Positions 1 to 64,000 of a stretch of DNA of 64,000 bases are shown in pieces; position 1 is the first letter of the stretch; each line of letters begins with the position of its first letter. The notes beneath the pieces were generated by a model, which saw only the letters and a program-made list of their open reading frames with translations, was not told the origin of the DNA and did not search any database. Origin of the DNA: a virus; the IMG/VR virus record IMGVR_UViG_3300020034_000008, positions 1 to 64,000 of that record; one strand, written 5' to 3'. A program made the position numbers and the translations under genes.

Positions 1-2
1 TT

Positions 3-257
3 CTAGCCTTCCTGTTCTGAAAGTAAACGATCGGCTGTATCTGCAGACTCGAACATATCAGCGGCAAGCTTACGCGCTTCGCTTGGTGAGAGGCTAAGCC
101 CCACAAGCTTGACGTCGGTAACATCGCCCGAAGGATGCTTAACCCACAGATCAAGCTTGACCCATGCCACAGAGCTATCAGCGTTCGCGGAAAGGTTAGC
201 GGCGACAGTAGGCAAGCCAGTAATTCCCGGAGGGTTCTTTTTCAGTTTGATTCTCAT
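3..257 (-). CDS. hypothetical protein, 84 aa
   Basis: Last gene of the leftward run as it enters the window. I chose the Met at 257 rather than an upstream start because AAAGGA lies about nine bases before it. The product begins MRIKLKKNPPG and is followed by a soluble, Ala/Asp/Glu-rich half with no Cys, signal peptide or membrane segment. It reads like a small compact domain of the kind common in early phage genes. I do not recognise a family. It lies five bases downstream of the next gene's stop, so it is probably cotranscribed with the leftward genes. Confidence 0.6.
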   Translation of the reverse strand: MRIKLKKNPPGITGLPTVAANLSANADSSVAWVKLDLWVKHPSGDVTDVKLVGLSLSPSEARKLAADMFESADTADRLLSEQEG

Positions 258-262
258 GGTAC

Positions 263-490
263 TTAATCCTTTGTCGTTGCGTACATTGAACGATCTGGAG
301 TGTTGCAGATAGGGGCATCGGTTGCCCACACACGGAAGTATTCCCCGACGCAAGCGCAGCAACCACAATTGATCTTAACGGTAACGATCCATCCTTGCTC
401 TGTGCCAAATACAGCAATGCGGCGCATGGGAGGGGATAGCGTGGCAAGAGCGGAATCAATTGCCTGCAGGTGCATATCGTTTGTGATCAT
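263..490 (-). CDS. hypothetical protein with CGCCAC motif, 75 aa
   Basis: Starts at ATG 490, preceded by an AAAGGAC ribosome site, and overlaps the stop of the upstream gene by four bases (ATGA), which suggests translational coupling. The middle holds three close cysteines (NCGCCACVG), with another Cys near the C-terminus (PICNTP), so metal binding or a redox role is possible. There is no signal peptide. I do not recognise a family. Confidence 0.6.
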   Translation of the reverse strand: MITNDMHLQAIDSALATLSPPMRRIAVFGTEQGWIVTVKINCGCCACVGEYFRVWATDAPICNTPDRSMYATTKD

Positions 491-681
491 GACACACGTC
501 CTTTGATGTCATCGGTGATAAACGGATCTGCAGACCACAACAGGATCTCACAGACAAGCCCTTTCCAAGCGAAGCTATTGCGCCGGTCAGACTTGAGAAT
601 CTTACGACCTTGCGCCTTGCTTACCTCGAACCTGCCATTGCTGGCGACGATAACCCAGCGCGCTTGAATTTTGTCAGTCAT
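487..681 (-). CDS. hypothetical protein, 64 aa
   Basis: Starts at ATG 681 with AAAGGTAG upstream. It is a small soluble protein rich in Lys/Arg in its first half (QGRKILKSDRRN) with an aromatic C-terminal half. The ATGA overlap with the next gene places both in one leftward transcription unit. No known domain was recognised. Confidence 0.6.
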   Translation of the reverse strand: MTDKIQARWVIVASNGRFEVSKAQGRKILKSDRRNSFAWKGLVCEILLWSADPFITDDIKGRVS

Positions 682-722
682 GGCTTCTATCTACCTTTCT
701 GTTCTAGGTTTCGTATCCCTGC

Positions 723-914
723 CTATGCCGACCTTCCTTTGGTTTTGATGAATGTGGGTGGGTGATCGAAAACGTAAACCGTTGCCTTAGCCTGGAAATC
801 ACTGGAGTAATAGCCGGTAGCCTCAGTACAAGCTTGTTCAGCTGTGTCTGCAGTAACGGTTATGATCTTCGAATAGTTCGCGCTATAGGTCCAGAGTACA
901 TAAAACTTTGTCAT
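723..914 (-). CDS. hypothetical protein, 63 aa
   Basis: I chose the internal Met at 914 (MTKFYVLWTYS) because GAAGGGA stands just before it; the longer frame to 983 would run through the conserved promoter-like element. The product has a Tyr/Thr-rich small fold with a repeated pattern of beta-strand-like stretches (FYVLW, KIITVTAD, TVYVFDH). No family is recognised. It is the first gene after the leftward promoter-like element at 934-983. Confidence 0.6.
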   Translation of the reverse strand: MTKFYVLWTYSANYSKIITVTADTAEQACTEATGYYSSDFQAKATVYVFDHPPTFIKTKGRSA

Positions 915-933
915 GGTGGATTCCCTTCGTCTG

Positions 934-983
934 TCGTTTTCGGTACTGTATATAAGTACCACGATTAAGGGCCGACGGTTCAA
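934..983 (-). promoter_or_regulatory. leftward promoter-like element, copy 1
   Basis: On the minus strand this stretch carries TGAACCGT, then GTGGTACTTATA (forward 951-962), then ACCGAAA, in the same order and spacing as at 1773-1822. Both copies sit just upstream of a ribosome site and a small leftward gene. The boxes do not fit a standard sigma-70 spacing well, so the sigma factor or polymerase that would read them is unknown. Calling it a promoter is inference from conservation and position. Confidence 0.5.
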
Positions 984-1019
984 GTTATTTGTTTTATTTT
1001 GAGGCTACCAGTGTAGACA

Positions 1020-1241
1020 CTACTCGCGTTCAGCTGTGAAGGTATCATCTTCCTGTGCGTCGAAGATGACGACAGACACGCCAGCGGGGGCCATGGCACC
1101 AAGCATGTAGACGTGGGTAACAGACCCGTTGCAGATCTCGACCATGCTACCGTCAAGGCGAGGCCCCACGGTTTCGCAGGCAGGGTTAACAGTGGTAGCT
1201 GGCGACAGATACAGCGACAAGGCGAGGAAAAGCGTAGTCAT
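1020..1241 (-). CDS. small secreted protein, 73 aa
   Basis: Begins MTTLFLALSLYLSPA, a short hydrophobic stretch that looks like a signal peptide with possible cleavage near residue 16. The mature part has two Cys (PACETV, EICNGS), which could form a disulfide outside the cytoplasm. AGGAGA precedes the tandem ATG codons at 1244 and 1241. The function is unknown. It is one of several exported products in this window. Confidence 0.6.
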   Translation of the reverse strand: MTTLFLALSLYLSPATTVNPACETVGPRLDGSMVEICNGSVTHVYMLGAMAPAGVSVVIFDAQEDDTFTAERE

Positions 1242-1329
1242 CATTGGAAGATCTCCTGTGCAATTGGTTATCTGATCGATTGTACAGTCTATAGGACCTA
1301 GCAGCGTTCTGCTAAGCCCGAAGGCTGTA

Positions 1330-1575
1330 CTAGCGACGTCCTAAGCGTAGCAAGCGCGCCGATGCTTTTTGCACGTCAAAGGCATGGCCGCTAGCCTCGA
1401 ATTGTCCAGAACGTTGATTTCCGTTTGGCGAGCGATAGGTATGGTCGCCAGCAGGTTGACGATCGTCATAAACGCGCCATGCGCGCTCCGCTCCGGACAG
1501 CAGTGTCGAGAGGCGATCTTGACGGATCGGGGAAAGATTCGTGAAACTGATCGCGGTCTGAATATCCTTGTACAT
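1330..1575 (-). CDS. hypothetical protein, 81 aa
   Basis: Starts at ATG 1575 with GGAG ten bases upstream. The product is polar, with an Arg-rich C-terminal tail (ASARLLRLGRR) and a Gly/Asn/Ser-rich middle that suggests a flexible link. No family is recognised. A frame at 1466-1666 on the same strand overlaps it but has no ribosome site and was left out. Confidence 0.55.
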   Translation of the reverse strand: MYKDIQTAISFTNLSPIRQDRLSTLLSGAERAWRVYDDRQPAGDHTYRSPNGNQRSGQFEASGHAFDVQKASARLLRLGRR

Positions 1576-1611
1576 GATGATTTTCTCCGGTTTTGGCGAC
1601 GTTTACGTGCG

Positions 1612-1740
1612 TTACTTGGTGCAGACGGCGCGAACGGTGGACCACGAAACCAGGCCGAAAAGCCAACCGTTGATCAGAGCATTGCGGTATTCGACGGTTG
1701 CAGAACCCTTGATGAAAGTCACGATTTGCTGATTTGACAT
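1612..1740 (-). CDS. small membrane protein, 42 aa
   Basis: A short leftward frame from ATG 1740 to TAA at 1612, preceded by GGAGATAG, a good ribosome site. The sequence starts MSNQQIVTFIKGSATVEY and has one likely membrane helix around residues 20-38 (NALINGWLFGLVSW region). It fits the gap between its neighbours with normal phage spacing. The function is unknown. Confidence 0.5.
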   Translation of the reverse strand: MSNQQIVTFIKGSATVEYRNALINGWLFGLVSWSTVRAVCTK

Positions 1741-1772
1741 TTTGACTATCTCCGGTTCAAAGTGTTTCGGTC

Positions 1773-1822
1773 AGTCGTTTCGGTCTATGTATAAGTACCA
1801 CAGTTCAGAGCGAACGGTTCAC
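1773..1822 (-). promoter_or_regulatory. leftward promoter-like element, copy 2
   Basis: Second copy of the element at 934-983. The minus strand again shows TGAACCGT, GTGGTACTTATA (forward 1790-1801) and ACCGAAA, followed after some 30 bases by a ribosome site and the 42-residue gene. Immediately upstream of it on the minus strand is AATTCGACGAAATG, which recurs with one change upstream of the gene at 3230. Promoter function is inferred. Confidence 0.5.
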
Positions 1823-1840
1823 ATTTCGTCGAATTATTTT

Positions 1841-2194
1841 TCAAGTCTCAACAATCGAGGTAACGATCCCGGTACCACTGGCGTCCAGCGTGTAGACTGT
1901 GGCAGTACCGTCATTATTGGCATAAACGAACGTCTTAGCGCTTCCTAGCGTGCCCAGCAGGCGGACCCAGCGCTTATGCTCGCCATCGGTCGCACACTCG
2001 CCACGTGTGTGGCAAGCGTAAAACTCTGCAGTGGCGCGAGTCTCGCACACACCAGGCTGGCCAGTGACGGCGCGAACGCCAGCGCACGTAAGCGCGGCAG
2101 GTGCAGTAAGCTTTACAGCCTGGACACTCGCGTCCGTCTCACTTGTGAAGGAAAGTCCGGAGGAAAGCAGACGGAGAATGAGATAGTTAACCAT
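1841..2194 (-). CDS. cysteine-containing exported protein candidate, 117 aa
   Basis: Starts at ATG 2194 with GAGGA nearby upstream. The N-terminus (MVNYLILRLLSSGLSF) is moderately hydrophobic and could be a signal peptide. Four Cys near residues 37, 50, 60 and 67 suggest two disulfides in an exported protein. The C-terminal half is Thr/Val-rich and probably beta-stranded. The family is not recognised. Confidence 0.55.
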   Translation of the reverse strand: MVNYLILRLLSSGLSFTSETDASVQAVKLTAPAALTCAGVRAVTGQPGVCETRATAEFYACHTRGECATDGEHKRWVRLLGTLGSAKTFVYANNDGTATVYTLDASGTGIVTSIVET

Positions 2195-2204
2195 GGGTTT
2201 TCCT

Positions 2205-2345
2205 CTAGTCCGTTGACGTTGTGAGGCGAGCCAAAATCATCAAAGCCGCTAGTGTGTACTCTTCTCTTTCCTCTACTGACCGCGACAGATCAAAGGCTTT
2301 GATCGTCAAGGCAATCGCGCGAGAGAGAAGGCTTTCAGTATTCAT
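2205..2345 (-). CDS. hypothetical protein, 46 aa
   Basis: A short leftward frame starting MNTESLLSRAIALTIKAF, predicted to be mostly helical with a charged centre (SVEEREE). It fits tightly between its neighbours, ten bases from the next start, but has no clear ribosome site, so the call rests on packing and frame. The function is unknown. Confidence 0.4.
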   Translation of the reverse strand: MNTESLLSRAIALTIKAFDLSRSVEEREEYTLAALMILARLTTSTD

Positions 2346-2381
2346 GATCTATACATCGGTAGGTGCGCGGGAAACTTGAGG

Positions 2382-2630
2382 CTACTTGTTTTTTCGGCGA
2401 AGTAATTCGGCGATCGCGTCTTTTTCGGTATCAGCGATCCACGAAGGGTTATACGAACCTGAAACTAAGATCTGTGCGTCAAGGTCGTGCCAACCACCGA
2501 TCCAAGACTCGGCAGCATTCTGGCGCTGTATGCGCGCGGTAGAACCGTCGCTGAATACCAGGATTGTCCAGGTGCCGTTAACAAGGTCACGAGGTGACCG
2601 CGATCGGCTGGTTAGAGTAACCTTGATCAT
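2382..2630 (-). CDS. hypothetical protein starting MIKVTL, 82 aa
   Basis: I placed the start at ATG 2630 because the bases around it (GTAACATGATCAAGGT) also surround the start of the neighbour at 2941, which begins MIKVKIEL. The two genes may share an ancestral 5' end. ATG 2639, three codons upstream in the same frame, is the alternative. The protein has a beta-rich N-terminal part (WTILVFSDGS) and a charged helical end (KDAIAELLRRKNK). There is no strong ribosome site; coupling to the upstream gene, which ends at 2651, is likely. Confidence 0.5.
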   Translation of the reverse strand: MIKVTLTSRSRSPRDLVNGTWTILVFSDGSTARIQRQNAAESWIGGWHDLDAQILVSGSYNPSWIADTEKDAIAELLRRKNK

Positions 2631-2650
2631 GTTACACATGGCAGAAAACT

Positions 2651-2941
2651 TTAGGTGTGCGGACAATCGCGGCGCATTTTGTCGCACAATCGACAAATAC
2701 GGGAATCATTGCGCTCTGTTACTTCGACGTCTGACAGCGAGATCCTGTGATCGTGAGGCACGGCATAGCCAGGGCGGATCAGATCGGCAATAGCCGCTGT
2801 TTCGCCACGAGTAGAACGGCCAAGCGGGCAACCACTGAAGGGGTGTCCGTCGCTGTCTACCAACCACGCGAGATAATTGGTTTTGCCGCTGTCAACGCCA
2901 AGCGGCGTATCGTTTCGCAATTCAATCTTGACCTTGATCAT
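2651..2941 (-). CDS. hypothetical protein with C-terminal Cys cluster, 96 aa
   Basis: Starts at ATG 2941 with GGAG nine to ten bases upstream. The N-terminus MIKVKIEL resembles that of the downstream gene. The C-terminus has CRLCDKMRRDC, a CxxC pair plus one Cys, which may bind zinc. The middle contains a Gly/Pro-rich stretch (HPFSGCPLGR). No family is recognised. Confidence 0.55.
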   Translation of the reverse strand: MIKVKIELRNDTPLGVDSGKTNYLAWLVDSDGHPFSGCPLGRSTRGETAAIADLIRPGYAVPHDHRISLSDVEVTERNDSRICRLCDKMRRDCPHT

Positions 2942-2942
2942 G

Positions 2943-3230
2943 TTACCAATCTCCGAAAGTGCAGACCGGTCTGCACTTGGACACGGCGCAAGAGTGTGCG
3001 CGAATGTCGCGGATACGCATAGCATCGGAATCCTTGCGAGCGCTGGACCACACGATCGGCTTTGCGCCGGAGATTAACTCACGGCAACGGGGGCAGGAAG
3101 GATCCTTGCGGCCAAAAGTCATGGTGCAAGTTTCAGAGTATCGCACCTTGGCCGGTTTCGGCGACAATGCTTTTAGCTCTGTCGCTGGCTTGCCTGGCAT
3201 CGGGTGTCTAGCGTCTGATTTGTTTAACAT
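2943..3230 (-). CDS. small zinc-ribbon-like protein, 95 aa
   Basis: Begins at ATG 3230 and is the first leftward gene after the long non-coding region. Residues 35-51 hold a Cys followed by a CPRC pair (PSCPRCREL), and two further Cys pairs lie near the C-terminus, so a zinc-binding fold is likely. No clear ribosome site is seen before 3230; starts at 3200 or 3122 are possible. A sigma-54-like sequence sits directly upstream. The function is unknown. Confidence 0.45.
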   Translation of the reverse strand: MLNKSDARHPMPGKPATELKALSPKPAKVRYSETCTMTFGRKDPSCPRCRELISGAKPIVWSSARKDSDAMRIRDIRAHSCAVSKCRPVCTFGDW

Positions 3231-3246
3231 TACGAATAGATACTAT

Positions 3247-3262
3247 AGCACGGTCTGTGCCA
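3247..3262 (-). promoter_or_regulatory. sigma-54-like promoter candidate
   Basis: On the minus strand the bases read TGGCACAGACCGTGCT, which matches ten of twelve fixed positions of the -24/-12 consensus, with the GG and GC at the expected separation. It would start a leftward transcript about six bases before ATG 3230. An AATTCGGCGAAATG block lies just upstream. The match could be chance; function is inferred. Confidence 0.35.
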
Positions 3263-3823
3263 TTTCGCCGAATTGTCTAAATGCTTGATTTAACTAGGCT
3301 GTCTTAAACGTAGTGTGTAAACATTTACGCAATTTTGCCTTAAACCGCGCAACCTGTTACGCATATGTGCGCAATCTTATACGCACTATCATATCGGGCA
3401 TCTTATTTGCATTAGCTATAGGCAGTCAATACAGTGTACGTTACTCGTACTACACTACAGTCTCTAGCAGTACCCTGCCAGGCAGGCTAACGACGGTGGC
3501 AAGGTGCGCGTAAAAGTCGCGGGGAGGGATAGGACCTAGGAGAGTCCTAAGGAGTAGTGAGAAGGAATGAGAAGGAATGCTGTGTCGGATGCTGCCCGTC
3601 TGCACTAGTTATGCCACTATCTCTAAACCCGATCATGCTCTTGATGCGTTTAAACGATGGATCATTTGTTGCATAACGTGTTTTATATGCATTATTCGTT
3701 TATGTAAGGGCAAATACAATTGACGCAAATGCTAAAAACGTCAAGGTTGAACGTTCTGGCCCTAGTTAGTAGCAGAGTGCCACTTTCCGCATGACGCGTT
3801 GCCTGTTTCGTCCTATTGCGTTT

Positions 3824-3870
3824 TAACCCTATGCGCACTTTTTTGCGCACATAAACAAATCATAGGGTTA
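3824..3870. repeat. inverted repeat with 10-base arms
   Basis: TAACCCTATG at 3824-3833 is exactly complementary to CATAGGGTTA at 3861-3870. The 27-base interior contains TGCGCAC twice, separated by a T run. It could be a protein-binding site in the control region. The hairpin is not followed by a T tract, so it is not a standard terminator. Confidence 0.6.
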
Positions 3871-4022
3871 GCAACGATGAATTCGCGGCGCGTTAAGTGC
3901 GGCTAGGTGAGGGTAAGCAGAGTTATAGCTCTCTGCATTACACTCATTATCAATCTATAGTCACCATAAGTTTGCGCAAAGTGCGTATGTGGACCCGTGT
4001 GGGTTCAGGCGGGCGAGGCGGA

Positions 4023-4039
4023 CAGAAGTGCCACTTCTG
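4023..4039. repeat. 17-base palindrome
   Basis: CAGAAGTG and CACTTCTG flank a single central C, giving an uninterrupted two-fold symmetric site typical of a dimeric DNA-binding protein. It lies about 110 bases before the first parS-like site. The binding factor is unknown. Confidence 0.5.
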
Positions 4040-4147
4040 CACCATTAGTGTGTATATGCACCAATGCTATGCATGGGCTATGCCAACCTACGTATACACA
4101 CAAGGTGTGCCTATTCGTATGTGTAGCATGCTGTGTAACATAGAGAA

Positions 4148-4163
4148 TGTTTCACGTGCAACG
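4148..4163. promoter_or_regulatory. parS-like site 1
   Basis: The bases TGTTTCACGTGCAACG contain the parS core GTTnCACGTGnAAC and match the classical ParB site TGTTTCACGTGAAACA at 14 of 16 positions. It lies 41 bases before a second such site. Chromosomal ParB binds this family of palindromes in most bacteria. No parB gene is seen in the window, so host ParB or a phage protein elsewhere would be the binder. Confidence 0.6.
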
Positions 4164-4188
4164 TAGGCGAAGACTCACCCTTGCGGTA

Positions 4189-4204
4189 TGTTGCACGTGG
4201 AACA
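4189..4204. promoter_or_regulatory. parS-like site 2
   Basis: TGTTGCACGTGGAACA fits TGTTnCACGTGnAACA at every fixed position. Together with the site at 4148 it also forms a larger imperfect inverted repeat (TTCACGTGCAAC then GTTGCACGTGGAA). Two such matches within 60 bases are very unlikely by chance in 64 kb. Binding is inferred. Confidence 0.65.
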
Positions 4205-4423
4205 GTATTTATATGCACTATGTGTGCCAATGCAGTGTATTTTGTTTATATGCAGTGTTTATGCCAAGTGCCATCATTGCATTAAATGGGCCAAGCTAAA
4301 CGAATTGTGCTGTAAGCAATAGATGTGCCATGACGCACCCCCACACCTTAACGCGTTATTTCTCTCGACGAGGACGGCTACCAGATGTTTTATAAATAAA
4401 AATCGCTCGTCTAACCCTTCACA

Positions 4424-4436
4424 TGCTTCGTTTATA
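4424..4436 (+). promoter_or_regulatory. promoter-like repeat TGCTTCGTTTATA
   Basis: This 13-base string recurs with one change at 4559. Both copies lie in the AT-rich stretch ahead of the rightward genes and end in a TATA-like -10 box. The bases TTCGT and ACGAA around this copy form a short inverted repeat. Promoter function is inferred. Confidence 0.3.
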
Positions 4437-4558
4437 CGAAACAACATGGAATTAAGAGGGTTCTGCTAGAAAATAGAAAAATATAAGAAAAATTCAGAAA
4501 AATATAAAAAATGAAAAATTGCTCAAACACGTACATATTGCGTATAAATGAAACAGAG

Positions 4559-4571
4559 TGCTTCGTATATA
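4559..4571 (+). promoter_or_regulatory. promoter-like repeat TGCTTCGTATATA
   Basis: Second copy of the 13-base string at 4424, running into TATAAT at 4568-4573, a perfect -10 box. No good -35 sits 16-18 bases upstream, so an activator or extended element would be needed. It is the closest promoter candidate to the first rightward gene. Confidence 0.35.
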
Positions 4572-4727
4572 ATGAATAAATGGGATAAAGGTTGCTAATG
4601 CACTGCTGGAAGGAGCCAGGGACGTTACGTAGACCTGTGTAGAAAAATGCCGACCCCTCTTCCCTTCTCCGCTATTTTCTGATAAACCATTAATCCAAGG
4701 ACACCAAGTCCTGTCTTGGAACCCAAG

Positions 4728-5021
4728 ATGCGTTCTTCCCGCAAAAGAGTTAAACGCCGAGACCGGCGCAAGGCAAAGCAGACAGGGTATCGTCGTGCAG
4801 GGAAGACTTCTATGGGTTCGCACGTAGGTCACGGAACTTCTGGAAGTCCTGGTGGCCCACGGAAGTTACCTCTAAAGGTTATTCGACTCGATAAGAACAA
4901 AGTTGCAAAGCCATTGCAGAAACGTAAACCACTTATTGTTGAGGTTGCACCTGAACAAGAGAAAGAGAAATACTCTGTGAAGGCTACAATTGCAGAAATA
5001 CTTTCCGCGAAAGGTAAGTAG
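4728..5021 (+). CDS. basic hypothetical protein, 97 aa
   Basis: First rightward gene. Starts at ATG 4728 with GGA seven bases upstream; a TTG at 4716 is in frame but less likely. Residues 1-25 are strongly basic (MRSSRKRVKRRDRRKAK), as in nucleic-acid binding tails, followed by a Gly/Ser-rich link and a Lys-rich body. It could bind DNA or RNA. No family is recognised. Confidence 0.55.
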   Translation: MRSSRKRVKRRDRRKAKQTGYRRAGKTSMGSHVGHGTSGSPGGPRKLPLKVIRLDKNKVAKPLQKRKPLIVEVAPEQEKEKYSVKATIAEILSAKGK

Positions 5022-5023
5022 AT

Positions 5024-5155
5024 ATGATTTTAGACTTTGCTAATAAAAGAGAACTGTTTCAGATGGCTGTATGGGCTTTTATGGCAGGTGCTGGATTCGG
5101 AGGATTGGTTGGATTCTGGTTAGCATTAACGTTCGGTGTACGAGATAGAAGGTGA
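5024..5155 (+). CDS. small membrane protein, 43 aa
   Basis: Short frame beginning MILDFANKRELFQ with AAGG just upstream, placed over the previous gene's stop region. Residues 14-38 form one Gly-rich hydrophobic helix (AVWAFMAGAGFGGLVGF) followed by a basic end (VRDRR). It is probably an inner-membrane peptide. The function is unknown. Confidence 0.5.
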   Translation: MILDFANKRELFQMAVWAFMAGAGFGGLVGFWLALTFGVRDRR

Positions 5156-5159
5156 ATAG

Positions 5160-5363
5160 ATGAAATATAAAGTAGCTACTCCTGTTGATGCTTCTAAAGG
5201 AATTGGTGTTGGACAAAAACGTACTAGATGGGTGCAAATAGGTACGGGATGGAGTGACGATGTAGGAGGAAAGATAACAGTTGCTCTTTCTGCTCTCCCG
5301 TTTCGTTCAGAGTTTGTCTATCTGTTTCCGGTTGATAAAGAAGGTGAACGAGAGTATGATTAA
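5160..5363 (+). CDS. hypothetical protein, 67 aa
   Basis: ATG 5160 lies four bases after the previous stop. The product is a small beta-rich soluble protein with a Gly/Lys-rich N-terminal third and an acidic end (KEGEREYD). No signal peptide or known motif is visible. Confidence 0.5.
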   Translation: MKYKVATPVDASKGIGVGQKRTRWVQIGTGWSDDVGGKITVALSALPFRSEFVYLFPVDKEGEREYD

Positions 5364-5424
5364 GATGCGTGTGAGAAGTGTGAATAATAATGCCTGTGAA
5401 TTAAGGCGTGTTAAAGTACAATGA
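5356..5424 (+). CDS. possible leader peptide, 22 aa
   Basis: A 22-codon frame (MIKMRVRSVNNNACELRRVKVQ) overlaps the end of the previous gene and closes just before the protease start, where its stop overlaps an ATG. It may only bridge translation between the two genes. No ribosome site is evident. Weak call. Confidence 0.25.
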   Translation: MIKMRVRSVNNNACELRRVKVQ

Positions 5425-5435
5425 AAGGACAAAAG

Positions 5436-6584
5436 ATGCGTAAGTTAACTGTTGCGTTGATCTGTCTGCTAATGCCAGTGTTTTCGTGCGACGATGTTTT
5501 AGACAAAGACAAGATGGGTAAAAGTGTTTCTTCACTTGTCGTTGGTGACGGACCACAGGCTGATTTTGTTGGGCGCTCAGGCAAACGCTACAAGTGGCTG
5601 CGAAAGGTTCCTCTATCTACTGCTCCTGCGTCTAACGGGGAGTGGATTGATCGGGCACCAAAATCTACAACAACACTTGCTGTGCCTAATACTAGGGAGA
5701 GTCTGAGAGAGGGAATGCGTACACACCTGTTCACACCAAACGGTCATGAGTTCATTTCAGATGAGCCTGACGACAAGGTTGTAGACATTATCATGCAAGC
5801 TCAAGCTGGCAAGATCAAAATTGGCAGAGATGCCAATAGGTTTCCTACCAAAGAAGACAGCAGTGAGTTTGGTGTAACAAAGCAACCTTATCTGTGGGCA
5901 AACAATAGACACTTTGCTGGTTGTGATAGGACTAATTACCCACAAGCACAGGCTGTTTGGGTCAATGGTGATTCTGGTGGTTGTAGTGCCACGTTGGTTG
6001 GACCTCATACAGTGTTGAGTGCTGCTCATTGCTTCTACTACAACGGAAACACATCACAACTTACACCAGTTGGTTGGCGAGCAAAAGATTGGCTTACACC
6101 GGGAAAAAACTCAACCACTGATTGTGGTCAATCAGGGGAGCCATTTGGCAAATGGGGTGACTGGAGTGTAGCCATGCCTGGCTATTGGATGAATGGCGAT
6201 GGTAATTGGGATTTTGCAGTGTTAGAGGTTTTTCCTAATGAGACTGGATACAGTCCAGGTCAGTTATTGGGTTGGCTTGGACTAGAGACAGGTACAGAAT
6301 TTATGTTCGCTCAACATCAAGGTTTCCCTGGTGATAAAGAACCATACCCACAGCTTTGGGTCAGTACAGGGTATATAGGCGCAAACTACAACTCTATGCT
6401 GGTGGCTGGTCACACGGACATGACTGGTGGCGACAGTGGTGGTGGTATGCATAATGACTATTACAATGTGATGGGTACGGCTAGTAGAGTGTACCAATAC
6501 TGCTTTTTTACTTGTTCATATTATAATCTTTACCAGGCATGGAACAACAATTTCTATGCATTTGCTGTGCAGAATGGGCTTTGA
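5436..6584 (+). CDS. trypsin-like serine protease, lipoprotein
   Basis: A secreted S1-type serine protease of 382 aa. The start at 5436 is preferred over 5421 because AAAGGA precedes it by six bases. Residues 1-18 form a lipoprotein signal ending in the lipobox VFSC (Cys18), so the mature protein should be anchored in a membrane after export. The catalytic triad is visible: His198 in LSAAHC, Asp259 in NWDFAV and Ser334 in GGDSGGG. Several Cys in the catalytic half may form disulfides. About 150 residues lie between the lipobox and the catalytic domain, possibly a propeptide or stalk. It heads a run of exported proteins. Phages rarely encode such proteases; a role in altering the host surface or as a host-fitness gene is inference. 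Confidence 0.85.
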   Translation: MRKLTVALICLLMPVFSCDDVLDKDKMGKSVSSLVVGDGPQADFVGRSGKRYKWLRKVPLSTAPASNGEWIDRAPKSTTTLAVPNTRESLREGMRTHLFTPNGHEFISDEPDDKVVDIIMQAQAGKIKIGRDANRFPTKEDSSEFGVTKQPYLWANNRHFAGCDRTNYPQAQAVWVNGDSGGCSATLVGPHTVLSAAHCFYYNGNTSQLTPVGWRAKDWLTPGKNSTTDCGQSGEPFGKWGDWSVAMPGYWMNGDGNWDFAVLEVFPNETGYSPGQLLGWLGLETGTEFMFAQHQGFPGDKEPYPQLWVSTGYIGANYNSMLVAGHTDMTGGDSGGGMHNDYYNVMGTASRVYQYCFFTCSYYNLYQAWNNNFYAFAVQNGL

Positions 6585-6588
6585 ACAA

Positions 6589-6723
6589 ATGTTAAAAATT
6601 GCAGTTGTGTTGCTGTTGTTGGTTGGGTGTGAAATGACAGATTGGGGTGTAGGCGACGGTAGTTGCGCGCTATCTTGCCCAGATGTTGGACAAGATGCTG
6701 GAATTGACGGAGAAGTAGACTAA
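6589..6723 (+). CDS. tiny lipoprotein, 44 aa
   Basis: Begins MLKIAVVLLLLVGCEM, a textbook lipoprotein signal with lipobox LVGC. The remaining 30 residues are Asp/Gly-rich (DVGQDAGIDGEVD), a composition often seen after the lipid Cys in myxobacterial lipoproteins. It overlaps no neighbour and starts five bases after the protease stop; an upstream in-frame ATG lies at 6574. The function is unknown. Confidence 0.55.
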   Translation: MLKIAVVLLLLVGCEMTDWGVGDGSCALSCPDVGQDAGIDGEVD

Positions 6724-6751
6724 ACAGCTACAAGTGGAGTATGGTAGCGAG

Positions 6752-8146
6752 ATGATAAAAACATCTCGCTACCTACTTCTTGTTTCAGTTCTGTCAACGC
6801 TAGTGTTCACGTCATGTGCTGGGTTTGGCACAAGTGTCAAACTAAAGGCAGAAGAACCTTCTGTTGTATCTACTCCGGTTATTACACCAAGCGGAGTGCC
6901 TAAGATACTTCTTAGGAAGCCTACACCTATTCAGTTTTGGGCAAATGTACCGGTTACTTGGTCATTAAGCTATGGGTTAGGTAACATTACGTGTTGTGGA
7001 TCGTACAATCCTCCAGCGACACATAACTCATGGAACACTGTATTTGTGATTGCAACAAGTGTTGCTGATCCAACGGTTTCATCTAGAGTTGCTGTTAGCT
7101 TCGGACCTTACGAAACACCTGTTGTTGTTGTTGAGCCGCCAGTAGTTGTGCCGACTGGCGGAGAACCACGACCTACTTGGAATCACGGCATAGGGTTCTT
7201 TGTTAAAGACGGTAAACTGTTTGATGCAAACGGAATAGAATTTATAGTGCGTGGTGTTAATAAATTACACTGGGACTCTGTAAGTGAAGGGTTAAAGAAC
7301 AGTGGAGCTAACACTGTGAGGTGGGATGTAAACATGACACGTCCTGCAGAAGGAAACGTGGCAATGCTTCTTGGGGCTGCTGATAAGGCAGGAACTGTTG
7401 GAAGCAAAGTAGTGGTGATGCCTGGTAATTGGGAGGGAACGTGTTCGTCAAATACAGACGTATTGACAAAGATTGTCGATAAATGGGTAGATCAAGCTGA
7501 AACGTGGAAGAAGTTAGAGAAGTACATGATTCTAAACATTGCTAATGAGTGGGGGCCAGCAGACAACGTGGTGTGGAGAGACAGTTATATTGCGGCAGTG
7601 AAAAGAATTCGTGCAGCAGGATGGATGGGAACTATATCTATTACAGCGGGTGCGTGTGGGCAAGATAGTCCAGATATTCTCAAATACGGACAGGCGGTAT
7701 TGGAGTCTGATTCAGAGAAGAATATAATCTTTGACTTACACGTTTATGGGTTTTTGTACGATTCAGCAGATGCAAAAGTTGCTCCTAGGTGGGGGCAAAA
7801 GGACATAAGTACAGTGTTTGCTGACTTGAAAGCTTCTGGACTGGTTGTTGTGATTGGAGAGTTTGGTCCTGGTAATAACGTAGGACCTTCACCAACAATG
7901 ATTCCACCGAAGAGGGTTGTTGAGTTGGCAGAGAAGAACGGAATTGGGTGGTTGGTGTGGGCATGGGACGACAACAATTTGATGGGTGGATTGAGTGATG
8001 ATAAGTGGTTCTCTATGTCTTATAAAGGAAAGTACGACACCTCTGCTGATTTGACTTTATTTGGAAAGGAAACAGTTGAAGATCCTGTTGTCGGATTAAA
8101 AGTTTTAGCTAAACCAGCTTCCATTTACACAGTAGGAGTTAAGTAA
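6752..8146 (+). CDS. GH5-like glycoside hydrolase, lipoprotein
   Basis: A 464-aa exported glycosidase. Residues 1-22 are a lipoprotein signal with lipobox FTSC (Cys22). Residues about 40-120 look like an Ig-like domain, followed by a Val/Pro linker. The catalytic part begins with FFVKDGKLFDANG and carries RGVNKLHW, the acid/base Glu266 in NIANEW and the nucleophile Glu370 in IGEFGPG, with a later WLVWAWDDN. This is the pattern of family 5 cellulases and mannanases acting on beta-1,4 glycans. The start at 6752 is chosen over a GTG at 6734 so that the signal is N-terminal. The substrate cannot be told; host capsule, a plant-type polysaccharide or extracellular matrix are possible. Confidence 0.85.
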   Translation: MIKTSRYLLLVSVLSTLVFTSCAGFGTSVKLKAEEPSVVSTPVITPSGVPKILLRKPTPIQFWANVPVTWSLSYGLGNITCCGSYNPPATHNSWNTVFVIATSVADPTVSSRVAVSFGPYETPVVVVEPPVVVPTGGEPRPTWNHGIGFFVKDGKLFDANGIEFIVRGVNKLHWDSVSEGLKNSGANTVRWDVNMTRPAEGNVAMLLGAADKAGTVGSKVVVMPGNWEGTCSSNTDVLTKIVDKWVDQAETWKKLEKYMILNIANEWGPADNVVWRDSYIAAVKRIRAAGWMGTISITAGACGQDSPDILKYGQAVLESDSEKNIIFDLHVYGFLYDSADAKVAPRWGQKDISTVFADLKASGLVVVIGEFGPGNNVGPSPTMIPPKRVVELAEKNGIGWLVWAWDDNNLMGGLSDDKWFSMSYKGKYDTSADLTLFGKETVEDPVVGLKVLAKPASIYTVGVK

Positions 8147-8634
8147 TGTTAAAGAGAACGTGTTTTACGGTGTTAATTGTTGCTCTGCTTGGTTTTGCTG
8201 CATCGAAGTCAGCTAAAGCATTAGATTGTCTTTTTTGGTTTCCAAACTACACAGGGAACGGTTCGCCAGTATGTGTGTGGTACCAATTAGAGTTGTTACC
8301 TATTCCTGGTGCTAGATGGTGTGGCACACAAACTCAGCCAGGACCAAGAGAAGTTATGATGTGGGTCGATGTTAATTACAGTATTAACGCATACTGTATG
8401 GTAATTCCAGTTGCGCATCACAAGAGTCATGGCGGAACAAAGATGTATGACTTGTCTCCATGGGGATGGGATGACCCGTACTGGAAGATTTCTTCGTTTT
8501 GGTTTGGCTCTGAAGCTAAAGGTTTTGTTTATAGTGAGGCAGATTGGGAAGGAACAATCACTTATGTACCATCTGGGTCTGCCTGGCCGGATGTACGTTC
8601 AATGTCTATTAGTTCATTCGGTCTGTCTTACTAA
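8146..8634 (+). CDS. secreted protein, 162 aa
   Basis: Starts at ATG 8146, overlapping the glycosidase stop by one base, with AGGAG upstream. Residues 1-25 are a cleavable signal peptide ending SAKALD. The mature protein is rich in Trp, Tyr and Gly, with four Cys that could pair, and looks like a beta-sandwich; the aromatic content would suit carbohydrate binding, but I do not recognise a family. Its tight coupling to the glycosidase suggests they work together. Confidence 0.7.
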   Translation: MLKRTCFTVLIVALLGFAASKSAKALDCLFWFPNYTGNGSPVCVWYQLELLPIPGARWCGTQTQPGPREVMMWVDVNYSINAYCMVIPVAHHKSHGGTKMYDLSPWGWDDPYWKISSFWFGSEAKGFVYSEADWEGTITYVPSGSAWPDVRSMSISSFGLSY

Positions 8635-8638
8635 CTAA

Positions 8639-9169
8639 ATGAGTATCGCCATGCGCACTCTGCTGTTGTTTGTATTGTTTTGGTGTTTGGTGTTTTTATT
8701 TTCAAGTGGATGCGGAAGCATAAGTAGTCAAACAGCAAGAGGCGTGTGGGTTGAAGATGGGATTCCAATTGAACTAGCGTTAAGGGCCTGTTCCACTTGG
8801 GAGCCTGTTGGTGTAGAGTGCGTGGAAGCTGAATCTCGTGACTTAGCTCTGGTCGTTGTGAGTGACAGTCACGAGATCGGCTGCGAGCCAGCAGGAGGTG
8901 TTGTGTGGGCTGGTTCTGGTGGAAGAGGTATATCACCAGGATTCAGAGACTCATCAATTCCACAGAACGGATGGGTACACATACATATGGGTTGCTGGCC
9001 TGATTTGTCTTATTTGACTGATCCTAATTTCTTACCTGAGATGGCGCATGAATTTGGCCACGCATTTGGTTGTAGTCATGTTGAAAGAGGCGATGCACTG
9101 ATGTTTGCAGGAGGTGGACCTATGCGATTGACGACAGAAGATGTTAATGAATATTGGAGAGTGAACTAG
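8639..9169 (+). CDS. metzincin-like metalloprotease, lipoprotein
   Basis: A 176-aa exported zinc protease. A hydrophobic N-terminus ends in the lipobox SSGC (Cys25). Residues 137-147 give HEFGHAFGCSH, the extended HExxHxxGxxH zinc motif of metzincins, followed by LMF (Met155), which would form the Met-turn. The domain is short for the clan, comparable with small matrixin-like enzymes. Several Cys suggest disulfides. The upstream ribosome site is weak. It ends the exported cassette; the substrate is unknown. Confidence 0.8.
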   Translation: MSIAMRTLLLFVLFWCLVFLFSSGCGSISSQTARGVWVEDGIPIELALRACSTWEPVGVECVEAESRDLALVVVSDSHEIGCEPAGGVVWAGSGGRGISPGFRDSSIPQNGWVHIHMGCWPDLSYLTDPNFLPEMAHEFGHAFGCSHVERGDALMFAGGGPMRLTTEDVNEYWRVN

Positions 9170-9237
9170 TGACAGCCCAACAACAGCGCGAAAAGATTTA
9201 CCGGGATGCGCTTGTCGCGAAAGGTGAATGCACATGA
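9169..9237 (+). CDS. short frame at the start of the GC-rich islet, 22 aa
   Basis: A GTG-started frame (TAQQQREKIYRDALVAKGECT after the start) shares bases with the stop of the protease and with the start of the next gene. Its base composition already matches the GC-rich genes that follow. It may be the cut-down end of a larger gene or a coupling peptide. Weak call. Confidence 0.3.
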   Translation: MTAQQQREKIYRDALVAKGECT

Positions 9238-9887
9238 AACCCGCACGTCAGTTCGCGAACGAAATTGATCAGGCGCGCTTCGTCGACATATTGGGCATGG
9301 TTGAAACCGACCGTCGCGAAGTGCGCGCAGCGGCGTTGCGGGAGGCAGTTAAGGCACTGCGGTCGGCCGACTTCCTGGCGGACGGTTATCGCGCCGTAGT
9401 CGAGATGGCCGATGCGGCACATGAGTCTGTGTGCCCTTTTGATGCGACCAAGGTGGCCGACCGCGCGGAGCGAGGCGTGGGCTGGGAGTCACCGCCCGTG
9501 CAGCCATCGCCGCAACCAGAGCCCAGCCCGGAGTGGGCTGAATTTGAGGGCGGTGAAGTGCTGAGCCCCATCCCGGACGCGCCGGTACGGGGACCCAAGT
9601 GCACCTGTTGGGAAGGACTGGAGTTTGGAATTCACGCGTGCACATGTGGCCCACCCAAACCGCCCGTCCCCTCGCGCGCCGACGCCGAGGCCGACGAAAC
9701 AGAGGTGCGACGCTTAACCAACGACGCGGCCAAGAAACACGCGATTCGTTCGGTCCCCTCGTGCGCGGAGTTGATTGAGTTGATGTGTGCAAAACTAGGC
9801 TGCCCGGTAAGTAGCCAACTTGGCCGTGACCTGGCCGATGGCCTCGATGCGCTCATCAAAGCCGGGGCGGTGCGAAATGGCCTGTAA
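9234..9887 (+). CDS. hypothetical protein, GC-rich gene, 217 aa
   Basis: Start placed at ATG 9234 because AAGGTG lies seven bases upstream. The N-terminal 80 residues are helical and charged; a Pro-rich linker (about residues 85-110) follows, then a Cys cluster (CTCWEGLEFGIHACTCG) that may bind zinc, and a C-terminal helical part. Codon use is far richer in G and C than in the genes on either side. The family is not recognised. It opens a four-gene GC-rich islet that is probably acquired. Confidence 0.6.
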   Translation: MKPARQFANEIDQARFVDILGMVETDRREVRAAALREAVKALRSADFLADGYRAVVEMADAAHESVCPFDATKVADRAERGVGWESPPVQPSPQPEPSPEWAEFEGGEVLSPIPDAPVRGPKCTCWEGLEFGIHACTCGPPKPPVPSRADAEADETEVRRLTNDAAKKHAIRSVPSCAELIELMCAKLGCPVSSQLGRDLADGLDALIKAGAVRNGL

Positions 9888-9930
9888 ATGGTGTGGTCTC
9901 CTTGGTGGCTGCTGGCGGTGTAAGCCATGA
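9877..9930 (+). CDS. possible 17-aa Cys-rich micro-protein
   Basis: A tiny frame that begins inside the end of the previous gene and stops on an ATGA overlap with the next gene. The product, MACKWCGLLGGCWRCKP, has two CxxC pairs, enough for one zinc knuckle. The overlaps at both ends are typical of coupled phage genes, but so short a frame can arise by chance. Confidence 0.3.
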   Translation: MACKWCGLLGGCWRCKP

Positions 9931-10181
9931 ACCCGTCGGCGCTTGAGATTCTCCGGGCGTTCGCGAAGCAGGTTGCCAGCACCGACGAAGCCAGGAACTG
10001 GTTTATGGCCGCCCGCGCCGCGCTCGACGCGGCGGCGAAAGCGGAAGCCGAGCAACCGCCCCCGGCGCACATTGAGCGGTGCAACGCCATGGCCTGGAAT
10101 GGCGAGCGTTGCGTGATGGGCAAAGACGATGGGCACTCATTTCATGCCGCCGAGCGAAGTACGTGGCCGGTGCATCGATGA
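9927..10181 (+). CDS. hypothetical protein, paralog A, 84 aa
   Basis: Begins MNPSALEILRAFA, then a helix with ARAALDAAAKAEAE, closely similar to the next gene at both protein and base level. The second half is different, with two Cys and a DDGHSFHAAE segment that may bind metal. It is GC-rich like its neighbours. The function is unknown; the pair looks like a tandem duplication. Confidence 0.55.
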   Translation: MNPSALEILRAFAKQVASTDEARNWFMAARAALDAAAKAEAEQPPPAHIERCNAMAWNGERCVMGKDDGHSFHAAERSTWPVHR

Positions 10182-10459
10182 TCGCCCTGCGCGCCATGAA
10201 CCCGACGGCGATTGAGATTCTCCGGGCGGCGATGGAAGAGATTGCGCGCGACAGCATTGACCTCGCCTGGCAAAAGGACTTCGCCCGCGCCGCGCTCGAA
10301 GCGGCGGCGAAAGCGCCGGGTATTGCTGACAACAATGAGATGCACGCCGTTGCTTTGGCCGCTATTCAGCGGTGCGTGAACATCGGCCCGAATTCTAGAG
10401 AGACCGTCGCCGACGCTGTGCTGGTGGCCGTTGACGAATGGATGCGCGGTGGTAAATGA
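10178..10459 (+). CDS. hypothetical protein, paralog B, 93 aa
   Basis: Start placed at ATG 10178, which overlaps the stop of paralog A (ATGA); a second Met at 10196 aligns with the start of paralog A. The N-terminal part (MNPTAIEILRAAM, ARAALEAAAKA) copies its neighbour, while the C-terminal half is a separate helical sequence. It ends with ATGA into the next gene. The function is unknown. Confidence 0.55.
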   Translation: MIALRAMNPTAIEILRAAMEEIARDSIDLAWQKDFARAALEAAAKAPGIADNNEMHAVALAAIQRCVNIGPNSRETVADAVLVAVDEWMRGGK

Positions 10460-10674
10460 AACGTCGACTTGAGTTGATTGTTACACACTCAATTACAGCC
10501 CCTGGACATTTATCTCTGCGCGCTATTGACGAGTTTGGAAATCAACATTCACTTCAACATGCATTAGATACTACAGGATTTGAAGCAGGAGACAGAGTGG
10601 CGCTTATAGACATAGAAGATGTAACAGCACGACCACCAGAAGTATTAATAGAGATTATAGAGGCAATGGACTAG
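10456..10674 (+). CDS. hypothetical protein, 72 aa
   Basis: ATG overlaps the stop of the GC-rich paralog, but codon use is back to the AT-leaning style of the phage, so the islet border lies here. The protein is soluble, beta then alpha, with an acidic C-terminal helix (VLIEIIEAMD). It lies four bases before the ligase and is probably cotranscribed. Confidence 0.55.
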   Translation: MKRRLELIVTHSITAPGHLSLRAIDEFGNQHSLQHALDTTGFEAGDRVALIDIEDVTARPPEVLIEIIEAMD

Positions 10675-10677
10675 TAA

Positions 10678-11970
10678 ATGCGCACTGATGTTATGTACCG
10701 AGTAGAAGCAACAAGTTCTACTGTTGAGAAAGTTGCACTGCTGAAGACGATTGCAGACGATCGGTTGACAGTAGAATTATTGAGATTGGCATTGGACCCG
10801 TATATTACATTCGGTGTTACTATGAACCGAGAGACAATGTTGCGATTGGCTCAAAAACACCTAGAAGATGATTTTCCTGTTAGCGGCGGTAGTGCATATA
10901 TTACTGAAAATATGGCAATTCTTGGAAATGCAACACATACAATATACTGGTGGGAAGCATTTATATTAGTTCTTAATACTCTGTCTAAACGTGGTTTGAC
11001 AGGTAGTAAAGCAGAGAAGGCTGTAAATGATGTAATTGCAGCAGCACCTAGTCTTGCAGTAGCTGATTGGGCATGGCGCATTCTGAACAAAGATTTGCGG
11101 TGTGGAGTAAGCGTTACACTTGCTCTGAAAGCATTTCCTGGGTTGGTTAAGCCGTTTGCTGTTGCCTACGCGCACCCGTATAGAGACCAAGAGTTAAATT
11201 ACGATGGCTTTATTGAGCCGAAGTATGATGGTGAACGCTGCGTATACATTCGTGGCAAGGCAATGTCACGATACGGACTAGAGATGCCAGGTGCTCACGC
11301 TGCTCTAACATTGTCTGAACGCTTTAAAGATGACTGGGTGTTTGACGGAGAATTGTATAAACACGGAACACCGTTGAATATTATTCACGGTATGGCCAGT
11401 AAATCTGCGCCAAATGATCTTGTGTACGTTGTATTCGACGCAATTAACATAGATGAGTGGGATGTGCAAAATACTAGTTCATTTTACGATCGTAGAACAG
11501 ATTTAATGAGTCTTAGTTCTGGTTTTGGGTCACAAGTACAATGTACGCCATCTGAGTTTATTAATAGTGAAGGAGTTACAATTGAGTATCTATTGCAATG
11601 GCGAGATTATTGGCGTGAAGAAGGTTACGAAGGTGCAATGTGGAAGCGCTCTGACGCTAAATACTCATTTAGGCGAACTAACGACGTTATAAAACTGAAG
11701 ATGTTTGAGACTGTAGACGGTAAGATAGTTGACATGTACGAAGGCGAAGGAAAACACGCTGGAAGATTAGGCGGTCTTGTCATAGAACTACCAAGTGGTG
11801 TACAAACGAGGCTGGGTGGTGGTTTTAGCGACGCTCAGCGAGATGAGTTTTGGCAACTTGGCTCATCAATGTTTGGTCAGTATGTAGAAGGAATGGCGCA
11901 GGAAGGTAAGACTAAGAATGGAAAACTTCGTCACGGTAACTTTGTTCGTCTGCGTCCAGACAAGGAGTAG
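10678..11970 (+). CDS. ATP-dependent DNA ligase
   Basis: A 430-aa enzyme that seals nicks in DNA using ATP, needed in phage replication and repair. The nucleotidyltransferase motif I is PKYDGER with the adenylated Lys182; later motifs are FDGELY, YEGAMWK and IKLKM. Residues 1-170 form the extra N-terminal helical domain seen in phage and eukaryotic-type ligases, and the last 90 residues fit the OB-fold. All key residues are present, so it should be active. It sits among small genes of unknown function. Confidence 0.92.
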   Translation: MRTDVMYRVEATSSTVEKVALLKTIADDRLTVELLRLALDPYITFGVTMNRETMLRLAQKHLEDDFPVSGGSAYITENMAILGNATHTIYWWEAFILVLNTLSKRGLTGSKAEKAVNDVIAAAPSLAVADWAWRILNKDLRCGVSVTLALKAFPGLVKPFAVAYAHPYRDQELNYDGFIEPKYDGERCVYIRGKAMSRYGLEMPGAHAALTLSERFKDDWVFDGELYKHGTPLNIIHGMASKSAPNDLVYVVFDAINIDEWDVQNTSSFYDRRTDLMSLSSGFGSQVQCTPSEFINSEGVTIEYLLQWRDYWREEGYEGAMWKRSDAKYSFRRTNDVIKLKMFETVDGKIVDMYEGEGKHAGRLGGLVIELPSGVQTRLGGGFSDAQRDEFWQLGSSMFGQYVEGMAQEGKTKNGKLRHGNFVRLRPDKE

Positions 11971-11973
11971 GAC

Positions 11974-12201
11974 GTGAGAGCTATTATAACTAAACCAGTT
12001 GTAGATAACACTGGTTTTACTATATTCAGCGTTGGGCAGACTGTAAAAGGTAAATTAATGGCGCATACTGCTCCAGATGAACAGTGGGCTGATGTTGGTG
12101 CATTTATTGTTAAAGTAGACGGATTTGAGTACGCTGTAGAGTGTGGCTACTTTAAACGACCATTTCGTATGCGTATAGAGGATTTTCTGTCTAGAGAGTA
12201 A
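11974..12201 (+). CDS. hypothetical protein, 75 aa
   Basis: GTG start at 11974 with AAGGAG overlapping the ligase stop, a clear coupling. The product is beta-rich and slightly basic at the C-terminus (RPFRMRIEDFLSRE). It has no signal or Cys pair. It may be a small partner of replication genes, but this is only from position. Confidence 0.55.
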   Translation: MRAIITKPVVDNTGFTIFSVGQTVKGKLMAHTAPDEQWADVGAFIVKVDGFEYAVECGYFKRPFRMRIEDFLSRE

Positions 12202-12205
12202 AATT

Positions 12206-12880
12206 ATGAAGTACATCGTCATATGTCTGTTGTTAATCGGTTGTGGGTCTATAACTGAGTCTATAGACGAGCATCCAGACTCTAGACAGTTCGATGTAGT
12301 GCCATCTGCGGATATTAATGGTACAGGTGGAACCAATGGATCTGGTGGCAATGTATCGCTAGATACAGGCACAGGTGGCTATACGCCTACAGGTAGTGGA
12401 GGGTCGTCACCAGGTACTGGAGGAGTGCAAGGCTCAGGTGGCTCGACACAAGCTACAGGTGGTAATAATGGTTCAGGAGGTTCAACTCCTGTAGCTTTAG
12501 CCTGTGGCCTGTCTCTGCCTATTTGCCCAGACACTGTTAGATCTGTTTATTTTAGCTTGGTTTACGCTATTCCTAACGATACAACAGGTTCACGAGAAGC
12601 AAGAATTTGTGCAATTAATGCACAAGGAGTGTCAATAGTAGACGACAAAGGTTCATTTGATAATGTACGTTGTGGTAACTGCGCAATGGGTATTGCAAGT
12701 GGAAAGCGTGGAGTATATAATTGCTTGATTCCAGCTTTTACAGTTCTTGGTGTGCATATGACGCTTCCAATAACAACAGAAACAGCTGTATACTGCCTGC
12801 CTCCTAATGGTAACTGTCCAGATGTCGGTGTTAAGTACACTAAATGGGATGGACATGAGTCTATAAATGGAGAACAGTAA
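12206..12880 (+). CDS. Gly-rich lipoprotein, 224 aa
   Basis: Lipoprotein signal with lipobox LIGC (Cys13). Residues about 38-95 are a low-complexity linker built from GTGG, GSGG and TGG units, as in many surface lipoproteins of Myxococcota. The C-terminal domain (about 100-224) has eight or more Cys, including RCGNCAMG and CLPPNGNC, so is likely disulfide-bonded outside the cell. The function is unknown. Its style points to host origin or host mimicry. Confidence 0.65.
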   Translation: MKYIVICLLLIGCGSITESIDEHPDSRQFDVVPSADINGTGGTNGSGGNVSLDTGTGGYTPTGSGGSSPGTGGVQGSGGSTQATGGNNGSGGSTPVALACGLSLPICPDTVRSVYFSLVYAIPNDTTGSREARICAINAQGVSIVDDKGSFDNVRCGNCAMGIASGKRGVYNCLIPAFTVLGVHMTLPITTETAVYCLPPNGNCPDVGVKYTKWDGHESINGEQ

Positions 12881-12884
12881 GTAA

Positions 12885-13091
12885 ATGGCAAAGCAGGTAT
12901 CGTTAACACGTAAACATAAGACTGCGCTGGTTGATCTGTTTCAAGGTTCAACTAGTGTTGATGATCTCGATTTACAAGTAAAAATAGAGCTTATAGCTGC
13001 TGGATTGATTGACTATGGAGTTTTAACAAAAGAAGGCACCGTTAAAGCTCAAGAGTTGCTTGCTAAGGTAAAAAATGAGACCAAAACCTAA
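12885..13091 (+). CDS. hypothetical protein, 68 aa
   Basis: Starts four bases after the lipoprotein stop. Mostly helical and charged (RKHKTALVDLFQG, VKAQELLAKVKNE) with the look of a small winged-helix or HTH fold, but I cannot name one. It overlaps the next gene by 17 bases. Confidence 0.5.
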   Translation: MAKQVSLTRKHKTALVDLFQGSTSVDDLDLQVKIELIAAGLIDYGVLTKEGTVKAQELLAKVKNETKT

Positions 13092-13305
13092 TAAAGGTCA
13101 GATCATTGCTTTGCCTGGTGCAGCTAGAGCAGATGATGCTCTAAAGTATTTACGCACTATTCTGGAAAATGATAAGCCAGATGGCGTTATACTTATAACT
13201 GTTGTAAAAGGCGTGGTAGATTTCAGGTTCTTCGGTCAAATTATAAGAAATGAACTGGCGTGGGCTGGTGCCACACTTTCATACGAAGCTGTACGGGAGG
13301 ATTGA
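13075..13305 (+). CDS. hypothetical protein, 76 aa
   Basis: ATG 13075 follows AAGG inside the end of the previous gene. The product is alpha/beta with a strand VILITVVKG and a short aromatic stretch. It has no signal peptide. The function is unknown; it lies two bases before the secreted protein gene. Confidence 0.5.
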   Translation: MRPKPNKGQIIALPGAARADDALKYLRTILENDKPDGVILITVVKGVVDFRFFGQIIRNELAWAGATLSYEAVRED

Positions 13306-13307
13306 AC

Positions 13308-13595
13308 ATGTTGAAGATTTTTACACTGTTTATGATAGTAATCTGTTTTGCTTTAGTTATTTCACGTACTAGCAAAGCCGCTTGCAAGGTCACCAACGAC
13401 ACTAACTTCTCGTTTACAGTGTCATCTGGACGCACCAGTAACCAACGCATACCTGCGCGCACGACAACGTTTGTGTCAGCAGGCAAGATCGTTGGAACAG
13501 CCCCTGATGGAACAACAATTGGTGGTTATTGCAATGATAGCGACGAACTTGTCATCAAATTATTTAAGGGCGTACCAGTGTTACTGCCACAATAA
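13308..13595 (+). CDS. small secreted protein, 95 aa
   Basis: Start at ATG 13308 is fixed by GGGAGG upstream. Residues 1-24 form a signal peptide (MLKIFTLFMIVICFALVI) with cleavage after SKAA. The mature part has two Cys and is beta-rich, about 70 residues. It is probably an exported domain in the same class as the other secreted products here. The function is unknown. Confidence 0.6.
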   Translation: MLKIFTLFMIVICFALVISRTSKAACKVTNDTNFSFTVSSGRTSNQRIPARTTTFVSAGKIVGTAPDGTTIGGYCNDSDELVIKLFKGVPVLLPQ

Positions 13596-13636
13596 AACGA
13601 ACACAACCTAGGCACCACACCCTTACAAGTTTCGTC

Positions 13637-13822
13637 TTACCGTCTTTCATGCGTGTCTGACCGCACGCTGGCACGGTCGCTCCAATTGCCAACGCACAGA
13701 CCGATAAAACCAGCAACAATCAACGCATAACCGTAGCGTTGAACTTTTTCAGGCACTGGCATAAAGAACAGCAAAGTACCTATCAGAGCAATGATTGCAG
13801 GAAACGCTAATGAAATGGTCAT
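13637..13822 (-). CDS. two-helix membrane protein, 61 aa
   Basis: A minus-strand frame within a gap of about 330 bases between rightward genes. It has two hydrophobic helices (residues 3-20 and 32-47) and a basic tail, like small holins or inner-membrane peptides. The ribosome site is weak. The rest of the gap (13596-13636 and 13823-13930) holds nothing I can name. Confidence 0.4.
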   Translation of the reverse strand: MTISLAFPAIIALIGTLLFFMPVPEKVQRYGYALIVAGFIGLCVGNWSDRASVRSDTHERR

Positions 13823-13930
13823 ACTTGGAACATAGAAACGAATGTTAGTCTCAGTGCAGCATAATCGTACACTTTAGTTCAACTATGTAATTTAGCTTAT
13901 TATTTGGATAGTCGTTGTACATGAAATCTT

Positions 13931-14161
13931 GTGTTATATACTCAGGTTGTGGATGAAATTAGCCACGAAGACAAAACAGTTGCACGATGTATAAAATGCG
14001 GTCGTAAAGCATGGTTAGGAGGTCCATATACACCTGACGAGAAAATGGTGCGAGAGACTTGGCCTTGGTGCGCTAGTGGCCCAGGTTGGATGTGGTGTCA
14101 TTATTTCGACCAATACGAGTTGACCTTTGAAGACGATTTAACTGTCGTAGACAAAAAATGA
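13931..14161 (+). CDS. zinc-finger-like protein, 76 aa
   Basis: GTG 13931 gives the longest frame, but the true start may be a few codons downstream. It contains CIKCGRKAW near residue 20 and two more Cys in WPWCASGPGWMWCHYF, a four-Cys pattern that may hold zinc, with many Trp. No family is named. It is followed by a strong terminator. Confidence 0.5.
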   Translation: MLYTQVVDEISHEDKTVARCIKCGRKAWLGGPYTPDEKMVRETWPWCASGPGWMWCHYFDQYELTFEDDLTVVDKK

Positions 14162-14162
14162 G

Positions 14163-14202
14163 GTGCTTCTAGGTGGTGAGCTTAGAGGCACTTTTTCTTT
14201 TT
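14163..14202 (+). terminator. rho-independent terminator
   Basis: GTGCTTCTAGG (14163-14173) pairs with CTTAGAGGCAC (14181-14191) through eleven pairs including two G-U, with a seven-base loop, followed by TTTTTCTTTTT. It lies two bases after the preceding stop and would end the transcript of the early or middle rightward genes. Confidence 0.85.
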
Positions 14203-14209
14203 GTCTTGA

Positions 14210-14225
14210 TTTTGTAATACAAAAT
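14210..14225. repeat. palindromic 16-base repeat, copy 1
   Basis: TTTTGTAATACAAAAT is near-symmetric and occurs again at 62119-62134. Both copies sit in an intergenic gap after an RNA hairpin (here a terminator, there a tRNA) and before a gene with a strong ribosome site. It might be an operator or promoter part. The role is not shown. Confidence 0.4.
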
Positions 14226-14257
14226 AGTCTACGTTCCCTTGCAGGAGGAGATCACTG

Positions 14258-14449
14258 ATGCCAAAATGCCGATGTAAGCCCGACTGTAAACTGGAGATAG
14301 AGATTGGTACGCCAATTGTGTATGTGAGTTTTTTCCAAATGCCGAAACCAACTGCTACAGTAGCTCTGGAACATTTACGTCAAACTGAAATTCCTGCTGT
14401 AGTTTCGTTGGTTGACGAAAATCCGAAACGGAATGGGCAGGTCGGTTAA
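14258..14449 (+). CDS. Cys-rich small protein, 63 aa
   Basis: Strong ribosome site AGGAGGAG before ATG 14258. The first ten residues hold three Cys (PKCRCKPDCK), likely a metal site, and the rest is an alpha/beta body. First gene after the terminator, so it should have its own promoter in 14203-14250. The function is unknown. Confidence 0.55.
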   Translation: MPKCRCKPDCKLEIEIGTPIVYVSFFQMPKPTATVALEHLRQTEIPAVVSLVDENPKRNGQVG

Positions 14450-14630
14450 GGGTAAAGCCCAACGAGGGCGCTCTATCTCTGTAAGAATACCAGATGAAGA
14501 CTACGTAGCACTAGAGTTAATCAAAAGTAAAGACTCAACAGGAAATCTTTCTATCAGTGACCTTGTTTTACACGGTATAAGGCTAGTAACAGGCAAAACT
14601 ACAGCTGAGCGTAAAACATGGAGTCTTTAA
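14433..14630 (+). CDS. ribbon-helix-helix-like protein, 65 aa
   Basis: ATG 14433 is preferred over an upstream TTG. After a basic N-terminus (GRSVKGKAQRGR) comes a strand SISVRIPDEDY, then two helices (VALELIKSK and SISDLVLHGIRL), the order of CopG/Arc-type DNA-binding dimers. It could be a transcription regulator of the phage. The match is by pattern only. Confidence 0.5.
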   Translation: MGRSVKGKAQRGRSISVRIPDEDYVALELIKSKDSTGNLSISDLVLHGIRLVTGKTTAERKTWSL

Positions 14631-14632
14631 AT

Positions 14633-14857
14633 ATGCCAACTACAGCGACTATAACTAAAGTGTTGCTGACAAAAGTGTTAAATAACCACTATTGTACATC
14701 TCGTAAGTCAATACCAATGTATTGGCGGCCAATAGAGTTAGTAATTGCTCTATACCCTGAAACGGCTACAGATTTACAAGGTCTTTCACCAGCAGTAGCT
14801 TCATTCTGTGTAGTGTGTGGTGCTTTGTGGGTTGTTGTGCAGCGAGGTGATAATTGA
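14633..14857 (+). CDS. hypothetical protein, 74 aa
   Basis: ATG 14633 lies nine bases after GGAG; an in-frame ATG at 14618 overlaps the previous gene. It has a hydrophobic C-terminal part (SFCVVCGALWVVV) with two Cys, possibly a membrane segment. The function is unknown. Confidence 0.5.
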   Translation: MPTTATITKVLLTKVLNNHYCTSRKSIPMYWRPIELVIALYPETATDLQGLSPAVASFCVVCGALWVVVQRGDN

Positions 14858-14859
14858 TT

Positions 14860-15063
14860 ATGTCTATTGTAGAAGATGAGGCTGCAATAAATCAGGCTTT
14901 AATCGCTACGTATGAAACTCGTGGTAGTGAGAGCTATATTCGTGTACGACCTAATGCACCACAAACTTATTATCCTGCGCAAGGTGGAGCCATAGTATTA
15001 ACATTCGATGCACTTGATGGTCTTGTTGAACTAGCAAAAAGGCATGGCTGGAAAGCACTATAA
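14860..15063 (+). CDS. hypothetical protein, 67 aa
   Basis: Starts MSIVEDEAAINQAL after AGGTGA; TTG 14854 is an alternative. A short alpha/beta protein with no signal peptide. It ends one base before the peptidoglycan hydrolase candidate. The function is unknown. Confidence 0.5.
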   Translation: MSIVEDEAAINQALIATYETRGSESYIRVRPNAPQTYYPAQGGAIVLTFDALDGLVELAKRHGWKAL

Positions 15064-15064
15064 T

Positions 15065-15565
15065 ATGAATGAGCTTACTATAGCTACGCTGCTAATAGCA
15101 GAACAAGAGATAGGTGTAAGAGAAGATCCTAAAAGACCAAATCGTGGTAAACGTGTTGAAGAGTATCTACGGTTTGTTGGTCTTGACCCAGATAAAGGTG
15201 GTGCTAAAGGGTACCCTTGGTGCGCAGCTTTTGTCTGTTGGTGTGTAGGCCAGGCATTACTAGAGACTGGAATGCGACCTAGTTTGCGTTATTCAGGACG
15301 AGTGTTTAGACTACTTGAACTAAACCCTGGTTTAGTTTTGCCTGGTCCAATCGTAGGATCAATTTTCATTCATTTAAATCCCGATCAGACTGGGCACACT
15401 GGGTTTATTACGGGTTTGCGAGAGGGCGATTTTGTCGATACGCTAGAGGGAAATACCGACGGAGCAGGCAGTCGAACAGGTGGGCAGGTGATGAGGCAGG
15501 TTCGACCATACAGCTACGTGAAGAATTACCTAAAAATCGTCCCCCATGTTAGTCTAGTTGCCTAG
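15065..15565 (+). CDS. CHAP/NlpC-like cysteine peptidase, endolysin candidate
   Basis: A 166-aa protein with the pattern of phage cysteine amidases or endopeptidases that cut peptidoglycan: the likely nucleophile Cys53 in PWCAAFVCW, then His111 in GHTGFITG, and a polar DTLEGNT near 126-131. There is no signal peptide, so it would need a holin to reach its target, or it may act from the virion. A leading helical part (LLIAEQEIGVRED) is common in this family. It stands between small genes and structural genes rather than beside the membrane proteins at 55 kb. Confidence 0.7.
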   Translation: MNELTIATLLIAEQEIGVREDPKRPNRGKRVEEYLRFVGLDPDKGGAKGYPWCAAFVCWCVGQALLETGMRPSLRYSGRVFRLLELNPGLVLPGPIVGSIFIHLNPDQTGHTGFITGLREGDFVDTLEGNTDGAGSRTGGQVMRQVRPYSYVKNYLKIVPHVSLVA

Positions 15566-15573
15566 GAGGACCG

Positions 15574-16371
15574 ATGGCGTCCAAATCGACACTTTCGTTT
15601 GTTATGCAGGCAGTTAGGTCAGCAACTAATCGCGGTGATAAGACTTTTGAGTCAACTGTAACAATACCAGATATACTTGAATTTCAGGTTGTGGAAATGG
15701 TTGTGCCAGCAGGTGATGTTGGAGTACCTGTAAATTTTGGCCAGATCGAATCTGCTTCTGGGTTTCTTGTGTTTACATCCAAATTGATTGGTTTAAGAAT
15801 TAATAGTCCTAGTGCCCCACAAATTCCTTGTGGTTCTCAAACTGTTCTGCTTGATACAGCAGTTACGTCTCTGAATATAGACAATAATCTACTTGTAGAT
15901 GCTACAGACCAAACTGTTGAGATATGGTTAGCCTCAAAGCTTAACGGTGTAGCACCTGGATCTTTTGGAGGAGGAAGTATGATCGCAGACGATGTCGCCC
16001 TCGCTCAACCAGCTAATCCTGGGGCGAATGCAACTGCTATTGTTTTTGATACAACAGCTATAGGTGGTATAACACTTCAACAGCGTGCAGCACGTCTAGA
16101 TGTTCGAGAAGTTCTTGTGACTGTTGAAACTGATGTGGCTTGCAGGTTTTTTACTGCTTGGATTGACCCTCTAACGCCAACAATTTTTACTGTGTATAAT
16201 CAAGATCAAAATGATAATAATCCAGGTGAGGCTATTTTAGCAAATACACCGTTTTCAAGAATTGTAAACTGCATCGGCATTGACTCTAAGATCTATGTAA
16301 CAGTACCTGCTGGTCCAGCGCCTACTGTTTGGAAAGTGATGGCTAAGACTAGTCCACTGAGGAGTGCTTAA
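15574..16371 (+). CDS. structural-like protein, 265 aa
   Basis: AGGAGGA precedes ATG 15574. The product is beta-rich, poor in charge and rich in Val, Thr and Ala, as virion proteins are, without a signal peptide. A Gly-rich hinge lies near residues 126-132 (PGSFGGGSM), dividing two beta domains. No family is named. Its position before the SGNH hydrolase and terminase suggests a head or appendage component. Confidence 0.5.
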   Translation: MASKSTLSFVMQAVRSATNRGDKTFESTVTIPDILEFQVVEMVVPAGDVGVPVNFGQIESASGFLVFTSKLIGLRINSPSAPQIPCGSQTVLLDTAVTSLNIDNNLLVDATDQTVEIWLASKLNGVAPGSFGGGSMIADDVALAQPANPGANATAIVFDTTAIGGITLQQRAARLDVREVLVTVETDVACRFFTAWIDPLTPTIFTVYNQDQNDNNPGEAILANTPFSRIVNCIGIDSKIYVTVPAGPAPTVWKVMAKTSPLRSA

Positions 16372-16372
16372 C

Positions 16373-17134
16373 GTGTCCACTGATAATGGGCGCACACCAT
16401 CTTCACCCGATTTTAAGGCTAATAACCCTAAGACGATTAATCTCAGTGCTGGTAAAAAAGTTTTTATTGTCCTTCAGGACTCAGGAACTAATACACCGTC
16501 AACTGTCCTTAAACTTAGACGTGGCACCACAGGCACACCAATTGCAGCTGCTGGGGCTGCTTCAGCATTTGCTGGAAGAGTTGAATTAGAACTCGATGAT
16601 GCCATTAATAATAGTCAAATTGCAGCAGTGTTGAACTGGTATTGGCGTGCAGTAGGTTCAAATATTGGTGCTGATTCTGGTGTATTATCAGTTATGGTAC
16701 AGTCGTCTGGAACGTTAAAGGAAGTTCTGCGAATCAACGACTATTCGGTGCAACTACCTGGTGGTAGCACTACAAATCCGGGCCACAGTTTTCCAGAAGA
16801 CAATAGACACGGCATGGGGCTCGACGGCAGCGGTCGTGTGTTCCTCGGCCACACCTCGTTACCTTTCATAGTTGGTGATACGGTAGGTGGTATTCCTAGG
16901 ATTGGTGTGCTTGAAAATGCTAATGCACCTGTTCCTGTTGCGGTAGTAGGTGCAAATATCACTAACAATGTCACGTCAGGTGGCTCAGCAAACGTGATCA
17001 ACAATATAACAGCTGCTAGTGGTGATGCTACAGCGGCCAAACTTACTGACACACGCGATGCTATTTTTCGACTCACGCAGGAAGTGTCCATGTTGAAAGC
17101 ACAACTAAAGTTGGTTGGCTACTGCAAGACATAA
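16373..17134 (+). CDS. fibre-like structural protein, 253 aa
   Basis: GTG 16373 has GGAG eight bases upstream. The first half is beta-rich; a middle segment (HGMGLDGSGRVFLGHTS) resembles turns in tail and head fibres; the last 40 residues form a heptad-like helix (IFRLTQEVSMLKAQLKLV) fit for trimerisation. A short GC-rich patch at 16780-16850 hints at recombination. Probably a virion appendage; the role is not certain. Confidence 0.5.
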   Translation: MSTDNGRTPSSPDFKANNPKTINLSAGKKVFIVLQDSGTNTPSTVLKLRRGTTGTPIAAAGAASAFAGRVELELDDAINNSQIAAVLNWYWRAVGSNIGADSGVLSVMVQSSGTLKEVLRINDYSVQLPGGSTTNPGHSFPEDNRHGMGLDGSGRVFLGHTSLPFIVGDTVGGIPRIGVLENANAPVPVAVVGANITNNVTSGGSANVINNITAASGDATAAKLTDTRDAIFRLTQEVSMLKAQLKLVGYCKT

Positions 17135-17136
17135 CC

Positions 17137-17790
17137 ATGTCATTAATTGCTAAACTACCTATTGCCAGGAACAGCAAGGTTGGTGTTATTGGCGATTCCA
17201 TCACGTTTTTTGGTTGGTATTACCATCTGATAGGTTTGTCTCGGTTTGCCACTGACATTGGTCGTTCTCCAAGCCGTGGTGGGTACTATAGAACCAGTGA
17301 GCCACCACTAGACATCGTATGGATTAACTCTGGTCAGTCTGGTGACAGAATTTCAAATATAGAAGCCAATGTAGCTGGCAGAATTACAGCATATCAACTT
17401 CAGGCTATTATTCTAGCTATTGGAGTCAATGATCTTAGGTTTGGTACTAGTCTCGGTACATTTTCCACGTTATTTAACAGTACAGTTGACCAAGCTCGTG
17501 CAGCACAACCGGGATTGAATATAGCTGCTACTGGTATTTTCTGTAATGGAGAAGATATACCTAATGCAACTGAGTCTGGTCTTTTAGCATTAAATGCTAT
17601 TCAAGCTGCAACTATGGACCGGGTAAATGGAACATGGACAGATGTGCATTCGAAGGTTGTTGAATGGGAAGCAGAAAACAATCCTTCGCACTTGCCTGGT
17701 GGGTTGTTGACAGATGAAGGATTTCACCCTAGCGACTTAGGAAAATTTAAGTTCTCAGAGTGGGTAAATCCTTATATACAATACATATAA
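17137..17790 (+). CDS. SGNH/GDSL hydrolase
   Basis: A 217-aa esterase-like enzyme. Block I is VIGDSITF with Ser21, block III is GVNDL (Asn98), and block V is DEGFHPSD with His197. The acidic residue two positions before HP is usually Asp-Gly-x-His; here Glu194 stands three before His with Asp193 next to it, a small departure. Such enzymes in phages deacetylate surface polysaccharides, often as part of a fibre or spike. No signal peptide is present. Its placing directly after a fibre-like gene suggests a virion-borne enzyme. Confidence 0.75.
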   Translation: MSLIAKLPIARNSKVGVIGDSITFFGWYYHLIGLSRFATDIGRSPSRGGYYRTSEPPLDIVWINSGQSGDRISNIEANVAGRITAYQLQAIILAIGVNDLRFGTSLGTFSTLFNSTVDQARAAQPGLNIAATGIFCNGEDIPNATESGLLALNAIQAATMDRVNGTWTDVHSKVVEWEAENNPSHLPGGLLTDEGFHPSDLGKFKFSEWVNPYIQYI

Positions 17791-17803
17791 GTTGTAATGT
17801 ATT

Positions 17804-18118
17804 ATGTCTGATGTTTGGGAGAAACTTTTAAATGCAGGCAAAGAAGGTAAAGCCTTACAGGTATCTGTCCCTCCAGGGGCTAGAATTAGGCGGCAAAAAC
17901 GACCAAAGGCTGGGCGTCCTCGCGTTAGAGGGCCTCTCTTGTTCGGCGATTACGCTGGGTATGACCCAACGCAAGGGGGTCGGCCTTATTGCTATCTCAG
18001 AGGTTGCAACAAAAACCTCAGAAAAGACCAACCAATTGGTTGCTGTGCAGAGCACGAAGCAATTGTAGTCAAAGAAGCGGAAGAAATTCTGCGAAAGGCT
18101 AAACGTGAGGCGGCTTAG
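17804..18118 (+). CDS. basic protein with Cys/His cluster, 104 aa
   Basis: Residues 28-42 are very basic (RIRRQKRPKAGRPRVR), followed by CYLRGCNKNL and GCCAEHE, a Cys/His set that may bind zinc, and a helical charged tail. It could be a DNA-binding packaging partner. The ribosome site is weak. No family is recognised. Confidence 0.5.
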   Translation: MSDVWEKLLNAGKEGKALQVSVPPGARIRRQKRPKAGRPRVRGPLLFGDYAGYDPTQGGRPYCYLRGCNKNLRKDQPIGCCAEHEAIVVKEAEEILRKAKREAA

Positions 18119-18128
18119 TGGTGTAGAG

Positions 18129-18422
18129 ATGCGAGAGGAGCTTCAAAATGCTCATGACTATGTTGTGCCATCAACGCAAGAAGATGAGGATAAACCACCA
18201 AGTCAATCTGAACTGCACGCTGATCGAATGCTGGTTGACGCTTTTGGAAAAGAGCAGACTCTTGATCCACCGCCGTGGATGCAGCGATTACGATCTGAGT
18301 TTACCCGTGGGCATGAGCAAGGCCAAAGACTACAACGATCTTTAGACCGTACAGAAAATACTCGCGGAATGACTAAGTCTTTTAACAAATTTGAACTGGT
18401 TAGAGACTGGGAACCTAAGTAA
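18129..18422 (+). CDS. candidate small terminase subunit, 97 aa
   Basis: Directly upstream of the large terminase, six bases apart. Mostly charged helix with no membrane or signal. An ATG at 18129 is chosen; GTG starts at 18105 and 18120 are also open. The call rests only on position and size; I see no diagnostic motif. Confidence 0.35.
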   Translation: MREELQNAHDYVVPSTQEDEDKPPSQSELHADRMLVDAFGKEQTLDPPPWMQRLRSEFTRGHEQGQRLQRSLDRTENTRGMTKSFNKFELVRDWEPK

Positions 18423-18427
18423 TAGCT

Positions 18428-20140
18428 GTGAGTGTAGTTTCAGCTAAACAGTCTGTTCGCGATCAACTTGTGTGCCCTATGAGCACCAAGGAACTTGCGA
18501 CATTGATTCTGGGTATGGTTGAGCAGGTCAATAGTATTGACTTGTACGCCTACCAGCGTGTGCTAGCGTTCAGGATTATAGAATCTCTGCTGTTAAACGA
18601 TGGCGCTGTTATAACAGCCTTGTTTAGTCGGCAGGCTGGTAAATCATCTACGTTATCGTCTGTGGCTTTAGCTCTTTGTATATTTTTGCCTGGATTAGCA
18701 AACATCTATCCAAATGATGATCGTCTTTCTATGTTCAAAGACGGTGTTTGGATTGGTGTATTTGCACCAAAGCTTGAATTGTCTGGTCCTATCTACATTA
18801 AGATTAGAAATGTAGCTGAGAGCGACCATGTACGCGGGATAATGTCTGATCCTGAGCTAAATCTTACTATTGCACAAAGTCGTGGTGACTCTTTAGCGTT
18901 TAGTAATGGATCTATAGTTAAAGCTCAAACTGCTAGTGAGCAAACTATTAATGAGGGTGGTACATATCACCTTGTATTAATAGATGAAGCTCAACGAGTC
19001 AGTAAGTTTAAGATTCAAAAAGAAATTGGTCCGATGTTAAGTTCCACAAATGGATCATTGATAAAAATCGGTACTGCATGGATGAGTCGTGGTGGCTTTC
19101 ACAACGATATTCAGCATAATGTTGCTGTACAAGAGCGTGGTGGAGCACGTAATCACTACCAGTTTGATTACGAGCAAGTTATTGCTGAAAAGCGTGCTCT
19201 GTATAACAGACAGAAACGAGAGTTTGAAGCTGGTAAGAGAAAAGAAAAGCCAAATATCTTCCATCTTAAGTATGAGAAGTGGTTAATTGGTGAATTACAG
19301 CGCCTAGCAGGTAACAAAGACAGCGAAGAATTCAAGATGAATTTCCGACTCCTTTGGCAGGAGTCGAGAATGATTGCAATAAAAGAGGTTGTGTTAACGT
19401 CTTGTGCTTTGCAAGGTTCAGAAATGAACCAACCAAAACATGCTGGTTACCAAGTAGCTTCTCTAGACGTCGCAAAAAGTGTGGATTCTACTGTTTTAAC
19501 AGTGGTGGAAGTAGAGCGTACTTCTGTTATAATCGACAAGAATAGTCGTATACCTTCTGGCCAGATACAGCAGCCACAGATTTATCAGCGAAAGTTAATT
19601 CTTGGTTGGCTAGAGTTGCAAGGGTCGTTCGAAGGCATACAGTACAATGGTATACAAGCATTTCTGAAAGACTACTCTGTGCGTTACATGCTTGTAGACG
19701 CCACAGGAATAGGTGACCCTGTGTGCGAGCGACTGCAGGTATTGTTAAGTGGCATAGAAGTTGAGCCATTTAAGTATAACACCTCTAGTAAAAGCGATCT
19801 ATACAAATACTATTTACAAGAGTTAGAGGCTCAACGTGTACTTTACCCTGCTGGCGCCCTTACACAACGCTCTAAAGAGTACCAAAAGTTTGTTCAACAA
19901 CATACAGATTTAGAAAAAGAGTGGCACGGTAGCTATATGATTTGTCATGCACCTGAAGGTGAGCATGACGATTATCCAGATTCTGCCGCTGTAGCTGTGT
20001 GGGCTAGCCGCAAAATTATTGAAGATAATCCAATGGTTGAGGTAGAAGTTGAGTCGTACAATCGAGAAGATGTCAGTCGGCGTCACCCTGGCGTTCGCGG
20101 AAATAGTCGCGAAAGTCGGTACGTGCGCAGGCGGCATTGA
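18428..20140 (+). CDS. terminase large subunit
   Basis: A 570-aa packaging motor ATPase and nuclease. Walker A is SRQAGKSS (Lys72) and Walker B is LVLIDEAQ (about 181-188). The C-terminal RNase-H-like nuclease shows acidic residues at Asp346 (SLDVAKS), Asp423 (LVDATGIGD) and a cluster near 513-517 (DDYPDS). It starts at GTG 18428. It translocates genome DNA into the prohead through the portal and cuts it. All motor and nuclease motifs are intact. Confidence 0.92.
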   Translation: MSVVSAKQSVRDQLVCPMSTKELATLILGMVEQVNSIDLYAYQRVLAFRIIESLLLNDGAVITALFSRQAGKSSTLSSVALALCIFLPGLANIYPNDDRLSMFKDGVWIGVFAPKLELSGPIYIKIRNVAESDHVRGIMSDPELNLTIAQSRGDSLAFSNGSIVKAQTASEQTINEGGTYHLVLIDEAQRVSKFKIQKEIGPMLSSTNGSLIKIGTAWMSRGGFHNDIQHNVAVQERGGARNHYQFDYEQVIAEKRALYNRQKREFEAGKRKEKPNIFHLKYEKWLIGELQRLAGNKDSEEFKMNFRLLWQESRMIAIKEVVLTSCALQGSEMNQPKHAGYQVASLDVAKSVDSTVLTVVEVERTSVIIDKNSRIPSGQIQQPQIYQRKLILGWLELQGSFEGIQYNGIQAFLKDYSVRYMLVDATGIGDPVCERLQVLLSGIEVEPFKYNTSSKSDLYKYYLQELEAQRVLYPAGALTQRSKEYQKFVQQHTDLEKEWHGSYMICHAPEGEHDDYPDSAAVAVWASRKIIEDNPMVEVEVESYNREDVSRRHPGVRGNSRESRYVRRRH

Positions 20141-20257
20141 CATCGATTGACGTATCTGTTGCGTAAAACGCAAATCCGGTGCTACCTTTAGGACAAACGC
20201 GCAGTCATGGCGATCGGTTCGCTTTGACGCCGGAAACTCGTCCTGAGGAGGTTCACC

Positions 20258-20692
20258 GTGGCACGTACCAACATCACCAAACGTCAGATTCGATTCCCGA
20301 TTAGCTCTGCCAACCGCGATCTGCTTTTCAATAAGCTTGCCGAGCATGACGCTGCTCTGGATTCGATGTCCGGTGACGGAACAGCAGCCTCACTTGAGGA
20401 AACTGTTGTTGCTGCCGGTCCTCTGAATCCTAACATTCTGATTACCAATCTGAGTGTTACAGGTACAGTTGCATACACACTGGCTGCTGGCACGAAGATC
20501 GGCCAACGCAAACTTATTAGGCAAGTTGTTGCTGCAACTTCACCTTCTGGTACTATTGCTGGAACATTCAAGAGTGGCGCTACTACAGGTACATCACTCG
20601 GTATCTGGGATGCATTGACTGATACTGCTGAGATTTTCTGGAATGGTACTCAGTGGACTGTCGGAGCTTCTGTTGGTGTTGCTGTCACCTAA
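20258..20692 (+). CDS. head decoration or fibre candidate, 144 aa
   Basis: GTG start with a near-perfect TGAGGAGG site. The 117-base gap before it contains TTGACA at 20137 and a TTGCGT/ACGCAA hairpin at 20159-20173, so separate expression is possible. Residues 1-45 are helical, the rest beta with an end of the type WNGTQWTVGAS seen in decoration and fibre proteins. No family is named. Confidence 0.45.
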   Translation: MARTNITKRQIRFPISSANRDLLFNKLAEHDAALDSMSGDGTAASLEETVVAAGPLNPNILITNLSVTGTVAYTLAAGTKIGQRKLIRQVVAATSPSGTIAGTFKSGATTGTSLGIWDALTDTAEIFWNGTQWTVGASVGVAVT

Positions 20693-20705
20693 GTTGTAAT
20701 TTAGT

Positions 20706-20900
20706 ATGTCTGGTAATGTTTATGCTTTAGTAGCTGAATTTGAACGTAGTCCTACTAAACAGGGTTGTTCTACGTTTATAAAGGGTTTACTACTGCAGTT
20801 AATAGACGCAGGTACAGACCAGGCTAAATTGAGGGTTTTGATCAAAGATCTTCAATCGGCTGTTTTGGTTGTAGATTTTACATCTGAACCTGCTACATAA
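20706..20900 (+). CDS. hypothetical protein, 64 aa
   Basis: A small helical soluble protein (STFIKGLLLQLIDAG, LRVLIKDLQSAVL) between the terminase and portal. No ribosome site of note. The function is unknown; genes in this slot often encode minor head or packaging factors. Confidence 0.5.
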   Translation: MSGNVYALVAEFERSPTKQGCSTFIKGLLLQLIDAGTDQAKLRVLIKDLQSAVLVVDFTSEPAT

Positions 20901-20914
20901 CACGAGGTGAAGTA

Positions 20915-21115
20915 ATGGCAACAGGACATAGGGGTGGTTTTAAAGTAACTGTTCAGACAGTAAATCTGATGGCAGATCCTTTGCCTCAGCCTAGCTTGTC
21001 TGAAGGTTTAGCTCTTGGTGTTGGTAAAGCCCATCGTCAAGACGTTAATGGAGGAGTTGAGTTTCGTAATTTTCGTCGCACTACTCCACTAAAACTTAAG
21101 AATATAATTAAATGA
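20915..21115 (+). CDS. hypothetical protein, 66 aa
   Basis: ACGAGGTGA precedes ATG 20915. The product is basic and largely unstructured in appearance, ending RRTTPLKLKNIIK. It overlaps the next gene by an ATGA junction. The function is unknown. Confidence 0.5.
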   Translation: MATGHRGGFKVTVQTVNLMADPLPQPSLSEGLALGVGKAHRQDVNGGVEFRNFRRTTPLKLKNIIK

Positions 21116-21288
21116 GTATATTGACTATACTCATTATTTTGCTTGTTGTTGCCGCTTGTGGTGGGTTTTGGTCCAATAGTGGTGGCAGAACATACGGATC
21201 GTATGGATGGTCGCCCTTAGGCGTTATAGTTATTATTTTGGTAGTTCTTTTAGTTACAGGTAATCTAGGACATATACGACTTAGATAG
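21112..21288 (+). CDS. small membrane protein, 58 aa
   Basis: A frame beginning MSILTILIILLVVAACGG, then a Tyr/Gly/Ser stretch and a second hydrophobic helix (PLGVIVIILVVLLV). The layout, two helices with a YG-SPLG turn, resembles short DUF3309-type membrane peptides; the AACGG also fits a lipobox. ATGA overlap with the previous gene supports translation. Confidence 0.55.
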   Translation: MSILTILIILLVVAACGGFWSNSGGRTYGSYGWSPLGVIVIILVVLLVTGNLGHIRLR

Positions 21289-21292
21289 TTTT

Positions 21293-21736
21293 ATGGTTAT
21301 TCGTTACTACGGTCGTGAGATTGACCCTTCCATTCTGTCTAAAGCAGGGTGGAGGGGTCGTCTTGTTCGTATGTATGCACGCATAGTCGCTTGGTTAGAA
21401 CGTAAAATTGAGTGGCATGTTATGCATGTACTAGCTGCACAAGCTGGTGCAACAAAAGAGAATGTACATAATCTTGAAACAGTCTTTGATGCTGAAACTG
21501 GAAATAAACGTAGCACTGTATTGATGGGAATGTTGAATACAGACCTTGTAGAGAAGAGATACTCTGCACGTAAGTCTTCAGGAGAAGATCCTAAGACATA
21601 CAGGCAGAATCGGTCAATGCGAACGCAAGATTTTCTGGCTCGCTACGCTGGTGTTGGTAGAGCAGGTGCGTATCGCTACGCGCGAAATCAACGCCTTGCA
21701 GCGCCTGATGGTGATGTAGACGAAGGAGAAACTTAA
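21293..21736 (+). CDS. hypothetical protein, 147 aa
   Basis: Basic, helical protein with an Arg-rich N-terminus and a C-terminal stretch of RYAGVGRAGAYRYARNQR. It could bind DNA or the portal. No family is named. It lies four bases after the membrane peptide gene. Confidence 0.5.
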   Translation: MVIRYYGREIDPSILSKAGWRGRLVRMYARIVAWLERKIEWHVMHVLAAQAGATKENVHNLETVFDAETGNKRSTVLMGMLNTDLVEKRYSARKSSGEDPKTYRQNRSMRTQDFLARYAGVGRAGAYRYARNQRLAAPDGDVDEGET

Positions 21737-22045
21737 ATGGCTATGAAAGTTGGAGGCCCTGGTTCAAGAGGGGCTAAATTTGAGATAAGTCGTAATGGTA
21801 AAGTTCAATACTTTCACCACGGTAATACAAAGCATCCTAGTGGGCATGGGCTCGCGCATCCTATTATTAAGCCTATTGTTAAGCCAGTAATTCCTAAGTT
21901 AATAGTCAAGCAGCTACCTAAAAAGGAAGACAAGCCAAAACAAAAGTTAACTAGAGAGGCTAAGCCTAGTCCGCCTAAATCTAGTAAGGCACTTAATCAT
22001 CATATTGCTACAGGTCACAAAAACCTGCTGATTAAACGTGGCTGA
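21737..22045 (+). CDS. Lys/Pro-rich protein, 102 aa
   Basis: GGAGAAACTTAA precedes ATG 21737. The N-terminal part is small and Gly-rich; residues about 37-85 are a Pro/Lys-rich disordered stretch (PIIKPIVKPVIPK). It may be a linker or DNA-binding protein near the packaging machine. The function is unknown. Confidence 0.5.
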   Translation: MAMKVGGPGSRGAKFEISRNGKVQYFHHGNTKHPSGHGLAHPIIKPIVKPVIPKLIVKQLPKKEDKPKQKLTREAKPSPPKSSKALNHHIATGHKNLLIKRG

Positions 22046-22217
22046 TAAAACACCTGTAGCTAAAGTTGTGGAACGTAAATTTCCACACCTATCACATGGC
22101 GCTTTTCCTTCTACCTCTGACACTGTTAAGTTACCTGAAACTGCAAAAGATGAACCGGAAGGTAATGTAACACCTCTGTCTTGGTGGAGACGTATGGTCG
22201 GGAAGAAGGCAGGCTAG
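22038..22217 (+). CDS. hypothetical protein, 59 aa
   Basis: GTG 22038 overlaps the previous stop and the frame runs to TAG 22215-22217, four bases before the portal. It is polar and ends SWWRRMVGKKAG. No signal. It fills a gap that would otherwise be 175 bases; coding is likely from the overlap. Confidence 0.5.
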   Translation: MADKTPVAKVVERKFPHLSHGAFPSTSDTVKLPETAKDEPEGNVTPLSWWRRMVGKKAG

Positions 22218-22220
22218 TTT

Positions 22221-24287
22221 ATGTCAATGACTTTCGGTGCCTTTACTTCTGCTGGGTCTGGTGGAGGCTCAGCTTTCCAGCGCGTTATAGACCCTAGTCA
22301 ACTAGGCATGTTTTTAAATCTTGAAGCTGCAGAGATGCAACGGCTTAAGAGATACACAGAGTATTGGCGCTTCTACCTCGGTCAGCATTGGCAATTCACA
22401 CGCGAAGATGGAGAGCCTCTTGTCACACTGAACTATGTTCAGCTTCTTGTAGACAAAGCTACAGCTTGGCTAGTTGGCCAAGATATGACAATTAAGGTAC
22501 CTGACGCTCTAAAAGATCACACGCTGCCTGTGTTGCAAGAGGTTTGGGAGTACAATAACCAGGGACAGACTCTGTATGATATTGGAACTGTCGGCGGTGT
22601 AACTGGTGATGCGTTTATTCTTGTTACCTATGTTGAACCTACTGCGCAGGCGAAGCGTATTAATCCACATACTGAAGGTCGTATACGCATTCAGCTTATA
22701 GGTAGCGAACAGGTGTACCCTCAGTGGGACCCTATGAATATAGATGTACTAAAAGCGGTACGAATTGAGACAATTTTCTACGACGATCGTAACACAGACA
22801 TTCAAGATGGTAGTCAACAGCAGGGTCGGCAACTGCAAGCTCGTCGCTGGACACAGACTATTACAGCCACAGAGATTATAGAGCAGTTTCAAGGCGGTGA
22901 AAGGATCTCTAAACCAAATCCACTTGGCGAAATTAGCCTTGTTCACATTAAGAACAAGAGTGTGCCAGGTGAATATTACGGTTTGAGTGACGTGGTTAAC
23001 GTTGTCGATCTCAATAGAGAATTGAATGAGAAGGCGACTGATATATCAGATATAGTTAATTACCATGCTGCCCCTGTAACAATTATACAGGGAGCTAAAG
23101 TTAGAAATTTAGACCGATCTGCTCGTAATATTTGGTCTGGTTTACCTGCTGACGCTAAAGTATACAACCTAGAATTGCAAGGTGATCTTGCTGCTAGTTT
23201 GAACTACTTTGGTACTATAAAGAATTCAATGCTTGAAATTGCACAAACACCGGCAGCTACGCTAGGTGAAGCTCAAGCTATATCAAATACATCCGGTACT
23301 GCCCTGCACACACAGCATCAGCCTTTGATCGAGAAAACTAATCGTAAGAAGACTACATATCAACCTGGTATTGAGCAAATCAATTACTATATTCTTCGTA
23401 TAAAAGAGACTGTAGACCCTTCGTTTATCCTGAGAACCGATTTGTGCCGCCATTGCGGTGGGCGCATAGTAGAATTTGTTGAGCCATATCAAGGCAAACG
23501 TCGAAAATGTTATATGGTCGAACCTCAAACGTTCGAATTTATGAATCCGGACGATGTAAAGATTAAGTATGTACGTCAGCATTCGTTCGGACAAAAGGTA
23601 GAAGAAGCGACTTTTTCTCAAGTTAAAGCTGAAGCTGGTGTTCATGCACCTTCGTTTTGGGACCCTACGCCGTCTATGTCTGCTGATGAAAAAGCAGCAC
23701 AAGACCACGAAGAATTACTGAAACAGGTTCCACCTGAAGTATCTGTTAACCCTGAAACAGGTGCTGAAAAGCGTATAGAGGGGTTTAAGCCAGAAACACC
23801 TATTGCGCAGGTACCTCAAATGCCTATGGAGGCTATAGAGCTACCTGCCGAACCTGAAAAGGTCACTCTGCGAATTGTGCAGTACGATACAGTTACTGGT
23901 AATGAAATTTCTAGTACAGATACTGTTGTAGACGTTGTGCCAACAGGTTGTGAACGTAGTGAGTATCTGAATCCATACTTTAACACAGTTCTTTTCAATG
24001 ATACTGTTCCAAAGGATAAGCAGCTTGTTGCTGATCTTATGGAAAAGTATCAGAAGAATGGCTGGGTTTCTAAACGGTGGATTAGGAAACAGATAACTGA
24101 AGTTGAAGATCCAGAAGCTATGGAAAAAGAGATTGAAGATGAAGCTTCAGATGCTATTGGCCAGGCACAGAGCCAAGTAGATGCCGCCGCAGCAGAAGAT
24201 GCTTCTAATAAATCTGCTGCGTTACAAGTTCAAAATGCTGATTTGCCAATTGGTAATCAAGGTCAAACAGGGGGACAGGTAACATGA
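22221..24287 (+). CDS. portal protein (SPP1 gp6-like)
   Basis: A 688-aa portal that forms the ring at the unique capsid vertex, through which DNA passes and to which the tail joins. Residues 35-350 match the general portal pattern: YYxGxHW-like YLGQHW, LVDKATAWLVGQ, and the long helix-rich middle with EAQAISNTSGTAL. Residues 409-430 carry CxxC plus a third Cys in a basic segment, an uncommon insert that may bind metal. The last 130 residues are acidic and helical. Gene order between terminase and scaffold supports the call. Confidence 0.85.
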   Translation: MSMTFGAFTSAGSGGGSAFQRVIDPSQLGMFLNLEAAEMQRLKRYTEYWRFYLGQHWQFTREDGEPLVTLNYVQLLVDKATAWLVGQDMTIKVPDALKDHTLPVLQEVWEYNNQGQTLYDIGTVGGVTGDAFILVTYVEPTAQAKRINPHTEGRIRIQLIGSEQVYPQWDPMNIDVLKAVRIETIFYDDRNTDIQDGSQQQGRQLQARRWTQTITATEIIEQFQGGERISKPNPLGEISLVHIKNKSVPGEYYGLSDVVNVVDLNRELNEKATDISDIVNYHAAPVTIIQGAKVRNLDRSARNIWSGLPADAKVYNLELQGDLAASLNYFGTIKNSMLEIAQTPAATLGEAQAISNTSGTALHTQHQPLIEKTNRKKTTYQPGIEQINYYILRIKETVDPSFILRTDLCRHCGGRIVEFVEPYQGKRRKCYMVEPQTFEFMNPDDVKIKYVRQHSFGQKVEEATFSQVKAEAGVHAPSFWDPTPSMSADEKAAQDHEELLKQVPPEVSVNPETGAEKRIEGFKPETPIAQVPQMPMEAIELPAEPEKVTLRIVQYDTVTGNEISSTDTVVDVVPTGCERSEYLNPYFNTVLFNDTVPKDKQLVADLMEKYQKNGWVSKRWIRKQITEVEDPEAMEKEIEDEASDAIGQAQSQVDAAAAEDASNKSAALQVQNADLPIGNQGQTGGQVT

Positions 24288-24469
24288 ACCCATATAAGAT
24301 AAGCGCAAAAACAGCTAAAGGTCGCGCAGCAATGAAAAAGGTTGGTAAAAAGGTTGGCCCCCTTGCTGGCGACATAACTGAAGAACGCGAGTCAGATAAA
24401 GCTGATTCGGTTGAAATGAACGAAGCTGATGACGTTAAACCGCTGAAGAAATCTACCAAAGAAGAGTAG
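24284..24469 (+). CDS. hypothetical protein, 61 aa
   Basis: ATG overlaps the portal stop. A highly charged peptide, basic first (KTAKGRAAMKKVGKKVG) then acidic, likely disordered. It could be a small internal head protein. The function is unknown. Confidence 0.5.
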   Translation: MNPYKISAKTAKGRAAMKKVGKKVGPLAGDITEERESDKADSVEMNEADDVKPLKKSTKEE

Positions 24470-24471
24470 TT

Positions 24472-24843
24472 ATGAATACTTTCGCACAATCACCACTCTC
24501 TCTGTTGTTAACACCAGAGGTATCTCAGGATGCTTCTACACTAGCTGTAGTTGGTGGTAGACAATCTAGTAATAGGCTGCCTCTGTACAGAACGTGCGCA
24601 GAAGAGTCAGTTGCACCTTTTATTGCACGTATTACGAATAAAGTGCAAGCTGATCCACGACGTTATACTGTTCTTCCTGGTGGTGGAATAGTGTATGAGC
24701 CTGGCGAAGAAGAGAAGCTAGGACAAGTCGATTTGACAAGAATACGAGGTGCAGAGAGCCAAGGTCGTATGTCTTCTGCATATCGTATGTCCAGGTACAC
24801 TGTGTTTAGTGGTGCATTTAACTGTGGAGGAGACAATAAATGA
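24472..24843 (+). CDS. hypothetical protein, 123 aa
   Basis: Two bases after the previous stop. Soluble, mixed alpha/beta, with a Gly-rich turn (VLPGGGIVYEPG). No motif recognised. It lies in the portal-scaffold interval, so is likely linked to head assembly. Confidence 0.5.
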   Translation: MNTFAQSPLSLLLTPEVSQDASTLAVVGGRQSSNRLPLYRTCAEESVAPFIARITNKVQADPRRYTVLPGGGIVYEPGEEEKLGQVDLTRIRGAESQGRMSSAYRMSRYTVFSGAFNCGGDNK

Positions 24844-24923
24844 GTATGTTTAAACTGATGCTGTGCAACTGTACAGTATATGCGCCACAGGTCAACAGAA
24901 TTAAAGTTGCCTCTTTCGGATAA
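24840..24923 (+). CDS. small peptide, 27 aa
   Basis: GGAGGAGA precedes ATG 24840, a stronger ribosome site than most here, and the ATG overlaps the previous stop. The product, starting MSMFKLMLCNCTV, has a CNC pair. The following frame overlaps it and starts without a good site, so this peptide may serve to couple translation. Confidence 0.4.
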   Translation: MSMFKLMLCNCTVYAPQVNRIKVASFG

Positions 24924-24945
24924 TACGCCGTATAGTTTAACCATC

Positions 24946-25188
24946 ATGAGAGCCGTACCAGACACTGGCATGGAAGAAGAGTACGACGATCGCGGTTTTG
25001 GTGGGATTGTTGGTGCAAATCGCCATGTTCCACCTTACGACCACTCCAAGGTAGAGACGTGTCCTGATTCGTCTCCTGCTGACTATGGCCCAGCACCTGG
25101 TTTGAATCCCGACTACGGGTCTAAAGGTGTTGATGGTAAGCCAGTGAGCGGACATGTTACGAAAACACGGCTATCTTTAGGTAAGTAA
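24946..25188 (+). CDS. hypothetical protein, 80 aa
   Basis: ATG 24946 (MRAVPDTGMEEEYDD) or the earlier ATG 24880 in the same frame. Acidic and Pro/Gly-rich, probably disordered. No function is assigned; it lies in the head gene region. Confidence 0.45.
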   Translation: MRAVPDTGMEEEYDDRGFGGIVGANRHVPPYDHSKVETCPDSSPADYGPAPGLNPDYGSKGVDGKPVSGHVTKTRLSLGK

Positions 25189-25221
25189 AGATTCTCTGTA
25201 ATCTAATAAAGGAGTAAGCAA

Positions 25222-25473
25222 ATGGCGACAGGACAAGGCAAAGCACGTAGCAACATGGTGAAGGCTACTCGTTCGGGGCGGTTCCCGAATGCGTACGGAA
25301 CATCTCAGGGAGAAACGTCTGGTGCGGGGTCTATCTTTGCAGCGGAACTAAACGAGAGACCGAATACCTCGAATCCGCGTAATCAAGGCCCTGTGCGTGG
25401 TGGATCCCTTGTTGGTGAATCCACTATTCCTATTGCTACATTTGAAGATCGACAAGTTGATAAAATTACCTAA
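25222..25473 (+). CDS. hypothetical protein, 83 aa
   Basis: AAAGGAG precedes ATG 25222. The N-terminus MATGQGKARSNMV is similar in style to that at 20915. Basic and Ser/Gly/Asn-rich, so probably unstructured; possibly a minor head component. Confidence 0.5.
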   Translation: MATGQGKARSNMVKATRSGRFPNAYGTSQGETSGAGSIFAAELNERPNTSNPRNQGPVRGGSLVGESTIPIATFEDRQVDKIT

Positions 25474-25516
25474 AAGGTAGGTTGATTTAAAACATTAAAC
25501 GTTTGTAGGTGAAACT

Positions 25517-26716
25517 ATGCCAAATTTAGCACCGACTTTAGCACAGAGCACACCAACGCTTAACGGCGTTGTTGGGCAAGACTTGACACCTGTTGTGGAA
25601 TCCCCGGCAAGTACACCTTCGACCGAAGCACTTGACATCAATAATCCAACAGTTCGTACATTGATTGAAAATGCTAGGTCTGAGGAGAAGACGAAACTGT
25701 ACGCGACAATCGAATCGTTGAAGGAAGAGATCAAAGGTCTTAAGTCAAAGCTGTCTGAAAAGATGAGCCCAGACGAAAAGATGGTACAGATGATCGAAGA
25801 CCTTCAGCGACAGGTAACAGAGTCAACTGAACGATTTAATGCTCTTGTTAGCCAGGCAGACGTTGATAGGCAGAATTATGCTACTGCACTCAAAAATGCC
25901 AAACTACAAGGTTATTTAGATCGTAGGTTACGCGAGGAAAAAGACAAAGGTACGAAGCTTGTGCTCGAAATGGTTGTTGGGTCTACAGAACAGGAGATCG
26001 AACAATCTATCGTAGCGTCTGCGGCTGAAGAGTCTAGACGGCGAGCAATGTACCTTCAGGAGTTTCAGCAGCAATACGGCACTAATGGCGGGACTGTTGT
26101 ACCAGTTTCCGTTACCGCTGTTCCTGTTGTTGTTACACCTACGGTTCAACCAGCGGCGTTTCCTGCGCCGTTGAACGCATCACCAATTCCTAACGCTGAT
26201 CCAGGATCAGAAGCTTTTGTTGCGCGAGTAGCAGAGCTTACGTCCCCTGAAGCAGTGCGTAGTGGTGATTATGCGAAGAATCGTACTGAATTGCTGGCCG
26301 CTGTACGACAAGGGAGAGTACCTCCTGCCGGCGTACCGTTTGCCAACATGCCACGCGCGTATGTGCCGCAACAGCAGCATGGACAAGTTACACAGCCAAC
26401 AGGACACCCTACTGGCCCTGTGATGAATCCTAATATGCGTACTTCTGCGCCACAGCCTCTTCCTATTGCAACAACACAACCAGTTAGTGCTACAGGTGTT
26501 CAGCCTGTGATGGCACCAGCACCTGCTGAAGGATCTGCAATCGCAGAGATGCGAGCACAGGCTATTCAGCACGCTACTACCGCTCTTGCTAATCCAGCGC
26601 ACGCTGGGCGCGCAGAAGTCACTAGCGGTAGGCCAACAGCACATCCTGAATATGGTGGAGTTGCAATGAGAACCCCTGTATTCGACGGTCGTAATCCGAT
26701 GGAACGCACAACGTAG
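25517..26716 (+). CDS. scaffolding protein candidate
   Basis: A 399-aa protein between portal and capsid genes. Residues about 45-190 are a long charged coiled coil (KLYATIESLKEEIKGLKSKL region), typical of scaffolds that organise prohead assembly. The C-terminal half is Pro/Ala/Gln-rich and low in complexity. No separate head protease was recognised nearby, so the scaffold may be removed whole. Confidence 0.7.
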   Translation: MPNLAPTLAQSTPTLNGVVGQDLTPVVESPASTPSTEALDINNPTVRTLIENARSEEKTKLYATIESLKEEIKGLKSKLSEKMSPDEKMVQMIEDLQRQVTESTERFNALVSQADVDRQNYATALKNAKLQGYLDRRLREEKDKGTKLVLEMVVGSTEQEIEQSIVASAAEESRRRAMYLQEFQQQYGTNGGTVVPVSVTAVPVVVTPTVQPAAFPAPLNASPIPNADPGSEAFVARVAELTSPEAVRSGDYAKNRTELLAAVRQGRVPPAGVPFANMPRAYVPQQQHGQVTQPTGHPTGPVMNPNMRTSAPQPLPIATTQPVSATGVQPVMAPAPAEGSAIAEMRAQAIQHATTALANPAHAGRAEVTSGRPTAHPEYGGVAMRTPVFDGRNPMERTT

Positions 26717-26730
26717 GAAACAAGTCAAAA

Positions 26731-26753
26731 TCTAAACGCATACAACGTTTAGA
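26731..26753 (+). other. hairpin before the capsid gene
   Basis: TCTAAACG (26731-26738) pairs with CGTTTAGA (26746-26753) around a seven-base loop, 34 bases before the capsid ATG. No U-run follows, so it is not an obvious terminator. It could affect mRNA processing or stability of the capsid message. A similar hairpin precedes the sheath gene. Confidence 0.45.
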
Positions 26754-26787
26754 TACATTTAACAAGACAACCGAGGAGTAAGGACCA

Positions 26788-27771
26788 ATGCCCAGCGTAC
26801 TCAATACAGCCGTCACTACAGGCCCTGGTTTTAACCAGATGCTTGACGCTACCCGCGACGTGTTCTCTGCCGAAATATGGTTTGCAGCCCTTCCAGTGCT
26901 GAAGTTTGACCAGTTCACTACCAAGAAGACAGAACTTGGTGTGCAGCCTGGAAAGACGATCTTGATTCCCAAGTACGGGAATATCAAGCGCGGTGGAAAG
27001 CTTGTCGAAGGTGTGCGCATGAAAACGCAGGCTATGAGCCTGACGTCTCAAGCCATTACTGTGGACGAGTATGGTAATGCCATCGGATTTAGCGAGTACC
27101 TGTTGCAGGTGTCGTTCTACGACCAGCTTTCGGCTGCGTCGCTGTTGCTTGGTCGCGATATGGCAGTTGTGCTTGATACCGTTCTGCGTGACGCGATCAT
27201 GCTGGGCACAAACGTTATTTATGCGGCTGGTGGTACTTCTCGTGTGACTATTGCTGCTACTGCTGTGTTTGATACTCGCGTGATTAAAGACGCTGTTGAG
27301 GTTCTTGAGACCAATAACGTCCCTAAGTGGGGTGGCGACCATTACATTTGTTTCTTGCACCCACATCAGGCTCGTGGGTTGAGAGACGATAACGACTGGA
27401 TTAATGCTTCGCTGTACTCTGGGGCTACTCAGATCTACACAGGAGAGATTGGTCGTTACGAAGATACACGATTCATCAGCACAACTGTTATGCCGAACGG
27501 CAAAAACTCTGCTGTTGACGCTATTACTGGTGACTTCGCTGACATCGGATACTCGGCTGTTCTTGACAACGCTGGTGTTGGTGGCACTGTTGATGTTTAT
27601 CAGGCTGTGTTTTTTGGCGAGTATGCTCTTGGTCATGCGACCGCTTTACCTGTTGAGCTTCGTGATAACGGCGTTGAAGACTTCGGCCGTGAACACGGCT
27701 TGGCTTGGTATTCTATCTTTGGCCAAGGAATCTTAGAGAATAATAACGTCGTGATCGCTGAAACGGCGTAA
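26788..27771 (+). CDS. major capsid protein (N4 gp56-like)
   Basis: A 327-aa protein in the usual place after the scaffold, with GAGGAGTAAGG before the ATG. The opening half (TKKTELGVQPGKTILIPKYG, then EYGNAIGFSEYLLQ) and the middle helix resemble the N4-gp56 branch of HK97-fold capsid proteins. It would form the shell. Absence of a large N-terminal propeptide agrees with a separate scaffold. Confidence 0.85.
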   Translation: MPSVLNTAVTTGPGFNQMLDATRDVFSAEIWFAALPVLKFDQFTTKKTELGVQPGKTILIPKYGNIKRGGKLVEGVRMKTQAMSLTSQAITVDEYGNAIGFSEYLLQVSFYDQLSAASLLLGRDMAVVLDTVLRDAIMLGTNVIYAAGGTSRVTIAATAVFDTRVIKDAVEVLETNNVPKWGGDHYICFLHPHQARGLRDDNDWINASLYSGATQIYTGEIGRYEDTRFISTTVMPNGKNSAVDAITGDFADIGYSAVLDNAGVGGTVDVYQAVFFGEYALGHATALPVELRDNGVEDFGREHGLAWYSIFGQGILENNNVVIAETA

Positions 27772-27803
27772 TCTCTAACAAAAGATAACAAGGAGAATCA
27801 AAC

Positions 27804-28469
27804 ATGGCTTTAGTTGCGAATGTTCCTATCATTGATGCCCCTCACCCTGGCATCAACGAGTCTATTCTTCAAGAATCTCCAATTCTATTGGAGGTTCCGC
27901 TGGCGATGCCTGATGATGACACAACTGCCTACGTCTTTACTGGTGCAGGCCAGTCTGGACTTCCGCCTCGTACTGTTACAGTGCTTCGTCACACTGGTGG
28001 CGATATTACTAACACTGTCAACGCGAACTGGGCTGTTAATAACGGTGATACTATTCTGTATCAGGTTGATGCTGGAGGAACTGGCAAGTTTGTGCAGTTT
28101 ACGCACGCACTAGCCGGTGTTACCAACGGCGCCGCTACCGCTGTTCAGGTTGCTGCATCGCTAAATGCTGATACAACGTTCAAGAAGACTGCTGTTGCTG
28201 TTGCTGGTTTGACAGCCAATAGAGTTTCTATTTTCGCAACATTGCCACGCTCTGCCATTCGTGTTGTTGGTGGTACGGCGCAAACTGTTATTCTGTTCCC
28301 AGGAACGGCAGCAGATTACCAGGCTCGCACCTATGTGTCACAGTCAGTGTCTGTAATTGCTGGCGGTACAGGTTGGTCTTGGTCTTATGCTGCTGCTACT
28401 AAGACTTTGACTGTACAGAATGAGACAGGTGGTGCTGTTAACCGTGTTTTGATTGTGATTGAGCGTTAA
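27804..28469 (+). CDS. head decoration protein candidate, 221 aa
   Basis: CAAGGAGAA precedes ATG 27804. Beta-rich, Ala/Val/Thr/Gly-rich, without Cys or signal, and immediately after the capsid gene. These are the marks of decoration or cement proteins that stabilise the shell. No family is recognised. Confidence 0.5.
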   Translation: MALVANVPIIDAPHPGINESILQESPILLEVPLAMPDDDTTAYVFTGAGQSGLPPRTVTVLRHTGGDITNTVNANWAVNNGDTILYQVDAGGTGKFVQFTHALAGVTNGAATAVQVAASLNADTTFKKTAVAVAGLTANRVSIFATLPRSAIRVVGGTAQTVILFPGTAADYQARTYVSQSVSVIAGGTGWSWSYAAATKTLTVQNETGGAVNRVLIVIER

Positions 28470-28499
28470 ACAACAGTATATTGAACAGGAGTACATGAA

Positions 28500-28835
28500 A
28501 TGGCGTTTACTAGACGACAGCAGCATACTGCTGCTAAATCGACAGAACACGAAGCTGTAGAGCCACACGATGATGATGCTGTTGCTACTGCTGCTGAATT
28601 GTCTGATGATGAAGCATCTGAAACACCGACTGCAGCCAAGTCAGAGCCTAAGATCGAAGAGATTGAAGTGGCTGACGTGGTTGCAGTAGTTGAAGAGAAA
28701 CTTGTAACAATCGTACCGCACGTTACGCTTACATCGTGTCGTATTGGGCCGAAGATGTACTCTTTTCTTAAAGGTGTTCCTGTTAAGGTCCCAGCTGGTG
28801 TTAGAGCACATCTTCAGGAAAAGGGTATTTGTTAG
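28500..28835 (+). CDS. hypothetical protein with acidic N-terminus, 111 aa
   Basis: The first 60 residues are rich in Asp, Glu and Ala and probably disordered; the last 45 form a compact domain (TSCRIGPKMYSFLKGVPVKV) ending in LQEKGIC. The site AGGAG precedes the ATG. The C-terminal form is common in small head-tail linker genes. Unassigned. Confidence 0.5.
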   Translation: MAFTRRQQHTAAKSTEHEAVEPHDDDAVATAAELSDDEASETPTAAKSEPKIEEIEVADVVAVVEEKLVTIVPHVTLTSCRIGPKMYSFLKGVPVKVPAGVRAHLQEKGIC

Positions 28836-28876
28836 TTCTCTAGTTTTATTAACCTCTCTACACGAAAGGCTATACG

Positions 28877-30340
28877 GTGGGCATTGCTCAGTCTCTAGTT
28901 GCGCAGCTTAGACGCCGCGTAATGGATGAGCGTGTTAGCCGTGTAGCCTTTCGTTTGCAGTGCATAGACGAAGCAGCTACTGATTGTCTTATTAGTATCA
29001 CTAATCGACAGTTACAGAGCAACGTTCTTAATGGTCGTATAGCTGAAGATTTGGCTATAGACCTTGAAGCTACATCATCTTTCTCTGTTAAGCAGTTAAT
29101 AGAAGCTATAAATGATACTCCTGGCTACAGAGCAGTAGCTGAGAGTGATATAGAGCCGAATCATCCTGCCGATGACTTAGAAATTGTCGGCAGTATGTCA
29201 ATCGTTGATGAAGCTGCAACGTTAAAGCATCATCTGTTTAGCGACGATGAGATGCTTGAAATTGTCGACAACGCTTGTCGACGACACAATGTCTCATATA
29301 CTCCAGAAACTCTGCCTCAGAATGAGTTTATATTCGTTCTGATGTTGGGCCACGCTGAGGTTTCTCGTAGGCTGGCTAGTGATGCAGCTAAACGGCGAAA
29401 CCTTCAGAGCAGTGCAGACCAGCTTCTTGAGGTGGCGCGTGATTTAGAGGTTGCATATGCGAACGATATACGCAGACAGCAACGCGCGATCCCTGTCCCA
29501 AAGCTTGACGAGAATAAGGTAGACCAAGGCGATGTAGTTATTGGCACATTTTCGCGCCGGTCACCACGCAATGGCTTCATGGCTCCTCTGTCTAATGAAG
29601 GTTTGTTGACAGCCAGTAAGTTACTTGAGATAGCACCTGACGATGTAGAAGATACAAAAGTTACTTTGCGTTGGGATCGAAACAGCGACATTAGATTTTA
29701 CTCGTATGAACTTTGGCGTGACACTGTGCCTGATGTTCAGCGACAAGACACGTATTACAGATCAAATTATCACACATCTGAACTTCTTAGACTACAATTT
29801 AAGCATCCGTCTACATCGAAGTTAGTATATAGGTCTTATGGCCCGTATAGTTCTAGAGATGCAAGTAGTTATATGTACCAGGCTGGTCAGTTAGCGACTA
29901 CGTTTGTTGATGTAGGATCTGGTGATCAAGCTGGACAGGCACCCGACTCTGTTATTATGGCACCACCACTTGAGCCAGATACTGTTTACTATTGGCGATT
30001 GTATATAATTGGAATGAATTATGAAGTTGTGCCTTCTAATGTTGTGTCAGCTAAAACAAAGAGTCTTCGCGCTTTGTTCGCAATAACGACACCTATTACA
30101 CCTATTTTAGGCTTGGCTGGCTCAACGTTTACTGTGAAGGGTGAACGATTTGACTCTACAGTTGGTCTTACACTTGGCGGCAAAACTATTGTGCCAACAG
30201 TGTTGAACCCAACTACAATGACGGCTGTTGTTCCTACGTTTAATAGCCCAGCAGCTAAAGGCACGCGTTATGACGCTGTGCTGTCGTCTGCTAGTGGCTT
30301 AAAAGACGTGATTGTGCAAGCTTTTCAGTATACAGGCTAA
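28877..30340 (+). CDS. head-region protein with FN3 and IPT/TIG domains
   Basis: A 487-aa protein from GTG 28877. Residues 1-205 are helical and charged, in the slot of a head-tail adaptor. Residues about 255-390 fit a fibronectin type III domain (TLRWDRNSDIRFYSYEL start, PDTVYYWRLYIIG near the end), and residues about 405-487 fit an IPT/TIG Ig-like domain (PILGLAGSTFTVKGERF). Such domains are usually on the outside of virions and bind sugars weakly, so this may project from the head or neck. The exact function is not known. Confidence 0.6.
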   Translation: MGIAQSLVAQLRRRVMDERVSRVAFRLQCIDEAATDCLISITNRQLQSNVLNGRIAEDLAIDLEATSSFSVKQLIEAINDTPGYRAVAESDIEPNHPADDLEIVGSMSIVDEAATLKHHLFSDDEMLEIVDNACRRHNVSYTPETLPQNEFIFVLMLGHAEVSRRLASDAAKRRNLQSSADQLLEVARDLEVAYANDIRRQQRAIPVPKLDENKVDQGDVVIGTFSRRSPRNGFMAPLSNEGLLTASKLLEIAPDDVEDTKVTLRWDRNSDIRFYSYELWRDTVPDVQRQDTYYRSNYHTSELLRLQFKHPSTSKLVYRSYGPYSSRDASSYMYQAGQLATTFVDVGSGDQAGQAPDSVIMAPPLEPDTVYYWRLYIIGMNYEVVPSNVVSAKTKSLRALFAITTPITPILGLAGSTFTVKGERFDSTVGLTLGGKTIVPTVLNPTTMTAVVPTFNSPAAKGTRYDAVLSSASGLKDVIVQAFQYTG

Positions 30341-30342
30341 GT

Positions 30343-30840
30343 ATGATTACTGTTAAAACAACAGGTGGTTGGGGTACCTTCGCTGGCACGATTAGCCAAG
30401 CTAAGGGAAAAATACGCACAGAAGGCAATAAAGCTGTAAAGAAATTAGCTGATGATGCTTATGGACATCTTGTAGAAGATATAGTTCTACAGCGGCTAAC
30501 GTTGGCACCTCTGTCAGCACCATATGCTTCAACTAAGCCTCCTGGTAGACCAATACTCATGAATTCACAAGAGTATGTTTTACAACTTGGCGTACTTAAA
30601 GACCAAGGTGGTTATCGTCTAGGTTTAAAGAAGGGCTCAAAACTTAAAGGCGACGATAGCAGTCGACATGTAACGAGACGTCGTAATAAGGGTGCTTCAC
30701 TAGAACAAGTGGCAACGTATCTTGAATTTGGTACTTCTAGAATGCCACCACGTCCGCATTGGCGTACTACAGAGGCGTGGGTAAAAACACAGGTTGGTGA
30801 TAGGGGTTTAGACGTTTTGAAAGACGTCTTTAAGACTTAA
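30343..30840 (+). CDS. HK97 gp10-like neck/tail completion protein
   Basis: A 165-aa protein with YLEFGTSRMPPRPHWR near the C-terminus, the signature of the HK97 gp10 family that closes the tail or joins it to the head. The N-terminal part is basic and helical. The order after capsid genes and before the sheath is as expected. Confidence 0.75.
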   Translation: MITVKTTGGWGTFAGTISQAKGKIRTEGNKAVKKLADDAYGHLVEDIVLQRLTLAPLSAPYASTKPPGRPILMNSQEYVLQLGVLKDQGGYRLGLKKGSKLKGDDSSRHVTRRRNKGASLEQVATYLEFGTSRMPPRPHWRTTEAWVKTQVGDRGLDVLKDVFKT

Positions 30841-31604
30841 TGCCGTTCAATTCTGTAGACATAGCAGTTGGCTATGCTCTATTAGGCATTGACCCTGTTA
30901 AGCCTACGTTACAGACGGCTGATTTAGGTGGTATTGGTCGTGGTTTTAAGACCGCCGCTTTTGACGGTGTACGTGGCGACATGGCTAAGTCTCAGACTAG
31001 GCTTGGTAGTCGTCATATTTCGTTTAACGGCGTTAAGACAGAGATACCTGTGTTTAGATTTGCTACACGAGGTAGGCGTATTGTTGAAACGTGGCCATCT
31101 TTGTCTTTTGAGTTGGTAAACTTTAGTTTTGCACCACAACGCTACATATGGCGAGCAGATCAGTTTAGAGACCCTGTTTCTACATCGTTTAAGTCTTACA
31201 CAGAGACTACTTGGTCTGGTAAGAAAATGCCAGGAGTAACAAAAGAAGGACCAACTTTGTTAAGTGTAAGAGACAATCCAGAGCCTTTTGATTTGATGTT
31301 TGAGGTCAGGTCTTGGTCTAAAGAGGCGATTGAATCTTACGCATTAAATCGAGTTATACTTGAGACATTTCCAGCCCGTGGTGCTCTTAAATTTGTTCAG
31401 GAGAGTGGCGAACCTAAAGTATGTGAGATGGCTCTACAGTCCGTCATATGCATGGACGATGACGAGCCAACGCTTGAAGATTCCGAGAAGGCTGCTTTCT
31501 CGTGGGTTTACACTTATGTTGTTGAGACATTCCTTGATAACACTGAAGTTGTAACCTTGAAACGAACTATCACACAACCAGAGTTAACTGTGGGGATTTT
31601 ATAA
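30840..31604 (+). CDS. tail-terminator-region protein, 254 aa
   Basis: ATG overlaps the previous stop. Mixed alpha/beta protein with no Cys pairs, in the place where myoviruses have a neck or tail terminator gene. No clear motif is visible, so the role is from position. Confidence 0.5.
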   Translation: MPFNSVDIAVGYALLGIDPVKPTLQTADLGGIGRGFKTAAFDGVRGDMAKSQTRLGSRHISFNGVKTEIPVFRFATRGRRIVETWPSLSFELVNFSFAPQRYIWRADQFRDPVSTSFKSYTETTWSGKKMPGVTKEGPTLLSVRDNPEPFDLMFEVRSWSKEAIESYALNRVILETFPARGALKFVQESGEPKVCEMALQSVICMDDDEPTLEDSEKAAFSWVYTYVVETFLDNTEVVTLKRTITQPELTVGIL

Positions 31605-31819
31605 TGGCTTTTGAAATTACTAATCAGACACGCCAGCAGCATGTGTACAACCTGCTTAGTGGCAAGTCTATAACTCTTATGCCTGTTATGTCTACAGACA
31701 CTACAGGTCGTACTGACGTGGCTATGGTTGCCGAGAGCGACGCTACGTCTTCTGATATTGTTAATGGATGTATTGTTGGTGATATTGCCATTCGGCAGAT
31801 TCACACAGACCAAGATTAA
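31604..31819 (+). CDS. hypothetical protein, 71 aa
   Basis: ATG overlaps the stop of the previous gene. A short beta-rich protein just before the sheath gene. It may be a neck or connector subunit. No family is seen. Confidence 0.5.
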   Translation: MAFEITNQTRQQHVYNLLSGKSITLMPVMSTDTTGRTDVAMVAESDATSSDIVNGCIVGDIAIRQIHTDQD

Positions 31820-31828
31820 GTTAATTTT

Positions 31829-31849
31829 GTACCGATAAATAGTCGGTAC
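31829..31849 (+). other. hairpin before the sheath gene
   Basis: GTACCGA (31829-31835) pairs with TCGGTAC (31843-31849) around a seven-base loop, 19 bases before the sheath ATG. Stem and loop sizes are like those before the capsid gene. It is not followed by a U-run. A role in mRNA maturation is a guess. Confidence 0.4.
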
Positions 31850-31868
31850 CAAACAAGGGAGTCTACAG

Positions 31869-33635
31869 ATGGCCGAAATGTTAAGCCCCGGTGTGCAGTT
31901 TACAGAGCCGCGCACGGCTCCCAACGATGTGCCCAGTGCATCCACAGCTGTTGGTTTGATGCTTGGCATTGCCGAACGTGGGCCAATCAATGATGCACAA
32001 CTTATCGGTGACTTTGGTACCTACGTGCGAATTTTCGGTAACTACTACCTTGGTAGCCCGCTGCCTGGAAGTGTTAAAGGATTCTTCGATAACGGCGGCA
32101 AGTCTCTGTGGGTTACTCGCGTTGGGCACTATACAACGATCACTGATGCAACTACGCTCGATGCTGTTAAAGCTATTTATCAATTGCAAGGTGATGGTCC
32201 TGCGAATACAGCGCTTATCTCTGCGTCGTCACATGGCCAGCACGGCAATGCTCTGTCTGTCACAACTGCACGAGTTAACACTCTGATTGCGAAAACAACG
32301 GCACTGTTAGCTGCGTCTGCGCAGTTGTCTGCACCTCTTGACGACGTTAGACGAGTTTACGTTGGTGCTCAACTTCTTCTTGCAGATGCTGGTACACCTT
32401 CACAGCACGCGCGTGTAGTTGTTACACGAGTTGATTCAGCTCAAAAGCTGGTATATTTTATATCAACTACGCCTACTGGTGCTATTGCGTCTGGTGGCAC
32501 AGTTACTCTTGAAGAGTCTGACATATCGATCTTGCGCGAAGGATCGTTTATTGAGAGAATTTCTCGCCTTGCTATGTCAACGTTGGCTGGAGAGTTATAC
32601 TTCAAGGATAAAATCAACAATAAAGATCCTGTACGTCAGATTGAAGTTACAACTGACAGTGCGTTGGCTGCAACTAATGCCGTTGATCCTCGTCCGCTTG
32701 TTGTTACAAGTCAGCCACTAACTACTGGCTCTGACGGTACTACACCTAATGATGTTGACCATGTTGGAAGTTCTGCTTCTGCCACTGGTTTATACTCGTT
32801 TGATGTCATTAGCCAAGGTAATCTTTTAGCAATCCCTGGACGTCCTACACTAGCTGTGCATAACGGAATTATTACATACGCTGAAGCACGTAAGACGCTA
32901 TTTGCTATTCTGGCTGTTAACAAAGGCCAAACACCTATACAGGCTCTTACTTATGTGCAAACTACGGCTAATTTGTTCAGTGAGTACGCTGCTGTATATT
33001 ATCCTTGGATAAAGATTGCTGATGCAACTACTGGTCAGCTTGTTGACCATACTCCTGAAGGTATGATTATGGGTGACTACGCTCGCACAGACGCTACGCG
33101 CGGAGTGCAGAAAGCACCTGCAGGAACGCCGGATGGGCGATTGATTAATGCTCTTGGACCAGAACGTGTGCTTACTCAAACTGACCGTGATTTGCTGTAC
33201 CCTGCCAACATTAACCCGATTATTGCACCTACTGGGCAGGGGACGATTACGTATGGTTCGCGTACGTTGTCGTCGGGTGACTTCCGGCAGATAAACGTGC
33301 GCCGTGTGTTCCTCTTTTTCAAGTTGTCGTTAGATGCAGGTACAGCGTGGGTTGTGTTCGAAGAGAACAACTCACAGACTCGCGGTAAGGTGCGTAAGAC
33401 TGTGGCCGCGTTCTGCTTGCGCCAGTGGCGCAAGGGTGTGTTGATGGGTGACAAAGCATCGAACGCTTTTATAGTTCAGTGTGATGAAGACAACAATCCA
33501 CCTTCTGTAATTAATGCTGGACAACTCGTGTGTAGTGTTAGCTTGGCTGTTTCACGACCTGCCGAGTTTGTTACCTTTGAATTGCGACAGGATACGCGTA
33601 GCGCCGATGCAGAATTAGCGGCTGCTGGTCTTTAA
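31869..33635 (+). CDS. contractile tail sheath protein
   Basis: A 588-aa protein beginning MAEMLSPGVQFTEPR, a standard sheath opening. The N-terminal part has the FGxYVRIFGNYY and VKGFFDNGGKSLWVTRV motifs typical of sheaths, and the C-terminal 180 residues (ALGPERVLTQTDRDLLYPANINPI onward) are the conserved core ending FVTFELRQ. It wraps the tube and contracts at infection. It defines this phage as a myovirus. Confidence 0.92.
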   Translation: MAEMLSPGVQFTEPRTAPNDVPSASTAVGLMLGIAERGPINDAQLIGDFGTYVRIFGNYYLGSPLPGSVKGFFDNGGKSLWVTRVGHYTTITDATTLDAVKAIYQLQGDGPANTALISASSHGQHGNALSVTTARVNTLIAKTTALLAASAQLSAPLDDVRRVYVGAQLLLADAGTPSQHARVVVTRVDSAQKLVYFISTTPTGAIASGGTVTLEESDISILREGSFIERISRLAMSTLAGELYFKDKINNKDPVRQIEVTTDSALAATNAVDPRPLVVTSQPLTTGSDGTTPNDVDHVGSSASATGLYSFDVISQGNLLAIPGRPTLAVHNGIITYAEARKTLFAILAVNKGQTPIQALTYVQTTANLFSEYAAVYYPWIKIADATTGQLVDHTPEGMIMGDYARTDATRGVQKAPAGTPDGRLINALGPERVLTQTDRDLLYPANINPIIAPTGQGTITYGSRTLSSGDFRQINVRRVFLFFKLSLDAGTAWVVFEENNSQTRGKVRKTVAAFCLRQWRKGVLMGDKASNAFIVQCDEDNNPPSVINAGQLVCSVSLAVSRPAEFVTFELRQDTRSADAELAAAGL

Positions 33636-33660
33636 TCTGTAACTTTACTAGGAGATATAA

Positions 33661-33693
33661 ATGTCACGTACCAGCGTTGAGACTAACAACTAA
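33661..33693 (+). pseudogene. remnant of the tube gene start
   Basis: Ten codons (MSRTSVETNN) follow a good AGGAGATATAA site right after the sheath, exactly where the tube gene is expected. The first seven residues MSRTSVE are the same as the start of the true tube gene at 34326, but the codons for Ser, Arg and Thr differ. The HNH gene lies between the two. It reads like the original tube start left behind when the HNH gene entered. Confidence 0.6.
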
Positions 33694-33696
33694 ACC

Positions 33697-34320
33697 ATGC
33701 CGTTCGGTCTCATTAAACGAAGGTTTGGCATAGAACGAGCGTGTGCTTGTGGCTGTGGTCTGCTATTACCAAAAACTGTCTATCACGGTAAGATGCGTGA
33801 GAAATATGGTAAATACCCGCGCTTTATAGTTGGTCACGCAACTAGAGATCCTAAAATAAAGTTGCTTATAAAAGGAAGACCAGACGTTATAAAGCAGTGG
33901 TTGATAGACAACGAAGGTAAGTTTAAGTGTCAGTGTGGAGGATGTGACAGAACTATTAAGTTACAACGAGACTACCACAGTAAAGGTGTGCCTCAATACG
34001 CGCATGGACACCACCCGAATAGTTCCAAAAGCTCTGCACAGTTGGAGTTAGGTATAAATACTATTAGGCGCAAATTTTTAATGGCAGACCGTGTAGACGC
34101 TCTTGTCAGGTATGACTATCTGTGCGCAGTTTGTGGGTGGGGTGGTAAAGATAACGTTAAATATTTTGAATTTGACCACATTGTTCCTATCGCTAAAGGT
34201 GGGCTAACATGTGCCGATAATTGTCAACCATTGTGTCGTACATGCCACAAAGCAAAAACTAAACAAGATAACAAAGAACGAACCACCCATGTTGTTGGGC
34301 AAGGGTTTAGAGGAGCGTAG
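33697..34320 (+). CDS. HNH homing endonuclease
   Basis: A 207-aa nuclease. Residues 140-190 form the HNH core: CAVCGWGG (Cys143/146), FEFDHIVPIAKGG (His161), DNCQPLCRTCHKAK (Asn175, Cys180/183, His184). The N-terminal 110 residues contain two copies of a Cys/Gly-rich unit (ACACGCG and CQCGGC, each followed by an aromatic stretch and GH), probably DNA-binding. It sits between sheath and tube and its 3' end supplies the ribosome site (GAGGAG) for the tube gene. Such genes spread by cutting phage genomes that lack them. Confidence 0.88.
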   Translation: MPFGLIKRRFGIERACACGCGLLLPKTVYHGKMREKYGKYPRFIVGHATRDPKIKLLIKGRPDVIKQWLIDNEGKFKCQCGGCDRTIKLQRDYHSKGVPQYAHGHHPNSSKSSAQLELGINTIRRKFLMADRVDALVRYDYLCAVCGWGGKDNVKYFEFDHIVPIAKGGLTCADNCQPLCRTCHKAKTKQDNKERTTHVVGQGFRGA

Positions 34321-34325
34321 TATAC

Positions 34326-34793
34326 ATGAGTAGAACTAGCGTTGAGGACCCCCTTAAGGTTTTTAGATTCGTTGTTGAGATCAACGGAATGGCTAAGGCT
34401 GGGTTCATGGAATGCTCTGGCCTTGAACGTACCTCTGACGTTACAGAGTATCGTGAAGGTGGAGACAACTCTACTCCTCGCAAATCACCTGGCTTGTCCA
34501 AGTTCAGCGACATTACGTTGAAGCGTGGGCAGGTGATGGATGAGGGGCAGAATGATCTTTACAATTGGTCTCAAGAGGTGTTTGATGTCGAGTCTCTTGG
34601 TGTTGACGTGCGCGACTTCCGTCGCGATGTTGACATTGTTGTATTCGAGCGTGGCGGTTTGGAAGCTATTCGTTGGCGCGTACATAACGCTTTTCCGTCG
34701 CGATTTAAGACACCAGACATGAACGCTACCAGTAGTGACGATGCAATTGAAGAGATGGTATTGACATACGAGGGATTTCAGAAAGTCGTTTAG
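34326..34793 (+). CDS. tail tube protein (T4 gp19-like)
   Basis: A 155-aa inner tube subunit. FRFVVEINGMAKAGFMECSGL and the following GGDNSTPRKSPGL are the conserved N-terminal part of myovirus tubes; the C-terminus ends VLTYEGFQKVV. Its start duplicates the small remnant at 33661 with changed codons. It stacks inside the sheath as the DNA channel. Confidence 0.88.
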   Translation: MSRTSVEDPLKVFRFVVEINGMAKAGFMECSGLERTSDVTEYREGGDNSTPRKSPGLSKFSDITLKRGQVMDEGQNDLYNWSQEVFDVESLGVDVRDFRRDVDIVVFERGGLEAIRWRVHNAFPSRFKTPDMNATSSDDAIEEMVLTYEGFQKVV

Positions 34794-34856
34794 TTAAACG
34801 AAGTTTGACTGTTATTTTATTTGCACTGAGATAGTCATGCACAGGAGAATTGACAT

Positions 34857-35684
34857 ATGGGCGACATGGAAAATACTGAAGAGACACCGGAGGACCAACC
34901 AGCGGCTTTAATTTCGCCGTTTTCTACTAACGTTAAGTTTCCTTTAGATTTACCTGGAGGATACCTTGATGCTAGTGGAGTATTACATAAAGCTATTACT
35001 TTGCGCCCAACTACAGGCGTAGAAGAAGACATCTTGGTAGACGACGGTCGTACCGAAGTCAACAAAATGCGAGACGTTCTGGCTAACTGCCTCGTCAAAC
35101 TTGGGCCATACGACGTTGCTACTGCTAAAGTAGGCGACGTTTACAAGGTGCTTGACGGTATGTTTGCTACGGATCGCGCTTTTGCGCAGATAGTGTTGCG
35201 TTGTATCTCTGTCCCTGAAGGTGACAAGATTCGCTTCACGCAACACTGTTTGCAAAAAATGTGTGGCAAGGACTGGAATAACGTTCTTGATTTAAGCACG
35301 TTTCCTGTTAAGCCTATTGTTGAAGCTAAAGCAGAGTATGACTTTGTTCTTCCACAAAGTGGAGATAAAGTTAAGTTCCGGTTATTGCACGCTAGTGATG
35401 ATCAGCTGATCAGTGAGTTGCAGACTCGCTACCCGACACAGCTTGTGTCTGCTATCATGTGGCTGCACATGGTATCTATAAACGGCAAGAAGGTTCCTGC
35501 TCCTCGTGACTTGCAGAAGATGAGCAGCTTTGACCGCGCGTCTTTACGCAAGGTAATGGAGCAAGCAAACGGCGGGGTGGATTTGAGCTACAGCGCTCAG
35601 TGTCCTAAGTGTAGAAACGTTGTGCCAGGTGCTCTGAGGCTTGACAGTTCTTTTTTTCTCCTCTCGTCGGGCTCACCAGACTAG
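34857..35684 (+). CDS. tail assembly chaperone, short form
   Basis: A 275-aa protein in the slot between tube and tape measure, where tail chaperones are found. It is acidic and largely alpha/beta, with a CPKC pair near the end. A T_TTT_TTT slippery site lies 25 bases before its stop, so a fraction of ribosomes should make a longer form by a -1 shift. Chaperones of this type coat the tape measure during tail assembly. Confidence 0.75.
   Translation: MGDMENTEETPEDQPAALISPFSTNVKFPLDLPGGYLDASGVLHKAITLRPTTGVEEDILVDDGRTEVNKMRDVLANCLVKLGPYDVATAKVGDVYKVLDGMFATDRAFAQIVLRCISVPEGDKIRFTQHCLQKMCGKDWNNVLDLSTFPVKPIVEAKAEYDFVLPQSGDKVKFRLLHASDDQLISELQTRYPTQLVSAIMWLHMVSINGKKVPAPRDLQKMSSFDRASLRKVMEQANGGVDLSYSAQCPKCRNVVPGALRLDSSFFLLSSGSPD
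35651..35657 (+). promoter_or_regulatory. -1 frameshift slippery site
   Basis: Seven T lie in frame as T TTT TTT (codons at 35652 and 35655), an ideal heptamer for simultaneous -1 slippage. The zero frame stops at 35682, while the -1 frame stays open to 35905. No stimulating structure was worked out. Confidence 0.7.
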
Positions 35685-35905
35685 CTAGCTACGACGGAGA
35701 GCATGAGAATTTTACAGCGCTAGATTTAGACATGTTGTTACTTGGCGTTAAGCTAAGGTGGCAACCAAGTGAGATAGCTGCATTAACATCTAAACGTAGA
35801 ATGAAACTATCAAGATATTTGATGGCCCAAACACAGAAAAACTCTGCACCAATAGAAGACACAAACAAGCGATCGAAGAGAGTGCTGTTTACACCACCTA
35901 AATAG
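35657..35905 (+). CDS. tail chaperone frameshift extension (-1 frame)
   Basis: Reading in the -1 frame from 35657 gives 82 residues, with FTALDLDMLLLGVKLRW and a basic end (TNKRSKRVLFTPPK), before TAG at 35903-35905, three bases before the tape measure start. Joined to codons 1-267 of the short form, it makes a 349-aa protein. This region otherwise has no gene. The layout matches the G/GT arrangement of tail chaperones. Confidence 0.75.
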   Translation, partial: SPLVGLTRLASYDGEHENFTALDLDMLLLGVKLRWQPSEIAALTSKRRMKLSRYLMAQTQKNSAPIEDTNKRSKRVLFTPPK

Positions 35906-35907
35906 AA

Positions 35908-37812
35908 ATGAATAGCTTCACATCCAGATTTGGTATTCTGTTCTACGCAGACACCAAACAAGCTGAGTCGGGCTTGCAAAGACTATCAGGCATGTTTAGT
36001 AACATGCATCTTAGTCTTATGGCCATGCAGAACATTTCTGGCCATGCCTTCTCAGCTATGTCTGACGCTATTATAGGGTCTGTTAAGGCTCTAGTTGGTA
36101 CAGCGGCTGAGATGGAGAAGACAGAAGCTCTGTTTATGTTTGCTTTCAGGGACATGGGTGAGGACGCTCATAAAGTCTTTGAGGCTGCACAGGAAGCTGG
36201 TCTAAGGTCTATACAGACTACAAAAGAGATTATAGATATTACCAAAGATTTAAAGCTCATGGGCAAGGTTAATATATTTGACCCAGAGATGCCTAAGCTT
36301 ATGGACTCTACTAAAACCAAATCGTTAGAGTTAGTAGACGTTATTGGTGATATGGCATCTCAGCTTCAGTTTGGAACTCGTTCAGCTAAGTTCGGTTTGA
36401 TGGCTTTGTTGAACGGTGACTGGAACTCAGCTAAGCGACACCTTGATCCGATTGCTGGCGTAATCAAAGAGTATAAAGCTGCAATGCAAGGCGCAGGAGA
36501 TCAACAAGAACGACTACGTCGTATTGCTCCTCTGTTAGCTCGTGACTTCGGTGGCGCTGCCGATGCTATGAAGAGTACCTGGGAATTCATCTCAATGCAG
36601 ATGACAGACATTGGGGAAAAGTTGCTGAACACATTCGGCAAACCAATGATGAATTCATTAAAAGTATCACTTCGTGAGTTTCAGAATTTCTTTGTTGGCA
36701 ATCCTGATGGTATTATTCTTAAAGAGAATATTCATCGATTAGATGCGATGAAAGATGTCTTTGCAGATATGGGCGAGAAGCTCGGGTTTGCTGCTGTGTT
36801 TGTCAAAGACGTGGCACTTGGTTTGTTTGAAATACTACGCACACATCCTGGCATTATAAAGATTGTAGCCCAATTTGCTATAGCTGCTACAATTTTAACT
36901 GGCATAATAGCTACTGTTATAGGTTTGAAAGTCGCCTTAATGGCACTTGTATATGCTGGTCCAATGGGGGCAATTATAGCTGCCCTATCATTAGGAGCAT
37001 TTCTTATTGGTAAGTGGGCTGTAGGCGGTGAGGGGATTATAGACACCTTCTATAAATTTAGAATTGTGTCTATTGGCGTAATGGAGATCCTCTCCACAAT
37101 GTCTGGGCATACAGCACAACTAAGCGAAGAGACAGTTAAGTTAGCTAACGAAAAAGGTGTGCTTGGTCTTATAATCAAGATCGGTATGTTTGCCTATCGT
37201 GTTAGTCGTGTGTTGGACGGCATCAAAGACGCCATTATGAATAACATAGGTATTATTCAGACAGCGTTTATGCCAGCGTGGGAAGCTGTAGATGGAATTC
37301 TTGCTAGCTTAGGTATGAAAGCTACAACATCATCTGATAAATGGCATGATGCAGGTAAAACCATTGGTGAAGTAATGACAGCTATAGCTGTTGCTATTGG
37401 TACTGTTGTCTCAGCTTTAGCTCAAATTACTGCATGGATTGTAGAGAATAAACCTGCTTTAATGGTTGTTGCTGGCGCACTTGGTGTAATTGTTGCTGCT
37501 AAAACAGCAACATTTGGCGCTGGAGTTTATGCAGGTTCAAAACTGGCACCTATATTAGATAAAGGTTACGGAGAGAAAGTTGAAGATGCCTTCTTCGGCG
37601 GCAAAGAACGCAAAGCTGAAGCTGAGGCTACATCTGCAACTACCACAGAGTTAAGACAGAAAAGACAAGCAAGAAAAGAGGCAGGTAGTGCTAGTGGTAC
37701 TAACTCTGTTATAAACATCCACAATTATGTAGACGGTGAGAAAGCTGCGCTTAAGCGCTACGAGATTGCTGGTGCTCGCGGTACGTTCAACATGACTCAG
37801 GATGTAGAGTAG
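35908..37812 (+). CDS. tape measure protein
   Basis: A 634-aa protein that sets tail length and occupies the tube lumen. It is mostly helix, with a run of hydrophobic segments in residues about 310-365 (ILTGIIATVIGLKVALMALVY) and 500-550, as usual in tape measures. It begins three bases after the chaperone extension. The length would suit a tail of roughly 90-100 nm by the usual rule; this is an estimate. Confidence 0.8.
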   Translation: MNSFTSRFGILFYADTKQAESGLQRLSGMFSNMHLSLMAMQNISGHAFSAMSDAIIGSVKALVGTAAEMEKTEALFMFAFRDMGEDAHKVFEAAQEAGLRSIQTTKEIIDITKDLKLMGKVNIFDPEMPKLMDSTKTKSLELVDVIGDMASQLQFGTRSAKFGLMALLNGDWNSAKRHLDPIAGVIKEYKAAMQGAGDQQERLRRIAPLLARDFGGAADAMKSTWEFISMQMTDIGEKLLNTFGKPMMNSLKVSLREFQNFFVGNPDGIILKENIHRLDAMKDVFADMGEKLGFAAVFVKDVALGLFEILRTHPGIIKIVAQFAIAATILTGIIATVIGLKVALMALVYAGPMGAIIAALSLGAFLIGKWAVGGEGIIDTFYKFRIVSIGVMEILSTMSGHTAQLSEETVKLANEKGVLGLIIKIGMFAYRVSRVLDGIKDAIMNNIGIIQTAFMPAWEAVDGILASLGMKATTSSDKWHDAGKTIGEVMTAIAVAIGTVVSALAQITAWIVENKPALMVVAGALGVIVAAKTATFGAGVYAGSKLAPILDKGYGEKVEDAFFGGKERKAEAEATSATTTELRQKRQARKEAGSASGTNSVINIHNYVDGEKAALKRYEIAGARGTFNMTQDVE

Positions 37813-38666
37813 TGGCTATTCTTCTTCGTAACCCTCTCGCTCCTGGCGGTGCTTCTGCGTTCTCACGGCTTGCGCCACGTCCTCCAATCGTGGCTGGCGT
37901 TATCGCCGTTGCGTTCCGCCATCCGACTCCCCCGGTGTCTCGTGTGCCTGCTGGTGCGCGTATAGCTCCTGTCGAACGCGGTGCAGGCTCTGTTGGGCCA
38001 CCTGTGGCACGTTTTGAGAGAGACAATGCAGGTTTTGTTAGTCCTAAAGTCGATAAAGGTAGACTGACTAATTTGCGCACACGTCGTGCTCATTTTTTCA
38101 TGTTTAACCCAACAGAGATTAATCGTACAGACGGTTGGTCTTGGTCTTCACACAGAGTCCCTGGTGCATCTCATCCTGTTGTCTCTGGCGGCTCTGGTGG
38201 TGATAGGAAGATTTCATTTACTCTCTACTTTGACGCTGACAGAGGGCGCTCTGACAGTCGACGAGAAGGTACAGGTGAGGCTTCGCTAGACTTAACCATG
38301 GAACTTAATGCTTGGCGCTCAATGACTTATCCACAGGACTCTCGTAGCAACTCTCTTCCCGAGCGTGGTCCAGGTAGGTTCATATTGAACTATGGGCCAC
38401 TGTTTAATGGAATTGAAGTTGTTGTAGACTCTGTTAATGTTAATGTAATAAGTATGACTCCTAAGCTACAACCTATGCGCGCTGTCGTGTCGATAGATTT
38501 AACAGAAGTTGTACGTAAGAGTATATTCTCAACAGACGAATTGCGCCTACCAGCCACCTCTGGAAAACTTCAATTTGATCTTGGCACTGCTCTTATTACA
38601 TCGTCTGAGGCTTTTGATGTTGTAGAGGGTGGTGAAATCGATAACGGTGGAGCAGGGCCACTATAA
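37812..38666 (+). CDS. CIS tube-like baseplate protein, 284 aa
   Basis: GTG 37812 overlaps the tape measure stop. After a Pro/Arg-rich N-terminus, HFFMFNPTEINRTDGW and the SGGSGGDRKISFTLYFDAD segment match the N-terminal domain of contractile injection system tube-initiator proteins. It likely joins the tube to the hub. It is followed by a LysM protein, as in related systems. Confidence 0.7.
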   Translation: MAILLRNPLAPGGASAFSRLAPRPPIVAGVIAVAFRHPTPPVSRVPAGARIAPVERGAGSVGPPVARFERDNAGFVSPKVDKGRLTNLRTRRAHFFMFNPTEINRTDGWSWSSHRVPGASHPVVSGGSGGDRKISFTLYFDADRGRSDSRREGTGEASLDLTMELNAWRSMTYPQDSRSNSLPERGPGRFILNYGPLFNGIEVVVDSVNVNVISMTPKLQPMRAVVSIDLTEVVRKSIFSTDELRLPATSGKLQFDLGTALITSSEAFDVVEGGEIDNGGAGPL

Positions 38667-39046
38667 TGTCTGTAAGTGAAGAGAGCCGATACAACTTTAC
38701 GGTGCGTATGCGCCAGGTTGATATGGCTGGTCAATTGGTTGAGCCAGAAAGGCTTGACCTTCCTTACCCGCGTACACCTGTTATTCGACGCAGTCGTCCT
38801 GATTTGCACGAGTACAAGGTTCGCGAAGGTGACACTTGGAGTAATATTGCTTCACGCTTTCTGCGTGGACGCTCTGATTTGTGGTGGGTTATTGCTGAGT
38901 TTACAGGGGTTGTAGACACATTCGAAGAGTTAGTTGTAGGAGCTATTCTTCGCATTCCGTCGTTTGAGATGGTGATGTTTGATGTGTTGAATTTCGCTAT
39001 TGAGCAGCCGCGTAGAGACTCTGCATTCACTGACGAAGGTACGTAA
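38666..39046 (+). CDS. LysM-domain baseplate protein, 126 aa
   Basis: ATG overlaps the previous stop. Residues about 48-98 form a LysM domain (EYKVREGDTWSNIASRFLRG, with GAILRIPS at its end). In myoviruses such proteins bind the hub or peptidoglycan at the tail tip. It is the size of T4 gp53-type wedge parts. Confidence 0.8.
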   Translation: MSVSEESRYNFTVRMRQVDMAGQLVEPERLDLPYPRTPVIRRSRPDLHEYKVREGDTWSNIASRFLRGRSDLWWVIAEFTGVVDTFEELVVGAILRIPSFEMVMFDVLNFAIEQPRRDSAFTDEGT

Positions 39047-39048
39047 CA

Positions 39049-40398
39049 GTGGCAAAGGGTGATGTCTATACAGACTATATGTACCCGATGGTCATCGTTA
39101 GAACCACGGCTGGATCTGTATTTGACACAGAAGTCATTGAACGTATGACGTCTTTTGAGTTTCATGATGAGTTGAATAAGGTTGATATGGCAAGGCTTCA
39201 CATTAGCTATGATGAAGCCTTTGCGAGAAATGATCCGTTCGAAATTGATTCACGTTGGATTTTTCGTTGGGGTTATCCTCACGACATGTCTAATCCGCGT
39301 GAGATGAGACTAAAGTTCTACGAGCCAGACTTTCCGCAAGATGGTGCGCCTGTTTGTCTGTTAACGTTTATGGCTGCTGGAGCTATTAAACTTACACAGG
39401 TAAAGAAGGCATCAAATTGGGGTTTAGTAACAACATCTGAGATCGCAAAGAAATTAGCTAAGCGATATCATCTAAAGTCAGACGTAGATGATTCGAATGA
39501 TAAGATGCCTGAACCATATATGCAGCCTTCCAACTTAAGTGATTGGGAGTATCTACATATGCTGGCAGATGAAGCTGACTTTGAAGTTGTTATTGAGAAC
39601 GGTATATTGTTCTACAAGAGTAGAGATACTAAGCGTAATGAGGCTCCAAGAGTGGAACTTGTATATGGTGGTGACTATATGCCATCGCCATTGCTTCGCT
39701 TCCACCCTAAAATCTCAGGTAAAAAGGGCAAAGTTAAAGTCTCGTCTGCAAATACAAAATCAGGTAAGCATGCGCAGAGTGTGGCATCTAATGCGACTAC
39801 TAGTCAGAAAACATCTTTAGGCCATTTGCCACCACAGCCTGCACACCCGATAGACGTTGACTCGCACCCTAAAGGTACTGTTGATAGAGAAGTAAGTGCT
39901 ATGGGCGAGACTAAAAAGAAAACGATCTTCAGTGCAGAGCTAGAGACTGGTGTATTAACTGGACTTGAGTTGAAAGACTCTGCTGATCATTCAATTACAA
40001 GTGCAACTACACAAGATAATAAAGCTAAACAACTTGCCACATCTATAAAGAGAAGCTTCTTAGAGCGTGCAGTTGAAGCTGAAGCTGAGTGCATTGGTAG
40101 TCCACGTTTCCGTGCGAAGATCAATTTCAGCATTCAGGTACCTGAACGTAGATTAAGCGGACTTTGGTATGGACATGGCGCTGTACACAAGATTGACAGC
40201 AATGGGTATAACACACGCTTAGACCTTAAGCGTGGCGCGTACAATGTACCTAAAGCTAAACGCACCAAAGATGCACCAAAGACTAACGACAGTGGTGTTA
40301 AAGGTGCAGGAGATTTGCTTAAGATTTATGGTGTAGACGTCAACGACGGTGTAAACGGCTTTCTGTTTGGTCCACGTAGGTCAGTAGATTCAAAGTAA
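39049..40398 (+). CDS. baseplate hub protein (gpD/gp27-like)
   Basis: A 449-aa protein from GTG 39049. The beta-barrel start (YMYPMVIVRTTAGSVFD) and the middle part with NLSDWEYLHMLADEADFEV are typical of late control gene D and gp27-like hubs. Residues about 225-310 form a low-complexity Ser/Thr/Lys-rich insert. It makes the hub onto which the spike and tube fit. Confidence 0.8.
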   Translation: MAKGDVYTDYMYPMVIVRTTAGSVFDTEVIERMTSFEFHDELNKVDMARLHISYDEAFARNDPFEIDSRWIFRWGYPHDMSNPREMRLKFYEPDFPQDGAPVCLLTFMAAGAIKLTQVKKASNWGLVTTSEIAKKLAKRYHLKSDVDDSNDKMPEPYMQPSNLSDWEYLHMLADEADFEVVIENGILFYKSRDTKRNEAPRVELVYGGDYMPSPLLRFHPKISGKKGKVKVSSANTKSGKHAQSVASNATTSQKTSLGHLPPQPAHPIDVDSHPKGTVDREVSAMGETKKKTIFSAELETGVLTGLELKDSADHSITSATTQDNKAKQLATSIKRSFLERAVEAEAECIGSPRFRAKINFSIQVPERRLSGLWYGHGAVHKIDSNGYNTRLDLKRGAYNVPKAKRTKDAPKTNDSGVKGAGDLLKIYGVDVNDGVNGFLFGPRRSVDSK

Positions 40399-40404
40399 CC
40401 TAAA

Positions 40405-40941
40405 GTGAAATATAATGGCAAATATTTTGGACTTGTACGAGATACAAATGATCCAGAGCAACGAGGAAGGATACGTTTATTCTGCCCGGAGGTTATGGGC
40501 GGGATCGACAATGCAAATCAATGGCTTGATTGGGCACTCCCGTGTTTTCCATGGTTCGTCAATCAAGGTATTGGACTCAATTTCATCCCACCCAAAGGTG
40601 ACGTGTGGGGAGTTTGGGTTGAATTTAGACAGGCCGATATAAAGTACCCAATCTGGACAGGTGTATTTCCTCTTGGCAACTTACGAGTAGATCAAACAAA
40701 AACAACATTCCAAGCTGAAGAAAGACTATTACTTGGTAAGGATGCAGATGAAGCGGCTGTATTGGGAAATACGTTTGTTAGTTTCTTTAATGAGTTCTTT
40801 GATCAGATTACAATTGAGACACACCCAACAGCGGTTGGACCGTCTGGACCACCGTTGAACATTGCTGCTTATTCGGCTCTTAAGGCGAAATTAAACACAC
40901 TGCTTAGTAACTATGTGTTTGTAAAGAAGACTTCGCCATGA
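40405..40941 (+). CDS. baseplate spike, gpV/gp5 OB-fold protein
   Basis: GTG 40405 opens a 178-aa protein whose first 100 residues are the OB-fold of gp5/VgrG proteins (YFGLVRDTNDPEQRGRIRLF, then PPKGDVWGVWVEF). It should form the trimeric tip of the hub. There is no lysozyme domain and the C-terminal part is short. Confidence 0.8.
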   Translation: MKYNGKYFGLVRDTNDPEQRGRIRLFCPEVMGGIDNANQWLDWALPCFPWFVNQGIGLNFIPPKGDVWGVWVEFRQADIKYPIWTGVFPLGNLRVDQTKTTFQAEERLLLGKDADEAAVLGNTFVSFFNEFFDQITIETHPTAVGPSGPPLNIAAYSALKAKLNTLLSNYVFVKKTSP

Positions 40942-41459
40942 GTCTGAACAGTGCAACATTGCAGGTTAGTTTAGCAACTCTATTTAGCGGAGCGTTCGTG
41001 TTTCCTGGCGAAGTTGTAGGTAGGTGGCCGGTCGACAAAGCCGAATGTGCTTATGCCTGGACAAAGTGCTACGCAGACTATGCTGCTACAGCACAATCCT
41101 GCCAAGGTGTCAATCCCTCAACTTTGGTTTCAGCTAGAGCAACCATGCAGTCTGCACTTTTACTAGCTTTAGACACAATTGATCCGGCATCATGTGCCAG
41201 CGCTATTGCTGCTGCTATGACTGCTTTTTGGCTTACGCCACCTATTGTATTCACAGGAGCTACAGCAGGATTAGTTAGCTCTGTTACAGGCACAGCAGCT
41301 TTACAGTCTACGCTTATTTTAAATTGGGCGTCTAATGTTGCCGCACACATCTCTGCTCAAGATGCTGCTACACAACATGCTTCTGTATTTGACACATTTA
41401 CAAAAACAGTAATTGTAGCTCACATTGCGCCTGGCGCGTGCTCTGCACCGTTGGCGTAA
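40938..41459 (+). CDS. hypothetical baseplate-region protein, 173 aa
   Basis: ATGA overlap with the spike gene. Ala-rich helical protein with seven Cys, unusual for a virion protein. No motif. It might be a spike accessory or a chaperone of the following fibre. Confidence 0.45.
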   Translation: MSLNSATLQVSLATLFSGAFVFPGEVVGRWPVDKAECAYAWTKCYADYAATAQSCQGVNPSTLVSARATMQSALLLALDTIDPASCASAIAAAMTAFWLTPPIVFTGATAGLVSSVTGTAALQSTLILNWASNVAAHISAQDAATQHASVFDTFTKTVIVAHIAPGACSAPLA

Positions 41460-41468
41460 GGAGATTAC

Positions 41469-44400
41469 ATGGGTGCGGTAGTTCAAATTAATGCAGTGTC
41501 AACGCGCGTAAAAGACGTGCCGTTTGGTGTTGCTGTGTCTTTATTGAATGCATCTCTTGGTGGTGTCACCTCTCAGAAGTGGGAAGTAGTTGCGTACTCA
41601 CAAGACATTTACGGTAACGAGCCAGACCCAGCTAACTACTCTGGTTGGACACTTACAGGTAAAATCTTTAGTCGTACGCAATCTGGCACATACCCTGCTG
41701 TTACGTTTACGCCTGACATTTCTGGTAATTATATAATTCGTCTTACAGACACAACTAATGTTGATCCATTACTGTGGACTATTCAGACTGCTGTTGTTCG
41801 CGTAAAGGATCAATTATCTGGTGGCTATATACCTGCGCCAGGAGAAAACGATGAAGTTGACACAGACCGTGGATGGTCTTTAGAGCGTAATCAAGACCTA
41901 CGCATACAAGCTAGGTTTGCTGCATATGGCGGTCATATGCGAGTTGTAAACCTAACAGGTTCGACAATTGCGAGAGGAAAAATCTGTAAGGTTATCGGCT
42001 TTACAGATATGCACACTGTCGGTGGAAGTGCTGTTCCTGGTGGTTCTACCGTACGTAGAGAGCGTATTGCTAAAGTACAAGTAGCTAACTCCAGCGACAG
42101 CGACGCCACAAACGCAGTCTATGTGCTGGTAACTGAGCCTGCTGGTTTACTTAATAATGGAACTAGTTATGCTCTGCGCAATGGCATGTTCGAAGGTGTT
42201 AATCCTAGTACAGGCGGTGTTAGTGTAAACTTCTCTGGTTTTACAGTTGCAGCACTCGTCTATCTGAATACAACAGGTGACATAGTAAGTGCTCCTGCTG
42301 GCTCGAACACTGTAGCTATTGGACGATGTATTGAAAATGGTTCAGACGGTGATATGCTGTTTGATGGATCATTTTCACGATCGTTTACCAGTAAGTTTAT
42401 CGTTCAAGGTACGGTTGACTCTCAGTTACCAAACGCACAATTTTTAGGGGCTTTAGGTACAGGGCTTGTAAAGAACACGACAACAACAGGTGTGTTGTCT
42501 ATAGCTGCATCTGGTACTGATTACGAAGTTCCTTTGACTTTCTCTACCCCTGGTAATACTCGAACAGGAAATAACGTTACAGCAGACTACATCACAGGTA
42601 AGGCAGGCAATCAGCAGTGGTACGGCGGTTTTGCGTCTGGTGACGGTTTAACCATTGACGCAAACTTTAATGCAACTAAAGGTCCACTACGTTTGAATGC
42701 TGCACGTATGGGCTTCAATCGTGTGGCTGGGTCGTCGAATATGTACGATTTCGACCTTACTCAGACGTTCAATCAAGACGACACAACTACGTTAGATGCA
42801 TTCTTCATTCGTGGTAGTACGGTAACATTCAACGAAGACATAAACATAAACTCGGCTACGCGAGTTGCATACGTATCGATTGGACAGCCTACGTTTTTGA
42901 ATGCGTTCGATAACGACATTGGTCCTACGCCAGACGGAATCTCGACACTTTGGATCGAGGGCGAGCCAATTTGTGATGGCTGGGATGATGAAGAAAACAA
43001 ATGGGCTGTTTACGTAAAGAGTGGTGATGTCAGAGCAGCTTCTGGCAACGTCTGGGTTGGTGGTTTCAGTGGCGTTCAACTTGATCGTAATGGCAATCAA
43101 GCTATACAGAAGCTAATTGGTGGTTCATTAAGTGTAGTCAACTTAGTTCCTTCTCAACCACTCAATTTTGGTGTCAGTGGAAATACACTGGCTGTTCGTA
43201 TAACTACACCTAGTGGCAACGTCGGCTTGTCTGTTGCTCCTGGTGCAGCTAACCGACTGCGCGTTAACTCGTCACAGACTGTGGCTAGCGGAGCTAGCGC
43301 AACGCTTGACTCTGTGTACTTTGATCCTTCTACTATAACCATCACTGGTGTTACTACGATTGCTACTGCTCTTGGCTTCAATCAGCATACGTTTGCTGCG
43401 CCAGTGCTTAATGGCGCTGTAACAATTGGAGTAGCTGCTACGGTTGCTATTTCTGGTGCGCCGAGTGGCACAGCTACAATTACGCAACCGTTATCATTGT
43501 GGGTTCAGGCTGGCAACGTTCGTATCGCTAGTTTAAATGGTTTGCTGAAAGGTACAACTGGCATTGTTGGTGTGGCCACTGCTGGTACAGATTACTCACT
43601 GCCGATCGCAGCTGCTGACACGACAGTCATTTTCCCCACGGCGACCACTGTACGAGTCAATTTGTTGCCGTCTAAGTTCGTTGTGCAAGGCACGACAGAC
43701 ACTATGTTGCCGAATGCACAGTTTCTAGGTGCGTTGGGGACAGGGCTTGTCAAGAACACAACTACCACTGGTGTTCTGTCTATTGCAGCTGCAGGTACAG
43801 ATTTTGAGAGTCCGCTGACTTTTAACAGCGGTTTGACTCGTGCTACTAATACAGTTACCAATGATTTGTTCACAGGTAAGGGTGCTGGTCAAAGTGTTGT
43901 AGGCGCTACTTCAAATGGAGGATTTTTAACTCTTAGCTCGTCATCTGGAACTAAAGGTTTGATTAATTTTGGAGCGAGTAATTACGATGAATTAGGTAAT
44001 GTATTAAATGTAATAGGGTCCTCTACTTCACAGAATACTCCTGTTGTTACAGTACAGTCTACAAGTGCGTCTGGTGTGGCACCGATTCATTTTAAAATTA
44101 ACGGTGTGTTGCGTGGTGGACTTCGCGGCGATTCTTCTGGTAGCATGACGTGGTTTGCTCAGGGTGCTAATCATTACTTCTTAACAGGTGGTGAATTTGG
44201 AGTAGGGTCTATTAAGGCCAAAATTTTTGCTAATGGTAATTTCCTTGTTAGTGATCCTGGAGTTAGTTTTGACGCTACAGATTCGGGTGCCCAGTTTGGT
44301 ACAAGTGGGACGTCAAGTGGGTCGCAAGTAACTCGTTTTGCTACCAATCCGGCTAGTATTGTAGCAGCTAGTGGCGCAGCACTTGATGCTCACAGCTGGG

Positions 44401-46148
44401 ACAATGTTTTAATCTCGTTGACTGGTAGCACTACCATCACTAATGCGGCTGGATTTAATTTTGCAATTTTCAATGCGCCATCACTACTTGGTGCCAGCCC
44501 TGTTACGGTAACGCATGCCGGTACCTTGGTAGTGTCTGGCCCACCAAATCCTGGCCCGAATATAACTATTACGAATGGGTATGCGTTTTGGGTAAGGTCT
44601 GGCACCACGAAGCTTGCTGGTACTGTTATAGCTGGATCTTTAAATGGAATGTTGAAAGGTGTAAGTGGTACATTAACTGTTGCCACAGGTGGAACCGATT
44701 TTGCCTTGCCATCAGTCAATATAATAGCCGGTACCGGTCTTACTGGTGGTGGCACTATTGCAACAGATGTTACTTTGAATGTTATTGCTAACGCAGATAA
44801 CTCTATAGTCGTAAACGCTAACGATATACAAGTTGGAGTTATAAACGATACACAACATGGCAATCGTGGCAACGGAGCTTTACATACAGTAGCTACCACA
44901 TCTGTAAATGGATTCTTTGCTGCAACAGATAAAAGCACACTTGCTAACTCTAAATTCTTTGTTGGCAACTCAACTAATGCACCAGCCTCTGCTCAAAATC
45001 TAGGTGCTCTAGCATCAGGCATGTTGAAGCACACTGTATCTACAGGTACATCAACTATTGCTGTTGCTGTCTCTGGCACAGATTTTGAGTTACCACTGAC
45101 GTTTAGCACAGGACTAACGAGAGCTACTCAAACTATCACTGTTGACTTATCTACAGGCAAAGGCACAGGTCAAAGTGTGTATGGTGGTCTTACTTCAGGT
45201 GATCTAACACTTCACTCTAATACTAGTTCTAATGGAAAGATTTTCTTTAGCTCAAGTAACAATGGGTTTAATGAGTCTACAGGTAATTTTTGGCTTGGGC
45301 TATCTTCTCCAATTAGTTCTGCTCTGGTCCATATAAATCGTGATAGTAATGCTATTAATGAGTTGTTTAACACCAATCCAAACACAGGTGGTGCTGCTGG
45401 TTCAGCGTTTATACTTGGATTAGATATAACTAGTGATACAACCAAATATTTACAAATGAAAATGTTTGGTACTTCTTTTACAACGTCGGGTCTTATATCT
45501 GCCCAGGCAGGTATAATTGAACATAAACCATCAAACGGTGCGCCATTTTTACTTAGTCAAGCTGGTACTGGTGATGTTGTATGGACTACTACTAGTAGTG
45601 TTACAGAGAGAATGCGGCTGTTTAATAATGGACACTTTCAGATCGGATCGGTAGCAACTGACCAAGCTGCTCAATTCTCTCTGACTGGTACGTCAACTAC
45701 GGCCCAGGTAATGCGTTTGAAGACAACACCAGCTACACTAACTGCGTCTACGAGTTTAGTGCTTAACGCCTATAGCTGGGATCCAGTAACAGTTACTTTG
45801 TCGGGTGGAACTAACGTAGACACATCATCTGGGTTAAATCTTATCAGCATAAATTCTCCTAATTATACAAACAGTAGTGCTATGACAGTTAAAAATGCTG
45901 CAACTCTAGCTATTACTGGAGCGCCTGGTGGTGGTGGAAGTCTCAGTATTACCAATCGTTACGCGTTTTGGGTGCAAAATAATTTGTCCAGATTTGACGG
46001 CAATTTTGCATCTCCGTGGTTCGTTATTTTTGAGGTACCGGATCAAACATCACCTGCTGAACTTGGTACACCATTTAAAACCTTACCTGTTAAGGTGGTT
46101 GGTGATTCTACTGTTTATCACATTTTGTTATACACTGATGCTGGTTAA
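41469..46148 (+). CDS. long tail fibre, 1559 aa, modular
   Basis: AAGGAGA precedes the ATG. The protein is beta-rich and built of repeated modules. Module A (LPNAQFLGALGTGLVKNTTTTG) occurs at 42390, 43671 and, more changed, 44946. Module B (with NGLLKGTTGI-type ends) occurs at about 43276, 44365 and 45733. The N-terminal 150 residues look like an attachment domain (an Ig-like fold). The pattern fits a long trimeric fibre that reaches the host receptor. The C-terminal part is not in a known chaperone family. Confidence 0.75.
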   Translation: MGAVVQINAVSTRVKDVPFGVAVSLLNASLGGVTSQKWEVVAYSQDIYGNEPDPANYSGWTLTGKIFSRTQSGTYPAVTFTPDISGNYIIRLTDTTNVDPLLWTIQTAVVRVKDQLSGGYIPAPGENDEVDTDRGWSLERNQDLRIQARFAAYGGHMRVVNLTGSTIARGKICKVIGFTDMHTVGGSAVPGGSTVRRERIAKVQVANSSDSDATNAVYVLVTEPAGLLNNGTSYALRNGMFEGVNPSTGGVSVNFSGFTVAALVYLNTTGDIVSAPAGSNTVAIGRCIENGSDGDMLFDGSFSRSFTSKFIVQGTVDSQLPNAQFLGALGTGLVKNTTTTGVLSIAASGTDYEVPLTFSTPGNTRTGNNVTADYITGKAGNQQWYGGFASGDGLTIDANFNATKGPLRLNAARMGFNRVAGSSNMYDFDLTQTFNQDDTTTLDAFFIRGSTVTFNEDININSATRVAYVSIGQPTFLNAFDNDIGPTPDGISTLWIEGEPICDGWDDEENKWAVYVKSGDVRAASGNVWVGGFSGVQLDRNGNQAIQKLIGGSLSVVNLVPSQPLNFGVSGNTLAVRITTPSGNVGLSVAPGAANRLRVNSSQTVASGASATLDSVYFDPSTITITGVTTIATALGFNQHTFAAPVLNGAVTIGVAATVAISGAPSGTATITQPLSLWVQAGNVRIASLNGLLKGTTGIVGVATAGTDYSLPIAAADTTVIFPTATTVRVNLLPSKFVVQGTTDTMLPNAQFLGALGTGLVKNTTTTGVLSIAAAGTDFESPLTFNSGLTRATNTVTNDLFTGKGAGQSVVGATSNGGFLTLSSSSGTKGLINFGASNYDELGNVLNVIGSSTSQNTPVVTVQSTSASGVAPIHFKINGVLRGGLRGDSSGSMTWFAQGANHYFLTGGEFGVGSIKAKIFANGNFLVSDPGVSFDATDSGAQFGTSGTSSGSQVTRFATNPASIVAASGAALDAHSWDNVLISLTGSTTITNAAGFNFAIFNAPSLLGASPVTVTHAGTLVVSGPPNPGPNITITNGYAFWVRSGTTKLAGTVIAGSLNGMLKGVSGTLTVATGGTDFALPSVNIIAGTGLTGGGTIATDVTLNVIANADNSIVVNANDIQVGVINDTQHGNRGNGALHTVATTSVNGFFAATDKSTLANSKFFVGNSTNAPASAQNLGALASGMLKHTVSTGTSTIAVAVSGTDFELPLTFSTGLTRATQTITVDLSTGKGTGQSVYGGLTSGDLTLHSNTSSNGKIFFSSSNNGFNESTGNFWLGLSSPISSALVHINRDSNAINELFNTNPNTGGAAGSAFILGLDITSDTTKYLQMKMFGTSFTTSGLISAQAGIIEHKPSNGAPFLLSQAGTGDVVWTTTSSVTERMRLFNNGHFQIGSVATDQAAQFSLTGTSTTAQVMRLKTTPATLTASTSLVLNAYSWDPVTVTLSGGTNVDTSSGLNLISINSPNYTNSSAMTVKNAATLAITGAPGGGGSLSITNRYAFWVQNNLSRFDGNFASPWFVIFEVPDQTSPAELGTPFKTLPVKVVGDSTVYHILLYTDAG
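42390..45105 (+). repeat. fibre module A repeats
   Basis: Three diverged copies of about 150 bases at 42390-42543, 43671-43824 and 44946-45105, encoding SKF-V-G, NAQFLGALG and SGTDFE-PLTF. The first two are still close at base level. They alternate with module B, so the fibre grew by unit duplication. Confidence 0.65.
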
Positions 46149-46220
46149 TAGTTTCCTAGTCAGTAGTTATAAATAAAAGGCGAAGTAACTGTGTCCCTAA
46201 TTGAACAAAGGAAAATGAAC

Positions 46221-46664
46221 ATGGGAAAAGAAGCCAGGAACAAGAAGGAAGCATCGGTAATTGTTAGTCCTATTGAGTTAACAGATCGTGAAAGATTTTT
46301 TCTCTTTATGTGGATGGAGCAAGCTGTTCCGTCAACTGAGATTGAAGATAAACGTCGATACACTGAAACGTACGAGCAGCTTAAGCTAGACGAAATTCAG
46401 GAAGAGATTGTAACGCTTGGTGGCAAAGGCACAACAAATCTTGAATTTAAATTTGAACACTCTGATCTTAGAAAGGAACCAGGTACTGGTAGCTTGTTCG
46501 ACATTACTAAAGCTACTAGCGATTATATGAATAAATTCTTCACAGCAAAAGAACCACCTATGTCTGGTCCTTATGTTCGTCATCTTCTTCCTGTGCAGGA
46601 GAGAACTATTCTGTACTCTGCTGGCAACTACAAGGTTCCATCACAATTGAAAGAGGTTGGATAA
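46221..46664 (+). CDS. hypothetical protein, 147 aa
   Basis: ATG 46221 is eight bases after AAAGGA; a GTG at 46191 is in frame but without a site. The product is soluble, charged and helical, with a segment ELTDRERFFLFMWMEQA. It follows the fibre, so it may help its assembly, but nothing in the sequence proves this. Confidence 0.5.
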   Translation: MGKEARNKKEASVIVSPIELTDRERFFLFMWMEQAVPSTEIEDKRRYTETYEQLKLDEIQEEIVTLGGKGTTNLEFKFEHSDLRKEPGTGSLFDITKATSDYMNKFFTAKEPPMSGPYVRHLLPVQERTILYSAGNYKVPSQLKEVG

Positions 46665-47035
46665 TGAAGAATTTTATTCTGTTATCTGCTATCGCTTTTA
46701 CACTTTCTTGCAGTCATATTCCACCAACAGTAGTTGACACTACACAGACGATCGCTGTCGATTGTTTGGCACCAGCAGTTAGAGATGTCGCTACGTCACT
46801 TCTAGACGACGTTGCTTCCGCTTTGCTTACTGGTGGCGATTGGAAAGCTGCTGTTAATAATATTGCTACTCGTATCAAGACTAATGGAATGGAAGCAGTT
46901 TGGTGTGCTGTTAATTACATTAAAGCAGAGGCAACAACTAAATTGTTTGCTAGCAAACGAATGGATGATGCAACAGTAGCACGACAGCAACTTATGTATG
47001 ACCGAGCTAGCGCTTGGTTAGCAGACCACAAGTGA
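46664..47035 (+). CDS. lipoprotein, 123 aa
   Basis: MKNFILLSAIAFTLSCSH has a lipoprotein signal with lipobox TLSC (Cys16). The mature part is helical, with two more Cys. It might be an outer-membrane spanin-type lysis protein or a superinfection factor; no inner-membrane partner is next to it. ATG overlaps the previous stop. Confidence 0.55.
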   Translation: MKNFILLSAIAFTLSCSHIPPTVVDTTQTIAVDCLAPAVRDVATSLLDDVASALLTGGDWKAAVNNIATRIKTNGMEAVWCAVNYIKAEATTKLFASKRMDDATVARQQLMYDRASAWLADHK

Positions 47036-47739
47036 GTGAAATAGCCGTCATAAACAGGTCACGTCTCTCTGACACGGAGGTTGCATTCATGACGGCTGGA
47101 TGCGACCTTCAGCTTAGAGAGCACTTCTTGCCTTTATGGGAGGGAGTCGAGTACACGCCTATTCGTTTTTATTCTAATGAAAAGGATTTGCCTCTAGTCT
47201 CAGATCTTGTTCGTTTGATGGTAATTGCTGACGTTATAGACGAGCCAGGTGCCTTGGGCTATCACACTATGGACCCAATGATTCACGGTATTGTGCTGGC
47301 TCAGTCTGATGGATCTACAAGTTCTATTTTATCACATGAGATTTTAGAGATGGCTGTAGATCCTCCAGCTAGTCGTTGGACTATGATGCCTGACGGGCGT
47401 TATGTTGCTGAAGAGATATGTGATCCTGTAGAAGCAGACTACTATCTTATAGATGTAGAAATATTTGGTGATAAGAAGCCTGTACTCGTTTCTGACTTCG
47501 TTACACCTGCGTGGTTCCTTAAAACAGGACTAGGCCCTTATAGTTACCTTGATCGTGCTCCTGCGCCGTTTATGTTGGCACCTGGTGGTTATATGATTGT
47601 GCGAGAGGGACATAATATATACGATGTATGGGCAGCTAAACCTGACGCATCAGTCAATACTGTCACACAGTCAGCCATAACCAGAGCACGCAAAGTGTGG
47701 TCACGCACAAGCAGGTTAAGAGCACGAGGCGTGCGATAA
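47032..47739 (+). CDS. HExxE-type putative metallopeptidase-like protein
   Basis: GTG 47032 overlaps the lipoprotein stop (GTGA). The 235-aa protein has SHEILEMAVDP (His102, Glu103, Glu106) followed by EEICDPVEAD and VSDFVTPAWF, a set I have seen in conserved proteins of unknown function that look like zinc peptidases. The zinc ligand at the third position would be Glu rather than His. The role in the tail region is unknown. Confidence 0.5.
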   Translation: MSEIAVINRSRLSDTEVAFMTAGCDLQLREHFLPLWEGVEYTPIRFYSNEKDLPLVSDLVRLMVIADVIDEPGALGYHTMDPMIHGIVLAQSDGSTSSILSHEILEMAVDPPASRWTMMPDGRYVAEEICDPVEADYYLIDVEIFGDKKPVLVSDFVTPAWFLKTGLGPYSYLDRAPAPFMLAPGGYMIVREGHNIYDVWAAKPDASVNTVTQSAITRARKVWSRTSRLRARGVR

Positions 47740-47743
47740 ACAA

Positions 47744-48124
47744 ATGGCAACTGGGTGGGGCAGGCAGTCGTGGGGGCCAGACGTTGGTGCTGGCGGTGGA
47801 TCTGCCGACAGTACCGGGCCTGTTATTACTAACGTTACTCCTGCACAAGGTGTACGACGTGGCTCAACACAGTCAGTTCAATTTGATGTTACAGACGATG
47901 TTGCTTTAAGAAGAGTCTTTCTTTACGCCAACTTCTCTGTTGACAAAGCATCAGAAGTTGTATGGAATGGTCTTATATTTTTATTCCCATACGGTCTGTC
48001 TATTCGTACAGAGCTTATAGCTGGCAGGTCTTATCGTTATATAATTAGTCGTCAAGGTGGTTGGCCAACAAATGATCTGGCTCTAACAGTTAATGCAATT
48101 GACTCGTCAGCTAATGAAGCATAA
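47744..48124 (+). CDS. Ig-like baseplate-region protein, 126 aa
   Basis: After a Gly-rich N-terminus (GWGRQSWGPDVGAGGG), the body looks like an Ig-like beta sandwich (GPVITNVTPAQG, with NAIDSSANEA at the end). It lies five bases after the previous gene and directly before the gp25-like gene. Probably a virion part. Confidence 0.5.
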   Translation: MATGWGRQSWGPDVGAGGGSADSTGPVITNVTPAQGVRRGSTQSVQFDVTDDVALRRVFLYANFSVDKASEVVWNGLIFLFPYGLSIRTELIAGRSYRYIISRQGGWPTNDLALTVNAIDSSANEA

Positions 48125-48595
48125 ATGCCTGTAACACTTACATGGCCAGTTACGCAGACCTTTGATGGTCAGACACAAACGTTTGGCCGTCATGTCTCGT
48201 TTCTTGGGAAAGGTCTACTATCTCCTTTACGTGAAGACAACACCACTGGAGATTTTCAGGTTGTAAGTGACGAGGCCAATGTGAAGCAGTGTCTGCGCGA
48301 TGGGATCCTTACAGCCATTGGTGAGCGAGTGATGTTGGAGCCATTCGGGACCATCACACCAACTTTGCTATTCGAAGAATCTGATGTTGTAGTAGACTTA
48401 CTGCAACCTTCTATAAGTGACTATGTACAACGATTTGAGCCTCGTGTGATTTTGCAGAGCGCTCAGGTAAACATGGATTCTGCTAATCCTGCTATGACAT
48501 CATTTAATGTATCAATTGTATACGTTATACGAGCAACTAATGCGAGACGTAACTTGGTTTTTCCGTTCTATCTAGCTAGCACAGATAGGGGATAG
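48125..48595 (+). CDS. baseplate wedge protein, gpW/gp25-like
   Basis: A 156-aa protein with GERVMLEPFGT, the mark of the gp25/gpW family, which starts sheath assembly on the baseplate. The ATG is right at the previous stop. The order W, J, I downstream is the normal P2-like and T4-like wedge order. Confidence 0.85.
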   Translation: MPVTLTWPVTQTFDGQTQTFGRHVSFLGKGLLSPLREDNTTGDFQVVSDEANVKQCLRDGILTAIGERVMLEPFGTITPTLLFEESDVVVDLLQPSISDYVQRFEPRVILQSAQVNMDSANPAMTSFNVSIVYVIRATNARRNLVFPFYLASTDRG

Positions 48596-48597
48596 AG

Positions 48598-50607
48598 ATG
48601 TCATTGGCTACAGTTGGTGGATCTTCTCTACTAAGTAGAACCGGAAGTCCTGTTATCGACTACACAAGTCTTGACTTTGCGGCAATAAAAGATGACTTGA
48701 AGAAGTATGCGCAAGCCACATTCTCAGACAGATGGACAGACTTCAATCCTAGTCAGTTCGCTGTCGTATTTCTGGACTTGATTTCGTATATGGGTGACTT
48801 GCTAACGTTCAATCTGAATGCTGCAATACGAGAGGTAACAGCTTCAACTTGTCAGCGTAGAGAACACCTAGCACAGATCGCTAAGTCATTCGATTATTTT
48901 ATGGCTTCTGCTGGTCCTGCTAGTGGCGTTGTGCGGGTGAATGTAAACGCTGCCAATCTTCCTATGGCTATAATAGCTGCTACTCAGCAATGGTCTGCTG
49001 GCGATATTATATTCCAGCCTTCACAAGATATAACTCTAATTGCTGTTGCTTCTCCTATAGCTATTGACAACGGTGATGGTACTTGGGACTTCTTAATACC
49101 AGTTATAGAAGGTCAGCAACTGACAGACGTTACACTGGGAGTGTCTGATGGCACGCGTGAGCAGTCGTTTGCTTTAACTCAAACACCACTATTAGACAAT
49201 ACACTGGTTGTTAAGGTGAACGGTTCTGCTTGGAGCCGTGTAACTACATTTACTAATAGTGGGCCAACTGACACTGAATATTTGGCTGAAACAAATGATG
49301 ACGATAATACAACAATATTCTTTGGTGACAATGTAAACGGGAAGATTCCACCACTTGGTCAGACTGTCACAGCTACTTGGAAAGCTGGTGGTGGGCAACG
49401 TGGCAATGTAGGTATCGCTACAGTTACTACTATTACTACTCCTGTTACTGGTATGAATAGTGTCACTAACGATTCTATAATGACTGGTGGATCTGAGCGA
49501 GAGACACTTAGTCATGCACGTTCGGCTTTGCCAAAATCTTTAGTTGCTGGTGATAGAGCTATCTCTATTACGGACTATGCAATTGTTGCTAAGCATACTT
49601 CGACTAGTGTGCAAAAAGCTTCGGCTCGCTTTTCACAGGACGGAGTAGTTGAAGTGGCAATCGTGCCTAACGGCGGCGGGTTACCTGGTGACACACTTAA
49701 AGCTGCGGTATCTACTTATGTGTCTGCTCGCAAAGCTGTTGGCCAACGTATACGCATTATAGACCCGACGTATATAAAGATAGCTGTGTCTGTCGACGCT
49801 TACGTTGACCCATCTAGTGACAAGGTACTTGCTAAGCAGCGTGTATCTGACTTATTTCTTACTGCTGATAGTACCGATATTCAAGATGCTATTTTTGATT
49901 TGCCAAATGTTGGTTTTGGCGCAAGAGATGATGACCATCAACCACAGCTTACTATTCAGCGCGTCTACGATCTTCTGAATGAACTTAAAGCTGTAGGTAT
50001 ACCAAGCACTAGGCTTATATCATTTACGACTAGCCCTATAGCAGTGTCTGTTGGTGCTGCAACAGGTAATGGCACATTTACTTTTACTACAACTGATACT
50101 GGCGCTAAGAAGCGTAGGCAGTGGCGTGTAGTGTTTACGTCACCTACAACGTACACAGTTTATGAACGTGTTTTTGGTACTATAACATCTATTAATAAAG
50201 ATGTATTGACTGACGATCGTGGTGGATTTCCTGCTTTTCCTGTTGGGTCAAAGTTAAATCCAAATTCTACACAGTCGTCAACTTACGGTGTAGACATAGC
50301 TAGCTCAACAGACAAGACTGTTAAACGTATTGCGTCTGTTGGCACTCTGTTGACTGTTGCTAATGTAGGCGACTCATACTATGTAGAGTGGTTGGCTACT
50401 CCATCCGTAGGCACAGTTGGAGTTACCTTTGTGCCAACCGGTTCAGGTGTATCTTGGTCATTTGTTGCTGGCACCATTGCATATGTAAATGGAGATGAGT
50501 TCGTTGTAACTGTGTTTGCAGAGGTTGATGACTTAGTATTACCAGCAGACCAAGTGCCAACGTTAGCAGCTACTGACTTAATAGTAAACATAAGGACAGC
50601 CTTATGA
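48598..50607 (+). CDS. baseplate wedge protein, gpJ/gp6-like
   Basis: A 669-aa protein opening with DYTSLDFAAIKDDLKKYAQ and LDLISYMGDLLTFNLNAA, typical of large gp6-like J proteins. The middle has GDRAISITDYAIVAKH, also conserved. The C-terminal 250 residues add beta-rich domains. It forms the wedge ring of the baseplate. Confidence 0.85.
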   Translation: MSLATVGGSSLLSRTGSPVIDYTSLDFAAIKDDLKKYAQATFSDRWTDFNPSQFAVVFLDLISYMGDLLTFNLNAAIREVTASTCQRREHLAQIAKSFDYFMASAGPASGVVRVNVNAANLPMAIIAATQQWSAGDIIFQPSQDITLIAVASPIAIDNGDGTWDFLIPVIEGQQLTDVTLGVSDGTREQSFALTQTPLLDNTLVVKVNGSAWSRVTTFTNSGPTDTEYLAETNDDDNTTIFFGDNVNGKIPPLGQTVTATWKAGGGQRGNVGIATVTTITTPVTGMNSVTNDSIMTGGSERETLSHARSALPKSLVAGDRAISITDYAIVAKHTSTSVQKASARFSQDGVVEVAIVPNGGGLPGDTLKAAVSTYVSARKAVGQRIRIIDPTYIKIAVSVDAYVDPSSDKVLAKQRVSDLFLTADSTDIQDAIFDLPNVGFGARDDDHQPQLTIQRVYDLLNELKAVGIPSTRLISFTTSPIAVSVGAATGNGTFTFTTTDTGAKKRRQWRVVFTSPTTYTVYERVFGTITSINKDVLTDDRGGFPAFPVGSKLNPNSTQSSTYGVDIASSTDKTVKRIASVGTLLTVANVGDSYYVEWLATPSVGTVGVTFVPTGSGVSWSFVAGTIAYVNGDEFVVTVFAEVDDLVLPADQVPTLAATDLIVNIRTAL

Positions 50608-53189
50608 GCACAACGCTTCTAGCTACCAATCCATTCACAGATAGTTTTACCGACAATATTGTTGGTTTGCCGTGGATTGCTCTACCGTCTCCGATGACAG
50701 CAGGCTGTACAATTACCGAGGCTAGTGGTGTAGAGACATTTACTATTACTTCCGGAACAGACGCTGCATTCACAGGTGTGTTTCCTGCACCACGTCTTGA
50801 GCTTCCAATCTTTGCTGAGGACCTTACAGGCATTGGTACTAGCGCCAATAACTTCATGGCTACGTTCAAGATCACAGTATTAACTGTGGTTGGCGTGGCT
50901 GGTAAGCGCGCTGTTGGAGGATTTGGACTGTGCAAAGTTAACCCTGATACTACACATTCACTTCTGCCAATTATAGAGTTTGGTGGCGACAATAACGCAA
51001 GTAAACGTGCCTATCATTCTTGGGGTGGAGCAATAGGCTCTGTTGCCGACGTTGCAATACCAAACTCTGGCACTTTACCACTGTTTGTTCGTGTTTTACG
51101 TTTGGACAACGTTGTTTACGCTGAGTATGCAACTACTGTTAGTGGCCCGTGGTTTAACTTAACCACGACTGCGGCTACCGGTAGTATGCCTCGTGTAAAT
51201 GGAACTGGTGGCGATTATGCTCGCGTTATGTTGTATGCGAGGAATGAGACTTCTGGATCTGGCATAACATTCTCTGTAGATGATTTTAGTATTACGTGTT
51301 GGCCACGTTATGCACAATCTGTTGTTGTAGCGAGTCTTAAAGCTAAGACATGGCAAGGTGGAAGTAGAATTGATTTGTCATGGACTAACCCTGGCACTGG
51401 TGAAAATGTGCCTAGGTATATGTCTATTAGACGATCTCGTTATGGTCACCCAGAATTACATCCACATCTATATATTGGTGCTGCTCCTGTTGGACTTGGT
51501 ATTAATACGTTTGGTGAAGAGATTTATTCAGGTGTACCTATATCGTCCTTTACAGATACTGTGTTAACAGATCGGTTTTATTACTACACAATCTTTATGA
51601 CTCGTGCTCCTCTTGCTGCAAACTTTGCAACTGACGCAGGAACTGTAGCTCAGTTTGCTAATCAAGCCTCCGATACAGACTGGGGGCCACAAGCTGGGCT
51701 GCAGAACAAAGTCACTGGCTTGTCTGTTCGTGACTACTATGCAAGCAGTGGACCTTACATGTACGAACGATTCCCACAGACATACAGAGCACAGGATGAA
51801 CAGGATCGTGTAGACATAGGCGCTGCACGAGGTTTGTTAGATAAGTGGTCTGAGTTTGCACAGGCAGGTATTGACGAGTACCGAGCTATAATTAAAGGTG
51901 CTGGTTTAATTCGTGATGCTGACAAAGCACCATTAGGCATGGTTGGAGATAACTTTGATCAAACATCTATTGTCGATTCTTTTTTAAGAGACCGTGGTAT
52001 CAATCCTTCTTTGCCGGCACTAGACGCGCTTACCAAGAGAAGACTCTGGCTTGGAGCTATAGGCTGTTTTAAATTGGGTGGTTCGCACGACGGCGTATGT
52101 AACTTTGCGAAGCTGATCACTGGTTGGCGTACGTTGACGTGTGAGGAGCCTGGCGGCGATACATCGTCACGCTATCTACGAACGTGGGACGAAGTTTACG
52201 TTAAAGACACGTTCAATATTGCCAAGACATCTTTAACTTACACGGCAGGACAGGTTGTCATTGCTGGTGGCACACTTACTCCATCTAAATACAAAGGTAG
52301 TTACTACGTTGACTACTTCGGCAATGTTAAGTTGATTATAGACAATACAGCAACTACTATCACATTCGTAGACACTTCGTGGGTAGGATACCCAGAGGTT
52401 GTATTTACAGGTATTAAGAATGGAGCTAACGGAGTAGATATAACATCTGGATGGCACTTTGCTGCACATCCTAATGACTGGTCTTACGATGGCGCAAAGA
52501 TTTTACCGTCGGCTGATAACACTGTTAGGACTATAACATTAACTGATTACACGCCTACAGGCCCAAGTTTTCAAGTCACTGCTGCACCGCCTGCTGGATC
52601 AACTTCTTATGCAGTCGCTAGTGCAATCACTGCTGGTGGTAGTTTTGCGGCTCGTGTTGTTACTCACCAATTTCACTTGTACTCTGGTCTTCCGACCTGG
52701 CTGTATAATCCAAAGAGTGATTTGGCTCTTATTGGAACAGTAACTGATCCGTTCTACGTGATGTGGCTGGGCACTAATTATTACGGTAGTGGTACTCGCG
52801 TTACAGCAGGCATACGTGACTACCTGATTCGAGTGCCTACAGGTGCGGCTAAATATGCGTCTCTTGCAGTCCTGTCCACTATCGGAGCTACAAACGAAAT
52901 TTGGTTTACTACTGCGGACTTATCTGGTGCTACTGTACTACCAGGGGATTACGTAAACCCGAATCGAAACCAAGGCCAGTGGTTCCGTATCGTACATGTA
53001 GTTGTAAGCGGTGGTACAACAAAAATGCGTGTAGAGCCAGTCTCTGGAATGGATCCTGCAGCACTAGCGACTGTGGGCGACATAGCTATTATTGCACCTA
53101 GAGTAACTGTAGACAGGGATCGTTTTGTGCGCTCTATACTCCCACTCATTCTACCTGCTGGCAGTGTTCTGTTTGTTTACTACAACTAA
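50604..53189 (+). CDS. wedge protein gpI-like with N-terminal extra domains
   Basis: An 861-aa protein overlapping the J gene by ATGA. Residues 1-230 are a lectin-like beta sandwich, followed by an FN3-like domain (RIDLSWTNPGTG region). The gpI-like part begins near residue 390 (YMYERFPQTYRAQD), with the conserved LDALTKRRLWLGAIG. The rest is beta-rich and may bind fibres. The fusion of receptor-type domains to a wedge protein is unusual. Confidence 0.65.
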   Translation: MSTTLLATNPFTDSFTDNIVGLPWIALPSPMTAGCTITEASGVETFTITSGTDAAFTGVFPAPRLELPIFAEDLTGIGTSANNFMATFKITVLTVVGVAGKRAVGGFGLCKVNPDTTHSLLPIIEFGGDNNASKRAYHSWGGAIGSVADVAIPNSGTLPLFVRVLRLDNVVYAEYATTVSGPWFNLTTTAATGSMPRVNGTGGDYARVMLYARNETSGSGITFSVDDFSITCWPRYAQSVVVASLKAKTWQGGSRIDLSWTNPGTGENVPRYMSIRRSRYGHPELHPHLYIGAAPVGLGINTFGEEIYSGVPISSFTDTVLTDRFYYYTIFMTRAPLAANFATDAGTVAQFANQASDTDWGPQAGLQNKVTGLSVRDYYASSGPYMYERFPQTYRAQDEQDRVDIGAARGLLDKWSEFAQAGIDEYRAIIKGAGLIRDADKAPLGMVGDNFDQTSIVDSFLRDRGINPSLPALDALTKRRLWLGAIGCFKLGGSHDGVCNFAKLITGWRTLTCEEPGGDTSSRYLRTWDEVYVKDTFNIAKTSLTYTAGQVVIAGGTLTPSKYKGSYYVDYFGNVKLIIDNTATTITFVDTSWVGYPEVVFTGIKNGANGVDITSGWHFAAHPNDWSYDGAKILPSADNTVRTITLTDYTPTGPSFQVTAAPPAGSTSYAVASAITAGGSFAARVVTHQFHLYSGLPTWLYNPKSDLALIGTVTDPFYVMWLGTNYYGSGTRVTAGIRDYLIRVPTGAAKYASLAVLSTIGATNEIWFTTADLSGATVLPGDYVNPNRNQGQWFRIVHVVVSGGTTKMRVEPVSGMDPAALATVGDIAIIAPRVTVDRDRFVRSILPLILPAGSVLFVYYN

Positions 53190-53198
53190 GGGGTAGTT

Positions 53199-54581
53199 AT
53201 GGCTGACGTTACACAGAACACATTCGACGAGACAAAGAAGTATGTTAAAACTATATTTCAACGTGGTCGTAATGTACTCGATTCAGAGTTAAATGAATTA
53301 CAAGACGATGCCCGCGTAAATTTCTATCGAGAGATGCAAGTTGTTTTTGGTACAGACCTTGTAGTTAAAAGTGCTGTTTCTTTTGCTATAACTGGTGGTA
53401 CAAATCAAATTACTATTGCCGCTGGTATAGGTTCTGCTTACGGCTATATAATTAGTCAAGCGTCACCTATAAACGTAACTGGTCTTACAACGCCTGGTGG
53501 TGCCAGAACAGACTGTGTATGGCTGTCTATTTCAGAGAGTGAAATAGATAGCGTTGCTGATCCAGCAATTGCTACTGCTGCTCTTGGAGAAACCACACGA
53601 AGATCTAAACTTGTAATTGGTTGGGGCGTAACTGAGAACTCTCTAGTGCCTCCAGCAAATACAGGTGAACCGTGGGCTGTAGGTGTTGTCTATATACGAG
53701 TTGCATTATTGTCTCGTATAGCATCAGTGACTATAGATAGCTCAATGATATACGATCGTAAACAACTATTTCGCCAGTATATTGGTAGTCTGTCAGCAGA
53801 CTTTGTACCTATTACTAGTTATTTATATGACGATGTATCTCACTCAAATGTAGACAGACTTGGTTTCGACAACTTTGGAGCGGTAGGTAATTGGAGAGAA
53901 GACTGGAGTTGGAAGGCTAGCTCTGGTTCATCGGACTATGCTGCTAGAAACTACACGTTTCTGTCTAATGGTACAGGGTCTGCTCTACGTGATCCTCCTG
54001 TTGCAGGCATAGAGTTTGGCACTGGTATAACTATACGCTGTGGTGTTGGAGAAGCGTCAGGTAAATACGCACAAGTCAAACAAAACTGGCTTATAAGTCC
54101 TAATACAAAAACTCTATTCGCTATAGAGTGGTCTGTTATATACGGAGGTACAGAAGTAGCAGGGTTTGGTGCCGCTACTACACAAATATTTCGTTGTGGA
54201 TTAGCTGATACTCTTACAACAGGTGTACCTTCTGTTGCTGCTGCTTACTTTGAGTGGAGTGGGCCTTCACTAGCTGAGTGGAATGCAAAGGTTGTCGGGG
54301 CGAGTAGCAGTGGTGCTTTTACAGCCGTGTCTGGTGGCACAGCGCCTAGACACTTTAGAATCGAGATAATAGGATCTGCTGCTGACTCACTTTCTGCATC
54401 TCGTGTAAATTTTTACATTGATAACAGGTTAGTAGACTCAAACACGTCTTCTTACCCTTCTACTGGCACACTAGGTTTCTTTTGTTCTGCTGTGTCTACA
54501 GGTACAACTGTGATTGACACAATGGTAATTTCAGATGTTCGTGCAGCGTGGCGCCGAATGGTTACTCCATCTAAACGCTAA
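53199..54581 (+). CDS. tail/baseplate protein, 460 aa
   Basis: Starts MADVTQNTFDETKKYVKTIF and has QRGRNVLDSELNELQDD, a motif seen in phage proteins that attach to the baseplate. The C-terminal half (residues about 215-450) is a lectin-like sandwich (FGAVGNWREDWSWKASS onward). Probably an attachment or short fibre protein. Confidence 0.6.
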   Translation: MADVTQNTFDETKKYVKTIFQRGRNVLDSELNELQDDARVNFYREMQVVFGTDLVVKSAVSFAITGGTNQITIAAGIGSAYGYIISQASPINVTGLTTPGGARTDCVWLSISESEIDSVADPAIATAALGETTRRSKLVIGWGVTENSLVPPANTGEPWAVGVVYIRVALLSRIASVTIDSSMIYDRKQLFRQYIGSLSADFVPITSYLYDDVSHSNVDRLGFDNFGAVGNWREDWSWKASSGSSDYAARNYTFLSNGTGSALRDPPVAGIEFGTGITIRCGVGEASGKYAQVKQNWLISPNTKTLFAIEWSVIYGGTEVAGFGAATTQIFRCGLADTLTTGVPSVAAAYFEWSGPSLAEWNAKVVGASSSGAFTAVSGGTAPRHFRIEIIGSAADSLSASRVNFYIDNRLVDSNTSSYPSTGTLGFFCSAVSTGTTVIDTMVISDVRAAWRRMVTPSKR

Positions 54582-54886
54582 TGAGTGCAACATACCAACA
54601 TTCTGTAGGGATTGAAATCTCTATTACTCTGCCTTCTTGGGCATTGAACACTGTTGATGCATCTCTTACAGCTAAACTGGTTAAGCCAGATGGCTCTACT
54701 TTGTTTAAGGATGACACTGATGTTATACAGACTAATTGGCCTGTAGTCGTGTATACGACTAAACACGGTGAGTTAGATCAAGTTGGTTTGTATAAGTGGG
54801 CACTTACTCTTCGTTATACTGGTAAAGAATTTCCACTTGACCCTATTCAGTTTCGTATTTGGCCACAAGATAGAGAGGGGTCATAA
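54581..54886 (+). CDS. Ig-like hypothetical protein, 101 aa
   Basis: ATG overlaps the previous stop. A beta-rich small protein with a single domain, similar to baseplate upper-protein N-termini in layout. No Cys, no signal. Probably virion associated. Confidence 0.5.
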   Translation: MSATYQHSVGIEISITLPSWALNTVDASLTAKLVKPDGSTLFKDDTDVIQTNWPVVVYTTKHGELDQVGLYKWALTLRYTGKEFPLDPIQFRIWPQDREGS

Positions 54887-54890
54887 CTGA

Positions 54891-55178
54891 ATGATGATCG
54901 ATATAAACGGCAATGTCATAGCTACTGCTGTTAGTACATTTGTTACAGTAGGTGGAATTCTTATTTGGTTCGGTTTGAATGTACTAGGCAAAATAAGTGG
55001 CTTAACTAAATCAGTTGCTGATTTAAAAGACAGCATGGCTGAGATGAAGGTAGAGCAAAAAGCGTCTGTATTACATCTGGATATAAAGCTAGATAAATGG
55101 GGCGAGCGTTTAGGCGAAGCTGAGATTCACATTGCTGTGCTTAATTCAAAAGCGCAAAACAAAGATACAGAGGATTAA
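54891..55178 (+). CDS. holin-like membrane protein with coiled coil, 95 aa
   Basis: One membrane helix at residues 10-32 (VIATAVSTFVTVGGILIWFGL), followed by a coiled coil (LTKSVADLKDSMAEMKVEQ). This shape occurs in phage holins and in spanin-type proteins. First of three neighbouring small membrane genes. Confidence 0.55.
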   Translation: MMIDINGNVIATAVSTFVTVGGILIWFGLNVLGKISGLTKSVADLKDSMAEMKVEQKASVLHLDIKLDKWGERLGEAEIHIAVLNSKAQNKDTED

Positions 55179-55182
55179 TAAT

Positions 55183-55527
55183 GTGGATGAGATTACACCT
55201 CATAGTCACCCGCTATCTCTCGAACCTAACGGACACTCGAAAGAGTATAAGGCTGCAATTGCAGCAGCAACGTCTCTTGTCGATCTTGCAAGGTACTTGT
55301 CTGAGAGCGCATCAACTATCGATACGCTGGAGGGAGTGGATCGAGTCACCGCGATGGCGGAAATACAGATTCGCATCACCGAGTGCGCAGAAATGCTTGC
55401 GGGATCCAATAACTCTAAACGGAATGATCGATCAAGTAGAACGAGACTTACAGCTTTGACTTTCGTAATAGTAGGCCAACTAAGCATGGTAGCTATAGCT
55501 GGTATACTATACTTCTTGTTGCACTAG
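55183..55527 (+). CDS. tail-anchored membrane protein, 114 aa
   Basis: GTG 55183 has GAGG nine to ten bases before it. The N-terminal 85 residues are soluble and helical; a single membrane helix lies at the C-terminus (FVIVGQLSMVAIAGILYFLL). It is likely a lysis-cluster protein but could have another membrane task. Confidence 0.5.
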   Translation: MDEITPHSHPLSLEPNGHSKEYKAAIAAATSLVDLARYLSESASTIDTLEGVDRVTAMAEIQIRITECAEMLAGSNNSKRNDRSSRTRLTALTFVIVGQLSMVAIAGILYFLLH

Positions 55528-55535
55528 GGGCGTAT

Positions 55536-55916
55536 ATGACTTCTACAGAAATTATTGCAATTATAGGTTCTATAGGAGTTTTAGTTACAACTGTGTTTAC
55601 TGCCTGGGCTGCATTTAAAGCTAAGACTGCTGCTTCTGCGGCAAAAGTTATTGGTGATGAGAATAAAGTGACAGGTGTAACGCGTGATAAGAAACTGGAT
55701 AATATCACAGTTCTTGTCGACGGCAGATATGGACAAGTTCTACAAGAATTAGCTGACATGAATAAAAAGTTTGCTATCCTAACTGGAGTGTCAGAAGACC
55801 ACGATAGAGCCGTTGTTGCGCAAGATAATGCTAACGCTCAACATGATCGAACAGCCGCTGCCTCTAGAGTTATTGCTGCTGGTGGAAGTGTAAAGTTGCC
55901 CGATACTAAGCTATAG
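55536..55916 (+). CDS. membrane protein, holin-like, 126 aa
   Basis: N-terminal membrane helix (IIAIIGSIGVLVTTVFTAWAAF) and a long charged helical part. It lies eight bases after the previous gene. With the two preceding genes it makes a membrane-protein cluster near the end of the tail genes, a common place for lysis functions. Confidence 0.5.
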   Translation: MTSTEIIAIIGSIGVLVTTVFTAWAAFKAKTAASAAKVIGDENKVTGVTRDKKLDNITVLVDGRYGQVLQELADMNKKFAILTGVSEDHDRAVVAQDNANAQHDRTAAASRVIAAGGSVKLPDTKL

Positions 55917-55918
55917 TT

Positions 55919-56689
55919 ATGGCAATTAATACTGGACTACGTATTGCGTATATATTGAAGAGACGTCGTGGACGTGGGGGTAAAAAACCACTTGTGCTTC
56001 CTGGCCTTGCGTTTGCCCCACTATGGTTCGATGCGCAGGACATCAACGCCGGTGCCGGACAGCCGCTGGACGGCGCGGCGATCGCAACGTGGAAAAATAA
56101 GGGCAGCATCGGCGCGGGCGGCGACTGCGTGCAGGCGACGGGGGCTAACAGGCCATTGTTCAAAACCGTCGGCGCTGTCGGTAAGTTGAACAACCTGAGC
56201 ACGGTTCGATTCGACGGGGCCAACGACTTTTTGGTATCGGCCGACTTTACGGCTCTCACCCAACCGACCCTGGTTTGCCTCATAGGCAGTCGAAACGGCG
56301 CTGCCAGCCAGGTGTTCTGCGCTGGCAATGGCGTGACGAACAGGAACCAGATTTGGTACGACGCCTCTGTTAACAAATGGGCGCTATATGCTGGCGCCGT
56401 TACCGACGGTGCGTTAACTGCTGACGACGCCAAATATACGATGTTCGCTGCTACATTTAACTTTGCGTCTTCAGTGTTTCGGGTCAATGGCGCGAACAAT
56501 GCCATCGGCAATCCCGGGAACAACGTTCTTGACGGTTTCTCTCTTGGCGGCGACGAGGGCGGCGGCGCGCCCCTCAATGGGGACATAGTTGAAGCAGTCG
56601 TGTATGTCGACACAGCCCCAAACCTTGTGGCGCGAGCGCTTTCGTTTGAAGCGTACGCAGTTGCAAAGTATGGAGCGTTTTCGCAGTGA
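55919..56689 (+). CDS. LamG/concanavalin-like protein, GC-rich, 256 aa
   Basis: After a basic N-terminus (KRRRGRGGKKP), residues 35-250 have the pattern of a LamG-like sandwich (PLWFDAQDINAGAGQPLDGA, TVRFDGANDFL, ending LSFEAYAVAKYG). Base composition from 56020 to 56690 is much richer in GC than the genes around it. It probably binds a sugar on the host and was exchanged by recombination. Part of the opposite strand is also open, a by-product of the GC bias. Confidence 0.65.
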   Translation: MAINTGLRIAYILKRRRGRGGKKPLVLPGLAFAPLWFDAQDINAGAGQPLDGAAIATWKNKGSIGAGGDCVQATGANRPLFKTVGAVGKLNNLSTVRFDGANDFLVSADFTALTQPTLVCLIGSRNGAASQVFCAGNGVTNRNQIWYDASVNKWALYAGAVTDGALTADDAKYTMFAATFNFASSVFRVNGANNAIGNPGNNVLDGFSLGGDEGGGAPLNGDIVEAVVYVDTAPNLVARALSFEAYAVAKYGAFSQ

Positions 56690-56772
56690 GCCAAACTAAC
56701 CCACTACAATTTGTCGTTATGCTCAGAAAAGATTTTGATCAATCTATGCAACTAATTGAGAAAAAGGAGTAG
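56686..56772 (+). CDS. small peptide, 28 aa
   Basis: GTG 56686 overlaps the previous stop (GTGA) and the frame ends three bases before the next gene. The product (SQTNPLQFVVMLRKDF then a helical end) has no known motif. It could be coupling only. Confidence 0.4.
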   Translation: MSQTNPLQFVVMLRKDFDQSMQLIEKKE

Positions 56773-56774
56773 CC

Positions 56775-57626
56775 ATGTCTGTACGTCTATTTGATATCGG
56801 TCGTCAAAAACTTGCTGACGACGCTGACTGGGACACCGACACTATTAAGGTCATGCAAATTGATCTTGGCGTTACAGATACGATGGTTAAAGCTATCACA
56901 AGCTCAACAAACGCTACTCCTATTGTTGTCACCTGTACAGCGCACGGTTTCGCTAATGGAGATATTGTTTATATTCGTGGCATTGTTACTGGCACGTCTG
57001 GTAATGGAACGTGGCAGATTGCTAACCAGGCAACCAATACATTTGAGCTTAAGACTGTTAAAGACAATCTGAGTGCTGTTGGCAATGGTGTTGGTTCTGG
57101 TGGTGTCGTCATTAACCTTGGCGCGTCTACTACAAACCTTGGCCAGATTGATGGCGGACGTATTGGCACAGACCAGACGCTTGGTACAAAGACTTTAGTC
57201 AACGGTGTGCTTGACGCTGCTGACCCGACGTTCACAGCCGTTACAGGCAACGTAGATGCCATTGTGGCATACAAAGACACAGGCGCGGCTGGTACATCTC
57301 CTCCGCTTATTTGGATCGATGGCAAGATGCAGATTGTTGTAGCAGCTGATGCTGCTGGGTCTGCTACCCTTCTATGGGTGGAACAGCTTGCTGGTCCTAT
57401 TGCCTCTGGCATTGCGTTCGTTACTTCTGCTGGTGTTACTGTGACTACAACGTCCAGTGCTGTTGCTGGCGCTAGGAGTTTGGCGGTTAGTGCTTTGTCA
57501 GGTGCCGTTGCTGCTGGACACACTGCTGACGTTGCTACAACAGGTGCCGGTCTGCCGTTTACTGGTGGTGGTGGATCTTATACGTATCAATTCGATAACG
57601 GCGTTAATAAGATCATCAAGCTTTAA
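56775..57626 (+). CDS. structural-like protein, 283 aa
   Basis: AAAAAGGAG precedes ATG 56775. The opening VRLFDIGRQKLADDADWDTDTIKVM is common in phage tail-tip associated proteins; the rest is beta-rich with Gly repeats. It may be a fibre-linked or decoration protein. Confidence 0.55.
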   Translation: MSVRLFDIGRQKLADDADWDTDTIKVMQIDLGVTDTMVKAITSSTNATPIVVTCTAHGFANGDIVYIRGIVTGTSGNGTWQIANQATNTFELKTVKDNLSAVGNGVGSGGVVINLGASTTNLGQIDGGRIGTDQTLGTKTLVNGVLDAADPTFTAVTGNVDAIVAYKDTGAAGTSPPLIWIDGKMQIVVAADAAGSATLLWVEQLAGPIASGIAFVTSAGVTVTTTSSAVAGARSLAVSALSGAVAAGHTADVATTGAGLPFTGGGGSYTYQFDNGVNKIIKL

Positions 57627-57637
57627 CAAGTGATGAC

Positions 57638-58051
57638 ATGGATGAATCACTGCACATGATTGAAGCACGAGGTGAGTTGATTCCACATCCAGAAGAAAGA
57701 GGAGTCTATGATTGGATGGTGAAGTTAACTCTTGCTAAAAGAGAAACTGATCCAATTACCAAGGATCAGTTTTGGCGAGAGATTGATCACACTGTAGTAA
57801 ATCACCATGGTTTAGACTTTGGGGGTGCAACTGTTATTGCCCTTCAACGCAAATTGTTTAACGCCATTGGTGAGCCAAGTGCTGTGCGCACAATTGTGCA
57901 GAGGTCTGGCGATGTGTTGACGCTAGACTGGCTGCAAGGTCCAGATAGTAAGCAAGTCGAAGTCAAAAACAAAGCAGCTATAAACGCTGCAGGTGCATTG
58001 ATAGAGGAAGCTAGATTAACACTTGCTAAAGTAGGGCTGATAGGAGGCTGA
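57638..58051 (+). CDS. hypothetical protein, 137 aa
   Basis: A mixed helical protein (MDESLHMIEARGELIPHP) with no Cys pair or membrane region. The gap before it has no ribosome site of note. It is followed at four bases by the first of two paralogous genes. The function is unknown. Confidence 0.5.
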   Translation: MDESLHMIEARGELIPHPEERGVYDWMVKLTLAKRETDPITKDQFWREIDHTVVNHHGLDFGGATVIALQRKLFNAIGEPSAVRTIVQRSGDVLTLDWLQGPDSKQVEVKNKAAINAAGALIEEARLTLAKVGLIGG

Positions 58052-58055
58052 TAAA

Positions 58056-58511
58056 ATGGCTGATCTTACTGCCCCACAACTTGTGACATTGGCTACTGAG
58101 ATTAACACTGATCCCAAGGCACTTACATACTTGCCTGCTAGCAAGAACAATATACAGATTGCATCAATTATAAATACAGTTGGTGCATCAGTTGAAACTG
58201 TGCGAGCAGGGCTTGTGACATCTGCTCAAGTTATGGGCGCGATACTGTTGAGTGAGTTGGCAGCATCGCTAACTACACAACCACAACTGTTTCAGTTCTT
58301 GTACTACATCAGTTCTGGTTTTGTAGATTTCAGCAATACTAATGTTCGTGCAGCAATGGTAAGCCTTTTCCCGGTAGGTACTGCCCCAACTACAAGAACA
58401 AATTTTCAGAATCTTGTTGATAGACCAGCCAGCAGGGCTGAGGTTTTATTTGGTGCTGGTCAAATTATCTCACCATGGGATGTTGGTCGTGCTCTCGTAA
58501 GGCCGGCTTAG
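58056..58511 (+). CDS. tail-associated protein, paralog 1, 151 aa
   Basis: Begins MADLTAPQLVTLATEINTDP, shares layout with the next gene: a helical start, SxINTVGAS, a NTNVRAA segment, and an end with PWDVGRAL. These proteins occur beside fibre genes of many phages. The role is unknown. Confidence 0.6.
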   Translation: MADLTAPQLVTLATEINTDPKALTYLPASKNNIQIASIINTVGASVETVRAGLVTSAQVMGAILLSELAASLTTQPQLFQFLYYISSGFVDFSNTNVRAAMVSLFPVGTAPTTRTNFQNLVDRPASRAEVLFGAGQIISPWDVGRALVRPA

Positions 58512-58531
58512 ATTTTGATTGGAGGTTGAAT

Positions 58532-58972
58532 ATGTTGGATTTAAATGATGAAGCACAATTATTGCGTTTAAAAACTGAATTAATTAGTAACCCAAAGTTA
58601 TTAGCTTATGCAGGTAAAACTGATGCTGACATTGCAACGTTGCTTAATACAGTCGGCGCATCTAATGAGAAGCAAACCGGCGCTGGTGTAGTCCCTACAC
58701 AAGTCTTAATGAGTTGTATTGTGCTGTCAGAGTGGCTACTCCTGCAACCAGCACTTCAGCAACGATTGTCGTTTTGGTTCAGTGCTGGGTCTTTAGACAC
58801 TGGTAATTCAAATGTAAGAGAGGCAGTCGCTAGTGTCTTTGGTGGTGGTACTCAGACACAAGCGAATTTATTAGCCGCAGTAGATAAACCAATTTCTCGT
58901 GGAGAGTCTTTGTTTGGTGTAGGCACTGTTGTATATCCATGGGATGTTGGACGAGCTAAAGCACTACCGTAG
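58532..58972 (+). CDS. tail-associated protein, paralog 2, 146 aa
   Basis: ATG 58532 is fixed by GGAGG upstream. LLNTVGASNEKQ, GNSNVREAV and YPWDVGRAK match the order of the preceding gene, so the pair is a tandem duplication that has since diverged at the base level. Confidence 0.6.
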   Translation: MLDLNDEAQLLRLKTELISNPKLLAYAGKTDADIATLLNTVGASNEKQTGAGVVPTQVLMSCIVLSEWLLLQPALQQRLSFWFSAGSLDTGNSNVREAVASVFGGGTQTQANLLAAVDKPISRGESLFGVGTVVYPWDVGRAKALP

Positions 58973-58982
58973 GAGACTCTAA

Positions 58983-59459
58983 GTGGCATCAGAGATTAAA
59001 GATAAACTGACAACTCCAGCGGCTCTAACTATTACGTTAGCGTCGCTGGCATCGTCGACAACCTTTGTTGGTCGCCAATCTACGTTGGTTGATAATACGA
59101 CTAATCGTTATTCTCTGATTCATTTATTTAATAAATTTACACAAGGTACGACACCGACTGGAAATAAAGGTGCCTATGTGTTCGGTATACGCGGTGACAA
59201 AGACGCAACGACACCTCATCGTTCTGATAATGCAGGTGCTAGCGATGCAGCGTGGACGCGTAACAATGCTGAGTTTTTAAATGTTGGTCGTAACTTAGCC
59301 AGTCCAGCTACTGGCGACGTGATTTATATCGAATCGTTCATCGTAAACCCCGGCCCCGAGTGGGGGATCGGCGTATACCACGATACTGTAGCTGCTCTAA
59401 ATTCAACCGGTACTAACCACTGGGCACGCTGGGTAGGAAATAACCCAGAAGCACAGTAG
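58983..59459 (+). CDS. hypothetical structural protein, 158 aa
   Basis: GTG 58983 follows GTAGGAGA. The protein is beta-rich, starting MASEIKDKLTTPAALTIT, with a GIRGDKDATTPHRSDNAG turn. It is a likely tail-tip component before the repeat protein. Confidence 0.5.
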   Translation: MASEIKDKLTTPAALTITLASLASSTTFVGRQSTLVDNTTNRYSLIHLFNKFTQGTTPTGNKGAYVFGIRGDKDATTPHRSDNAGASDAAWTRNNAEFLNVGRNLASPATGDVIYIESFIVNPGPEWGIGVYHDTVAALNSTGTNHWARWVGNNPEAQ

Positions 59460-59471
59460 GCGTATAGAGAC

Positions 59472-61877
59472 ATGGGGCTCTTTAACGGAGCATCAACCTC
59501 TAATTTTAGAGAATACGCGAACAACGGACGCTTCAATGTCGCGACGACTCACACGATTGCGATCTGGGTCTTCCCACTAGCGACGCCAATAGCGCAGTGG
59601 GGCTTCGCTTGTCGTGGCGTCGGCACACTTTCTGGCGAGTTCACGCTTGGTACCCCTGCCGCCACGACATTCAACCTGGCGCGTGCGAGCTTCACGACTG
59701 GCTCCCTCATCACGCTGGCCGACACGCTACAGTGGACCAACAATCGTTGGTTTCATTTCTGTCAAACGTGGGACGGCACCAACTTTCGCCTCTATGTCGA
59801 CGGCAAGCAGCGGGCAAGTAGCGTGCCTGGTGGTACTTGGACCCAAAGCACAACGACCAACATCCGGCTTTGGATGCGTACCGACGCCACGATCGGAACC
59901 ACCAACTGTTACCTGGAACAGTTTGGTTGGTGGAGAACTGCATTCTCGCCGATGGAAGTTGATGCACTATCAAGAGGCATTAATTTTACTAAAATAAGAC
60001 GAGAAGACGCACTGATTCTGGACCCATTGCAAGACCCATCACAGCGAGAGTTAGTAGCTGGTTTAGGAACAAATACAGGCACTTTATCTATAGTAATGCG
60101 TGCTCCTGTACAGCGTACGCCCTTAAATTACCCGCTTGCTAAGCCAAAAGTAATGCGTGGCCTCTCGCGTAAACGCTACTATGTTAGTCCTGCTGGAGTA
60201 ATTATCCTATTACTATCCGGTGATACTACTGATGAGAGTTCAGGTGCCAGTACATTAACATCTACAAATGCATTTGCTGGCCAATATAGTTTAGAGCGTC
60301 CTGGTGCTGAAACACTGTCGGTGTCTGGAGCACTATCTGGACCATTCAGTGCAGAGTTTCCTGGTGCATCAAACACGTCAGGCTTTCTTGCTTTTGCCGG
60401 CATACAGTCAATTGAAGCAGCTGGTGCTGAGACACTAGCGTCAACAAATCTACTGTCTGGAAAATATAGCGACGAAAGATCTGGCGCAATATCTATTGTT
60501 CAAGCGCTTCTGATGGCTGCTGGACTTTCAAATGAAGCGGCGGGATCAGCAATATTAACAGCAAGCAATATACTGTCTGCTGGATCCTCGTCCGAATTAC
60601 CTGGGGCTGAGTCTTTAACTGGTACATTGCCTTTATTCGGTAAGTACAGTGACGAGAAGTCTGGTGCGTCTACGCTTACTAGCACTCTTGGTTTAGCCGG
60701 CGCATTCTCAGACGAGCGTGCAGGTGCTAGCTTACTCTCAGTATTGAATCAACTGAGTGCTGGCAGATCAACAGAACTTGCTGGCGTTCTTTCACTCCTT
60801 GGTTCTTTATCGTTAGCAGGACCATACAGCGAAGAAAAAGCTGGTGCAATAACACTACTAGTAAGTGTTGCGCTTCTTCTTTCTGGTGCTTATAGCTCGG
60901 AGCGTGCTGGTGCTGCAACGCTTGCATCAACACTCGCACTATCTGGTGGTTTATCAAACGAACTGCCTGGGGCTGATTTACTTCTAGCTGTTCTTAGCTT
61001 GGCCGGTGGACAGACAACAGAAGCACCAGGATCAGTCTCTGTTTTAGCTGGTATTGTATTGTTGTTGCTTTCCGGCGCGTACAGTGGCGAACGGTCTGGA
61101 GCCAGCACACTAGCATCCACTCTTGGATTGTTTGGCGGACTATCTAACGAGACAGCAGGAGCAGAATTACTTCTAGCCTCGTTGAGTTTAGCTGGTGGGC
61201 GAACATCTGAGCAGGCAGGAGCAGCGTCAGTTGTTGCTGGTTTAATTACGCTGCTGTTGGCCGCAGGAGTAAGCGGCGAGAAAGCAGGAGCGCCAACACT
61301 CCAGACAGTTTTACAGTTCGCTGCCGGTCTCTCTGGCGAAAGAAGTGGCGCTAATTTACTTTCCAGTACGAGCACTCTGTCTGGTGGTTTGACAGAAGCA
61401 GCGAGTGGTGCAGTTACTTTAGTTCGCTCTCTTTTGTTAGCTTCTGGCATTTCGTCAGAACGCGCTGGCTCATTTATTACATCAGCAGTAGCTGGCTTGA
61501 GTTCTGGTGTCTCATCAGAGGTGAGTGGCAGTAGTTTGTTGTCAGCTTTACTTTCGCCAAAAGGTGTAGGTTCTTCTGAACAGGCCGGCACTGTATCTCT
61601 GGTAGCTATTTTACAACTGTTAATGTCAGGTGGACTATCGTCGGAAGCTGCTGGCGCTCTACTCGTGCAGCAGCCTGCGCTTACAGCTGAAGTCCACCGA
61701 ATGATTCGTGGCTTCGTCAACGCGCATTCAAGTATGTCGGCGAAGGCCAGCACTCGCTTCAGCGTGGCATCGAAGGTCAACGCCAGGGGCGATGTGGCAT
61801 CGAAGACTGATGCGAAGGGTGACGTGAATGGTTTGGTAGACGGATCTGGGAAACCGATTCGCGGAAAACCACACTAG
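59472..61877 (+). CDS. LamG plus 20-residue-repeat tail protein, 801 aa
   Basis: Residues 1-165 form a LamG-like sandwich and are GC-rich. Residues about 251-742 are 24 tandem repeats of about 20 residues with the pattern YSxExxGAxxLxxxLxLxGG, likely a coiled or beta-solenoid stalk. The C-terminal 60 residues are basic and GC-rich with VASK and GDV repeats. This looks like a host-attachment protein with a long stalk, or a tail fibre tip. I know no family with this repeat. Confidence 0.6.
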   Translation: MGLFNGASTSNFREYANNGRFNVATTHTIAIWVFPLATPIAQWGFACRGVGTLSGEFTLGTPAATTFNLARASFTTGSLITLADTLQWTNNRWFHFCQTWDGTNFRLYVDGKQRASSVPGGTWTQSTTTNIRLWMRTDATIGTTNCYLEQFGWWRTAFSPMEVDALSRGINFTKIRREDALILDPLQDPSQRELVAGLGTNTGTLSIVMRAPVQRTPLNYPLAKPKVMRGLSRKRYYVSPAGVIILLLSGDTTDESSGASTLTSTNAFAGQYSLERPGAETLSVSGALSGPFSAEFPGASNTSGFLAFAGIQSIEAAGAETLASTNLLSGKYSDERSGAISIVQALLMAAGLSNEAAGSAILTASNILSAGSSSELPGAESLTGTLPLFGKYSDEKSGASTLTSTLGLAGAFSDERAGASLLSVLNQLSAGRSTELAGVLSLLGSLSLAGPYSEEKAGAITLLVSVALLLSGAYSSERAGAATLASTLALSGGLSNELPGADLLLAVLSLAGGQTTEAPGSVSVLAGIVLLLLSGAYSGERSGASTLASTLGLFGGLSNETAGAELLLASLSLAGGRTSEQAGAASVVAGLITLLLAAGVSGEKAGAPTLQTVLQFAAGLSGERSGANLLSSTSTLSGGLTEAASGAVTLVRSLLLASGISSERAGSFITSAVAGLSSGVSSEVSGSSLLSALLSPKGVGSSEQAGTVSLVAILQLLMSGGLSSEAAGALLVQQPALTAEVHRMIRGFVNAHSSMSAKASTRFSVASKVNARGDVASKTDAKGDVNGLVDGSGKPIRGKPH
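60222..61695 (+). repeat. 24 coding repeats of about 60 bases
   Basis: Units code for Tyr/Leu-Ser-x-Glu, then two residues, Gly-Ala, and a Leu-rich half ending in Gly. A few units carry one to three extra residues. The bases have drifted more than the protein pattern, so the array is old and under selection for its shape. Confidence 0.65.
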
Positions 61878-61966
61878 GAGCCTTGACGCCGGCTTTCGGA
61901 TCTGCCATCCTGTGTGAATTCCAGGTGGGTAGGATCTCTAGATGTCCCGCCCACACGGAAGTCAAC

Positions 61967-62040
61967 GGTGGCATAGCTCAATCGGTTAGAGCAAACGCTT
62001 TATAAGCGTTAGGTTGTTGGTTCAATTCCAACTGCCACTA
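61967..62040 (+). tRNA. tRNA-Ile (anticodon TAT)
   Basis: A complete cloverleaf: seven acceptor pairs (one G-U), D arm GCTC/GAGC, anticodon stem AACGC/GCGTT with loop TTTATAA (anticodon TAT), T arm GTTGG/CCAAC. No CCA is encoded. It would read AUA. Confidence 0.9.
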
Positions 62041-62046
62041 CTATCC

Positions 62047-62118
62047 GCCCTCTTAGCTCAGTGGTTGAGCAACAGTTTTGTAAACTGTAGGCCATCGGTT
62101 CAAATCCGATAGAGGGCT
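62047..62118 (+). tRNA. tRNA-Thr (anticodon TGT)
   Basis: Acceptor GCCCTCT/AGAGGGC, D arm GCTC/GAGC, anticodon stem ACAGT/ACTGT with loop TTTGTAA (anticodon TGT), T arm ATCGG/CCGAT. It lies six bases after the Ile tRNA. It would read ACA. Confidence 0.92.
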
Positions 62119-62134
62119 TTTTGTAATACAAAAT
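62119..62134. repeat. palindromic 16-base repeat, copy 2
   Basis: TTTTGTAATACAAAAT directly after the Thr tRNA, the same as at 14210-14225. It precedes a gene with a GGAGATAGAAG ribosome site. It may separate the tRNAs from the genes that follow. Confidence 0.4.
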
Positions 62135-62150
62135 CAACTGGAGATAGAAG

Positions 62151-62333
62151 ATGACTGCTATTCATACTGACCTATTACGAGTACTAATTGCTGCACAAGT
62201 ACAAGTTATTGCACACGTTGATAGAGAGTCTGCTGGTGAATTGCCTGGGCCAATTCTTAATCAATTAGACTATTGGCTAGTGCAAGCTCGCAAGTTAGTT
62301 GTCAGATTGAGTATGGAAGATAAAGGAAAGTAG
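62151..62333 (+). CDS. hypothetical protein, 60 aa
   Basis: GGAG precedes ATG 62151. It is a helical protein (TDLLRVLIAAQVQVIAHVD) with a Lys/Arg-rich C-terminus. No membrane segment is evident. The function is unknown. Confidence 0.5.
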   Translation: MTAIHTDLLRVLIAAQVQVIAHVDRESAGELPGPILNQLDYWLVQARKLVVRLSMEDKGK

Positions 62334-62336
62334 TAT

Positions 62337-62597
62337 ATGGGCGCTGCACCACAATTGAAATTCAAAGAGTATCATGAACCTGAAGGTGTTGGTTGGGGTA
62401 CACTGTGGACAGTTGTTGATGTTGGACCAGGACAATATGAAACAAGAGAAGTTCAAGCTTATGCTGTTAAAGATGGGTGGGTTGTTAGGATTGGTTGTTT
62501 CCGTATGTACGTATCAACAGGTACTTTGCATACCACGCAATACGCTGCTGAGAGACGCGCAGAGTTATTGACACTTACAGATCGATATAATCGTTAG
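62337..62597 (+). CDS. hypothetical protein, 86 aa
   Basis: AAAGGAAAG precedes ATG 62337. A beta-rich soluble protein (LWTVVDVGPGQYE, DGWVVRIGCF) with one Cys. The function is unknown. It lies just before the Leu tRNA. Confidence 0.5.
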   Translation: MGAAPQLKFKEYHEPEGVGWGTLWTVVDVGPGQYETREVQAYAVKDGWVVRIGCFRMYVSTGTLHTTQYAAERRAELLTLTDRYNR

Positions 62598-62603
62598 TTT
62601 TCT

Positions 62604-62684
62604 GGCCGGATGATGGAATGGTAGACATCGTGGATTTAAAATCCACTGACGAAAGTCGTGCGAGTTCAAGTCTCGCTCTGGCCA
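62604..62684 (+). tRNA. tRNA-Leu (anticodon TAA)
   Basis: A class II tRNA with a long variable arm (TGACGAAAGTCGT). Acceptor GGCCGGA/TCTGGCC, anticodon stem GTGGA/TCCAC with loop TTTAAAA (anticodon TAA), T arm GCGAG/CTCGC. It reads UUA. Confidence 0.92.
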
Positions 62685-62726
62685 ACGAATGTACTGAACA
62701 GAAACCAACTGAACAGGAGATAGAAA

Positions 62727-62942
62727 ATGCACACTCGTCCTTCGCCTTTTCCGCGTGTTCTTAATGACGGCCGTATTTGTGTTGATGAGAAATGTACGTG
62801 TGGTCGCTACCGCAGTAGTCATGAAGATACAGTTGCATACGGGCATGGTCCATACCTTATTGGTGACAGACGTGAATGTCCTAAATTCTCGTTCGCTACT
62901 TATGTCTTTGATCGCTCGATTGCTTTTACAGGCGCAAGGTAG
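62727..62942 (+). CDS. Cys-containing hypothetical protein, 71 aa
   Basis: AGGAGATAG precedes ATG 62727. CTCGRYRSSHE in the middle and a later ECPKF may bind zinc. It is small and soluble. The function is unknown. Confidence 0.5.
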   Translation: MHTRPSPFPRVLNDGRICVDEKCTCGRYRSSHEDTVAYGHGPYLIGDRRECPKFSFATYVFDRSIAFTGAR

Positions 62943-62952
62943 TCTGTAGCTT

Positions 62953-64000
62953 ATGGCTTTCGGCTACATAATGCCGACGATCGTAGTCGGAGCTATGACG
63001 AAGATACCTAAGCATCTTTTGCTTAGTGTCGACAAAGAGAAGAAGGCTCTGACTGTCAGCAATACTTCAAAGTGGATAAAGATAAAGCGTGGATTCGGAA
63101 AAGTAGCTGATGATGAACCTGACTTCTATTATCTCTTTGAAGAAGATAAACATAATCTTTATGTACCGCGAAATCACACGCCAGTTCTGCGTAACGATGT
63201 ACTTCGAGACCACGACTACAGAGTGATTACACCGGACTTCTCTTCTCGTAAGACTGTACTTGGAGTTGACAGAGTTAGTTTGGGGCCTAATGAGTGGCAA
63301 CCGGAAGACCAGCAACCAGCCTTTGACTCGTTAGTCAAGCCCACAGCTTGGCCCTATGGAAAGATTCTTGCTCTTAGGTGTGGTTTTGGCAAAACGGTTT
63401 GCGCATTGAAGGCGGCACACGCCAGGGGAGTACGTACACTTTGGGTGACAGTTACTACACTTTTGATTGAACAGATTAAGCCAGAGATAGAAAAGTGTCT
63501 TGGTATTCTGCCTGAAGATGTAGGGCACATTCAGGGTAATAAGCAGAACTGGAAGGGTCGTTCAATTTCAGTTGCCATGTTGCACACTCTTGCTTGTAGA
63601 GAGTATACGCAAGAGTTTTGGGATTACTTTGGTTTAATTATCTTTGACGAAGGAGATATGTTGGGTGTTAATACATTTAGCAAGATTGCTGGAAAGTTCT
63701 CAGGTGAACGATGGCTACTGACAGCAACACCAGAGCGCGACGACAAGATGGGCGTTCTGTTCGAGAAGCACACAGGGCCAGTATGCTACAAAAATTTAGA
63801 GTATACGTTGAAGCCAGATTGTTACATTGTAAAAACAGACGTCGACTCAAAGTGCGAACATAAGTCTGGATGGGATTCTGTACGCAGAGAGCAACGTACT
63901 CACTTTGCAGTTACAGCAAAGAAACTGTTACTTGATACTAATAGGCACGAGTTGCTATTGAGTCAGATTGCTAAAGCAACAGAACATGACCGGACTTGTC
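62953..64000 (+). CDS. SF2 DEAD/DEAH-type helicase, partial
   Basis: An open frame from ATG 62953 that continues past the window end. The Walker A is LRCGFGKTV, motif II is IIFDEGDM and motif III is LLTATPE, the core of SF2 helicases such as phage UvsW-type enzymes. About 130 residues lie before motif I. It probably unwinds DNA or RNA in replication or repair. The C-terminal helicase domain is not in the window. Confidence 0.85.
   Translation, partial: MAFGYIMPTIVVGAMTKIPKHLLLSVDKEKKALTVSNTSKWIKIKRGFGKVADDEPDFYYLFEEDKHNLYVPRNHTPVLRNDVLRDHDYRVITPDFSSRKTVLGVDRVSLGPNEWQPEDQQPAFDSLVKPTAWPYGKILALRCGFGKTVCALKAAHARGVRTLWVTVTTLLIEQIKPEIEKCLGILPEDVGHIQGNKQNWKGRSISVAMLHTLACREYTQEFWDYFGLIIFDEGDMLGVNTFSKIAGKFSGERWLLTATPERDDKMGVLFEKHTGPVCYKNLEYTLKPDCYIVKTDVDSKCEHKSGWDSVRREQRTHFAVTAKKLLLDTNRHELLLSQIAKATEHDRTC

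Follow-up and report, generated by a model that had tools for sequence, protein, structure and literature searches.

We describe a tail tube gene of an uncultured bacteriophage that appears to have been entered, directly after its seventh codon, by a free-standing HNH gene of the homing type, which would have brought with it a new 5′ end derived from a diverged tube gene. Judging from the sequence, we give this reading a probability of about 0.6. The window, that is, the whole stretch of DNA analysed, comprises bases 1-64,000 of a 74,330-base viral record, a metagenomic viral contig. Profile matches on this record identified terminase, portal, major head protein, sheath, tube and baseplate protein genes of a contractile-tailed phage.

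Elsewhere in the window, positions 1-5400 are devoid of long convincing ORFs and reach a G+C content of 0.54, against approximately 0.44 for most of the rest. A gene for a trypsin-like protease (5421-6584) adjoins a lipoprotein-like gene of glycoside hydrolase family 5 (cellulase, PF00150 8e-21; 6734-8146), and three tRNA genes are found between 61967 and 62686 (Ile, anticodon TAT; Thr, TGT; Leu, TAA).

Two tube gene starts flank an HNH nuclease gene

All features of the region lie on the plus strand. The upstream neighbour is the tail sheath gene (31869-33635; 588 aa; PF17482 3.2e-9, PF04984, PHROG 23 1.5e-59), and its stop (33635) is separated from the tube start (34326) by 690 nt. Behind the sheath gene, an AGGAG ribosome-binding site (33650-33654), which presumably belonged to the tube start originally, ends 6 nt upstream of the ATG of a ten-codon stub, MSRTSVETNN (33661-33693), reading ATG TCA CGT ACC AGC GTT GAG ACT AAC AAC TAA. 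Its codons 1-7 would be the displaced native 5′ end of the tube gene and the remainder would be element sequence. We place the left junction of the insert between 33681 and 33682, after the GAG of tube codon 7, position 33681 being the last base common to the stub and the tube copy. The HNH ORF (33697-34320; 207 aa; PF01844 1.4e-12, PHROG 144 1.7e-13) begins 3 nt past the stub stop codon and has no Shine-Dalgarno sequence of its own. Its last codons contain AGAGGAG (34309-34315), the present ribosome-binding site of the tube gene, which starts 5 bases beyond the HNH stop. The tube gene is complete (34326-34793; 155 aa; PF06841 7.5e-37, PHROG 4542 2.5e-25) and opens with a second, synonymously different copy of MSRTSVE (34326-34346), reading ATG AGT AGA ACT AGC GTT GAG GAC CCC from position 34326, a version also written ATGAGTAGAACTAGCGTTGAGGACCCCCTTAAGG. 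The insert thus delimited amounts to 665 nt, only 41 of which fall outside the HNH ORF. The first-pass annotation had described this same succession (the stub after the sheath, with the tube ribosome site, then the HNH gene and a tube gene beginning again with MSRTSVE), and its description proved exact by sequence and ORFs. RNA folding at both starts was no better than in shuffled sequences, and nothing stood out in a search for promoters and terminators in the insert.

The HNH gene is a stand-alone ORF, as in free-standing homing endonucleases, and its catalytic domain is intact: residues 143-190 (34123-34266) contain all of the CxxC, DH, N, H and CxxC motifs of PF01844. Upstream of this domain, the sequence alone delineates a C-x-C-x-C...GH module (residues 16-47; 33742-33837), putatively involved in zinc or DNA binding, and a second module of the form C-x-C-x-x-C...GH (residues 78-105; 33928-34011). 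Neither has a match in Pfam; both probably serve DNA binding. The closest solved relatives by sequence are the HNH domains of ZRANB3 and of a 5-methylcytosine-specific restriction enzyme. No homologue of the protein with a known target, nor a close one with a known insertion history, was found, and single-sequence structure prediction was uninformative (pLDDT 28).

The stub very likely feeds translation of the HNH gene by reinitiation, because it retains the strong ribosome site of the tube gene and terminates 3 nt before an HNH start that has no ribosome site. The same arrangement could be accounted for by an ordinary intergenic HNH gene with a leader peptide; the stub would then have been kept as an upstream ORF modulating translation of the HNH gene, and its match to the tube start would be a leftover that plays no part in homing. 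The short distance from stub stop to HNH start and the missing ribosome site speak for this idea, which nonetheless leaves the exact spelling of the tube start unexplained and still requires an insertion inside that start. We consider it unlikely as a separate explanation; it is largely a consequence of the tube gene having been invaded after codon 7 and hardly a competitor.

The two starts differ only at silent positions

The stub and tube starts form a 26-nt direct repeat, 73% identical and with a spacing of 665 (TATAAATG.../TATACATG...), that extends from TATA(A/C)ATG onwards; upstream of TATA.ATG, homology between the copies does not exceed that seen among other ribosome sites. The downstream copy begins directly after the HNH stop codon, so everything from that stop to the tube core could be tube-derived. 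The match ends exactly at the start of the conserved tube core (DP...), which indicates that the insert lies within the coding sequence.

Over codons 2-7, six of 18 bases differ between stub and tube and no amino acid changes. The differences are confined to Ser2, Arg3 and Thr4, while Ser5, Val6 and Glu7 have identical codons (AGCGTTGAG in both copies), precisely as the first-pass annotation had it when it spoke of other codons for Ser, Arg and Thr. The stub version of the start is written TCACGTACCAGCGTTGAGGAC and the tube version AGTAGAACTAGCGTTGAG. For six random differences in 18 nt, the probability that all are silent is 7.5e-5. Moreover, Ser2 is encoded by TCA in the stub and by AGT in the tube copy, a switch between serine codon classes; substitutions leading from TCA to AGT, or the reverse, must pass via another amino acid. 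In the simplest reading, each copy was until recently the start of a functional tube gene in a lineage of its own: that all six differences are silent, the TCA/AGT switch included, argues for two lineages, both selected for an unchanged protein, rather than for a fresh duplication followed by decay. The annotation's further suggestion, that the tube copy had been recoded, stands as regards the second copy and not as regards its cause: recoding by selection is unneeded, since a 5′ end acquired from a diverged homologous tube gene explains the copy equally well.

The likelihood that SRTSVE would follow a given start by chance is approximately 9e-8 at the phage's own composition, and the peptide does not occur elsewhere in the six frames. 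No other comparable pair of starts within 3 kb was found when all plus-strand start codons of the 74,330-base record were surveyed. For comparison we used about 1 Mb of other viral loci. Pairs of starts preceded by ribosome sites, spaced 200-3000 nt apart and sharing five identical post-start residues did not occur elsewhere in 133 loci (1.85 Mb counting both strands), and under a looser rule (5/7 residues; 2.08 Mb counting both strands) the stub/tube pair was the only one to reach six. Likewise, the first 50 kb of phage T4, which include six homing genes, contain no repeated start of this kind.

Codon usage offered a further clue to where the second start came from. In the tube gene, arginine is encoded by AGA at codons 3 and 14 and by CGN at each of the 11 later positions (Fisher P 0.013); set against the head gene, the sheath gene and the rest of the tube gene, the AGA bias, noticed post hoc, has P 0.006. 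General codon-usage scoring found the first 14 tube codons unremarkable (rank 9 of 141 windows scored). The AGA codons are only a hint of a foreign tube 5′ end, because the bias was picked out after the fact and the score of these 14 codons is not extreme.

Sheath and tube genes are neighbours in distant relatives

The nearest relatives found for the tube protein, roughly 30-46% identical to it, are encoded by IMG/VR contigs, by one contig of a Dehalococcoidia MAG and by Streptomyces phages. Approximately 60 distinct relatives (contigs with tandem genes and confident matches, overlaps removed; more if weak matches are counted) have sheath and tube as neighbours, the tube start being no more than about 100 nt away from the sheath stop. 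An HNH gene between the two is absent from all of them, distant as they are (tubes at most 46% identical), in keeping with the sporadic occurrence of free-standing homing genes among related genomes. This adjacency implies that sheath and tube were likely adjacent ancestrally and that the window's HNH gene is likely an insertion between them. The first-pass annotation had proposed such an insertion together with a replacement 5′ end, a proposal that is well supported by the anatomy of the region and by the relatives. It had also expected relatives lacking the HNH gene to have the stub sequence at the sheath-tube junction. Here, adjacency was borne out in distant relatives, the tube starts of which do not align over codons 1-7. 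Their N-termini (an alignment of 12 tubes is highly divergent) become alignable only from the DP motif onwards, the very point at which stub and tube part, and for this reason the relatives cannot tell which codon version is native. Searches of IMG/VR, a genome collection, phages and plasmids yielded nothing above 46% identity and thus neither a close relative with an empty site nor a donor lineage; the IMG/VR queries were tube, sheath, HNH and terminase, plus two alignment searches. A degenerate DNA pattern for MSRTSVEDP had 0 matches in IMG/VR, a search that may omit records closely similar to the window.

One exception to the compact junction was L060, a contig of a distant relative, with 942 nt between sheath and tube (L060:5489-6420). 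This insertion contains no stub and carries reverse-strand genes resembling those of toxin-antitoxin systems (HicB-like, ParE-like and Phd/YefM-like). In L061, a relative of L060, the corresponding gap measures a mere 16 nt (L061:5483-5498). The sheath-tube junction may be a favoured place for insertions in the tail operon. A number of contigs (L004, L006, L007, L009-L013, L056, L068, L072, L074, L076 and L077) have two successive sheath-tube pairs, in an arrangement reminiscent of injection machines.

That tube duplication occurs in this group, as the several related contigs with two pairs indicate, raises the possibility of a tandem duplication in which an older upstream tube gene, or its start, was overwritten by the HNH gene and only the stub was left. 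We regard such a history as quite unlikely. Paralogous tubes in two-pair contigs have no N-terminal residues in common, unlike stub and tube, which agree at seven in a row; a TCA/AGT switch without amino-acid change is not expected of a recent duplicate, and past codon 7 there is no remnant of an upstream tube gene. As the record is a metagenomic viral contig, the region could also be a chimera in which assembly joined two strain variants, only one of them carrying the HNH gene. This is improbable, the 9 identical bases at the junction being too short for a k-mer join and the fusion of stub stop and HNH start being compact and functional-looking. Finally, a spliced or bypassed element, with the stub as true first exon, is scarcely credible, be it an intron of group I or II or a ribosome hop as in T4 gene 60, split by mobA (PMC3014915). 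Taking out the insert between the AGCGTTGAG copies does give back MSRTSVEDPLKV. Yet the second copy is equipped with a ribosome site and a start of its own, and the last exon base within the direct repeat equals the last intron base, contrary to the U...G rule of group I introns. A group I intron with an HNH gene is excluded by size, as the 41 of 665 nt outside the ORF cannot accommodate a group I core, and by the lack of any Rfam match even at E<=1.

Discussion

How could an essential gene survive insertion after its seventh codon? In the model that we favour, the incoming DNA would have consisted of the HNH ORF and the 5′ end of a tube gene from a diverged homologous phage. The tube gene would have been rebuilt behind the insert with a ribosome site and start of its own, and the recipient's old start left upstream as the ten-codon stub. 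A polycistronic transcript would permit such replacement of a 5′ end, since each gene starts on its own. We infer that the second start derives from a diverged donor tube gene. Were this phage crossed with one that has no such HNH gene, the sheath gene and the stub would then provide the left homology arm and the tube gene the right one; through repair the recipient would acquire the HNH gene along with the new start, and its own start would become the stub. On this model the stub is still perfect because it functions as a start, or did so until recently.

The model makes the empty site predictable: it would be TCACGTACCAGCGTTGAGGACCCC, and the stub start joined to the tube core gives ATGTCACGTACCAGCGTTGAGGACCCCCTTAAGG. 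Sequence differences in the new 5′ end would protect the element's own chromosome from the nuclease. That the silent differences confer this resistance is only plausible. The two copies have AGCGTTGAG in common, and the differences start 9 nt from the junction; a nuclease reading only these nine junction-side bases would therefore cut both copies. Resistance requires that the nuclease read codons 2-4 or beyond, or that downstream bases of which there is no second copy were replaced as well. The cut site that the first-pass annotation had read from the repeat is a guess: it holds in a model resembling the WHO elements of yeasts, where the end of the displaced fragment marks the cut, but free-standing enzymes of phages often cut hundreds of bases away from their own gene (PMC2988022).

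The WHO elements found in Torulaspora and Lachancea provide FBA1 with a resistant 3′ end in place of the old one, which is pushed aside; allele-specific cleavage has been demonstrated (PMC7282813). The phage locus resembles them in having a nuclease gene beside an essential gene, flanked on one side by a displaced gene fragment (33661-33681) and on the other by the complete gene. The WHO host gene is chimeric, and the FBA1 alleles carried by WHO resist its nuclease, a resistance that is presumed for the phage tube; the tube start differs from the stub at 6/18 nt, all silent, and codon-usage support for a chimera is weak. WHO elements replace a 3′ end and leave a 3′ fragment, whereas the phage element would have replaced a 5′ end and left a 5′ fragment. 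WHO proteins are intein-derived zinc-finger fusions in a eukaryote, whereas the phage element encodes an HNH protein and, unlike WHO, uses the operon and ribosome site of the gene it invaded. By this analogy, the phage element would work like WHO but is no member of that family, because of its HNH protein, the 5′ end and the phage tube gene. Endonuclease ORFs of the Allomyces (atp6) and Glomus (atp6, atp9, cox2, nad3) mitochondria carry foreign 3′ gene ends that differ from the native ones largely at silent positions (PMC3630166). The likeness lies in an endonuclease ORF placed in a gene together with a replacement end that differs silently from the displaced native end; the mitochondrial ORFs replace C-terminal ends and encode LAGLIDADG or GIY-YIG enzymes, in contrast to the 5′ end and the HNH enzyme of the phage.

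Among phages, the closest counterparts are the seg and mob genes of T4 and mobE of Aeh1, free-standing nuclease genes that lie in operons and borrow translation from the upstream gene (PMC2988022). Six of the 12 free-standing homing genes of T4 lack a discernible initiation region and depend on upstream genes (PMC2988022). Elements of the T4 and Aeh1 type co-convert flanking markers and sometimes insert inside essential genes, but then leave the host gene divided into parts that encode separate functional polypeptides; none in PMC2988022 rebuilds the gene with a second start. In the literature searched, coverage of which was incomplete, we came across no phage homing gene that is described as having a host gene with a rebuilt start.

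Free-standing homing genes of phages usually lie between genes or split them. It is possible, and we put it forward tentatively by analogy with WHO, that the present locus represents a replacement-homing element of phages, in which the HNH gene moves together with a 5′ end of an essential virion gene that resists cleavage and differs synonymously from the usual one, and cuts the ordinary starts of co-infecting phages, the old start becoming a stub that expresses the nuclease. If this element carries its own immune version of the gene, phages would share with yeast and fungal mitochondria a mode of homing into essential coding sequence without splicing. If true, bacteriophages would have invented the WHO strategy independently and in mirror image, and virion protein genes would become targets in phage-phage competition. 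The repeat yields a short candidate target, the two versions of which can be compared directly for cleavage.
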